Of a stretch of DNA of 38,612 nucleotides, positions 1 through 38,612 are shown piece by piece. A model generated the notes under the pieces. It saw nothing but the letters and a program-made list of their open reading frames with translations. It had not been told where the DNA came from and did no database searches. The translations under genes and the position numbers were made by a program. This stretch comes from a virus. The stretch lies in IMG/VR virus record IMGVR_UViG_3300028025_007281, positions 1 through 38,612 of that record; one strand, given 5' to 3'. The number at the start of each line of letters is the position of its first letter. Position 1 is the first letter of the stretch.

Positions 1-337
1 ATTTGTCGCCAATTTTGATTTTTAACTTTTCAAAAATGCCTTTATTAGCTTCTACAACAAATTTGACTTGGTCATTTTTTGGTGAAACAGATTTAGGGCT
101 TTGTTTTTCTAAGTCTTGGAAGTCAACTATTTCATGTTTATCATTTAAAAAAGCTAAAGATAAAGAAAAGTCAACATCTTTATTCCAGAATGAATGACAA
201 CCCCTATTTGGGAATATAAAATAAACTACTTCGTATTCTTTTAAGGGTTTTGCAAACATCAAGCCTTTAGCTCTACTTTTGTCATCATTTGCAATAAATC
301 TTATATCGAATTCTTCACGGAATTCGTCATCAGTGAG
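1..337 (-). CDS. DUF192-domain protein, partial, no clear start
   Basis: This minus-strand reading frame is open from the TGA at 338-340 to the window edge (about 112 codons). It has the DUF192 (COG1430) layout: a first strand ending in GLM, a hydrophobic strand, FWNKDV in place of the family's FWMKNT, then FSLSLAFLNDKHEIV, FVVEANKGIFEKLKI and a final GDK. The family's function is poorly known. The first in-frame ATG (259) lies inside the conserved GLM, so starting there would delete the first strand. No ATG, GTG or TTG precedes the GLM motif; its own TTG (262) is the earliest such codon. The frame is the same as that of the upstream gene 338-826, and only the single TGA separates them. It may be a readthrough extension, a broken gene, or the result of a TGG to TGA change or assembly error. 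Family assignment is fairly firm; how it is expressed is open. Confidence 0.6.
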
Positions 338-826
338 TCAAGAAGCTACTTTTACGAATTTAGAATTAGAAACTTTAACAGTTCTTGCTTCATTTAAATC
401 AAACTTGTCTTTAGTTCTTGATTTTCTAAATTCATTAGTAGTATCTGTGCTTAAATAATGGTCTCTGAGTGCAAGTTTGGCTCTGTCTGTAAGTTCTACT
501 GATCTACCATTTCCATGAAGTAATCCAGCTGTTTTAAGGGCTAAAAGATCATTGTCTGAAATATTGGATGGAACAGTGCAGATTTTGCCATCTTTGTGAT
601 TCATAATTGTGTTAGCAGCAGTGACAACTTCATTGATATTTTGATCAATTGTTTTCAGAAGTTGGATATATTTATCACCAACTTTTATTGATGCTTCTTT
701 GACAGTTGGAGCTAATCCTAACATTTGGATTTGAATTGAAGAAAGACCAAGACCTTCCATTGAAGGACCATCAAAAATCTCTGCATGCAAATCTAATGAA
801 TGAACTGGCTTAATAGGTATAGGCAT
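338..826 (-). CDS. Hypothetical protein, probably virion-side
   Basis: A 162-residue protein of unknown function. The start at 826 is preferred over the longer frame (889) because AAGGA lies about 8 nt upstream and because this start removes an overlap with gene 838-1263. The middle contains a possible small helical, winged-helix-like stretch (DNDLLALKTAGLLHGNGRS, then ELTDRAKLALRDHYL). No signal peptide or membrane segment is visible. It lies in the cluster downstream of the terminase genes, so a structural or assembly role is possible but not shown. The reading frame continues past its TGA stop directly into a DUF192 domain, which is unusual. Confidence 0.65.
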   Translation of the reverse strand: MPIPIKPVHSLDLHAEIFDGPSMEGLGLSSIQIQMLGLAPTVKEASIKVGDKYIQLLKTIDQNINEVVTAANTIMNHKDGKICTVPSNISDNDLLALKTAGLLHGNGRSVELTDRAKLALRDHYLSTDTTNEFRKSRTKDKFDLNEARTVKVSNSKFVKVAS

Positions 827-837
827 AATATTTTTCC

Positions 838-1263
838 TTATCTTCTTGGAACTTGTGGGAATGGATTGTTTTCGTAGGCTTCTTCCCAAGTAAAAGAACT
901 CAAGTCTCCTCCGGCCATTGAAGGACTGGAAGCTACATTACCTGGGTCAATAAAAGCTGGCCCTGGAACACTGTCAGGGCCATTCAATAAGCCCTCTTGG
1001 TTTGGACCATCAGCTTCTCCACCTAAATCGTAATATTCTGGTTTTCTTAAGTTAGGTTTCTTGGTACGATAATTGAATTCATTTTCATCAAGTTCTTGTT
1101 GTATTAGGTCCATCTCGTAGTATTGAACTGATGGATTTTTTTCATTACCATTGGGTCCATACTGAGATACTTTCAAGAATATTTCATCAGCTGCTTTGTA
1201 TTTGCCAAGTCTGTCAAGTTTTTGTGCAGTTGATAAAATCTTTCTTATAAATATTGAATTCAT
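838..1263 (-). CDS. Hypothetical protein
   Basis: A 141-residue protein not recognised. The N-terminus (about 1-35) is a predicted amphipathic helix pair, LDRLGKYKAADEIFLKVSQ. The rest is low in hydrophobics and rich in Pro, Gly, Asn and Asp, and looks disordered. No clear ribosome binding site precedes the ATG. It sits 19 bases after the glf stop and 11 bases before the next start, so it is probably co-transcribed with its neighbours. Possible virion or assembly protein by location only. Confidence 0.6.
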   Translation of the reverse strand: MNSIFIRKILSTAQKLDRLGKYKAADEIFLKVSQYGPNGNEKNPSVQYYEMDLIQQELDENEFNYRTKKPNLRKPEYYDLGGEADGPNQEGLLNGPDSVPGPAFIDPGNVASSPSMAGGDLSSFTWEEAYENNPFPQVPRR

Positions 1264-1282
1264 AATTTTTCAGTTATGGAAT

Positions 1283-2398
1283 TTAAGGGTTAAAACCTGC
1301 AAATTCTTTTTTCAAAGCTGCTAAAGCATTACCTATAGACATATCCATATCGTAATATCTGTAGTTGCCTAATCTACCGCCAATGATGATATTCTTGAAG
1401 CTTTCTGAATAATCTTTATATTTTTTATAAACGAGATTGTTTGATTCATCATTAATGGGATAATAAGGTTCATTAGTTTTGTCATAAGTCTTAGAATATT
1501 CATAACTAACATAGTCGATGTCAGATTTACCAAAACTAAAATATTTATGTTGTATTACTCTTGTATGAGATTCATTCAAAGAGGGATAATTTACAACCGC
1601 ACAACCTTGATAATCTTTACTGACAATTTCTTTATGTTTAAATTCAAGAGATCTATATTCCAAATCGCCAAACATATAATTGAAAAAACTATCTATAGGG
1701 CCAGAATAAACTACCTTATTCGCTATTTTGTCAAAGTATTCTCTGTTACTGAAATAATCAGTATCTAAACTAACTTCTATGTCTTTTAGCAACTTTTCAA
1801 AAATAGGTGTGTAGCCATCAACTGGAATACCCTCATAAATATCTGTATCTGGGTAATATCTATCACTGAAATTAAGCCTAATCGGTAGCCTTTTAATGAT
1901 AGATGATGGGAGCAGTTTTGGATCTCTTCCCCATTGTTTAGTTGTGTATCCCTTTATTAATAATTCATATAAAGTGGGACCAACTTGCGAAAGAATGAAA
2001 TCTTCTAAGTTTTGAGGATTTTCGCAAGGAATTATTTCTTTATTAATTATCTTAATAGCATCAGAAGGTGTCTTAATTTCTGGCCAAATTTGATGCAAGG
2101 TTGTTAAGTTTATTGGTAAAGAGTAAAATCTGTCATGAGTGTATGCCCTTGCTCTATGACTGTAATTATTGAACTCAGTAAATTGGTTTACATAGTCCCA
2201 AATGTATTTTTGAGAAGTATGAAAAATATGAGGACCATATTTGTGAATGTGATAGTCTTGATATTTCTCTGTGTAACAATTTCCCCCAATATGAGGTCTT
2301 TTATCAATTACTAAAACTTTTTTCCCAATTTTGTTAGCTTCATAGGCAAAAATAGAGCCAAACAATCCAGCCCCAACAATTAGATAATCATATTTCAT
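1283..2398 (-). CDS. glf: UDP-galactopyranose mutase
   Basis: A full-length (371 aa) FAD-dependent mutase that interconverts UDP-galactopyranose and UDP-galactofuranose, the donor for galactofuranose-containing glycans. Visible hallmarks are the N-terminal dinucleotide fold GAGLFG at 9-14, HIGGNCYTE and HKYGPHIFHT, the GYTTKQWG segment, the active-site RLPIRLNF followed by DGYTPIF, and the C-terminal GGRLGNYRYYDMD flavin-binding stretch. It sits among packaging and virion-side genes, which suggests virion or host-surface glycan modification; the plus-strand glycosyltransferase at 13141-14025 could use such a sugar, but this is inference. There is no Shine-Dalgarno; TAAAAT lies exactly 6 nt before the ATG, as at several other starts here. 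Confidence 0.93.
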   Translation of the reverse strand: MKYDYLIVGAGLFGSIFAYEANKIGKKVLVIDKRPHIGGNCYTEKYQDYHIHKYGPHIFHTSQKYIWDYVNQFTEFNNYSHRARAYTHDRFYSLPINLTTLHQIWPEIKTPSDAIKIINKEIIPCENPQNLEDFILSQVGPTLYELLIKGYTTKQWGRDPKLLPSSIIKRLPIRLNFSDRYYPDTDIYEGIPVDGYTPIFEKLLKDIEVSLDTDYFSNREYFDKIANKVVYSGPIDSFFNYMFGDLEYRSLEFKHKEIVSKDYQGCAVVNYPSLNESHTRVIQHKYFSFGKSDIDYVSYEYSKTYDKTNEPYYPINDESNNLVYKKYKDYSESFKNIIIGGRLGNYRYYDMDMSIGNALAALKKEFAGFNP

Positions 2399-2414
2399 AC
2401 AAATATTTTACATA

Positions 2415-3434
2415 TTAGTATGAAAATGATGCTGGAGAGTGAGCACCAAACCACTGAGAGCCATCGTAAACTTCAGTAACATCCATAGCTTCATGGCCAA
2501 TATCTTCTTCATCTTCAGCCATGTTATTTCTATCAAATAAATTCTTTGGTGTTTTATTTGGATGTAATATACCCTCTGGGCTTTTTTCTAAATTTGGTTG
2601 GTAAGGGATTGATTTTTTAGAAACATCATTTGGATTAATGTGAGTTGGTAAAGTATCTGGATCAGTATAATCATGCATATTGTCCTTCATTTCCAAAAGA
2701 CCCTCAGTTTGTGGAGTGTATTGTTGACGTAATTTTGTGATATATTCATCAACATTGATGTCTAATACTGGAGTTCTACCTATAGGTGGAATAGTTTTTC
2801 TTGCAATGTCAAATACTGATCTTTCTTCAACATCAGGATCATTTTGCTCAGTAATTTGATCTCTTGTAACAATGATAGCTATACGTTCAAGCTGTCTGTT
2901 GGAAAGTACTGGGTGACTTCTTTCTGGTTGAATAGTATCAGGAACTTTGTCCTCGTATTCAAACACTCTTTTTTTAGAATCATCAAAGTGTCTTCTTTTA
3001 GAAAGTAACATATCAAATGAAACTAAATCTTCATCTTTCATATAAGCATTTGCTTTAAGATATTGAACACTGTATGTATCTAAGCTATTTGCATGCGCTT
3101 TGAGTTGCTCATTAAATTCATGTAATTGTGCCCTAAATCTTTCTAATCTTCTTTCTTCAGGGGTTAATATATAGTTTTTATTGCTCTCAATATCTTTATG
3201 CATGAACATGTGACGAGCTTCAATATTTTTATCTGAATCATCAAAATTAAAATCGTTTTGTCTTGCAGATTTTAAACGATCTTCAGTAGTAGCTTTTTCA
3301 TCCCAGTTTTCATTGATTTGATGACCACCAGGATTCATTCCGCCTCTACCAATAGGACTACGACCTGGCGAAAAAGGTGCACCATTGCCACCTCCGCCTA
3401 CACCACCAAATTGAGCAACCTTTTTTATAGACAT
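2415..3434 (-). CDS. Hypothetical protein with Gly-rich N-terminus
   Basis: A 339-residue protein not recognised. Residues 8-35 are a Gly/Pro-rich low-complexity tract (FGGVGGGGNGAPFSPGR). About 85-160 is charged and helical (RRLERFRAQLHEFNEQLKAH), and the C-terminal third is acidic and Pro/Asn-rich, with DEEDIGHEAMDVTEVYDG near the end. No membrane segment is seen. It lies 22 bases downstream of terL and 16 bases upstream of glf, so it is probably in the same transcription unit. A virion, head-assembly or packaging accessory role is plausible from position but unsupported by motif. Confidence 0.65.
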   Translation of the reverse strand: MSIKKVAQFGGVGGGGNGAPFSPGRSPIGRGGMNPGGHQINENWDEKATTEDRLKSARQNDFNFDDSDKNIEARHMFMHKDIESNKNYILTPEERRLERFRAQLHEFNEQLKAHANSLDTYSVQYLKANAYMKDEDLVSFDMLLSKRRHFDDSKKRVFEYEDKVPDTIQPERSHPVLSNRQLERIAIIVTRDQITEQNDPDVEERSVFDIARKTIPPIGRTPVLDINVDEYITKLRQQYTPQTEGLLEMKDNMHDYTDPDTLPTHINPNDVSKKSIPYQPNLEKSPEGILHPNKTPKNLFDRNNMAEDEEDIGHEAMDVTEVYDGSQWFGAHSPASFSY

Positions 3435-3456
3435 ACAATATTATTTTAAGGAATAA

Positions 3457-5577
3457 TTATTTAAACCTTCCACCCAAACTTATCATTCGGCTTGAAGGCA
3501 ATCTAACAATAATTTTATTTGTAGAGCATTCGTAAGATACAGCAGCTACAGCATCACAAATGTCATCTTTATATCCTGACAAAGATTCAATATAATATCT
3601 CTTGCCTTTCCATTTTTTCTGCAAAAATAGAAATTGTGTTTTAGCTTCTTGTATTTCATTCAATTCAATTTTATTACCGGCACTATCAAGATATGTTCCT
3701 CCTGATATGTCATAAATATCAATTCTATCTTCTCTGATTAGCTGAGATAATTCAGTGTAAATCTTCTCTTTATATTCTTTATTGAATTGCTTTTCTACAA
3801 TATTGATTCCATGCGATCTTAGTTTTATTATTGAAGATTGAGAATTCCATTGATCGATAGAAACTTGAACAAACTTAAATCTCGAATGCAAATCAATTAC
3901 ATAATCTTCAACATCTCTCTCTGATACTGGTTGGTTCTTAGTCATAGGGTTCCAAAAATGAATATGGTCTATAACTACTCTTTTTGCGGGTTTTCTATCT
4001 GGTCCATAAACCCCTTGCATATTTTCAGTGTGCGCCACGGCTACAGCATAATAGTCAGATGTTCTTGCAGGATCTAAGTGACAAAAATATTCAAACATTT
4101 CAGTTGGACGTTCTTGTCTTCTTACCATACTCATGCTACTGAACATTCTTTGTATGGATTCTTGTGTAAACATTGGATCAGAAGATGATGCACCAAACTC
4201 AGCGCCGTATTGCATCTGAAATTCAGTTGGATTCTTCTTCTTTTCATTCTCAAGCATATCTTTTGCAATGTTTGGATTAGCGAGCCATGTTGGAAGTCTC
4301 ATTACAAGAGTTGTAGGATCTTCTTGTCTATTCTCGTGCAAATCATAGAGTAAGCCAATTGGACCTTTAGGGTTGGAAAGCATCATCATCTTTCCATCTT
4401 TGCCAAATGTTGCAAGAGAAGGTTTTAGTTCGTTGTAAAGCGCATAATCCAAACCGCTATCTGGATTGTCTCCAGCCATAGCAGCAATTTCGTCCATAAT
4501 TATGCACCAACAAGTAAGACCGACAAGACCAGAAGCACTTGATGAACCACATTTCAAAACTAATGAACCAGCAAAAGGATTTAAGCCTTGTGCAATTCTT
4601 CTTTCATTTTCCTTGATATCGTTTTCTGTCAAAAATCTCATTTCAAGTTCAGTATCTTTTCCAATATAGGGTTGAAAGAATGGAGATGCCAAGACTGTTT
4701 GTTTGATTTTTGAGAAGATAGCATTTTTAGCCTGTTCTTCATTTTTTGCAACATTGAGAAGAACAATTTGATCAAAGTCCATCAAGCCATATCTTGCTTG
4801 TGGATGTCCCATAGCAATAAGCCTATATAGTTCATATAGAGCAATGGCAGACACAAGGAACGATTTACCTGAACGTCTACCAAGTACTAAAACAAGTTCT
4901 TGAAACTTGAATCTCTTAGAAGTTTTATCCAGTACTTGCATTCTAAGTTTTGGATCAAATTCTTCAGAAAATAACAAATCTTTTTCTGATTGAAAACCAT
5001 CAATAATAGGTCTTTCAGTCAGTCTGTCTATTAGCCTAATTGCATCAGGGTTTGTTGCATCTTCTTTTGCTTGTTCGAATCTTAATTTGCGGGTATTGTC
5101 ATCGAATCTTACACATTCTAAGCAAGGGGAATTGTCAACTGAAAATAAGGATTTGACAATTTTGCCTTCTCGTTTTTTTATTGAAATATCAATTTCATTT
5201 TGTTGAACATGGTTCCAAATACAGCCGTTGCATCCAACTCTTTGTTCTTCTGGAAGATCATCAATAACAATATTGGTGCTTCCTTCTTGTCCCATATAAA
5301 AACATTTCAATATTAATCTTTGCCAGGGGTGAGGTTTCAGATTACAAAAATATGGATGTTCAATAAATGTAATTATGTCAACAATTTGATCAGGATTGAA
5401 GTTTGACTTGGTTGGTTTTACTGGCGGAGCTACTTCTGTTCTTGTAGATGGAATAATTTCATCAGCAAAGTCAGCATATCCGCTATCTTTGAAGAACTTT
5501 GATACTTCATTAGCTTGGGAAATTAATTGGCTCTTGATATCGTTTTGTTGCAGTTTTTGAGGGGTAGGTTTTCTCAT
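3457..5577 (-). CDS. terL: Terminase large subunit
   Basis: The 706-residue packaging motor and headful or site-specific nuclease that drives DNA into the prohead. N-terminal ATPase: HPWQRLILKCFYMG near 83-96 resembles the adenine-binding Q motif, Walker A is GRRSGKS at about 233-239, and Walker B is CIIMDEIA. The C-terminal RNase H-like nuclease shows its acidic residues in HLDPARTSDYYAVAVAH, VSIDQWNSQ and KDDICDAVAA. Between the Q motif and Walker A there is an extra module with two CxxC pairs (C116/C119 and C152/C155), probably a zinc ribbon, which makes the protein long for the family. The start overlaps the stop of the upstream probable small terminase as TAATG, indicating translational coupling. 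Confidence 0.95.
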   Translation of the reverse strand: MRKPTPQKLQQNDIKSQLISQANEVSKFFKDSGYADFADEIIPSTRTEVAPPVKPTKSNFNPDQIVDIITFIEHPYFCNLKPHPWQRLILKCFYMGQEGSTNIVIDDLPEEQRVGCNGCIWNHVQQNEIDISIKKREGKIVKSLFSVDNSPCLECVRFDDNTRKLRFEQAKEDATNPDAIRLIDRLTERPIIDGFQSEKDLLFSEEFDPKLRMQVLDKTSKRFKFQELVLVLGRRSGKSFLVSAIALYELYRLIAMGHPQARYGLMDFDQIVLLNVAKNEEQAKNAIFSKIKQTVLASPFFQPYIGKDTELEMRFLTENDIKENERRIAQGLNPFAGSLVLKCGSSSASGLVGLTCWCIIMDEIAAMAGDNPDSGLDYALYNELKPSLATFGKDGKMMMLSNPKGPIGLLYDLHENRQEDPTTLVMRLPTWLANPNIAKDMLENEKKKNPTEFQMQYGAEFGASSSDPMFTQESIQRMFSSMSMVRRQERPTEMFEYFCHLDPARTSDYYAVAVAHTENMQGVYGPDRKPAKRVVIDHIHFWNPMTKNQPVSERDVEDYVIDLHSRFKFVQVSIDQWNSQSSIIKLRSHGINIVEKQFNKEYKEKIYTELSQLIREDRIDIYDISGGTYLDSAGNKIELNEIQEAKTQFLFLQKKWKGKRYYIESLSGYKDDICDAVAAVSYECSTNKIIVRLPSSRMISLGGRFK

Positions 5578-6257
5578 TAGTTATCAGATTTAATTTTTTC
5601 TCGCAAAAGAGTAATTTCATCTCTAATAACTCTTTTGTCATCTTCAGAAGTCATTTTTTCATGAAGTTTAACCAGCACTTCAAATATATTTATTGCAAAT
5701 ACACCTTGATTATCTCTTGTCTCTTTAAGATAAAGAATTTTGCTGATCAGTTTTTCAACCATAGCAGCTCTTTTCAATTTCATTTCATTGTTTTTTGAAC
5801 AGTCCATACCTCTGATATCGTCCAATTCAACGAGAAGAGCAGTAAGAGCTAATTGATGTTCTCTAAAAATCCATGGCTGAATAAGTTCTTCTCTTTGCTC
5901 ATAATTCTTAAGGCCTGATGTAGCAATTTTCTTAAAATCACAATGGTTTTCCATGTGATTATTAATTTGCACCCAGTTTAATTTAGCATCGAAATATTTA
6001 GCAAAATAATTGATAACTGATTGTGGTTTTTTTCCACTTTCCAGAAATACATGCTCAGCTAAATCTCTGAAATGAGAAATACAAATTGTGCACCTTGGTT
6101 CTACAAATTGAGGATAAGATATATCACTCATATTGTCAGGTGGTAAAGGGATAAGAGGCCTATCACCTTCTTTGAGATCTGAAAAGTATCTTGATGGTTT
6201 AGACTTATCTTGAACTGGAATTAAAGCATCAACAATTTCTTGATTTTCTTCTGGCAT
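5577..6257 (-). CDS. Probable terminase small subunit
   Basis: A 226-residue protein directly upstream of and coupled to terL. Residues around 50-105 hold CTICISHFRDLAEHVFLESG, a possible helix-turn-helix (SVINYFAKYF...LNWVQINNHM) and ENHC, giving a C-x2-C...H...H-x2-C arrangement that could bind zinc beside a DNA-binding helix pair. The remainder is helical and likely oligomerises. Small terminases recognise the packaging site and regulate TerL; the assignment rests on position, size and the HTH-like segment. The ATG at 6257 is preferred over TTG 6272; TATAAC lies 6 nt before that ATG, right after the terminator of the upstream gene. Confidence 0.6.
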   Translation of the reverse strand: MPEENQEIVDALIPVQDKSKPSRYFSDLKEGDRPLIPLPPDNMSDISYPQFVEPRCTICISHFRDLAEHVFLESGKKPQSVINYFAKYFDAKLNWVQINNHMENHCDFKKIATSGLKNYEQREELIQPWIFREHQLALTALLVELDDIRGMDCSKNNEMKLKRAAMVEKLISKILYLKETRDNQGVFAINIFEVLVKLHEKMTSEDDKRVIRDEITLLREKIKSDN

Positions 6258-6263
6258 ATTATT

Positions 6264-6291
6264 GTTATACAAAGCAAAAAAAACAAGCCAA
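6264..6291 (-). promoter_or_regulatory. Putative sigma70-type promoter for the terminase unit
   Basis: On the minus strand TTGGCT (6291-6286), a 16-nt spacer and TATAAC (6269-6264) precede the ATG at 6257 by 6 nt. The predicted transcription start falls on the start codon, which would give a leaderless mRNA. The -35 lies inside the preceding terminator hairpin. A promoter is needed here because that terminator should end upstream transcription. Confidence 0.45.
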
Positions 6292-6308
6292 AAGAGGCTT
6301 GTTTTTTT
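6275..6308. terminator. Rho-independent terminator, bidirectional
   Basis: A perfect 10-bp stem AAAACAAGCC (6280-6289) / GGCTTGTTTT (6296-6305) with a 6-nt loop, flanked by A-tracts and T-tracts so that it can work on either strand. It follows the minus-strand gene 6323-7036 and separates it from the terminase unit. Confidence 0.85.
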
Positions 6309-6322
6309 ATTGCTTATTTATA

Positions 6323-7036
6323 TTAGTCTGTTAAAGCTCTTTTGAGTCTTGAATAAGGGGATACAGCATCAGCAGCAGCAACCATGTATTCATCTGCTAA
6401 ACCAAAGTCAGCATAATTACCTTGAGTAAATTTTTGACTGGTTGAAGTAGCATTTTGAAGATCAACTTCAGATGAGCCATTTCTCATGGAAACAACATAT
6501 TTATTTTTGGAAGCAGTTTTGATTTCAGCTTGTTGTGATTGAGCAACAAGAACATTGTTCAATAATGCTTCTTCAATGTATGGCTTAAGTGAAGCATGAA
6601 GATTATTAACACCTTGGGAAGAAGATTTCGCTACTTCTGCTACTCTTTGCCAAAAGCCTAAGCCTTTGTCGTCAGATTTAACTATAGCATGTGGTCCAGT
6701 GCAAAGTCTTTTTACAAACTCTCTTGAACTATATTTGGCTAATGATCTTTCGATTATCGGAGCACAATCAGAATATTTAGTAGGAACAACTGCAACTTCG
6801 ATTGATTGCTTTTCTGGCTCTTGGACATCATCGTATACTTTGGATGCTACTCTATTGACAAGATCAAGATCATAATTGTCAGCGGCCAAAAGTTCAATTG
6901 TTTCTGTTTTAGAAAACCCTTGATTCTTATATTTATTGGCTTGGGAACTGGCTACAACTAATGCGCCATTCTGATTAGAGCGCAATTCGTTGCGCCAATT
7001 ATAAATCATGTCATCGGATATGTTTTTTTCAACCAC
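6323..7036 (-). CDS. Hypothetical protein
   Basis: A 237-residue protein of unknown function. It begins at GTG 7036, supported by AAGGGGAG about 8 nt upstream. It is mostly helical: SKTETIELLAADNYDLDLVN at about 40-60 resembles a small helical module, and the C-terminal part contains an Ala-rich stretch DEYMVAAADAVSPYSRL. No known catalytic motif, signal peptide or membrane segment is visible. It has its own upstream region and a strong terminator, so it is probably a single-gene unit, possibly an abundant virion or early protein; this is inference. Confidence 0.6.
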   Translation of the reverse strand: MVEKNISDDMIYNWRNELRSNQNGALVVASSQANKYKNQGFSKTETIELLAADNYDLDLVNRVASKVYDDVQEPEKQSIEVAVVPTKYSDCAPIIERSLAKYSSREFVKRLCTGPHAIVKSDDKGLGFWQRVAEVAKSSSQGVNNLHASLKPYIEEALLNNVLVAQSQQAEIKTASKNKYVVSMRNGSSEVDLQNATSTSQKFTQGNYADFGLADEYMVAAADAVSPYSRLKRALTD

Positions 7037-7111
7037 AGTGATTCTCCCCTTAAATAAAATGAACCCTCAGACAAATTTATAGCGTCAAAAGGGTTTTGTG
7101 TGGAACATACA

Positions 7112-7117
7112 ATTATA
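7112..7117 (-). promoter_or_regulatory. Possible -10 box upstream of 6323-7036
   Basis: A perfect TATAAT on the minus strand in the 120-base intergenic gap 7037-7156, with no convincing -35. It would give a leader of roughly 70 nt carrying the good Shine-Dalgarno of the GTG start at 7036. Weak support, since the gap is very AT-rich. Confidence 0.3.
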
Positions 7118-7156
7118 ATACAAATATTTATTGATAATATTCCATTATATATTTTA

Positions 7157-7723
7157 TCACGAAACTAAGAAATCTTGTCCCAATAATTCCTTGAGTCTTT
7201 CGAGAGCTCTTGCTAATCTTTTCGAGAATGAGCTTTGATTAATTCCCAATAATTCAGCTGCTTCTTCTTGATCTAACTGCTGAAAAAAATAAAGATCAAC
7301 AGCTTCTCTTTGTTTTTCATTTAATTGATCCATCGCCCAATGCAAAGCTATAACATTGTCAATTTTGTTAAATGGATCAGAATTTGATGTTTTATCAAAG
7401 ATATCTTCATTGATTGGAACTGTTGATTCGTATAAATTAGAAACGTGTCTAAATAAATTTATGTCAATTCGTGTAGACAAGAAATAAGAAAAATATGTTA
7501 GATTCGGGTCATATTGATCTACAAGCTTTTTCAGAACAAAAATACATTCTTTGAAAATATCTTCTCTGTAAGCTCTAAGTTTTGGTTCTTTTGAGATACA
7601 TCTACTCACCGAAGCTAAAATTAATGGCTTGTAATATTCATATAATTTAAACAATGCAGAATTATCACCATTCTGACAATTAATTACAAGCTCATTTATA
7701 TCTGAGTATATATCTTCGTTCAC
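7157..7723 (-). CDS. Sigma-70 family (ECF-like) sigma factor
   Basis: A 188-residue sigma factor with two domains. Region 2 is at about 12-95 (VINCQNGDNSALFKLYEYYK, then REDIFKECIFVLKKLVDQYD). Region 4 is at about 133-183, with LNEKQREAVDLYFFQQLDQE followed by the -35-reading helix-turn-helix AAELLGINQSSFSKRLARAL. It should bind host core RNA polymerase and direct it to phage promoters. The start is GTG 7723, with no Shine-Dalgarno and TATAAT 6 nt upstream, overlapping the stop codon of the delta-like gene. It ends with tandem stops TGA TAA. It is one of three sigma-like genes in the window. Confidence 0.85.
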   Translation of the reverse strand: MNEDIYSDINELVINCQNGDNSALFKLYEYYKPLILASVSRCISKEPKLRAYREDIFKECIFVLKKLVDQYDPNLTYFSYFLSTRIDINLFRHVSNLYESTVPINEDIFDKTSNSDPFNKIDNVIALHWAMDQLNEKQREAVDLYFFQQLDQEEAAELLGINQSSFSKRLARALERLKELLGQDFLVS

Positions 7724-7730
7724 ATGGAGA

Positions 7731-8732
7731 TTATACAGATATGAGTTTATTTAACAAAATGAATAATGCTTGATCTTTACTACCTGAATTGCGAAGATCC
7801 TTGATTGTCTCTACAATGAATACGATCATTTTTGACAAATCTACTTCAGATGGTGTCTGTTTATTCATTTGTATTTGAAGACGAATAATGTCGCTATGCT
7901 TGAAATCAGTTTGCAATTCATTCCAATCATCGCCTAAGTATTTGTTGATTATATCTTTTAAACAGATATGAAAATGAATCTTATTTACATCATATCCATA
8001 TCTTTGTTTTCCACCAACAAAACTTAGTAAATAAAGTATCTGAGAAAGAGTGATAAGTAATAAAGCTTGTTCGCCTATCTTATTTACCAATTCATCAAGT
8101 TTCTCAAAACAAGAGTAGTCTTTTTGCAGTATTTTATCAATAAAAGTAAATATACTTTCTTCGTTGTTAAATACAGAGTCAGCAAAATCATCAGCGCATA
8201 ATTCTTTTTTTACTGAGGACAACTTTGCAATTTCTTGTGATAGAAGATCTATATCGTAAACTAACTTTTCTTTTTTGCCACTATCTGACTTTACTTTGAT
8301 TGACAAAGTTGGACAATTTGAGATAATCCAATCAATTGCATCTTGTGTAAATTTGAAATCATAGCTTTTAGAAAAATCGTTCAATTTTCTTCTTAAGACT
8401 TGAGTATCACCAAGAAGTGGATAAGAAAAATCAAATATTTTTCCTGATTTCTTAATCTTCGAAATAAAACCTAATCTACCATCAAAGCTATCATCGTCAA
8501 AGAATAATGAATATTGACAATTGTTAGTATTACCAATGAGCTTAATTTCATCATTGGTAGGATTCATCACTAAAAATATTTTATTGGAGTCAAAAAACCT
8601 GGAGTAGCTCTTTATTTGATTTTCAACTTTATCAACAGTGATTATTTGAAAACCTGGATAATTTTGCTTTAGGTAATCTGTAGTTTTATTTTTTGACCCA
8701 ATAAATATTGAGTTATCAATTAGATTGTTCAA
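7731..8732 (-). CDS. holA: Probable DNA polymerase III delta subunit (clamp loader)
   Basis: A 333-residue protein with the general outline of the delta subunit that opens the beta clamp. It has a Rossmann-like N-terminal part lacking a Walker A, a middle with the family-like LVYDIDLLSQEIAKLSSVKK, and a helical collar domain with IFTFIDKILQKDYSCFEKL and LLLITLSQILYLLSF. Sequence identity is low, so the call rests on this pattern plus position: it lies 2 bases downstream of the beta clamp and near dnaX. The start is TTG 8732, with GGAG 5 nt upstream. The lack of a P-loop fits delta rather than gamma. Confidence 0.65.
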   Translation of the reverse strand: MNNLIDNSIFIGSKNKTTDYLKQNYPGFQIITVDKVENQIKSYSRFFDSNKIFLVMNPTNDEIKLIGNTNNCQYSLFFDDDSFDGRLGFISKIKKSGKIFDFSYPLLGDTQVLRRKLNDFSKSYDFKFTQDAIDWIISNCPTLSIKVKSDSGKKEKLVYDIDLLSQEIAKLSSVKKELCADDFADSVFNNEESIFTFIDKILQKDYSCFEKLDELVNKIGEQALLLITLSQILYLLSFVGGKQRYGYDVNKIHFHICLKDIINKYLGDDWNELQTDFKHSDIIRLQIQMNKQTPSEVDLSKMIVFIVETIKDLRNSGSKDQALFILLNKLISV

Positions 8733-8734
8733 AG

Positions 8735-9850
8735 CTACTCCATAGGGAACATTAAATGCTTGAAATTAAGATCTTCAACTATGCAGATAGTGTATCCATT
8801 GTAATCATAAAACGACAATATTGTATCGTCTTTATTGATGATATCCAGGACCTTAATAAAGTGATTTACAAGATAAGACGCTTCAAATTCAACAATATCT
8901 TCTGATAGTTGAATCTTGTCAATAACAGCTCCTTTTTCATTATTAGAGCTTGAAAAAATCAGTTGACTACCTGAGCTCTTCATAAAGAAATTATGGTTGC
9001 TACTAATACTTGATATAAACCTCAAAGACTTTAAGATGTCATTCTTGTTGATTTCAAAACTTGTGATAAGTTCAGAGTTGTCAAAAAATTGATTGAAGGT
9101 ATTGTATACACTTTGATGGGTATTGTTTTCAATGGCACATGAAAAGCCACCATTTTCCCATAAAATATAAAACTTACCTTTATGAACAGTGTATTTACTG
9201 GAAGTCTTGGATATGAACTCTTTCATCAATTCTGCTTGAGCTTTTGATATTAAGAAAGAGTTGTCGCCATCATATTTTTCGCCAAACATAGAAATTCTAT
9301 GCTTGTCTGAAGATTGAGAATTAAAATTATTATCTTTGATGAAAAACATAATTGATGTATATGGGTATTCATCATAATCTGGTGCGCAAGAAAATGAAGA
9401 ATACTTGATAGCATTTAGTAAATTATTCACATCAAGGTCTAAGAATGTATTATTGTCTAAAAGAAATAAATCTTGAAAATTGATATTTTCAGACTCAACA
9501 TTTGAGGTCTTAAGTGAAACTCTGGTCTTTTTATTTCCAAATACCAACTGGTTTTCATCAAACAAAATACTGAATTGAATTTCATTAGATGGAAAATTAG
9601 ATAGTGCGTTGGTAAATGAACTTGCATCTACAGCAAAGCTTCTAAAATCATCTTCAACTTCACAAATATAGCTGTAAGCAGAAGATATTCCATTAGAAAT
9701 GTAAATATAAAGCTTGTTATCAATTGTATGAAAAATCAAACTTTCACTTGATACAGTCTTATTTTCACGAGTAGCAAGCTTCAGTTTTTCGATTTTATTG
9801 AATAACTGAAACTTGTGCAGGTGTTCTAATTTGTCAAGTTTAAATTTCAA
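8735..9850 (-). CDS. dnaN: DNA polymerase III beta sliding clamp
   Basis: A 371-residue processivity clamp, the usual family length (about 370). The N-terminal domain begins MKFKLDKLEHLHKF and shows the repeated clamp-fold pattern. The middle has YSSFSCAPDYDEYPYTSIMF and DKHRISMFG (compare the family's TDGHRLA), and the C-terminus ends YTICIVEDLNFKHLMFPME, close to the family's terminal pocket segment (...MPMR/L). It would tether the phage DnaE. The start is TTG 9850, preceded by AAGGG 8 nt upstream; no other start is available before conserved sequence. The TTG overlaps the TGA stop of the upstream purA-like gene, indicating coupling. Confidence 0.88.
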   Translation of the reverse strand: MKFKLDKLEHLHKFQLFNKIEKLKLATRENKTVSSESLIFHTIDNKLYIYISNGISSAYSYICEVEDDFRSFAVDASSFTNALSNFPSNEIQFSILFDENQLVFGNKKTRVSLKTSNVESENINFQDLFLLDNNTFLDLDVNNLLNAIKYSSFSCAPDYDEYPYTSIMFFIKDNNFNSQSSDKHRISMFGEKYDGDNSFLISKAQAELMKEFISKTSSKYTVHKGKFYILWENGGFSCAIENNTHQSVYNTFNQFFDNSELITSFEINKNDILKSLRFISSISSNHNFFMKSSGSQLIFSSSNNEKGAVIDKIQLSEDIVEFEASYLVNHFIKVLDIINKDDTILSFYDYNGYTICIVEDLNFKHLMFPME

Positions 9851-10845
9851 TGCAGTTGCCCTTGAAATTGGACCAATGTGCCAGGAAGAACATTTCCAAT
9901 TTCTTTACGAATATTATTTACAAATGTATCTTCATTTGCGCAAGAAGTCAACAGATTGTCCTTGTAATAATTCCAAGCACAATCTACTTGCCGAAGCACA
10001 TCCATTTTGTTGATGATTAGCTTTGTAACACCATTCATTTGACAAGCAGTAATTACTTCATCAAGATTTAACCAGTTTATTTGTCTTGGTCGTCCTGTAG
10101 TGGCTCCGTACTCTTGACCAATCTCACGCAATTGTTCAAATCTGTCGTCGTGCATTTGTTGGTATTCTTTGGCTCCAACATAGGTAGAATAACACTTGAT
10201 AACCCCGACAACATTCCATATTTGCTGATAATTGAAACCATTATTTAATACTGCTCCTACTCCGGTGTTTGATGATGTGACATAAGGATAATCGCCAAAG
10301 TCAATGTCAAGCCAATAACCTTGAGCACCTTCAGCTAAAAACTTCTTTGGGGAAGAATGGATAAGACTATACATATCAACGAGATATGATTTTAATTCTG
10401 AAACATCTTTAGCACGAAGACCTGTACGACCAACTTTGTCTTTATAACAAGGGCCATTTCCAGTGCGAGTTGTTCCAATAGTTGTATCTTTGGAATCTTC
10501 GTCAATGTGATCTTGGGTAATTATATGTGCGTTTTCTGCAATTTTTAAAAGCGTTGTGTCAAATCCAAGTCCTTCAAGATACGCAAGTTCGTCAAATAAT
10601 TTTTGCGTATTGATAACACAACCATTACCAATGACACTATGAATGCCATGCAGAATACCACAAGGAACAAGATGTGTAACAATTTTCTCTCCATTGAGGT
10701 AAATTGTATGACCAGCATTTCCGCCTCCATTGAAGCGTACAACGTAATCATATTCACCAGATGCAGCCATTTGATTGGCTATTTTACCTTTGCCTTCATC
10801 GCCATACTGCATACCGATAACTACATCAACAATTGAAGTTTCCAT
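9847..10845 (-). CDS. purA: Adenylosuccinate synthetase, short form
   Basis: A 332-residue member of the PurA/PurZ family, which joins aspartate to IMP (PurA) or to dGMP (PurZ, in 2-aminoadenine phages). Visible are the P-loop QYGDEGKGK with the catalytic Asp, the catalytic His in NAGHT, GNGPCYKDKVGRTGLR, AEGAQG, YPYVTSSNTG, the aspartate-loop-like GATTGRPRQ, and NKMD for guanine recognition. Keeping the Asp and NKxD points to PurA-type chemistry using GTP; PurZ proteins replace that Asp. Length matches PurZ (about 340-370), since the last 90 or so residues of bacterial PurA (about 430) are missing. ATG 10845 is preferred over GTG 10851 because a consensus promoter ends 6 nt before it. Confidence 0.88.
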   Translation of the reverse strand: METSIVDVVIGMQYGDEGKGKIANQMAASGEYDYVVRFNGGGNAGHTIYLNGEKIVTHLVPCGILHGIHSVIGNGCVINTQKLFDELAYLEGLGFDTTLLKIAENAHIITQDHIDEDSKDTTIGTTRTGNGPCYKDKVGRTGLRAKDVSELKSYLVDMYSLIHSSPKKFLAEGAQGYWLDIDFGDYPYVTSSNTGVGAVLNNGFNYQQIWNVVGVIKCYSTYVGAKEYQQMHDDRFEQLREIGQEYGATTGRPRQINWLNLDEVITACQMNGVTKLIINKMDVLRQVDCAWNYYKDNLLTSCANEDTFVNNIRKEIGNVLPGTLVQFQGQLH

Positions 10846-10851
10846 ATGCAC

Positions 10852-10880
10852 ATTCTACTCTATTGTAGAATTGTTGGCAA
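10852..10880 (-). promoter_or_regulatory. Putative promoter with overlapping palindrome for the purA-dnaN unit
   Basis: On the minus strand TTGCCA (10880-10875), 17 nt, then TAGAAT (10857-10852), which is 6 nt before the ATG at 10845. The predicted transcript would begin at the start codon. A 7-bp inverted repeat ATTCTAC (10852-10858) / GTAGAAT (10865-10871) covers the -10 and part of the spacer and could be an operator. Confidence 0.5.
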
Positions 10881-10882
10881 TG

Positions 10883-11563
10883 TTATTCTTGGGGTTTTTT
10901 GTCTAACGGAGCAAACTCTTCTTTTTTAAATTGAATGTAGACTTCGTTTGCTTTTTTTCTTATTCTTGTCAAAGCATTATCCACACATTTGGCAGGAACG
11001 CTTAATGTAATAGATATTTCTTTATATGAAGAATTAGTACCATATTCACTAAAGATTTCAGCTTCTAATGGTGTTAGTTTTTCAAGAAGTTTTTTAGTAT
11101 TTAAATCAAATTCTTCTCTGATTATAATATCTTCTACTAAATTAACTTCAGGGGATTCATCATAAGGATTTTGCTTATCAGGAATAAAATCTGCTAAAGT
11201 TTGTAAATTTCCATCATCCCCAAGAATGATAGGAGCATCTAAAGAAATTGAATCATTCAGCACTGAATTTTTCATTCTTTTAGCAGATGAAATGGCAGTG
11301 GCAAGGTGTCTTTTGCAAACAAGATTTACACAAAAATTCTTAAATGAAGTGTCCTTGGTGCAATCATAAGAGTTTACAGCTTTGAAAACTCCAAGACGTA
11401 ATTCTTGCATTACATCTTCACGATCACCACCAAGGATAAAATAATGACCGGCAATCTTACGTAGATCACCATCAACCATCTTAAGCAGTTGCTTAAATGA
11501 TTTTTCGTCACCCTTTTTAGCTTTATTTACTAATCTAACAATTTTTGGATCTTCGGTTGCCAT
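10883..11563 (-). CDS. Sigma factor resembling Bacillus SigH
   Basis: A 226-residue sigma-70 family factor with marked likeness to SigH (Spo0H). Region 2 contains YFILGGDREDVMQELRLGVF and KAVNSYD, TSFKNFCVNLVCKRHLATAI and SSAKRMKN (SigH: GADREDIVQEG..., TSFKAFAELCITRQIITAI). Next comes a linker with SLDAPI. Region 4 contains LTPLEAEIFSEY and YKEISITLSVPAKCVDNALT, then RIRKKA. It should reprogram host RNA polymerase. It sits between dnaX and the purA-like gene; no Shine-Dalgarno is obvious. The likeness to SigH is from memory of the family and has not been scored by alignment. Confidence 0.85.
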   Translation of the reverse strand: MATEDPKIVRLVNKAKKGDEKSFKQLLKMVDGDLRKIAGHYFILGGDREDVMQELRLGVFKAVNSYDCTKDTSFKNFCVNLVCKRHLATAISSAKRMKNSVLNDSISLDAPIILGDDGNLQTLADFIPDKQNPYDESPEVNLVEDIIIREEFDLNTKKLLEKLTPLEAEIFSEYGTNSSYKEISITLSVPAKCVDNALTRIRKKANEVYIQFKKEEFAPLDKKPQE

Positions 11564-11587
11564 ATTGCCAATACCGAAGGCAGTAAT

Positions 11588-12637
11588 CTATTTTTTATCA
11601 TTTACGCTTGAATTTGCGTACCAATCAATAATTTTGAGTAACCCAGTCATTGCGACAAGATCCTCTGATACAGTTTGCCTTATATTACAGGTTATGTTAT
11701 ACAACTGTTCTGTTATTTCAACAATTTTCATTGTATTTACATTCTTGGCAATATTTTCTATGTCAGGATCTCTATCAACCTTCTTAATTTTCAACGCAAC
11801 ATATCTAAAAGCATCCATAAATATAGTAGAAGTCTCTAAAATTAAGCTATTTATATCTCTTCCCTCTAATTTTGACGCTTCAATTATTCTACAAGCTTCA
11901 CTTCTGTTGCAATTTACAATTGAATAAGCTAATTCCTTGGCTACATTTTTCGGGGATCTATTAAATAGCTCTCTTGCATTATCTTCTGTAATATCCAATA
12001 CAGAAAGTTGCTCAAGAATAGATAAAGCAGTTCTTGCACTACCTTCAGCTTCTTTAGTAATTAGTTTCAATGCATCAATTTCGTATTCCAAAGATTCTTT
12101 TTCACAGACATTGGATAAAATAGAAATTAAGTCACTTTCACTTAGTTTTCTTAGGTTAAAGGTTTGACATCGAGTTCTGATAGCTCTCAATATTTTATTA
12201 GGTTCTGTGGTGCAAAAGAAAAACTTTACTACAGCCGGAGGCTCTTCAGTAATCTTAATTAATGAAGTTTGAGCTTGAGTTGTGAGCATATGACACTCAT
12301 CTAATATGAATATTTTATATTTACCAGATATAGGAGATAATCGAGCTAATTGCAATATATTATCTCTAACATGATCAATGCCATTATTTACAGCGCAGTT
12401 GATTTCATAAACATCAGGATGAGCATCATTGATAATTGAAGTTTTTGTATCTTCATCATTACCAATCAAAGATATAGCAGCAACTCTTGCAAGGGTAGTT
12501 TTACCTGTACCAGGAGGTCCAGCAAGAATATAAGCATGAGAAGTTTTATTTAATTCAATCTGCTTTTGTAATATATTTGCAGATGGACCTTTTATATCTT
12601 CAAAGCAGCTTGGTCTATATTTATTGTAAAAACTCAT
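11588..12637 (-). CDS. dnaX: DNA polymerase III gamma subunit (DnaX-type clamp loader ATPase)
   Basis: A 349-residue AAA+ ATPase that loads the beta clamp. Walker A is GPPGTGKTT at 40-48, Walker B is LDECHML at 112-118, sensor 1 is FCTTEPNKI, the arginine finger is in RTRC (about 154-157), and sensor 2 is GSARTALSILEQ. The four-cysteine zinc module of bacterial DnaX is missing: the segment before DVYEIN is short and Cys-free. There is no tau extension, so it corresponds to a gamma-only form. Its ATG overlaps the TGA of gene 12634-13110 (ATGA). With the probable delta and the beta clamp in the same region, only delta-prime was not seen. Confidence 0.92.
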   Translation of the reverse strand: MSFYNKYRPSCFEDIKGPSANILQKQIELNKTSHAYILAGPPGTGKTTLARVAAISLIGNDEDTKTSIINDAHPDVYEINCAVNNGIDHVRDNILQLARLSPISGKYKIFILDECHMLTTQAQTSLIKITEEPPAVVKFFFCTTEPNKILRAIRTRCQTFNLRKLSESDLISILSNVCEKESLEYEIDALKLITKEAEGSARTALSILEQLSVLDITEDNARELFNRSPKNVAKELAYSIVNCNRSEACRIIEASKLEGRDINSLILETSTIFMDAFRYVALKIKKVDRDPDIENIAKNVNTMKIVEITEQLYNITCNIRQTVSEDLVAMTGLLKIIDWYANSSVNDKK

Positions 12638-13110
12638 TCTTGATCATCCATTGGAATTATTAATGGTAGTGTATCTTTTCCAAGAAGAGATGGCAAATTA
12701 TCTTTGACTTCCCAATATGGACCAAAGCCAGTTCTGACAAAGTATTCAATAATAAAACCATAATCCATAACATCAAAAGATCTAATTTTGCCTTCTCCTT
12801 GCGGTGAAACAGAATAAAGACACTTAAAAATTATCCATTGTTTCTTAGAATCTTCAAGTTCTTCCCAAAGATCTTGATAAACAGCCAAACAATAATTCTT
12901 CATTTTATTTTGGGAAGAAATTATTTCTCTCACCCATGATTGAGTAACGCCACTCATTTGATAAGGAGCTGCTTTTTTAGGCTTGTAACCAATCATTTCA
13001 GCAAAGTAAATTTCATCAAGATTTACATATCCAATAAATGGAAAATATCTCTCTTGCAATTTCTTTGCTAATTCGTAATTATCTTTAGACTCTATGTATT
13101 CAATATTCAT
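12634..13110 (-). CDS. Metallopeptidase-like protein with catalytic motif lost
   Basis: A 158-residue protein. Its second half follows the outline I recall for phage putative metallopeptidases: a strand with LAVYQDLWEEL, a helix that should carry HExxH, then a HDVxEF-type motif and a Gly/Trp end. Here the HExxH site reads FKCLY (95-99) and the second motif reads FDVMDYGFIIEY (112-123), so the zinc ligands are absent. This suggests a catalytically dead member with a binding role. The assignment depends on pattern memory and could be wrong. It starts at 13110, divergent from the plus-strand glycosyltransferase, and is coupled to dnaX by ATGA. Confidence 0.45.
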   Translation of the reverse strand: MNIEYIESKDNYELAKKLQERYFPFIGYVNLDEIYFAEMIGYKPKKAAPYQMSGVTQSWVREIISSQNKMKNYCLAVYQDLWEELEDSKKQWIIFKCLYSVSPQGEGKIRSFDVMDYGFIIEYFVRTGFGPYWEVKDNLPSLLGKDTLPLIIPMDDQE

Positions 13111-13140
13111 TTGTATAATCTTACCATAAGAGGATTATTC
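13111..13140. promoter_or_regulatory. Divergent start region
   Basis: Only 30 bases separate two divergent genes. On the plus strand TATAAT (13114-13119) and the Shine-Dalgarno AAGAGGA (13128-13134) precede ATG 13141. On the minus strand TAAGAT lies 7 nt before ATG 13110 and no Shine-Dalgarno is present. No good -35 is visible for either. Confidence 0.35.
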
Positions 13141-14025
13141 ATGCATAGAGGATACAAAGTAGTTTCAGTCACCCCTGCAGGAAGAAAAAAATACCTTAGA
13201 ATTTTACATAGCTATTTAATCAAATGTAGGCATATTATTGACGGGCATGTATTTTGGGTGCATACAAAAGAACCTGAAGATATTGAATATATGCAAAGTT
13301 TAGTAAATGAATATCCTGATTTTTACTCAATGCAGTATTTGCCAAATCATGATGAAATTACTTTTGATAATGTAAAAAATCAGATATTCAGATTCTTTGA
13401 TTATACTAAAGATCCTAATACAATTTACGTAAGATTTGATGATGATATTGTTTTTATAGATGTGGATGAACTACAAAATTTTATTGATTTTAGAATTGAT
13501 AATCCTGATAATTTTGTAGTGTTTGCAAACATCATAAATAATGGTATTTGCATGAAGCTACTGCAATCAGGAAGAGTTTTAAATCCAATACTACCTACAT
13601 TAGAAATGAGGTTTGACAATCAGTCTTGGGGCAATTGGATATTTGCATATATCACTCATAAAGATTTTTATATGGATGTAAAATCAGGATATTTAGACAA
13701 ATACAGATACCACTATGCAAATTTACCAGAACTTTCATATACGAGTATAAACTGTTTTTCATTCTTTGGTAGAGATTTTAAGAACTTCAATTATGATTTT
13801 GAATACAAAGACTTTACTATGACAGAAAACGGGAAAGAGTATTATCCTGACGAAGAAGTTTGGATTTCAGTGCTCAAACCTGAAAGAATTAAAAAGTTTA
13901 ACGCTATTTATGGCGGGTTTGTTGTTTCACATTTTGCATTTGGTGTGCAAAGAATGTTGTTAGAAGCAACTGAAGATAATATCTGCTTGAGATTGTATGA
14001 AGATTTAGCTGGCTTAAAAGAATAA
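13141..14025 (+). CDS. Glycosyltransferase, GT-A-like
   Basis: A 294-residue protein with a glycosyltransferase outline. The N-terminus YKVVSVTPAGRKKYLRILHS matches a GT-A first strand and nucleotide-binding loop. YVRFDDDIVFID at 96-107 carries the DxD-type metal-binding acids. A later aromatic, charged region includes DEEVWISVL. It probably transfers a sugar to a phage or host acceptor; donor and acceptor are unknown, and UDP-galactofuranose from glf is one possibility. ATG 13141 (second Met of a longer TTG frame) is chosen for its AAGAGGA. It is one of only two plus-strand genes, sits between a divergent start and a strong terminator, and so looks like a self-contained cargo gene. Confidence 0.75.
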   Translation: MHRGYKVVSVTPAGRKKYLRILHSYLIKCRHIIDGHVFWVHTKEPEDIEYMQSLVNEYPDFYSMQYLPNHDEITFDNVKNQIFRFFDYTKDPNTIYVRFDDDIVFIDVDELQNFIDFRIDNPDNFVVFANIINNGICMKLLQSGRVLNPILPTLEMRFDNQSWGNWIFAYITHKDFYMDVKSGYLDKYRYHYANLPELSYTSINCFSFFGRDFKNFNYDFEYKDFTMTENGKEYYPDEEVWISVLKPERIKKFNAIYGGFVVSHFAFGVQRMLLEATEDNICLRLYEDLAGLKE

Positions 14026-14050
14026 AGACCCCTGACAAGGGGTCTTTATT
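14021..14050. terminator. Bidirectional terminator between convergent genes
   Basis: A perfect 12-bp stem AATAAAGACCCC (14021-14032) / GGGGTCTTTATT (14039-14050), loop TGACAA. It overlaps the stop codon of the plus-strand glycosyltransferase and ends just before the stop of minus-strand gene 14052-14384, so it serves both. Confidence 0.88.
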
Positions 14051-14051
14051 C

Positions 14052-14384
14052 TTAGAATGACAATTGAGTTACTGCCACTACTTGACCAGATTCATCCCTA
14101 ACAGCAGTGGGGCCAGTATCAACACAGAAAACATCTTCTCTGCTAAATGGAATAAAGTCCATACATATCCTACTTACGATGTAATACACACCTTCTTCAG
14201 GCTCAGGAAGATTAATCACTTTGACAAATTGTGTTTCAGCAATTGGTATTCCAGCAACTTTTCCAATAATTGTTTGCTTGGTTTCTACATGACAAGGCTC
14301 ATCTGCTTTAGGAAAAGTTCCATGTCCTGAAATTGTAATATCATGTCCTATCAGATTTACAAACTTCTTGAATTCTGAATACAT
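14052..14384 (-). CDS. Small conserved-looking protein of unknown function
   Basis: A 110-residue protein. The pattern NLIGHDITI...(mid) VETKQTIIGKVAGIPI...VKVINLPEPEEGVYYIVSRI...FSREDVFCVDTGPTAVRDESG resembles a family of small phage and bacterial proteins with a central LPEPxxGxxYIVS motif; I cannot give the family a secure name or function. Beta-rich, no membrane segment. Its ATG overlaps the dUTPase stop (TAATG), and AGGGA precedes it. Coupling to dUTPase hints at nucleotide metabolism or host takeover, but that is context only. Confidence 0.6.
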   Translation of the reverse strand: MYSEFKKFVNLIGHDITISGHGTFPKADEPCHVETKQTIIGKVAGIPIAETQFVKVINLPEPEEGVYYIVSRICMDFIPFSREDVFCVDTGPTAVRDESGQVVAVTQLSF

Positions 14385-14911
14385 TATTTCCCTGTGCTTC
14401 CCAATCCACCAGTTCTTGATTGATTAGCTGTTTTGGAAAACTCTTCAACCTCAACAAGATCATGTTCTGCGAGCTTAGCTACAACCATTTGAGCAATCCT
14501 ATCTCCGTGATTGATAGCAAATGGCATTCTGTTATGATTGATAAGAATTACCTTAAGTTCGAAATTCTCACCATCACCAGAGTAATCACAATCAATAGTT
14601 CCAGGAGTGTTCAGTACAGTGACACCATGTTTTGCAGCCAAACCTGATCTTGGACGAATTTGAATTTCATATCCTTCTGGAATATTTACATTTAAACCAG
14701 TTGGAATGATTGCTGTGTTGTTAGGGTGAATCATCATCCCAGTTGTATAGTCAGGAATACAAGCACAAAGATCATATCCAGCAGCGCCTTCAGTAGCTTT
14801 CTTAGGAATTACTGCGCCTTCTTTAAAAGCTTTGATTTCAACTTTAGCTTTATAAGTGTTGATGGTATTTGTGTTTGTTACCGAAATAGTTCCACTTGCT
14901 GCTCTTGCCAT
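14384..14911 (-). CDS. dut: dUTP diphosphatase (trimeric dUTPase)
   Basis: A 175-residue homotrimeric dUTPase that hydrolyses dUTP to dUMP, keeping uracil out of DNA and feeding dTMP synthesis. All five motifs are visible: I AAGYDLCA (43-50), II RPRSGLA (86-92), III NTPGTIDCDYSGD (101-113) with the catalytic Asp, IV GDRIAQM (136-142) and V RTGGLGSTG (166-174). About 20 extra Thr/Asn-rich residues precede the fold. Motif III has SGDGENFE where most members have RGE, a small local change. GAGG precedes the ATG, which overlaps the stop of the upstream gene. It fits with the RNR genes nearby. Confidence 0.95.
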   Translation of the reverse strand: MARAASGTISVTNTNTINTYKAKVEIKAFKEGAVIPKKATEGAAGYDLCACIPDYTTGMMIHPNNTAIIPTGLNVNIPEGYEIQIRPRSGLAAKHGVTVLNTPGTIDCDYSGDGENFELKVILINHNRMPFAINHGDRIAQMVVAKLAEHDLVEVEEFSKTANQSRTGGLGSTGK

Positions 14912-15240
14912 TATTTAGCCTCTTCAGTTTCTTCTTCAATCATGATAGTTTGAGCATTGATTTCTTCATTTTCTGGGTTGAATACAAGAGTCAAAGGTGT
15001 TTCTCTTGATTTCAAATTTATAGCGAAGTTTATCAATTCTCTTCCTTCAAGATATCTTTTCATGTTTGTTATCTCTTTTATATCATCTAATGAAAGAGAT
15101 GTCGTGTATATTCTTGAATTTTTTGTATCTTGTAATTGCAACCAAACGAATTGAGTGCTTTTTGGTTCATCATCAGTGCCCTCGTCTTCTTTAAGTGCTG
15201 CATCAAGTATCAAAACTTCTCTTGCTACTAAGTTTGCCAT
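14911..15240 (-). CDS. Hypothetical protein, first gene of the dUTPase unit
   Basis: A 109-residue protein not recognised. It is beta-rich at the N-terminus (LVAREVLILDAAL, TQFVWLQLQD, SRIYTTSLSL) and ends in an acidic tail (MIEEETEEAK), an arrangement that could be a small OB-like or binding domain. It leads the three-gene minus unit with dUTPase and gene 14052-14384. There is no Shine-Dalgarno; a good promoter ends 6 nt before its ATG, so the mRNA may be leaderless. Confidence 0.6.
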   Translation of the reverse strand: MANLVAREVLILDAALKEDEGTDDEPKSTQFVWLQLQDTKNSRIYTTSLSLDDIKEITNMKRYLEGRELINFAINLKSRETPLTLVFNPENEEINAQTIMIEEETEEAK

Positions 15241-15246
15241 AAAAGG

Positions 15247-15275
15247 ATTATATCTTTCTTTGCAATAAAAGTAAA
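15247..15275 (-). promoter_or_regulatory. Putative sigma70-type promoter for the dUTPase unit
   Basis: On the minus strand TTTACT (15275-15270), a 17-nt spacer and a perfect TATAAT (15252-15247). The ATG at 15240 begins 6 nt further on, so the predicted transcript starts at the start codon. It lies in the 38-base gap between divergent genes, where a promoter is required. Confidence 0.55.
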
Positions 15276-15278
15276 CTT

Positions 15279-15767
15279 ATGTGGTACAAGAAAGCTCAAA
15301 ATTATTACAGTAGCATGTTTGAAAATACTTTGAACAATGAGGAAAAAGCAGTATTTGATAAACTTATATCCTTGAGATCAAAAATTGCACAAGCAGCACA
15401 GTTAGTATATGACGAATGGGATCCAAGTGATGTAGATACATATGCTAACGGTGGAATATGTAACTTGATTGCTCCTGAAATAGCATCTGTAGTGCAAAAA
15501 GCTTTTCCAGAGTATATTGTTTTAACTGCTTTATATGAAAGCCCAAATCATGAATATGTACAGCTAATAATTGCATCAGATGAAGAGTTTTATGAAGAAT
15601 CAATTGACAAAAATGTATCAGTTTTTGATATTGACATTCCTTACAACATTTACGAGATTCATAATTCAGAATATGATTGGTCAAAAATTGAAAATGTTAC
15701 ATTTGTTGAAAACGATGTAGTAATTGAAAAAAATTCTTATAGATTGTCAGACATTAGATACGATTAA
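15279..15767 (+). CDS. Possible cysteine-peptidase-like protein
   Basis: A 162-residue protein whose N-terminus MWYKKAQ resembles a short leader I recall from many uncultured-phage proteins. The body shows AQLVYDEWDPSDVDTYANGG followed by ICNLIAPEIASVV, then NHEYVQLIIAS and SVFDIDIPYNIYEI. A Cys at 61 at a helix start, His 91 on a strand and Asp 117/119 could form a papain-like triad, but this is inferred from order only and no activity is claimed. It is an isolated plus-strand gene with its own terminator, similar in layout to the glycosyltransferase 1.3 kb to the left. Possible anti-host or defence-related cargo. Confidence 0.5.
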   Translation: MWYKKAQNYYSSMFENTLNNEEKAVFDKLISLRSKIAQAAQLVYDEWDPSDVDTYANGGICNLIAPEIASVVQKAFPEYIVLTALYESPNHEYVQLIIASDEEFYEESIDKNVSVFDIDIPYNIYEIHNSEYDWSKIENVTFVENDVVIEKNSYRLSDIRYD

Positions 15768-15770
15768 TAA

Positions 15771-15798
15771 AAAAAGAGGGGATTTCTCCCCTCTTTTT
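15771..15798. terminator. Bidirectional terminator between convergent genes
   Basis: An 11-bp perfect stem AAAAAGAGGGG (15771-15781) / CCCCTCTTTTT (15788-15798) with loop ATTTCT. A-rich and T-rich arms make it functional on both strands. It lies between the plus-strand gene 15279-15767 and the end of nrdA. Confidence 0.88.
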
Positions 15799-15800
15799 AG

Positions 15801-18245
15801 TTATGCACCACAGCTTTCACAATCTGGATTATCTAATGAACAAACTTTTGCTGAAAATTCATCAGCATCAAAATCTTTCATCTGTTCAACTTCTTTAGGC
15901 TTTTCAACTTCTTGTATAGTTGCAGCCGTCAAATCAATTCCAAGTCCCTTGAGTGCTTGTGCTTTTGGCTTGACACGAAGATAATACATTCCAGTTTTTA
16001 GACCTAATTTCCATCCGTACATATGAGCAGATGATAATTTAGATGGTGATGGATCTGACATAAACATATTTAGCGATTGTGACTGGTCGATGAAATATGA
16101 GCGATCACGGGCCATGTCAAGAAGTGACTTACCCTTCATCTCCCACACAGTCTTGTAAATATCTTTGATATCAGAAGGTATCTCAGGAATGTTTTGAACT
16201 GAACCATTTTCGCTGAATAATTTCAGTCTTACACTGTCATTCCATATATCAAGATTTGCAAGATCTTCTACCAAGTGCTTATTGATTACAGCATATTCAC
16301 CACTCAAGGTATTACGCTTGTAAAGATTGGTAGTGAATGGCTCAAAACACTCATTGTTTCCAAGAATTTGAGCTGTCGAAGCTGTAGGCATTGGAGCAAC
16401 AAGAAGTGAGTTCCTTAGGCCAAATTGCTTGATTTCTTCTTTGAGCGATACAAAATCCCACATACCGGAAAGATCATTTTCAGTAAGTCCCCAGAGGTCA
16501 TATTGTAGTAAACCTTGAGATGCTGGAGATCCTTCAAAAGACGCATAAGAGCCATGTAACTTAGCCAAATCCTTAGATGCAGTGAGAGCAGCAAAGTAAA
16601 TTGTTTCAAAGATATCCTTGTTTAACTTACGAGCTTCTTCAGATTCAAATGGTAAACCCATCATAACAAAAGTATCTGCCAAACCTTGAACACCAAGACC
16701 AATCGGACGATGCTTGTTATTTGAATTCTTTGTTTCAGGAGTTGGATAGTAATTTACATCAATAACCTGATTCAAGTTAATTGTTGCTTGGTAAACAACG
16801 TCATACAAGAACTTAAAATCATACTTGCGTAATTTCTTATCCTTCTCACGAACTTTGCCAGTTGGTATAACTACATACTTTGGCAAAGCAATAGAAGCAA
16901 GATTACAAACCGCAGTTTCGTTCTTATCTGTATACTCAATAATTTCAGTACAGAGATTTGAAGACTTGATTGTTCCAAGATTCTTCTGATTGCTCTTATA
17001 ATTACACGCATCCTTGTAGAGCATATAAGGAGTACCAGTTTCTACTTGTGAATCAAGAATTTTTTCCCATAATTCACGAGCCTTGATAGTCTTTAATGCC
17101 TTACCTTCAGCTTCGTACTTTTCATAGAGCTCAGTAAAAGCTTTCTTATCCGGAGAATCATAAGCATCAATCAAACCTGGGACTTGATCAGGAGAGAATA
17201 AAGACCAAATACCATCAGCCTCTACACGCTTCATAAATAAATCAGGAATCCACATTGCTAAGAACAAGTCTCTGGCACGTAATTCTTCTTTGCCTTGATT
17301 CTTGCGAAGTTCCAGGAAGTCAAAGATATCACCATGCCAAGGCTCGAGATAAACAGCAATTGAACCTTTACGCTTTCCACCACCCTGGTCAACGTAACGT
17401 GCAGTCTCATTGAATACCTTAAGCATTGGGATAATTCCATTAGAGTATCCATTGGTGCCCTTGATATAACTACCCTTAGCACGAATCTTATGGATGTTGA
17501 TACCAATTCCACCAGCAGATTGAGAAATTAATGCACAGTCAGAAAGTGTCTTGTAAATGCCTGGAATACTGTCATCATCAATATCAAGCAAGAAACAAGA
17601 TGATAATTGAGGACGGTTAGTTGAAGCATTGAAAAGAGTTGGTGTGGCATGGGTAAACAATCCCTGAGACAGCATGTCATAGGTCTTCTGAACCATTTCC
17701 AAATTGTCACGCCAAATCCCAACAGCAACTCTCATATAAAGATGTTGTGGAGTTTCAGCTGCTTTACCATCTATCTTGAGAAGATAAGATTTCTTTAATG
17801 TCATGAATCCAAAATAGTCAAAATTGAAATCACGATCATGGACAATCATTCCATCCAATTGCTGTGAATGCTTTTGAATTACTTCATAAACTTCATCAGA
17901 AATCATCCCAGCTTTATCACCTGTCTTAGGGTTGATGTATTCATAAAGCTTTTTAGCAATTACTGAAAAATCTTTCTCTACATCTTTATATAAAGCTGTG
18001 ATACCTATACGAGCTGCTAACTTACCAAAGTCAGGATGAACAGTAACCATTGAGGCAGCAGTTTCAGCGCTCAACTGATCAAGTTCAGCGCTGGAAACAC
18101 CGTCATATAAACCAGAAACAACCTTTGTACTAACTTTATCTGGATCAACTCTTTCATTAAGCCCATAAGTGAGCTTCTTGATTCTTGAAGAAATCTTTTC
18201 TAACTTCAATGGTTCTTTATTACCATTGCGCTTTACAATATCCAT
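15801..18245 (-). CDS. nrdA: Class Ia ribonucleotide reductase alpha subunit
   Basis: An 814-residue catalytic subunit that reduces ribonucleoside diphosphates. The N-terminal ATP-cone (about 1-90, starting MDIVKRNGNKEPLKLEKISS) implies dATP/ATP activity control. The active site has the redox pair Cys 217 (QLSSCFLL) and Cys 447 (AVCNLAS), plus Asn 430, Cys 432 and Glu 434 in SSNLCTE. The radical-transfer tyrosines are Y754/Y755 (TGMYYLR). The C-terminal tail has the shuttle pair C809/C812 in PDCESCGA, as in eukaryote-type class Ia enzymes. It starts 2 bases after the nrdB stop. It supplies dNTPs for phage replication; no thioredoxin or glutaredoxin gene is in the window. Confidence 0.97.
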   Translation of the reverse strand: MDIVKRNGNKEPLKLEKISSRIKKLTYGLNERVDPDKVSTKVVSGLYDGVSSAELDQLSAETAASMVTVHPDFGKLAARIGITALYKDVEKDFSVIAKKLYEYINPKTGDKAGMISDEVYEVIQKHSQQLDGMIVHDRDFNFDYFGFMTLKKSYLLKIDGKAAETPQHLYMRVAVGIWRDNLEMVQKTYDMLSQGLFTHATPTLFNASTNRPQLSSCFLLDIDDDSIPGIYKTLSDCALISQSAGGIGINIHKIRAKGSYIKGTNGYSNGIIPMLKVFNETARYVDQGGGKRKGSIAVYLEPWHGDIFDFLELRKNQGKEELRARDLFLAMWIPDLFMKRVEADGIWSLFSPDQVPGLIDAYDSPDKKAFTELYEKYEAEGKALKTIKARELWEKILDSQVETGTPYMLYKDACNYKSNQKNLGTIKSSNLCTEIIEYTDKNETAVCNLASIALPKYVVIPTGKVREKDKKLRKYDFKFLYDVVYQATINLNQVIDVNYYPTPETKNSNNKHRPIGLGVQGLADTFVMMGLPFESEEARKLNKDIFETIYFAALTASKDLAKLHGSYASFEGSPASQGLLQYDLWGLTENDLSGMWDFVSLKEEIKQFGLRNSLLVAPMPTASTAQILGNNECFEPFTTNLYKRNTLSGEYAVINKHLVEDLANLDIWNDSVRLKLFSENGSVQNIPEIPSDIKDIYKTVWEMKGKSLLDMARDRSYFIDQSQSLNMFMSDPSPSKLSSAHMYGWKLGLKTGMYYLRVKPKAQALKGLGIDLTAATIQEVEKPKEVEQMKDFDADEFSAKVCSLDNPDCESCGA

Positions 18246-18247
18246 CC

Positions 18248-19204
18248 TTAAAAGTCCTCATCAAACGAAATTTGTTCTTGAACTTCACCAACACGACTCT
18301 TGACATAGTCTGCCACTCTCTTCTCAAAGAAATTGGTTTTGTTCTGTAAAGCAATGTTAGCCATGAAGTCAAATGGGTTTTCGGAATTATATATCTTTCC
18401 GACCCCTAAATCAACTAATAGTCTATCAGAAACATACTCAAGATATTTCTGCATTAAATCTGAATTCATGCCAATCAAACTTACTGGCAAAGCATCAGTG
18501 ATAAATTCTTTTTCAATTTCCAAAGCAGAACCAATAATTTCAATGATTCTTTCTCTTGAAAGTTTATTCTCAATGTGGTTATTGTAAAGATGTACAGCAA
18601 AGTCAGTGTGTAGACCCTCATCACGAGAAATCAACTCATTTGAGAATGAAAGACCTGGCATTTTGCCCATTTTCTTCAGCCAGAAAATAGAACAGAATGA
18701 TCCAGAAAAGAAGATTCCTTCGACAGCTGCGAAAGCAATCAAACGCTCAGTAAAAGATTCAGATCCAATCCACTTAAGAGCCCATTCTGCCTTCTTCTGA
18801 ATTGCTGGAAAGGTGTCAATTGCGTTAAAGAGGTAGTTCTGTTCGTCTTTGTCTTTTATGTATGTATCAATTAGAAGAGAGTAAGTTTCGGAGTGAATAT
18901 TCTCCATCATGATCTGGAATCCGTAGAAAAACTTAGCTTCTGTATATTGAACTTCGGACACAAAGTTTTCTGCAAGATTTTCGTTTACAATTCCATCTGA
19001 TGCAGCGAAGAAGGCAAGAACATGTTTGATAAAGTGCTTTTCGTTGTCAGATAAAGTCTGCCAATCAGTTGCGTCTTGTGCAAGATCAATTTCCTCTGCA
19101 GTCCAAAAGACCTGCTGTGCTTTCTTGTAATAATCCCATATATCGTGATGCTCGATTGGGAACAAAACGAATCGATTTCTGTTCTCTTCTAATATTTTTT
19201 CCAT
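18248..19204 (-). CDS. nrdB: Class Ia ribonucleotide reductase beta subunit
   Basis: A 318-residue di-iron radical subunit, partner of NrdA. Iron ligands are visible as D70 (AASDG), E101 and H104 (MENIHSE), E162 (AVEGIFF), E196 and H199 (RDEGLH). The radical tyrosine is Y108 in [11 protein letters not shown], closely matching eukaryote-type R2. The C-terminal SFDEDF resembles the tail that docks on NrdA. The start is taken at ATG 19204 ([12 protein letters not shown]), because the upstream Met 19228 lies inside a hairpin and the extra residues do not fit the family. There is no Shine-Dalgarno; a hairpin occupies the leader. Confidence 0.96.
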
Positions 19205-19219
19205 AATTTTGACAATAAA

Positions 19220-19249
19220 AAATATCATAAGGAAAAACCTTTGATATTT
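19220..19249 (-). terminator. Hairpin upstream of nrdB, terminator-like
   Basis: On the minus strand AAATATCAAAGG / CCTTATGATATTT forms a 12-bp stem with one bulge and a TTTTT loop, followed by a T-rich run. It could terminate gene 19277-19723, or act as an attenuator for nrdBA, since it ends only 15 bases before the nrdB ATG. Confidence 0.55.
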
Positions 19250-19276
19250 CTGTACCTCTCTTTTTTGTATTATTGG

Positions 19277-19723
19277 CTATTCTGATAAGTCTTGCAAGTT
19301 TTCAAGCGATAAATTCTTGAGTTTTTTAACTAAAGTATAAAGCCCTTTTGTAAGTAAATTATTTTCAACAATATATTTATATATTGCGTCTTTTAATATA
19401 TCCTCATCAATATCAAATTCTCGTTCTAACTCTCTAATTATCTTGGTATGAGCCTTGTTTAAAACAGTTTGGCCAAGGTCATCTTTCACTTCCAAACCAA
19501 AAGGAAATATAGAGTCAGAGTTAGTTTTTATTAAAGGATTGATATCTGAACTTGCCAAAAGTAAGTCATTCCATGTATCAGTTTTAACATTATATTTATT
19601 CTGGGAAGAGGCAGAATTTTCCTGAGAAAATATCTTAACATCTGCTTCTCTTCCCACGAATTTAGACACGAGAATTTCGGAAAAAAGTAGCTTTTTTCTT
19701 TCAATCCAGTCGAAGTTGATCAT
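19277..19723 (-). CDS. Hypothetical protein
   Basis: A 148-residue protein not recognised. The start is ATG 19723 (MINFDWIERKKLLFSE), which overlaps the TGA of the upstream SpoVS-like gene as ATGA; the longer frame from 19762 would overlap that gene needlessly. The C-terminal half is strongly helical and charged (KAHTKIIRELEREFDIDEDI, KYIVENNLLTKGLYTLVKKL). No catalytic motif. Coupling to the SpoVS-like gene suggests the two products act together. Confidence 0.6.
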   Translation of the reverse strand: MINFDWIERKKLLFSEILVSKFVGREADVKIFSQENSASSQNKYNVKTDTWNDLLLASSDINPLIKTNSDSIFPFGLEVKDDLGQTVLNKAHTKIIRELEREFDIDEDILKDAIYKYIVENNLLTKGLYTLVKKLKNLSLENLQDLSE

Positions 19724-20097
19724 AGTGCGTATTTGATATGAATTGCAAAAATTCTTGTGCAAACACCCTTGGCTTTTTTACCACCAATTTCAGCGTCGTA
19801 TTCACTTTGCCTACAAACAAACACTTCGCCTTTAGACTTAATTTCAGCCTCAATAGAAGCTAATCTGAAAGCTTTCATAACAGAAGATAGCGCAGTAGGA
19901 CCAACAGATAGCACATTGACATATTCATGCTCTTTTAAGACGTGAACAATGCTTCTTGATAAACCTACAGGGTCAGTAGGTCTCCTTGTTTCATCAGGAT
20001 CATTTGGGTCTCCACCACGAGCCCTTAAGATTCTTGGATCTTTCTTTTGTCTCTTGTCGTTTTGATTTACTTTGAACTCATCATTGTTGTCGATCAT
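19720..20097 (-). CDS. SpoVS-like (Alba-fold) protein
   Basis: A 125-residue protein. Residues 42-124 follow the SpoVS pattern: DPVGLSRSIVHVLKEHEYVN, VLSVGPTALSSVMKAFRLAS (SpoVS: AIGAGALNQAVKAVAIAR), a strand with EVFVCRQSEYDAEIGGKKAK, then CTRIFAIHI. SpoVS is a small regulator of sporulation with an Alba-like, probably nucleic-acid-binding fold. A 40-residue charged extension (RQKKDPRILRARGG) precedes it. SpoVS homologues also occur in non-sporulating bacteria, so the name does not prove a sporulating host. GGAAGG precedes the ATG by 6 nt. It lies between the zinc-finger sigma-like gene and an unknown gene. Confidence 0.75.
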   Translation of the reverse strand: MIDNNDEFKVNQNDKRQKKDPRILRARGGDPNDPDETRRPTDPVGLSRSIVHVLKEHEYVNVLSVGPTALSSVMKAFRLASIEAEIKSKGEVFVCRQSEYDAEIGGKKAKGVCTRIFAIHIKYAL

Positions 20098-20099
20098 AA

Positions 20100-21083
20100 T
20101 TAACCTTCCAATCCTAAAAAGGACATTTTATTCTTTATGTTTTCAAGCGCTACTGAAAACTCTTCCACAGAACAATTATAAAGCTTAGCATCAAATTCTA
20201 AATTTATGTATTTATTTTTCACAGGACTACTTAAAGCTCTCTCGATAATCAGATTTTCTAAATCTGAAAGTTCAACTTGAAACAAGTCACCAATTTTATT
20301 ATCATCTTTTATTTGATCATAAAAACAATTTTCATCGTCATCATTAGATTCTGGCATATAAACAGATAAAGCTCTCGGAGAAACCGTTTGATGGTGCGGA
20401 TGTAATTCATTAAATCTATTGAATAGCATTGTTGAATGATGAGAAATCAAATGTTTTTTCACAACTTGTATTCTCTGTTTAAGAATACATTTGTAACAGC
20501 CTCCTGGTTTAGAATTTTCGCATTGTTCTAAGCATTCATAATTTCTTGGCATTTTGTGTTTTTTGCAAAATGGACATTTCACCAGATCAATCAAATTATA
20601 GTTTTGTTGTTTTAGGAAGTTCCAAAAAATATGCCTGTGACATTTAATTAAGTGAGTAGATAAAGGATTTACCCATTGCTCACAAATTGGACATTTTTGA
20701 TATGGATTTCTTTTTGCAGCGTTATCTTTTTTTACTAAATTGATATAATTATGTTGCAATGCTCCAATGAAATAATTTTTGAATTCACCGGATCCATTGT
20801 ATCTTGAAATTTTTCTTTTTGATCTTGGTTTCCAGTTTGTTAAAACATTGCAGAAAATTTTTATATATTCTATTTGAAAATCTTCTTGCGAGTCATACAA
20901 GTAGTGATACTGATTATACCACTCTTGCATATGCAGCATAGGTGGATATAATTTGCAAATATCTTTATAACTTCGATCAATCATGCTCTTATTATTAGTG
21001 AGCAAGCTTTTTTGATATTTTAATATCGCAATCTCTAAGTTTTCTTGAATTTTACTATTAGCAATTCTCAGATCATCAGCCAC
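20100..21083 (-). CDS. Sigma-like protein with inserted zinc fingers
   Basis: A 327-residue protein of unusual build. Residues 15-125 resemble sigma region 2 (AILKYQKSLL...SYKDICKLYPPML, SQEDFQIEYIKIFCNVLTNW, EFKNYFIGALQHNYINLVKK). Next come a C-x2-C-x9-H-x3-C/H finger (C131, C134, H144, C148/H149) and a second Cys/His cluster (C170, C173, C184, C188, C196, C199, H211, H215). The C-terminal part (about 272-322) resembles region 4 (LSDLENLIIERALSS, CSVEEFSVALENIKNK). It may be a DNA-binding transcription factor derived from a sigma factor; sigma function is inferred from weak patterns. The start is GTG 21083 with GGAGG 7 nt upstream. Confidence 0.5.
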   Translation of the reverse strand: MADDLRIANSKIQENLEIAILKYQKSLLTNNKSMIDRSYKDICKLYPPMLHMQEWYNQYHYLYDSQEDFQIEYIKIFCNVLTNWKPRSKRKISRYNGSGEFKNYFIGALQHNYINLVKKDNAAKRNPYQKCPICEQWVNPLSTHLIKCHRHIFWNFLKQQNYNLIDLVKCPFCKKHKMPRNYECLEQCENSKPGGCYKCILKQRIQVVKKHLISHHSTMLFNRFNELHPHHQTVSPRALSVYMPESNDDDENCFYDQIKDDNKIGDLFQVELSDLENLIIERALSSPVKNKYINLEFDAKLYNCSVEEFSVALENIKNKMSFLGLEG

Positions 21084-21141
21084 AATAAGTCCTCCACCAA
21101 GATAAGATTATTATGGCTGATAATTAAAATATTGTAAACTG

Positions 21142-22932
21142 CTAAATTACAGATATATCTTCAATAATCATGGTTAGCTTATTTGCGCCCATCCATGTGT
21201 CTATGTCGAGAGTGTAAACAACATCCACTTTTGCCCCAGCAGTTAGTTTGCTTGCAAGATGTCCTTTTCTCCAACCATTAGCAGGAACCCAAGATTTCTC
21301 TCCATCAGAAAGCTTAAGTTTCACATGTTTGTTATTAGAAAGAGTTTTGCACTCCACCACTTCAAGATTCTTCGTAATAAACACTGGATTAGTATTCATA
21401 GAGCCAAAAGGAGAAAGCTTTACTAATTCACCATATGTTTTTATATTAAGCTCTCTAAATGGCATTTTTGCATCTATTTCAATTACTTTTTCTGTAACAG
21501 GTTCACCAAGCTTGTTTGAAGCATATCTGTTCAATGCTTCTCTCATCAAAGGAAGATTTTTAATAGGTAATTCAAATCCAGCTGCAAAAGCATGTCCTCC
21601 CATAACTGGAGAACCATCATTTTTCTTCTTAAATAACTGGAGTGCTTCTTCTGACTTTAATGCTTCTAAAATATTGAAATCTGCTACAGATCTACATGAC
21701 CCTTTAGCATATCCATCCTCTTTGAAAGAACACACAAGAGTTGGTTTGTGATAGAGTTCTGCTATTTTTCCTGCGATCAAGCCTATCAACCCTGGATGCC
21801 AATCATCTGCTCCAATTACAATAATATGTTCATTTACAAGGTCATAATGTTCTTCAACATATTCGATAGCTTTTGCAAATGCCTTTTCTTGTTGTTCTTG
21901 TCTCTTCTTGTTTGCATTATCTAAGGTAGAAGCAAGCATAGTGGCGGTGAAATCATCTTTTGCTAAAAACAAGCTTAATGCTGTTCCTGCATCTGCTAAT
22001 CTTCCAATTGCATTAATTCTTGGTCCAATCTGAAATCCAATAGAGGTAGTAGTAACTTCCTTTACGCTTGCAATTCTTAGTAGCTCTTTGACACCAGGTT
22101 TATTTGATCTACCTAAGCATTGACACCCATAATTTACAATCACTCTATTTTCATCAAACATAGGAGCAACGTCAGCCACTGTACCAAGAGCAGCAAATTC
22201 AATTAATTCATTTACATACTCCATGACATTTAATTTACGGCTTTTTGCTAATCCCAACATTAATTTAAAAGCAATTCCACATCCAGCTAAATAGTCAAAT
22301 GGATATCTTTTGAAATCTTCAGTGGCATGAGATTTAAAATGCTCACCTGGATATTTTGGATCATCTCTGTTTGGATTAACCACAGCAATACAATCAGGAA
22401 TCTTTCCATCATCAGAAGGGTGGTGGTGGTCAGTGATGATTAGATCCAAGTTTTTACTTTTAGCATATTCAGCTGTTTCAAAAGCTAAGATTCCACAGTC
22501 AACAGAAATTAATAATTTAGCTTGTCGGCTTATTGCTTCATCAACAGAATGAGTTTTAATATCATAGCCATCTTCCATTCTGTGAGGGACTTTGTATTCA
22601 AGATCAGCGCCCATTTTCTGAAGCGCAGTTACAACAATAGCTGTTGATGTAATTCCATCAACATCGTAGTCACCCCAAACAAAAATCTTTTCTCCATTAT
22701 CAATAGCTTGATTAATTCTTTTAATAGCTAATTGTGAATCTGGCAAAAGCATTGGGTTATGCAGAAGATTGATTTCTAAATTGAGAAACTTTTTTACTTT
22801 CTCTATAGAATCAATACCCCTTGCTACCATAACATTAGCTACACTTTGAGGTAGCTCCATTTCATACGATAATTCCCTGACAAGATTGATATCGCAAGGC
22901 TTAATTTTCCAAACAGTTTCAACATTAGACAT
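21142..22932 (-). CDS. recJ: Single-stranded-DNA exonuclease RecJ
   Basis: A 596-residue DHH-family 5'-3' exonuclease, near the usual 570-580. DHH-domain motifs: VWGDYDVDGITSTAI (I), ISVDCGI (II), LIITDHHHP (III), AVVNPN and GCGIAFKL (IV). The DHHA1 domain contains SCRSVADFNI and GGHAFAAGFEL, and a C-terminal OB-like domain follows. It probably resects DNA ends for RecA or processes lagging-strand ends. Its start lies inside the end of the Toprim gene (8-base overlap), so the two are likely coupled. Confidence 0.95.
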   Translation of the reverse strand: MSNVETVWKIKPCDINLVRELSYEMELPQSVANVMVARGIDSIEKVKKFLNLEINLLHNPMLLPDSQLAIKRINQAIDNGEKIFVWGDYDVDGITSTAIVVTALQKMGADLEYKVPHRMEDGYDIKTHSVDEAISRQAKLLISVDCGILAFETAEYAKSKNLDLIITDHHHPSDDGKIPDCIAVVNPNRDDPKYPGEHFKSHATEDFKRYPFDYLAGCGIAFKLMLGLAKSRKLNVMEYVNELIEFAALGTVADVAPMFDENRVIVNYGCQCLGRSNKPGVKELLRIASVKEVTTTSIGFQIGPRINAIGRLADAGTALSLFLAKDDFTATMLASTLDNANKKRQEQQEKAFAKAIEYVEEHYDLVNEHIIVIGADDWHPGLIGLIAGKIAELYHKPTLVCSFKEDGYAKGSCRSVADFNILEALKSEEALQLFKKKNDGSPVMGGHAFAAGFELPIKNLPLMREALNRYASNKLGEPVTEKVIEIDAKMPFRELNIKTYGELVKLSPFGSMNTNPVFITKNLEVVECKTLSNNKHVKLKLSDGEKSWVPANGWRKGHLASKLTAGAKVDVVYTLDIDTWMGANKLTMIIEDISVI

Positions 22933-23680
22933 TTATATATAATTCTTTCTTGTCATTCTCTATCATATTGGTTATTGCATTATCAAAAAAACTCATGTCG
23001 TATTTTCTTGCAAAATCATCAGGGTCCATTCCAAAAGGCAAATAAACTGTAAATGCATTCAAACCCCATTCAGTAACTTTGTCTACAATTTTCTTTGCTG
23101 CAATTTTACCTGGACCATCCGCATCCATTATCACAACTATGTTATCGCAAAATCTTGATGCTAAAGCTATTTGATGATCTGTAATTGCTGTTCCACATAA
23201 AGCTGCGACATTGCAAACACCATTGTCATAAAAGCTCAGCACATCAAAATAACCCTCTACCAATACAATGTAGTTTTTCTTTGCAATTTCATTTTTACTT
23301 ACATCTAAAAAATAAAGATTTTTAGCTTTAGAATAAGGTTCATTAATCCATTTGCCTTTAGACCACTTGTTAATTCTATCTTGACATTTAGCTGGTTCAT
23401 GTCCGTAAGATTCCCATAAGGCCTTAATTAATGATTCTTTTAAGTCTGGAATCTGTCTGCCAGCAAGAGCAATTGTGTTTCCGTATACATCTCTAATTGG
23501 AAGTATTATTCTGCCTCTCAACAGCGGAAATGTGTAATGAGAGTAAATTGGGCAAAAACCTATAAGATTTTGTCTAACAAGTTTTTTTGATAAACCACGG
23601 GAAAGATAATATTCTTGAGCAGTTTTGTTTTCACTTAAGTTTCTTATAAACTGTTGAAATGACAATTCTTTATCAGACAT
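22925..23680 (-). CDS. dnaG: DnaG primase catalytic (Toprim) domain, stand-alone
   Basis: A 251-residue protein matching the RNA-polymerase core of DnaG without its zinc domain. It has GRIILPIRDVYGNTIALAGR (56-75), the Toprim motifs VEGYFDV (141-147) and DADGPG (186-191) with catalytic Glu and Asp residues, and DPDDFARK. It should make RNA primers. The missing CHC2 zinc domain is encoded separately at 31095-31703, about 7.4 kb upstream, so the primase is split. The usual C-terminal helicase-binding domain is also absent. ATG 23680 is preferred over upstream Met codons; TACAAT lies 5 nt before it, just after the recA terminator. Confidence 0.88.
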   Translation of the reverse strand: MSDKELSFQQFIRNLSENKTAQEYYLSRGLSKKLVRQNLIGFCPIYSHYTFPLLRGRIILPIRDVYGNTIALAGRQIPDLKESLIKALWESYGHEPAKCQDRINKWSKGKWINEPYSKAKNLYFLDVSKNEIAKKNYIVLVEGYFDVLSFYDNGVCNVAALCGTAITDHQIALASRFCDNIVVIMDADGPGKIAAKKIVDKVTEWGLNAFTVYLPFGMDPDDFARKYDMSFFDNAITNMIENDKKELYINV

Positions 23681-23699
23681 AAAATATTGTACCATCATA

Positions 23700-23732
23700 A
23701 AAATAATGGCCTCGATAAGAGGCCATTATTTT
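23700..23732 (-). terminator. Rho-independent terminator after recA
   Basis: A 14-bp perfect stem AAAATAATGGCCTC (23700-23713) / GAGGCCATTATTTT (23719-23732) with loop GATAA. It overlaps the recA stop codon; on the minus strand the stem ends in ATTATTTTTAT, a short U-run. Confidence 0.85.
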
Positions 23733-24942
23733 ATAACATTTGCTTTGCAGCTTCTTCAAATGGAATACCATCATCGTCATCAAGATCATCATCTGAATCT
23801 TCAAGATCAGGTCCTTTTTGAATTGCTTCTTGCAGATCCAAAAGTGGTTTGCCAATTACCTTGAGTCTTCCACAGATATATTCAAATGCAGATGTTGAAT
23901 TGTCTCCACGAGTTCTCTTTTCAGGAGCAGGTTGTGTAATGAGCAATCTACAGAACTCATAAGGGTCTTTTGATTCTACAACTTCACCTGTATCTGTATT
24001 GGTATAGATGAACTTCTTGCGAATTTCTTTAACATATTCAAAACCTTTAGCTTTGGCACGATAAAGAAATTCATCAATTGGATTAGTGGTTTCATCATCA
24101 GTGAACATAATTTTGAATTCACTTGTAAGACCTGGCGTACCATATCTTGTCTTAACAACTAAGACTTTTGATTTACCACCAATAATTACATCTCTGCCTT
24201 CTGCATCTTTTTTGGTAACTTGACCAGCAGCACCATTGATCTTATTGATCCAAAGTCGCATATGGGTAAAGTAATTCATGGCATTACCGCCAGAAGCAGT
24301 TTTAACCATAGAACCAGGCATCGCACCAGAACCCATGTAGAGCTGATTAATAAGAACTACAATTGTTCCAGATGCAGCTGTTTTTGCAGTAAGGTCTTTA
24401 GTAAGACGCTTGACAAAACGAGCATGAAGACCAATTGTTTGAACTTGCTCAAGAGACTTCTCAAGTTCATCATTAGGAATCATAGCTGAGATTGAATCAA
24501 CTACAATAATTCCATAGTCTCCAGTTTCGACCATGAATTTAAGAAGTTCACCATACTTTTCAGCTGATCCAACATTTTCAATAAGAAGAAGTTGAGATGT
24601 ATTTACTCCACATGAAACTGCTCTTTGAGGATAGTAAGAGTTTTCTACGTTGAAGAATACACATTTCTTGCCTTGCTTTTGAGCTTGTGCAATCAATTTG
24701 TATCCAAGCCAAGTTTTACCTGACTGTGATTCTCCACAAAACTCAATTAAGGTGCCAGTGGGAATTCCCATATTGGCACCTAAAATACTATCTACTTCAA
24801 ATACACCAGTTGCAATGTATTCAATATGCTCATTGTCTCCAGTTTTGATGCTTTTTTCATCAATGCCAAGTGCTTTGAGTTTTTGTTTGAGTAAACGTTC
24901 TTGATCTTTGTCAATTACTTCGTTTAAATTATTTTTATTCAT
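23731..24942 (-). CDS. recA: RecA recombinase
   Basis: A 403-residue RecA: Walker A GESQSGKTWL at 70-79, catalytic Glu in FNVENSYYP (about 100), Walker B IIVVDSISAMIP, and the loop L2 region INQLYMGSGAMPGS leading to TASGGNAMNYFTHMRLWI. It keeps the bacterial RecA order rather than that of T4 UvsX. About 50 acidic C-terminal residues (DLEDSDDDLDDDDGIPFEEA) form a regulatory-type tail. It drives strand exchange and recombination-dependent replication. Shine-Dalgarno AGGTG; a hairpin lies just upstream and a strong terminator follows. Confidence 0.95.
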   Translation of the reverse strand: MNKNNLNEVIDKDQERLLKQKLKALGIDEKSIKTGDNEHIEYIATGVFEVDSILGANMGIPTGTLIEFCGESQSGKTWLGYKLIAQAQKQGKKCVFFNVENSYYPQRAVSCGVNTSQLLLIENVGSAEKYGELLKFMVETGDYGIIVVDSISAMIPNDELEKSLEQVQTIGLHARFVKRLTKDLTAKTAASGTIVVLINQLYMGSGAMPGSMVKTASGGNAMNYFTHMRLWINKINGAAGQVTKKDAEGRDVIIGGKSKVLVVKTRYGTPGLTSEFKIMFTDDETTNPIDEFLYRAKAKGFEYVKEIRKKFIYTNTDTGEVVESKDPYEFCRLLITQPAPEKRTRGDNSTSAFEYICGRLKVIGKPLLDLQEAIQKGPDLEDSDDDLDDDDGIPFEEAAKQML

Positions 24943-24955
24943 ATTGCACCTATAA

Positions 24956-24979
24956 GAGGGATGGATTGCTCCATCCCTC
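24956..24979 (-). promoter_or_regulatory. Hairpin between ssb-like gene and recA
   Basis: A 10-bp perfect stem GAGGGATGGA (24956-24965) / TCCATCCCTC (24970-24979), loop TTGC. On the minus strand it is not followed by a T-run and ends about 10 bases before the recA Shine-Dalgarno. It could stabilise the ssb mRNA 3' end or modulate recA translation. Confidence 0.5.
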
Positions 24980-24986
24980 CAATTTA

Positions 24987-25994
24987 TTAGTCAGCCATCC
25001 ATCCCATAGAGTCGTCGTCATCTTCGTCTTCGACTACTACAGGCTTAGGAGCAGGTTTAGCAGCTGCCTTTGCTGGTTTGACAGTGTAACCAGCATCATC
25101 ATCTTCTTCAACTTGCTTTGACTTAACTACAGGCTTGGCATCGAGATCAGGCTGAATATCTTCATCAGCAAACTCATCTTTCAATTCAGCAGTGATAGCA
25201 TCAACTTTCTGATTCTTGATAGGAGTGTGCTTGAAAATCTTATGTAGAGGATATCCATAAAAATAGAAATCTTCCCATTCAGGCATGTAAGGATCGGTCT
25301 TAGCATCTTTGATATAAGACGCTCTCTCATCAGCCAATTCTTGAGGTGATGGTTCGCCACAACGTCGAAGCTGCTCAATCATCTCATCGGTGATATAAGT
25401 AGACTTAGGGTCATAGCTAACCTTGTATTCAACTGACTTTGGACCTTCAAGGCCAGTTGCTTCAGCTGTGATACGAACGCAAGGAGAATTGCGAGTACCA
25501 AAGTGGCGTGGATCATCATCATCCAAATCTTCATTGGTGTAACGATCAATTTGCTCCTTAGCAATATCACGGAAGATAGACTTGCCCTTCTTAAGGACCT
25601 TTACTACCCATGATCCATCATCTTGCTTCTCAAGACAATTTTGCGCATATTGGGTTGTAGAAATATATCCGAGCTTCTTCCAAGGACAATTGGTAGGTTC
25701 GTCATCATTGCCAATGCGAGTAAATGACTTGTTTACATCTGCATCAGGGAATGGAACACGAATTGTCTTACCCTTGAGACGTGGATCATTGTCAGGATTT
25801 GGAACATACTGCTTGTCTACATACTCAGTGAACTCGTATGGGTCACCAACAAGCTTAAGTTTACGAGTGACTTTCTTTTGTTCCTTGACAGAAAGATTGA
25901 CCATCATTTCTGACCATTTTGGGAAGTTGTTGCTGGAGTTGCGCTGAGCAACTGGAGCAACAAGTTGAGAGGATGAAACTCTTCTAATTGACAT
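24987..25994 (-). CDS. Probable single-stranded-DNA-binding protein
   Basis: A 335-residue protein placed directly upstream of recA. The body carries WSEMMVNLSVKEQKKVTRKL, aromatic and basic strands (VRITAEATG, EYKVSYDPKSTYI) and WEDFYFYGYPLH. The last 80 residues alternate Ala/Pro/Lys repeats with acidic runs and end DEDDDDSMGWMAD, like the acidic protein-docking tails of SSB proteins. No zinc-binding Cys/His set as in T4 gp32 was identified. Assignment rests on tail, size and neighbours. AAGGA precedes the ATG by 8 nt; an upstream hairpin at 26014-26026 might be a control element. Confidence 0.6.
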   Translation of the reverse strand: MSIRRVSSSQLVAPVAQRNSSNNFPKWSEMMVNLSVKEQKKVTRKLKLVGDPYEFTEYVDKQYVPNPDNDPRLKGKTIRVPFPDADVNKSFTRIGNDDEPTNCPWKKLGYISTTQYAQNCLEKQDDGSWVVKVLKKGKSIFRDIAKEQIDRYTNEDLDDDDPRHFGTRNSPCVRITAEATGLEGPKSVEYKVSYDPKSTYITDEMIEQLRRCGEPSPQELADERASYIKDAKTDPYMPEWEDFYFYGYPLHKIFKHTPIKNQKVDAITAELKDEFADEDIQPDLDAKPVVKSKQVEEDDDAGYTVKPAKAAAKPAPKPVVVEDEDDDDSMGWMAD

Positions 25995-26013
25995 TTATGT
26001 TTCCTTCTTTTTG

Positions 26014-26026
26014 GGGACTTCGTCCC
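26014..26026 (-). promoter_or_regulatory. Leader hairpin upstream of ssb-like gene
   Basis: In the 86-base gap 25995-26080 the minus strand reads GGGAC-GAA-GTCCC, then an A-rich stretch and AAGGA. A 5-bp GC-rich stem this close to the ribosome binding site stands out in such AT-rich DNA and could be a translational operator, by analogy with T4 gene 32 autoregulation. Confidence 0.35.
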
Positions 26027-26080
26027 GCTGTTCTTATATTACCATTGATTTTAGACTGTGCAAGCGACTCTGGAAGATAA

Positions 26081-26785
26081 TTATCTTCTATTTCGAGTTC
26101 TAATTTCAGTACTGTTGTTGATATTCGCAACTCTTGAGTTATTGTCCTTGAATAACGAAGACAGGCCCTCAGAATTGAAATTAGAATTGATTCTTGCAAG
26201 TGCCTGATGCTCTCTCAACATTCTATCCATTTGAGATGCAGCAAAATCAATATTTTTCAAAACACTTTCAAGATAAGACAGTAATCTTCTGGCATGAGTA
26301 CAAGCAAGTGAAAATGGTTGCACAGTAAATGTTGCAATTGCATTTTTATCAACCGCAGTGCCACCTGCTAAACGAGCTGCAATATCCTTAAGTGTTTTTT
26401 GAGCTTGAGATAACATTTCATGATGTGCATAGACAACATTAATGATCTCGGTTATTCTATTCCTGTACTGTATTTGCATGGAATAGAACTTTGCATGTGA
26501 GTCAAAATCAAAATCATCTTTGTTTGGAATACCTATGTTCCAACCTTTGATCTCTTTTCTAATATCTAACTCATCGTAAACTGGTAGAGACTGAATTGCT
26601 TCTTGCCAGTTATCTACTTCTTTGGCAAACCCCTCTTCAGTTACTCCCTTAATTCTTTCAATGATTTTTTTTGAAAAGTCAGGATCAGTGTAAACAATTG
26701 ATTCTGGGCTGGGCTTCCAATCTAATTCTGCAAGAATTATTGTATCTTGCTCATTGTCTAAGTAGTCATCGTCAAAATCATTCAT
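26081..26785 (-). CDS. Helical protein, possible recombination mediator
   Basis: A 234-residue protein not securely identified. The acidic N-terminus (NDFDDDYLDNEQDT) is followed by a long helical region (about 95-205): FYSMQIQYRNRITEIINVVY, AHHEMLSQAQKTLKDIAARL, RRLLSYLESVLKNIDFAASQ, MDRMLREHQA. The order of helices is loosely like T4 UvsY, which loads UvsX/RecA onto SSB-coated DNA, and its place between dnaE and the ssb-recA pair would fit. The similarity is weak and the call speculative. GAGGAAAAG precedes the ATG, 9 bases after the dnaE stop. Confidence 0.4.
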   Translation of the reverse strand: MNDFDDDYLDNEQDTIILAELDWKPSPESIVYTDPDFSKKIIERIKGVTEEGFAKEVDNWQEAIQSLPVYDELDIRKEIKGWNIGIPNKDDFDFDSHAKFYSMQIQYRNRITEIINVVYAHHEMLSQAQKTLKDIAARLAGGTAVDKNAIATFTVQPFSLACTHARRLLSYLESVLKNIDFAASQMDRMLREHQALARINSNFNSEGLSSLFKDNNSRVANINNSTEIRTRNRR

Positions 26786-26794
26786 TTCTTTTCC

Positions 26795-29700
26795 TCAATC
26801 AAAAAGACTATCATCAAAAATCTTAGAATTTTTACTTTGCTGAGATTGTACCCCAGAATCTCTTTTCCTGCTATTTATATCATTAAGAGAAAGTGAACTT
26901 TTCTCCCTTAATTTTTGCAATCTAATAGCATTCTTCTCTTCTTTATTTCGATCTAAAACTAATTCGTCCCAGAACTCCATAAAATCTTCAAGATATGTAA
27001 ATTGCTCACTTATACCTAATGAATCAAGAGCTCCAAATTCACATAAGGCTTGTATAGTTTGTCTATTGGGCCTTGCACGATAAGCCAGATCCTTGATATC
27101 TTCATATGGCTGACCTACAACAATTTCTTCAGCTCTGGTTCCTACGCCTTTGATTGCAGAAAGAGGCAATAGAATCTCACCCTTTTTATTAACAGTGGTT
27201 TCTACTCCTGATTCATTAACGTCAGGTTCTTTTACTGGAATCTTGTCAAAAGCACAATCTTTTAATAATATTGCAAGCTTATCTTCATCAAGTCTATCAA
27301 TTTGAATACAAGCAGCAAGCCATTCTGAAGGATAATAATATCTTAAATACGCAGTCCAGTAAGAAAGAAGAGCGTAAGAACAAGCATGACTCCTATTAAA
27401 TGCATATCCTCCAAATTTAGCCATCAATGCTAAAACTTCATCAACCACTTCTTCATCAATTCCGTTTACCAAACTTTTAGTCTTGAAAAGTTCGCAAGCT
27501 TCATCAAAATCTTTACCAGACTTTTTAGAAATTGCTTTTCTTAACTTGTCTACCTCTGCCCATGAGAATCCAGCCATATCACGAGCCAAGAACATAGCTT
27601 GCTCTTGATAAACCATAATTCCGTAAGTAACAGAAAGATGTTTTTCTATAATTGGATGAGCATACTCTACAGAATCTGGATTTTTCTTACCTAAAGCATA
27701 TTGAGAAATATATTCCATAGGACCAGGTCTGTACAAAGCAGCCACAGCAATAAGGTCTTCTATGCTTGATGCTTCCACTTCTTTCAAAGCTTGTTGCATG
27801 CCCTTAGAAGCAAACTGAAAAACAGATGCTGTTTTACCTTTTGAATAAATATTCTTGAATATTTTTGGATCTTCAAGATTTATGTCTTTAAATTGTAATT
27901 TTTTACCATACAGTCTTTGGATATGTCTCAAGCAAATCGATATCTGATGAAAAGCTGCTAATCCTAAAAAGTCATACTTTACCAATCCCATTCTTTCGAC
28001 ATTTTTCATATCATAAGCAGAACAGAGATTGCCTTTAGAGTTTTCTATAGGAGTATGTAAATAAACAGGCTCAGAAGACACCAAAACACCACTTGCATGA
28101 ACGCCAAAGTTTGAGATAGTGCCCACCAAATGTATGGCATTATCAATCTCATTCTTCCAAGAGCGATAATAAAGGGCAAATTCTGGAACTTCTTGTAAAG
28201 TGTCTTCAATTGTAGATCCTGGTTTTTTAGAAATTAATGCTGATATCTTAAGAGCTTCATTATGAAATGTGTCTGGGTATTTTGCTTGAAATCTTTCTGA
28301 AGCTTTCAAACAACCCACTACCGCAGCCTTAGCGCCATATCTACCCCATGTTCCAATCTGAGCAACATGATTATCGCCGAAACGATCTTTGGTCCAATCA
28401 ATTACTTCAGATCTTCTGGAATCATCAATGTCAGTATCAACATCGGGAAGTGCTGCTACTTTGGAAATCTTCATAGATTGTTCTGGGATATCGTTTGTAA
28501 TACCCATAACTACATTCATCCAAAGTTGGCTGTCATTTGTCTTGTTCTTAATTCCAAGTTTGTAAAGAGTATAAATATATGCAGATAGACCTTGGTTTTC
28601 AAGCACCCAAAGTTCTTTTTCTATAATTGGTTCATGTTGAGCAAAATCAGGATTTTGTGCCAGCCAAGCTTTAGCATATTTACGCAAAGTCTTAGAGCAT
28701 GCAAAATTGTCTAAATGACCATATTTTTCTCGCCACTCAGATACAGGAAACTCAGGATTGTCAATTTTATACTGGGTTCCTCTTCCTGGATTAAGAAATC
28801 TCTCAAACATAAGATTCCAACGCACAGGGTCAACATTGCAAACTTCCAGGCAGAAGTTTACTAAAGAACCAACGCCAGAACCACGAATGCCGTAATTGAT
28901 TTCTCTACCTTTCATAAACTCAACCATTTCACGTTGAATTAAGAAGTAGTCAGTTACACCCATGTACCAGATTTGTGTCAATTCAGAATGCAAACGAGCT
29001 AAGTATTTCTTATTGTCACTAAGGCCAGCTTGCTTTAAACCATTCAAACATAAATATGCCAAATAAGCTTCGTTTGATTGGTGGTAGGGCAATTTACTTT
29101 TCCAGAAGTTATTGAATGGAACATCGGAAAATGGAATGTTAGCAGATGGCAAAAGGTGAGGAACGTCAAGTTTGAAAAAATCATCAACCTTTTCTGATAT
29201 CAACACTGAATTTCTTAAGGCTTCAGGTATCTTGCCAAAAATCTTGTTCATATCATCAAAAGATTTTAAGAAGAATTGATGAGATGAATAAGCTTCCTTT
29301 TTACCACCTTTTTTGTCAACACCAGATCGAGCTTCACGTTGATCTCGCATTTGGATAAGAACATCATGAAGTTCCCAATCAAACTTATCTAAATAATGCA
29401 CATCGTTAGAAGCAACAGTGGGAACATCATATCTTTTGGCAAGTTCAAGCAAATGATTCATATTGTGCTTTTGTTCTTCAATTCCATGATATTGAAGTTC
29501 GACATAATAATTGTCGCCAAAAACATTCTTGAATCTATCTACTACAGAATTAGCTTTGTCAAAATCTTCCTTGATTAATGCTTGATTAACTTCAGATGCC
29601 AGACAGCCAGATAAAGCTATAACACCCTCAGAATGCTTTTCTATACATCCCCAATCAACTCTTGGAGAATAATAAAAAGCATCTGGATCATTACCTAAAG

Positions 29701-30046
29701 CTGATAAGGAAAGCAGATTCTTGTAACCTATTTCGTTTTGAGCAAGAAGAGTTAAGTGATTAAGTTTTCTTCTTCTGCCATCGTCATCTTTGGATTTGTC
29801 AAATCTATCTTGACAAGTGTAAACCTCAATGCCAACGATAGGCTTGATAGGGGCATGATCTCCGTAGCCTTTGCAAGCTTCTACAAACTCTACAGCACCA
29901 CCCATTTTTCCATGGTCAGTGATAGCTGTGGCTCTAAAACCCATCTCACGAGCCTTCATAGCATAATTTTTAGGTGAAGGAAGAGCGTCTTGTATAGAAA
30001 AGTGAGTATGGGCGTGAAGATGCACGAAGTCTTTATTGTTACACAT
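26795..30046 (-). CDS. dnaE: DNA polymerase III alpha subunit (DnaE-type)
   Basis: A 1083-residue C-family replicative polymerase. The PHP domain keeps metal-site residues (H9/H11/H13 in HLHAHTH, D44-H45 in TDHG, C148, D215 and H217 in NDVH), so it may proofread; E. coli DnaE has lost these. Palm: FERFLNPGRG (414-423), catalytic PDVDTD (D535, D537) and VKYDFLGL (D692). Fingers: FNRSHACSYALLSYWTAYL and LYRPGP. The helix-hairpin-helix is IKGVG. About 109 extra residues (424-532) separate FERFLNP from PDVDTD, which are nearly adjacent in E. coli. The C-terminus is short, with no clear OB domain, and ends DDSLFD, possibly a clamp-binding tail. Strong AAGGGG ribosome binding site. Confidence 0.97.
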   Translation of the reverse strand: MCNNKDFVHLHAHTHFSIQDALPSPKNYAMKAREMGFRATAITDHGKMGGAVEFVEACKGYGDHAPIKPIVGIEVYTCQDRFDKSKDDDGRRRKLNHLTLLAQNEIGYKNLLSLSALGNDPDAFYYSPRVDWGCIEKHSEGVIALSGCLASEVNQALIKEDFDKANSVVDRFKNVFGDNYYVELQYHGIEEQKHNMNHLLELAKRYDVPTVASNDVHYLDKFDWELHDVLIQMRDQREARSGVDKKGGKKEAYSSHQFFLKSFDDMNKIFGKIPEALRNSVLISEKVDDFFKLDVPHLLPSANIPFSDVPFNNFWKSKLPYHQSNEAYLAYLCLNGLKQAGLSDNKKYLARLHSELTQIWYMGVTDYFLIQREMVEFMKGREINYGIRGSGVGSLVNFCLEVCNVDPVRWNLMFERFLNPGRGTQYKIDNPEFPVSEWREKYGHLDNFACSKTLRKYAKAWLAQNPDFAQHEPIIEKELWVLENQGLSAYIYTLYKLGIKNKTNDSQLWMNVVMGITNDIPEQSMKISKVAALPDVDTDIDDSRRSEVIDWTKDRFGDNHVAQIGTWGRYGAKAAVVGCLKASERFQAKYPDTFHNEALKISALISKKPGSTIEDTLQEVPEFALYYRSWKNEIDNAIHLVGTISNFGVHASGVLVSSEPVYLHTPIENSKGNLCSAYDMKNVERMGLVKYDFLGLAAFHQISICLRHIQRLYGKKLQFKDINLEDPKIFKNIYSKGKTASVFQFASKGMQQALKEVEASSIEDLIAVAALYRPGPMEYISQYALGKKNPDSVEYAHPIIEKHLSVTYGIMVYQEQAMFLARDMAGFSWAEVDKLRKAISKKSGKDFDEACELFKTKSLVNGIDEEVVDEVLALMAKFGGYAFNRSHACSYALLSYWTAYLRYYYPSEWLAACIQIDRLDEDKLAILLKDCAFDKIPVKEPDVNESGVETTVNKKGEILLPLSAIKGVGTRAEEIVVGQPYEDIKDLAYRARPNRQTIQALCEFGALDSLGISEQFTYLEDFMEFWDELVLDRNKEEKNAIRLQKLREKSSLSLNDINSRKRDSGVQSQQSKNSKIFDDSLFD

Positions 30047-30099
30047 ATATTCCCCTTAGTAAGCGCCGTTTTCACAGTCATACACTTACAGATGATAGG

Positions 30100-30855
30100 C
30101 TAATTTTGATGATACCTTTTGGGCTCAAGAATTGCAAATAACAATTTGTCATTTCTCTTTAGCTCATCAGGTCGTTTTTTAATTGGTAATCTTTTGAAAA
30201 TTAATTCATAAGAATTTGGGCTTTGTCTTACTAATTTGTATTTATTATCAGACAACAATATTTTATGCGCCCATGGTTCCTTTGTACTTTGCATAATGGA
30301 ACATAGACGCTCTCTGCTGTGGTCTTCAGCAATTACCTGATGATTAGTTTTTGTGTTAATGTAGACACAATTCTTAATTGCATTTCTGATAGCACTTTCG
30401 CTAATTCCAAGATTACCGATCAATGAATAGAAAGATAAAGGGCGAGAGTCATGGTATCTTCCAGCTACAATAGAGATAAGCAGCTCACGAAGTTCTTTTG
30501 AAGTGCCATTTAGAGCAGTTTTAGGTAGTAAAACAGGCTGGACACGAGTAACTTTTGGCTTTAATCTTTTAGTTATGTTGTTAATTGAAAGAAGACCTAT
30601 TTGTCTTTTTCCATGTTTGCCAAAAGGTTTTCTCCAATAAAGGCCTGTTCCTTTTTCTATTTTAGAATAGATGTAATTGGATCTTAAGCCGAACATTTTA
30701 TTGCCAAAAGAAATTAGTGATTTTATATCGATAATTCCACTATTAGCATTATCAATATCTTTAGAAATCAACCAAAGAAGAAAAATATCATCTTCCTTAT
30801 TTTTGATTACCTCAGAAATAATCTCAGGATATACGACAAAATAATCACTGTTCAT
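30100..30855 (-). CDS. Possible winged-helix replication protein
   Basis: A 251-residue protein not recognised. The N-terminal third (IFLLWLISKDIDNANSGIID, then IKSLISFGNKMFGLRSNYIY) and a central part (LSFYSLIGNLGISESAIRNA) look like two helix-turn-helix or winged-helix units. The rest is basic (Lys/Arg-rich), suiting DNA binding. It ends the primosome block, overlapping the preceding small gene by 11 bases and lying just upstream of dnaE. An origin-binding or DnaD-like loading role is possible; no direct motif proves it. Confidence 0.45.
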   Translation of the reverse strand: MNSDYFVVYPEIISEVIKNKEDDIFLLWLISKDIDNANSGIIDIKSLISFGNKMFGLRSNYIYSKIEKGTGLYWRKPFGKHGKRQIGLLSINNITKRLKPKVTRVQPVLLPKTALNGTSKELRELLISIVAGRYHDSRPLSFYSLIGNLGISESAIRNAIKNCVYINTKTNHQVIAEDHSRERLCSIMQSTKEPWAHKILLSDNKYKLVRQSPNSYELIFKRLPIKKRPDELKRNDKLLFAILEPKRYHQN

Positions 30856-31102
30856 TCCAAATCTCTGAAAACCTTGCTAATTCTCTTTCAACCCCAGAAC
30901 GCACTATAAATTTCTCTAACTCAATATCATCTAATTCTGGATAAGAAGCTAAAAGTAATGTTTTTACAATATGGTATCTTTTAGCTCCATTGCCAGTAAG
31001 AATTACATTTACTGAAATCTCTTCAGGTGAGTTTTCAATTGCTTCGTTGAGTTTTTTCAATATATCAGTGACAGGAGCTTTTGTGAAATCTAAATCATGC
31101 AT
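30845..31102 (-). CDS. Small hypothetical protein in primosome operon
   Basis: An 85-residue protein not recognised. It is helical and acidic (DILKKLNEAIENSPEEISVN, LDDIELEKFIVRSGVERELA), with no cysteines or catalytic motif. It overlaps the CHC2 gene by 8 bases and the following gene by 11, so translation of all three is likely coupled. Possibly an adaptor between primase and other replication proteins. Confidence 0.6.
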   Translation of the reverse strand: MHDLDFTKAPVTDILKKLNEAIENSPEEISVNVILTGNGAKRYHIVKTLLLASYPELDDIELEKFIVRSGVERELARFSEIWNEQ

Positions 31103-31703
31103 GGTGCTTTGACCTCATCATATCAGACAATTTTTTCCATAAATCATTTATGCCTTTAAAATCATTTGAGTTTATCTTGTTTTCTAAATCTTGATAAACA
31201 CTGTCGATCCATTGCATGTCTTTTTCATTGAAGTTGTTTTTTCTAAGATATTTTTTAGTTCTATGTGAAAAAGCAATAAGGAACCCTACTTCAGAAAGAC
31301 CACCTGGATATCTTGAAGTATTTTCCAATTCAAAATATCTATTGATAGAATTATTCAAATCCCTAATTAGAGTTTTAATATCAAGATTAACTAATTCTAT
31401 ATCTATGTTTGCAAAGTTAGCAAGTTTCTGAATTGTTTCAACAAATGTCAAGCCTTCTACAGCTTGAACTAAATTGATTACATTGCCTTTAGCTCCACAA
31501 CCAAAACAATTATATAAATTGTCATTCGTATTTACGCCAAAAGAGGGACTTGAATCAGCATGGTAAGGCATAGGGCAATTTGTATTACCCCAATTTGTAG
31601 TGCGATTATAAATGAAATAGGAGTCATATTCTGACTCCATGTATTCTTCTATCCTCACTGTTTTAACAAGTAAATCAATGAAGTTTTTATCTATTTTTGT
31701 CAT
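31095..31703 (-). CDS. DnaG-type CHC2 zinc-binding domain protein
   Basis: A 202-residue protein carrying the template-recognition zinc domain of bacterial primase: CPMPYHADSSPSFGVN (C43, H48), then YNCFGCGAKGNVINLVQ (C66, C69) and GLTFVETIQKLANFANI. This is the CHC2 pattern. The catalytic Toprim part is absent and lies in gene 22925-23680. About 100 helical residues after the zinc domain may form a binding surface for helicase or for the Toprim protein. The ATG at 31703 (MTKIDKNF) overlaps the helicase stop as ATGA and is preferred over the longer frame. Confidence 0.9.
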   Translation of the reverse strand: MTKIDKNFIDLLVKTVRIEEYMESEYDSYFIYNRTTNWGNTNCPMPYHADSSPSFGVNTNDNLYNCFGCGAKGNVINLVQAVEGLTFVETIQKLANFANIDIELVNLDIKTLIRDLNNSINRYFELENTSRYPGGLSEVGFLIAFSHRTKKYLRKNNFNEKDMQWIDSVYQDLENKINSNDFKGINDLWKKLSDMMRSKHHA

Positions 31704-33268
31704 TTTATAATTACCCAATCAGGGACATCAATTTCTTCATCAACAAAAATGTTCACTGGCTCGTCATCATCTTCTTCTATCTGAGATTCTTTATCTTGAT
31801 TTTTAGAACCAATAGGAGTTTTCCCAGAATCTTTAATAGATGAAGTAGTGGTAACTGTCCCACCTTTAGAAATAGCATGCATAGACATTATTTGTTCTTG
31901 TTCTTGCAATGACAATTCTTCCACTTTGTTATAATCAGGATTCATTCTAATAGGAAAAGGATGAAACCAAGCATCACGCATTTTCACAGGATGCAAAACA
32001 CAGTAACCTTCTTCTCGATTAGGTTCCATAGCTATTGCATAAGTACAAAGGTGCATTAAGTTTTGACCACCAGATGCTGCTGCTTGGTCATAGCTCATAA
32101 ACTTATTAGCCTCTTTTTGCTTTCGTGAATCTCTAATTGTTTCACGGTTAATTTGCTGAGCAGTGATAATTGGTATATTGTATCTTTTTGCCATGATAAA
32201 TAATTGAGATATTGCTTTTGATTGCAATTCCCAATCTTTAGTTATGCCAGTAGGATTACGAATAGTCATGTTTCCAATGTAGTCAACAACAAGAAGATCT
32301 GGTTTTCCTTTTGTAGCAATAAGATCTCGTATTCGTGAATCAATATACTCAGGCGTAGGATCTTCCATATTAACATCATATTCAAAATATGGTCCCTCTT
32401 TAGATGAATTAAGGCCATCTAAAATTACCCTTAATTCATCTGGAGAAATATTGTTATCTTTGAGCTGGCTGTAAGGAATTTCAAATGACAAAGAAATATG
32501 TCTCAGCAAACAAAGCCAAGAGTTCATTTCAAAAGACATGTATAGTACTTTTTTGCCACAATTCTTATTAGCATGCATAGCTGAATTAAGTAGCATGACA
32601 GACTTACCACCAGAAGAAGGTGCAAGAAAAACAATAATTTGTCCTGGCAACCAACCAAAAGTTTTAGTATCAATGTTGCTTACGCCACATTCGATTCCTC
32701 TGAAAAGCTCTGGATGATTTACTCTTTTGTCAAACTCTGACTTGAAATAATCAGAAGACTCATTTACATCAAAGTTATGGCGATCAGCACCTATTTCATT
32801 CTTTTCTTGTTGAATTGCTTCTAAACTATCTTGAATTACTTTGACAGTGGAATCTAATCCACTGTCATTATATTTCTCATTAATATCAGAAAGCATTCCA
32901 GACAATAATTGATGACATCTTGCTTCTTTAAGTTGAGATGTTAATTCAAAAAAGTCATTCTCATCAATATCTAAATCTTGGATTTCTGTCCAAACTGAAA
33001 ATATTTTAGCTCTAACTTTTTCACTAACTTTTTTCTCATTAAGTTTAGATTCAAGAACAAAAGTGGTGAACAAACTTCCGCCACTTGCAGACCAATAATT
33101 GTGAATAAGTTTGAATAAAGCATTGGTGTATGAATGCTTTTCGCCATCTTCAATAGAATCAAAATGCTCTTTTGTAATTTGGCGAGACAAAAGTTTATCC
33201 ATGTTTTTCGAGTTGCGAGAAACTTGGGCAAGTATTTTAAGCTCTAATTCTAATTTTGAGAGATTCAT
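31700..33268 (-). CDS. dnaB: Replicative DNA helicase, DnaB family
   Basis: A 522-residue RecA-fold hexameric helicase. The N-terminal helical domain (about 1-125) is followed by a linker and the motor: GWLPGQIIVFLAPSSGGKSV (Walker A at 216-224), KVLYMSFEM, Walker B LLVVDY (325-330), and the glutamine motif ITAQQINRET (about 368-377). A long acidic, Ser/Thr-rich tail (about 450-515) follows. It unwinds the fork ahead of DnaE. It lies 4 bases after the loader gene and is coupled by ATGA to the CHC2 gene, forming a compact primosome operon. Confidence 0.93.
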   Translation of the reverse strand: MNLSKLELELKILAQVSRNSKNMDKLLSRQITKEHFDSIEDGEKHSYTNALFKLIHNYWSASGGSLFTTFVLESKLNEKKVSEKVRAKIFSVWTEIQDLDIDENDFFELTSQLKEARCHQLLSGMLSDINEKYNDSGLDSTVKVIQDSLEAIQQEKNEIGADRHNFDVNESSDYFKSEFDKRVNHPELFRGIECGVSNIDTKTFGWLPGQIIVFLAPSSGGKSVMLLNSAMHANKNCGKKVLYMSFEMNSWLCLLRHISLSFEIPYSQLKDNNISPDELRVILDGLNSSKEGPYFEYDVNMEDPTPEYIDSRIRDLIATKGKPDLLVVDYIGNMTIRNPTGITKDWELQSKAISQLFIMAKRYNIPIITAQQINRETIRDSRKQKEANKFMSYDQAAASGGQNLMHLCTYAIAMEPNREEGYCVLHPVKMRDAWFHPFPIRMNPDYNKVEELSLQEQEQIMSMHAISKGGTVTTTSSIKDSGKTPIGSKNQDKESQIEEDDDEPVNIFVDEEIDVPDWVIIK

Positions 33269-33272
33269 ATGT

Positions 33273-34076
33273 CTACTTTATAGCATGAGGAAGTTGGATC
33301 GTCAAGCAGGAGCTTATCAGTGAAGTCCAGCCAGAACCACCTTCAATTTTTGTAATATCGCCAAACACCATTATAAATGTAGGCTTTCCAGAATTGGATC
33401 TTGCTTTGCCAATTCTGTCTAATTGAATTGCTACATGAGGCTGAGTTATATTAAAACTTTGAACGCCATCTATAGCTATGAAATCAAGTTCTTTGAATTC
33501 TTCTACAAGCTCAGTAACTTCATCTTTTCTGTTGTAATCAATCAAAGTTTCTAAAAGTTCAGACCAGTCATAATATTTAGCAGTGAGTTGCTTTCTAATA
33601 GCATGTTGAACCATTACACTTGCAATAAAAGTTTTACCACTTCCAGTATTTCCTACAAATTGCAAAGAATGAAGACTATCTCTTTGATTTGTATTGTGTT
33701 TGATCTTTGGGCAAAGATTTCTGCAAATGTTAGAGATATTCTTTTCGTAGAATTTGAGAACTCTAATAATTTCTTGGCTTGATCTGTTTTGGAAGTTTGT
33801 ATCCATATCAGAATTGTTGTGTCTTGTTTCCCAATCATCTAAAGTTTTGCCAATATATTTATTAGGAACATTAGATTTCTTGAAAATACTTAATAGCCAT
33901 TTCTCTTTTGCACAACTACACATAGAAGTGGTTGAATCGCTATTTGTGATATAGCCTGTGTATTGGCATGAAAAACATCCTTTGCCTTCAGCTTTTCTTT
34001 GACGATAAGCTTTTTCTTTAGCTTTGGAGGTAAAATCAAATCCGAATAATTTATTTATCTGATCAGAGCTATCCAC
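33273..34076 (-). CDS. DnaC/DnaI-like helicase loader ATPase
   Basis: A 267-residue AAA+ protein. The N-terminal zinc-ribbon-like cluster is CFSCQYTGYITNSDSTTSMC with CSC (C34, C37, C53, C55), as in DnaI-type loaders. Walker A is GNTGSGKTF at 142-150 and Walker B is LDFIAIDGV at about 197-205. The C-terminal segment GSGWTSLISSC sits where these proteins usually carry an SRL-type arginine, and no Arg is seen there. It should load the adjacent DnaB-like helicase. The start is GTG 34076, overlapping the TAG stop of the Ycf46-like gene (TAGTG). Confidence 0.85.
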   Translation of the reverse strand: MDSSDQINKLFGFDFTSKAKEKAYRQRKAEGKGCFSCQYTGYITNSDSTTSMCSCAKEKWLLSIFKKSNVPNKYIGKTLDDWETRHNNSDMDTNFQNRSSQEIIRVLKFYEKNISNICRNLCPKIKHNTNQRDSLHSLQFVGNTGSGKTFIASVMVQHAIRKQLTAKYYDWSELLETLIDYNRKDEVTELVEEFKELDFIAIDGVQSFNITQPHVAIQLDRIGKARSNSGKPTFIMVFGDITKIEGGSGWTSLISSCLTIQLPHAIK

Positions 34077-35689
34077 TATAAATCATCCTCATCATAATTG
34101 GGTCTACAATATTTTACCTCGCTTTTAGATGCATTGCGAGCTCTTTCTGATGCCCAACTTCTGAGGAAGTCTATCTCTCTTTTCATCATTACACTAATAG
34201 GTACAGTGTTTTTAATAGCTAAAATTATATCTTTTGTATCTATATCTCTTTTGTTATCAGAGAATGCTTCGTACATTGCAGCCTCGATACATGACTCAAT
34301 TTCTGCGCCAGTATATTTTTCTGACACATCTATCAATCTTTGCAAATCAAACTTGTTTACATTTCTCTGTCTTTTGGTTAAGTGAATTTCAAATATCTTT
34401 CGTCTTTCTTCTTTATTGGGAAGATCTACAAAAAATATTTCATCAAATCTACCTTTTCTTAGTAATTCTGGGGGAAGATTTGATACATCATTAGCAGTGG
34501 CAACAACAAAAACAGGAGCACTTCTATCTTGCATCCAGGTGAGCCATGTTCCTAAAACTCTTGATGTTGTTCCGCCATCTGTAATGCCAGAAGATTTGCT
34601 GCCAGATAAGCCTTTATCAATTTCATCACACCAAAGAATACATGGTGCAACAGACTCAACAATCTTGAATATTTGTCTCATGTTGTTTTCAGAGGAGCCT
34701 ACAATTCCTGAAAACACTTTGCCCATATCTAACTTTATAAGAGGAAAATTCCAGAACGATGAAATGCCTTTTGCAAATAAACTTTTTCCAGCTCCTTGAA
34801 CACCTACTAACAAAATGCCTTTAGGATTAGCTGGCAGTCCATAGTCCATAGCTTCTTGGGTAAAAGCAAATTCTCTTTTCTCAAGCCATTCTTTAAGTCC
34901 ATCTAAGCCACCAATTTTGTTCATGGAAGTGTCAGAACTAATCCATTCCAAAAGGCCTGATTTTCTAATGATATCTTTTTTGTGATCAGAAATGATATCT
35001 GGCATTAGCTTGGGATATTTGATCATACAATAAGCACAAACTTGCTCACATTCAATTAATGTAAGGCCTCTAAATGAGTTTGTGATTTGTTCTAATTCTT
35101 CATCAGGATATTGAGTTTGAAATCTTTCTGCAAGTTCTCTTCTTTGAGATGCTCTTTGTAAAAGATCTTTAATTTTGCTTTCAATATCTGTTTTTTCTGG
35201 AAGGGGCCAATCAACTATGTGGATGATTTTTTCAAGATCTGTAGGCAAATCGTAGCTGTTGGAAAGAATAATTATTGATTTGTTTTCAGTGGTAAATTGA
35301 TGAGATAAGTTTTTTATATGCCGTAAGATTTTTTGTTCAACTTGCCCACGATAATTAGGAGAACCAAAAAACTTATTAAAATCTTTAAGAACAAGAATGG
35401 CAAATTTATTTTTTGGAACAATAAGATCTTCAAACCAAGCTAATACTTCTTCTTGGTCGAGTTTAGTTTCTTTAGAATTAGTAGGCAAAAATTCGGGATA
35501 CTTAGAATGCAGACCCTTGATTATGTCCCAATTTAATAAATCCCAAGAAGTATCGGCCTTGGAGCATAAACTGTCCAAAGCCGATATGACACGATGTTCC
35601 TCCTGAGATACAATATTAATTATTGTTCTTTTTGATCTGAGTAAAAGTTCAGTCTCTTCTATTGCATCTAAGTAATTTTTGCCAAACAT
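34076..35689 (-). CDS. AAA+ ATPase resembling Ycf46
   Basis: A 537-residue AAA+ ATPase with full-length likeness to the Ycf46 family of cyanobacteria and plastids. The N-terminal half begins ETELLLRSKRTIINIVSQEE, a degenerate AAA-like part. The active C-terminal AAA module has Walker A GVQGAGKS (296-303), KLDMGKVFSGIVGSSENNMR, Walker B CILWCDEIDKG, TTSRVLGTWLTWMQ, sensor-1 ATAND and the arginine fingers in LLRKGRFDEIFF. No protease domain follows, so it is not FtsH. Its function in phage is unknown; a remodelling role in the replication complex is inferred from its place directly upstream of the helicase loader. Confidence 0.85.
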   Translation of the reverse strand: MFGKNYLDAIEETELLLRSKRTIINIVSQEEHRVISALDSLCSKADTSWDLLNWDIIKGLHSKYPEFLPTNSKETKLDQEEVLAWFEDLIVPKNKFAILVLKDFNKFFGSPNYRGQVEQKILRHIKNLSHQFTTENKSIIILSNSYDLPTDLEKIIHIVDWPLPEKTDIESKIKDLLQRASQRRELAERFQTQYPDEELEQITNSFRGLTLIECEQVCAYCMIKYPKLMPDIISDHKKDIIRKSGLLEWISSDTSMNKIGGLDGLKEWLEKREFAFTQEAMDYGLPANPKGILLVGVQGAGKSLFAKGISSFWNFPLIKLDMGKVFSGIVGSSENNMRQIFKIVESVAPCILWCDEIDKGLSGSKSSGITDGGTTSRVLGTWLTWMQDRSAPVFVVATANDVSNLPPELLRKGRFDEIFFVDLPNKEERRKIFEIHLTKRQRNVNKFDLQRLIDVSEKYTGAEIESCIEAAMYEAFSDNKRDIDTKDIILAIKNTVPISVMMKREIDFLRSWASERARNASKSEVKYCRPNYDEDDL

Positions 35690-36526
35690 CTATCTCTTTA
35701 CAAAATTATCCAAGACATATTGCAAATCTCCAGAATAATCTTTGTCCCTCCACCAAGGTTCGTTGCCATATCTTTCCTTAAGCTTAGGAAATCTATCTCG
35801 CCAATCCATCATTTTAAACCCATCTAAATAGGGTGATCTGTTTATAGATCTCTGCACCATTCTTGAAAGATGAGCTTGTTCAACAGGGGATCCGGTCATT
35901 AGTTGGTCTACAAGCATAGATATGCCTTTAGCCATCTCTTCGTCGTCCAGTTCCTTAATATTGATGAAATAACTTGCTGCTATAGGTATCCCATATACAG
36001 AAAATAATTCCATGTTCTTACCTTCTTTGGCAAGATTCAAGAAATCCTCGTAGATTGGTATAGCATTCATGGATTTTGCCTTGTTTTTTATTGAATTTTG
36101 AAAATAAATGTTCAAATAAGCTCTTAAAGTGACAAGAACAAAGTTACCTGACTTTTTCATGATATTTTCTTTATTTAGAAAACACCAGTCAATATATTTC
36201 TTAGTCCAAACTTTAATTTCCAGATCATTTGAGTCCATGAAATCCATAATTTCATTTATTACTGTGCAATCTGAAGAATATGTTTTGCGATAAGTGCCAT
36301 CAAAATGCTTCTTATAAGTTTCAGCAAAATAATCTACAAATGTTCGAGTATTCCATGTATTAGCATCTTCAGGTATTTCAATCGCAGGTTTGGGCAAGAG
36401 ATTGCTTTTCTTAGCTCTTTTGTTAGCTGAGAATGGATTTGAAATCTCTGACTGTGATGGAACATTCATTCTGTATAAATCCAGGACCATTTGATAGGTA
36501 GTATCCAATTCTGCTTTTTTTATCAT
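35690..36526 (-). CDS. Hypothetical protein in recombination/replication operon
   Basis: A 278-residue protein not recognised. Largely helical, with Trp-rich positions (IKVWTKKYIDWCFLNKENIM, GFKMMDWRDRFPKLK, NEPWWRDKDYSG) and a conserved-looking C-terminal DLQYVLDNFVKR. No cysteine cluster, P-loop or nuclease motif. It starts on the last base of the ABC-lobe gene (TAATG) and ends just before the Ycf46-like gene (TAGATG), so it is translated with them. It may be a partner of one of them. Confidence 0.65.
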   Translation of the reverse strand: MIKKAELDTTYQMVLDLYRMNVPSQSEISNPFSANKRAKKSNLLPKPAIEIPEDANTWNTRTFVDYFAETYKKHFDGTYRKTYSSDCTVINEIMDFMDSNDLEIKVWTKKYIDWCFLNKENIMKKSGNFVLVTLRAYLNIYFQNSIKNKAKSMNAIPIYEDFLNLAKEGKNMELFSVYGIPIAASYFINIKELDDEEMAKGISMLVDQLMTGSPVEQAHLSRMVQRSINRSPYLDGFKMMDWRDRFPKLKERYGNEPWWRDKDYSGDLQYVLDNFVKR

Positions 36527-37212
36527 TACAAGTCAAGCATATCATCATATTTCATTTCTGCAACAGATGATTCTGACGATGCACTGTCCTTCGAAACATA
36601 AATAATTTTCTTAGCAATCTTCCCAAACATCTCTGCTCTATGGGTAATAAAAATAATCTGAATATCTGTTTCCTCTATATAAGAATCCATAAATTCAATC
36701 AAATTATCCATCTTCATGTCTGCAGAAAGAGATGACCATGTTTCATCAAGCACAATCACTCCCCTGTAGCCATAAAATTTCAAGAAAGCTAATCTTAGAA
36801 GAACACTGATAACTTCTTTCAATCCACCACCACGAGCACTTATAGATGTAGTTATTCTATTGTCACCCAAGCCACTCGTAACTGAAGGAGTGATATTGAA
36901 AGCTCCACGTTCACCTTTTTCAATAGCTTTATCATTGTATTTAAATGAAAACTCGTAATCAAAACCATAAATTGATTTCATGGCTAAGGTAATCATAGAC
37001 TCAATTGTGCCTATGGTTGCTTCACGAGTTTCAGCTGCTTGTGCCTTAAGTAAGATACTGGCTTTATCGTAAATTACTTTTTTAATTTTGAGATCTTCTA
37101 AACTTACTCTTTCATTTTCAAGATTTTCCATATCCTTGTCTCTTGAAAATATTTTTGAGTTTAGTTTCTTCTCAATATCTTTGGTTCCTAATTTTAATTC
37201 ATTAATTGTCAT
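36526..37212 (-). CDS. C-terminal lobe of an SbcC/Rad50-type ATPase
   Basis: A 228-residue protein holding only the second half of an SMC/Rad50-like ABC ATPase. A coiled-coil stretch (about 10-60) leads to the signature-like SARGGGLKEVISVLLRLAF (125-143), Walker B GVIVLDETW (151-159), D-loop SSLS and H-loop FITHRAEMF. There is no Walker A, so it cannot bind ATP alone in the normal way and needs a separate N-terminal lobe. It lies two genes downstream of the SbcD-like nuclease, as expected for an MR complex. It overlaps the small coiled-coil gene by 11 bases. Confidence 0.8.
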   Translation of the reverse strand: MTINELKLGTKDIEKKLNSKIFSRDKDMENLENERVSLEDLKIKKVIYDKASILLKAQAAETREATIGTIESMITLAMKSIYGFDYEFSFKYNDKAIEKGERGAFNITPSVTSGLGDNRITTSISARGGGLKEVISVLLRLAFLKFYGYRGVIVLDETWSSLSADMKMDNLIEFMDSYIEETDIQIIFITHRAEMFGKIAKKIIYVSKDSASSESSVAEMKYDDMLDL

Positions 37213-37474
37213 TTTCTTCAGTCAACTTTTTGTATGCCTTGATAGCTTCATTGATAAGTTGATTCACTTCATCATTTTTCTCATCATAAAGAGTAGACAG
37301 TTCATTAGGTTTACATCCATAATCGTTGAGGCACTTATTCCTCAATATTTCAAACTCAGCTTTTATGTCTGTAATATTTTGATTGTAAACATCAATTTTG
37401 CCTGAAGAAGCATCAATAGCTTTCTTCAATTCTTTTACTTTAGCGGTAACTTGTTCAACAGTGTATTGTTCCAA
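37202..37474 (-). CDS. Small coiled-coil protein
   Basis: A 90-residue protein that is almost wholly heptad-like helix (VTAKVKELKKAIDASSGKID, IKAEFEILRNKCL, EVNQLINEAIKAYKKLTEEN). The start is TTG 37474 with a perfect GGAGG 8 nt upstream, immediately after the stop of the SbcD-like gene. It sits between nuclease and ATPase-lobe genes and may be a detached part of the Rad50/SbcC coiled coil or a bridging subunit. Confidence 0.65.
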   Translation of the reverse strand: MEQYTVEQVTAKVKELKKAIDASSGKIDVYNQNITDIKAEFEILRNKCLNDYGCKPNELSTLYDEKNDEVNQLINEAIKAYKKLTEENDN

Positions 37475-38464
37475 TTAAATATCCTCCAATTTCAAGTCTG
37501 AGTTTACTATAGTCAACTCTTCTACAGCAACGTCTATCACTTCTTTTTCAGCATTTTTATTTTCACCAAACGCTCTAAAAGAAAGAATCTTGTCATCAAT
37601 AACAGTGCATGCCCAGTTGTCAGCTCTTATAGAATTAACAATCTTTGTAAATTCTTGAACTTCTTTCTTTTGCTCTTTCACATTATTGATTTCTTCAATT
37701 TTGAAAACTTCAGAATAATGTTTTGCACTTGGTAAATATAAATAATCTTGTTTGTAAATTGTGCCATCAAGATCATAGGACAAAAGATAAACTTTGATGT
37801 CCCTGGATAAATTGTCTTTAGATGCTGAATATCTTCCAATAGCTCCAGGATTTACGAATATAGCTCCATCATTTCTAATTTTGCTCATAGGATGATGTAT
37901 ATGACCAGATATCACCATTTTAGTATCTTTGTGCAATGGGATGTCATCAAACAATACTAACTTATCAGCAAATCTTGAATCTAATACATCTACAATTGAA
38001 GCGTGACAAGCCCATATCATAGCTGGGTAATTTTTCAGCATTCCATTCTTGATATTGTCATCAAGTTCTGGATCGAAATGAGCAAAAGCAATGCCTAATT
38101 CTTCGACATAATCTTCTTTCAACAAGACTCCAGCATTGATCAATGTACCAAGACTTGATTTGTCTAAAGAAAAAGAAGATTGAATGTCATGATTACCCAC
38201 AACAACATAAATTGGAAAAGGCCATTTAGTGCCATCTTCTTGTGATTTTAAAATGTTTAAGGCTCCATTTCTTGCTAATGGGCCTTCTTCTCTAACATCA
38301 AAAACATCACCTAATAGAACAACAGCATTTACTTTATGTTTGATGCCTAATTCTAAACAATCTTTTAATTTGTTCAGAGTAGCTTCAAGATAATTGTCTT
38401 TTCTATTTACTGGTGTCTTGGCTGATATATGATTATCGCCAACAAATAAAACATTTAATTTCAT
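37475..38464 (-). CDS. sbcD: SbcD/Mre11-like metallophosphoesterase
   Basis: A 329-residue calcineurin-type phosphoesterase with all five motifs: LFVGDNHI (Asp with a following His), VVLLGDVFD, VVVGNHD, WACHAS and SGHIHHP, then FVNPGAIGRYS. This is the Mre11/SbcD/T4 gp47 arrangement for an Mn-dependent nuclease acting with an SbcC/gp46-type ATPase on DNA ends. The C-terminal part (about 240-329) is the usual helical capping or partner-binding region. Its ATG overlaps the stop of the upstream partial gene as ATGA. The role as an SbcD is supported by the ATPase lobe downstream. Confidence 0.85.
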   Translation of the reverse strand: MKLNVLFVGDNHISAKTPVNRKDNYLEATLNKLKDCLELGIKHKVNAVVLLGDVFDVREEGPLARNGALNILKSQEDGTKWPFPIYVVVGNHDIQSSFSLDKSSLGTLINAGVLLKEDYVEELGIAFAHFDPELDDNIKNGMLKNYPAMIWACHASIVDVLDSRFADKLVLFDDIPLHKDTKMVISGHIHHPMSKIRNDGAIFVNPGAIGRYSASKDNLSRDIKVYLLSYDLDGTIYKQDYLYLPSAKHYSEVFKIEEINNVKEQKKEVQEFTKIVNSIRADNWACTVIDDKILSFRAFGENKNAEKEVIDVAVEELTIVNSDLKLEDI

Positions 38465-38612
38465 ATTTCTTGACCACCAAACTTATTGCATTCGCTGCAA
38501 TACCATCCATTATCAATAATAATTTTTTGATAGTTTTCAAGACTTGATTCATTGTTTTTAATCAAGGTTTTTTCTTGCTTGATCTTCTCTTGCAATTCAT
38601 ATATTCTATGGT
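38461..38612 (-). CDS. Partial coiled-coil protein ending in a CxxC
   Basis: Only the last 49 codons are in the window. They read as coiled coil (YELQEKIKQEKTLIKNNESS) ending NGWYCSECNKFGGQEI and TGA. A coiled coil ending at a CxxC is reminiscent of the zinc hook of Rad50/SbcC. The ATGA overlap with the SbcD-like gene shows close coupling. It might be the N-terminal half of a split SbcC, or an unrelated coiled-coil protein with half a zinc ribbon. Confidence 0.55.
   Translation of the reverse strand, partial: HRIYELQEKIKQEKTLIKNNESSLENYQKIIIDNGWYCSECNKFGGQEI

Follow-up and report, generated by a model that had tools for sequence, protein, structure and literature searches.

Does a phage protein with sigma-like ends and zinc fingers between them work as a sigma factor, regulate transcription in some other way, or belong to another class of zinc-finger protein? 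Sigma factors are the promoter-finding part of RNA polymerase, and accounts of them give a modular make-up of regions 1 to 4. The window analysed here, meaning the whole stretch of 38,612 nucleotides, is a 38.6-kb virus record and a piece of a large phage. It harbours a gene for a sigma-like protein of 327 aa that raises this question.

Genomic context

The window possesses genes encoding a DnaE-type polymerase, a UvsX/RecA-like recombinase, primase, RecJ, ribonucleotide reductase, sliding clamp, clamp loader and terminase. The gene of the sigma-like protein is placed between recJ and a SpoVS-like gene (Table 1), the same position as in the related contigs examined, and its surroundings form a cluster of replication and nucleotide genes including uvsX, primase, recJ and ribonucleotide reductase. 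The open reading frame is a real gene, because a Shine-Dalgarno sequence precedes its start and orthologs sharing about 38-70% amino-acid identity occur in about 35 IMG/VR contigs, the largest of 479 kb. The SpoVS-like small protein is encoded directly 3' of the gene in the related loci seen, and the two are possibly functionally linked.

Table 1 Positions of the features at the locus and of the other sigma genes in the window
Feature	Position	Strand	Evidence
Gene of the zinc-finger-bearing sigma-like protein, 327 aa	20100..21083	-	GTG start at 21083, stop 20100-20102
Shine-Dalgarno GGAGG, 7 nt 5' of the GTG	21091..21095	-	Direct reading of sequence
Sigma region 2-like domain, residues 13-128	20700..21047	-	HHalign best match is the phage sigma family, region 2 register
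Zinc finger 1, C2H2 (C131, C134, H144, H149)	20637..20693	-	Ligands invariant in 23/23
Zinc finger 2, C2H2 (C170, C173, H211, H216), nested insert inside	20436..20576	-	Ligands invariant in 23/23
Nested four-Cys site inside finger 2 (C184, C188, C196, C199)	20487..20534	-	All-or-none across 23 orthologs
Acidic disordered linker, residues 244-262, sigma 3/4-linker-like	20298..20354	-	Net charge -38 per 100 aa; pLDDT 33-34 over residues 241-260
Sigma region 4-like domain, residues 263-327	20103..20297	-	HHalign best match is the phage sigma family, region 4 register
recJ, conserved upstream neighbour	21142..22932	-	Pfam RecJ_OB, DHH; phrog_2484 E 2e-100
SpoVS-like gene, conserved downstream neighbour	19720..20097	-	Weak Pfam SpoVS, E 0.025
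Ordinary sigma factor s1	7157..7723	-	Sigma70_r4 E 5e-11, TIGR02937 E 2e-19
Ordinary sigma factor s2, SigH-like	10883..11563	-	Sigma70_r2 E 1e-6, SigH model E 7e-35

Distribution of the family

Direct searches with the sigma-like protein returned three near-identical relatives, and the search with the neighbouring RecJ returned 20 contigs. At least 18 of these 20 carry an ortholog behind recJ, followed by the SpoVS-like gene. Records bearing the gene include those of 301, 316, 347, 358, 379, 441 and 479 kb, and one copy per record was present in all of the records checked (11/11). The gene is kept in every relative of the phage lineage that could be checked. A short ortholog, of 296 aa, is encoded on contig 3300029922_000001.

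Among 50,697 named phage records, five different orthologs used as queries revealed no convincing homolog. A match to a ssRNA-phage maturation protein in the named phages (E 2e-3, 25% identity) was discarded as chance, and an ortholog query did not repeat it. In 84,980 bacterial and archaeal genomes, the gene was detected only on one 5-kb contig (L056) of a Kapaibacterium MAG, with the gene order recJ, sigma-like gene, SpoVS-like gene and nrdB, as in the phage lineage. This contig is probably phage DNA. Its presence in a Kapaibacterium bin may hint at the host or the sample, or may be a binning error.

Zinc module

The sigma-like ends are separated by two duplicated C2H2 fingers, followed by an acidic linker. 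The first-pass annotation, made from the sequence alone, had proposed at least one C2H2/C2HC finger together with a second dense Cys/His cluster. We found two C2H2 fingers, both of the pattern C-x2-C ... H-x3-5-H and each ending in H-x4-H, and all eight ligands (8/8) are invariant in 23 out of 23 sequences. The spacing is C131-x2-C134-x9-H144-x4-H149 in finger 1, and C170-x2-C173-x37-H211-x4-H216 in finger 2. As judged from their profiles, the two fingers are tandem duplicates of each other, because finger 2 with the insert removed matches finger 1 with an HHalign probability of 93.8% and a score of 32.5, against 19.9 for the best of 200 shuffles.

The second dense cluster is also present, but it corresponds to finger 2 with a nested, dispensable site and not to a separate finger. 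A third C2H2 finger formed by C196, C199, H211 and H216 was rejected, since H211 and H216 stay with C170 and C173 in sequences where C196 and C199 are missing. The nested site is whole in 16 of the 23 sequences, with three invariant Cys and a fourth ligand, Cys or His, of shifting position, and its Cys are all absent in seven. Because of this all-or-none pattern, the nested cluster is predicted to be a metal site of its own inside finger 2, and a dispensable one. The tree requires at least two changes of the trait, a count that the long branches make uncertain. The site may serve as an accessory brace in finger 2 that some members lack, and the natural forms with and without it are a ready pair for comparison.

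Pfam C2H2 models stayed below their cut-offs (zf-C2H2_4 14.4 of 27 bits and zf-Di19 18.5 of 27.5 bits at best), and HHalign of the zinc segment against the other families of a 24-family set (see below) gave no match. Weak matches of the zinc part to RING, TRIM and RBX1 were attributed to chance agreement of Cys spacing. The fingers adjoin recombination genes, as might be expected of a zinc-finger nuclease or recombinase. However, no such family was matched in Pfam, PHROGs, NCBIfam or PDB sequences, and in our reading of the alignment the invariant residues outside the zinc ligands form no recognisable catalytic motif, so that a nuclease or recombinase is very improbable. A better match to such a family had been named as one result that would speak against a sigma factor, and neither these families nor any other matched better than sigma.

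Sigma-like ends

The order along the chain is region 2-like domain, finger 1, finger 2, acidic disordered linker and region 4-like domain. We assembled alignments of 24 protein families, drawn both from these phage loci and from loci of bacterial sigmas, and compared the family of the sigma-like protein with the other 23 by HHalign, using the N-segment (residues 13-128), the C-segment (residues 258-327) and the zinc segment each as a separate query. The N-segment and the C-segment, for which separate profile searches had been suggested, each selected the phage sigma family of s1 as the best of 23, in the correct register. Against diverse phage sigmas, the N-segment alone reached 28-36%, with a score of 28.5 compared to 21.2 for the best of 250 shuffles. 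The C-segment at region 4 scored 22.3, compared to 20.8 for the best of 250 shuffles.

Higher values were obtained when both ends were joined without the fingers, with 63-88% under four alignment settings and several diverse sigma sets, and 87-93% with three larger sigma sets. The joined ends scored 36.2, and 250 column-shuffles of the sigma alignment gave at most 24.8. Keeping the acidic linker raises the probability further. With the segment before region 4 added, the joined ends reached 93-95% in most cases (maximum 94.6%, with a longer linker segment), and one sigma set with bacterial ECF sigmas added gave 67% for the longest segment. The joined ends with linker matched at 93% with a score of 50.0, the best of 300 column-shuffles being 27.3.

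In the same HHalign test, non-sigma families gave about 1% or less, and reversed-alignment controls failed to match. With the 24 families as queries, the four sigma families reached 98-100% and every non-sigma family at most 4.1%. The uncut family of the sigma-like protein gave 48% and 11% against two sigma alignments, and ranked first after the true sigmas. Similarly, a phage-sigma HMM run over 556 ORFs placed its orthologs among the first matches behind true sigmas. One of the three orthologs tried (L119) matched the NCBIfam model TIGR02937 (sigma70-ECF) at residues 36-121 with an E of 0.0027, corresponding to 17.4 bits and thus below the cut-off of 42.9.

Searches of Pfam, PHROG, NCBIfam and PDB sequences with the whole protein and with its ends revealed nothing above cut-off, including no Pfam Sigma70_r2 or Sigma70_r4 match. 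When the sigma profile was restricted to close s1 orthologs, the HHalign probability fell to 1.6%, in the same register. The region 4-like part showed neither a canonical helix-turn-helix signature nor a match to a helix-turn-helix family, and the region 2.1-like helix is interrupted by a Pro-Pro stretch. The flanking of a zinc module by region 2-like and region 4-like segments, as first noted, was thus borne out in controlled profile-profile tests, but not at the level of Pfam or PHROG. These comparisons support homology of the N-terminal segment to sigma region 2 and of the C-terminal segment to region 4, an arrangement that would be as in two-domain (ECF-type) sigmas.

Predicted structure

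The AlphaFold2 model of the whole protein is moderate (pLDDT 75, pTM 0.47), and that of the isolated N-domain is good (pLDDT 87, pTM 0.77). The modelled helices of the region 4-like part comprise residues 263-269, 274-285, 299-302 and 306-322. In a Foldseek search of the PDB, the whole model found sigma factors at ranks 1, 2, 7, 10, 14 and 15, yet with E values of 1.5 and worse. Its first match in BFVD was a phage 'DNA directed RNA polymerase subunit' (prob 0.82, E 0.043), and no Foldseek match had an E below 0.001. The isolated N-domain found no sigma within the best 50, where only unspecific helical proteins and bundles appeared. Comparison of the predicted folds with sigma domains, a check proposed at the outset, thus gave a divided result: the whole model ranks sigmas first, but at an E of 1.5, and the isolated N-domain finds none.

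These unspecific bundles, together with the lack of a Pfam sigma match and a locus amid uvsX, primase, recJ and ribonucleotide reductase, would also fit a helical zinc-finger protein that binds DNA or RNA as part of the phage replication machinery, and whose sigma likeness would be convergent or a chance product of profile comparison. Nevertheless, two separate segments match one sigma family in the right order, and the column-shuffled and non-sigma controls stay low. We regard a replication protein without sigma ancestry as quite improbable.

Other sigma factors, polymerase and promoters

Besides the sigma-like protein, the window encodes the ordinary sigma factors s1 and s2, in agreement with the earlier count of three sigma-like genes in 39 kb. 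An ortholog of s1 was found in 19 out of 20 phage records, and orthologs of s2 were identified among the phage records examined. In seven records of 300-479 kb, searches with Pfam models did not reveal a phage-encoded beta or beta' polymerase subunit. Therefore, the partner of the sigma-like protein is most likely the host RNA polymerase; a very diverged phage polymerase is also possible. A Bacteroidota-type promoter pattern occurs seven times in the window compared to 3.1 expected, with 3 of 100 shuffles as high. Near the gene of the sigma-like protein, the scan for sigma-70-type promoters showed no excess.

Since ordinary sigmas are already present and co-conserved in 19 of 20 records, the protein could be a sigma-derived regulator and not a working sigma, that is, a coactivator, an anti-sigma or an appropriator comparable to T4 gp33 or AsiA. 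Such a regulator would have kept the polymerase-contacting ends, and its fingers would bind DNA, RNA or another phage protein. The region 4-like part without clear helix-turn-helix signature and the location in the replication and nucleotide cluster would fit this role. However, the highest conservation of the protein lies in residues 100-126 (EFKNYFIGALQHNYINLVKKDNAAKRN), a region 2.3-2.4-like stretch, and it is through regions 2.3-2.4 that known sigmas read the DNA of the -10 element (PMC4598750), which speaks against a mere regulator. The zinc ligands also deviate from those of zinc anti-sigmas, as the HisXXXCysXXCys motif of the zinc anti-sigma domain (ZASD; PMC4598750) is not the ligand pattern in the alignment. 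A regulator of this kind is unlikely.

Proposed role

The protein is probably a divergent sigma-70 homolog that works with the host RNA polymerase and carries its fingers where region 3 would otherwise lie. Primary sigmas are built in the order region 2, region 3, 3/4 linker and region 4 (PMC6372665, PMC4598750). The fingers would occupy the region 3 position, because the finger pair directly follows region 2 in the chain. As a divergent sigma, the protein would bind the polymerase core with region 2 at the beta' clamp helices and region 4 at the beta flap, and would steer the host polymerase to one class of phage promoters. The finger pair would most likely touch either the DNA immediately upstream of the -10 element or the polymerase at that place, and the acidic linker may take the path that the sigma 3/4 linker follows in mimicking RNA.

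A more specific form of this proposal, which is possible if rather doubtful, is a working sigma in which DNA-reading fingers replace region 3. Promoter recognition by a bacterial polymerase would then make use of C2H2 fingers lying upstream of the -10 element, in parallel to the zinc modules of TFIIB and TFB, and this build would have been fixed in one huge-phage lineage. If the protein is a sigma in which a zinc-finger module stands at the position of region 3, it widens what the sigma family can be. It would also be a third, lineage-wide transcription factor for phages of 300-480 kb. With this protein it could be tested directly whether zinc fingers can take part in promoter recognition alongside a bacterial RNA polymerase.

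Comparison with known systems

Our literature searches, covering open-licence papers, revealed no phage sigma factor whose regions 2 and 4 are separated by zinc fingers, in line with the remark at first reading that no standard sigma family of such a build was known. Similar to ECF-type sigma-70 factors, the protein has both homologous ends in the same order, and a negatively charged extended linker before region 4 (the sigma linker is described in PMC6372665). It differs from them in about 100 extra residues, which contain the tandem C2H2 fingers and separate region 2 from the linker, in falling far under the Pfam thresholds, and in the Pro-Pro stretch that breaks its region 2.1-like helix. 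The family of s1 is the best profile match for both ends, whereas s1 lacks a zinc module and exceeds the cut-offs of the Pfam region 4 and NCBIfam superfamily models.

Very diverged sigma homologs are also known from jumbo phages, namely AR9 gp226 and phiKZ gp68, the promoter-specificity subunits of nvRNAPs (PMC9209446). The likely sigma homology of gp226 was recognised by experimental structure at 9.6% identity, and that paper makes no mention of zinc (PMC9209446). However, gp226 and gp68 serve phage-encoded polymerases (PMC9209446), of which none was found in the seven records of this lineage that were searched. The T4 late sigma gp55 is a diverged phage sigma-70 protein that works with host RNA polymerase and whose phage has its own clamp (PMC7892883). 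Nonetheless, gp55 consists of a sigma region 2 domain and a helix-loop-helix, and gp33 occupies the region 4 site on the flap (PMC7892883), whereas in the protein described here a single chain bears zinc fingers as well as a region 4-like end.

Archaeal TFB and eukaryotic TFIIB are likewise initiation factors bearing a zinc module, and their zinc ribbon and reader perform the job of the sigma linker (PMC6372665). Their zinc ribbon differs from the C2H2 fingers found here, and the proteins are non-homologous, so that the parallel is functional only.

Other genes of the window and related contigs

The primase of the window is apparently split in two genes (31095-31718 and 22925-23698, both on the minus strand), of which one resembles the N-terminal part of DnaG-type phage primases and the other the DNAG_N/Toprim part. 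A UDP-galactopyranose mutase gene is present at 1283-2398 (minus strand; Pfam GLF, E 5e-67). At 9847-10851 (minus strand) the window encodes an adenylosuccinate-synthetase-like protein, which matches PHROG 1211 with an E of 1e-66. The NCBIfam PurZ model gave 124 bits (cut-off 300) and the general PurA models gave more, 282 bits (cut-off 402); a connection to modified-adenine DNA is possible.

Among the related contigs, the nrdB ortholog of L021 (9722-11665, plus strand) encodes 647 aa, compared to about 320 in relatives, and has an intein-like insert mid-gene. Three contigs possess an additional small gene between the SpoVS-like gene and nrdB (L015 9186-9680, L019 9302-9769 and L024 9263-9721), with a PCxxC or PCxHC motif that appears deaminase-like by eye.
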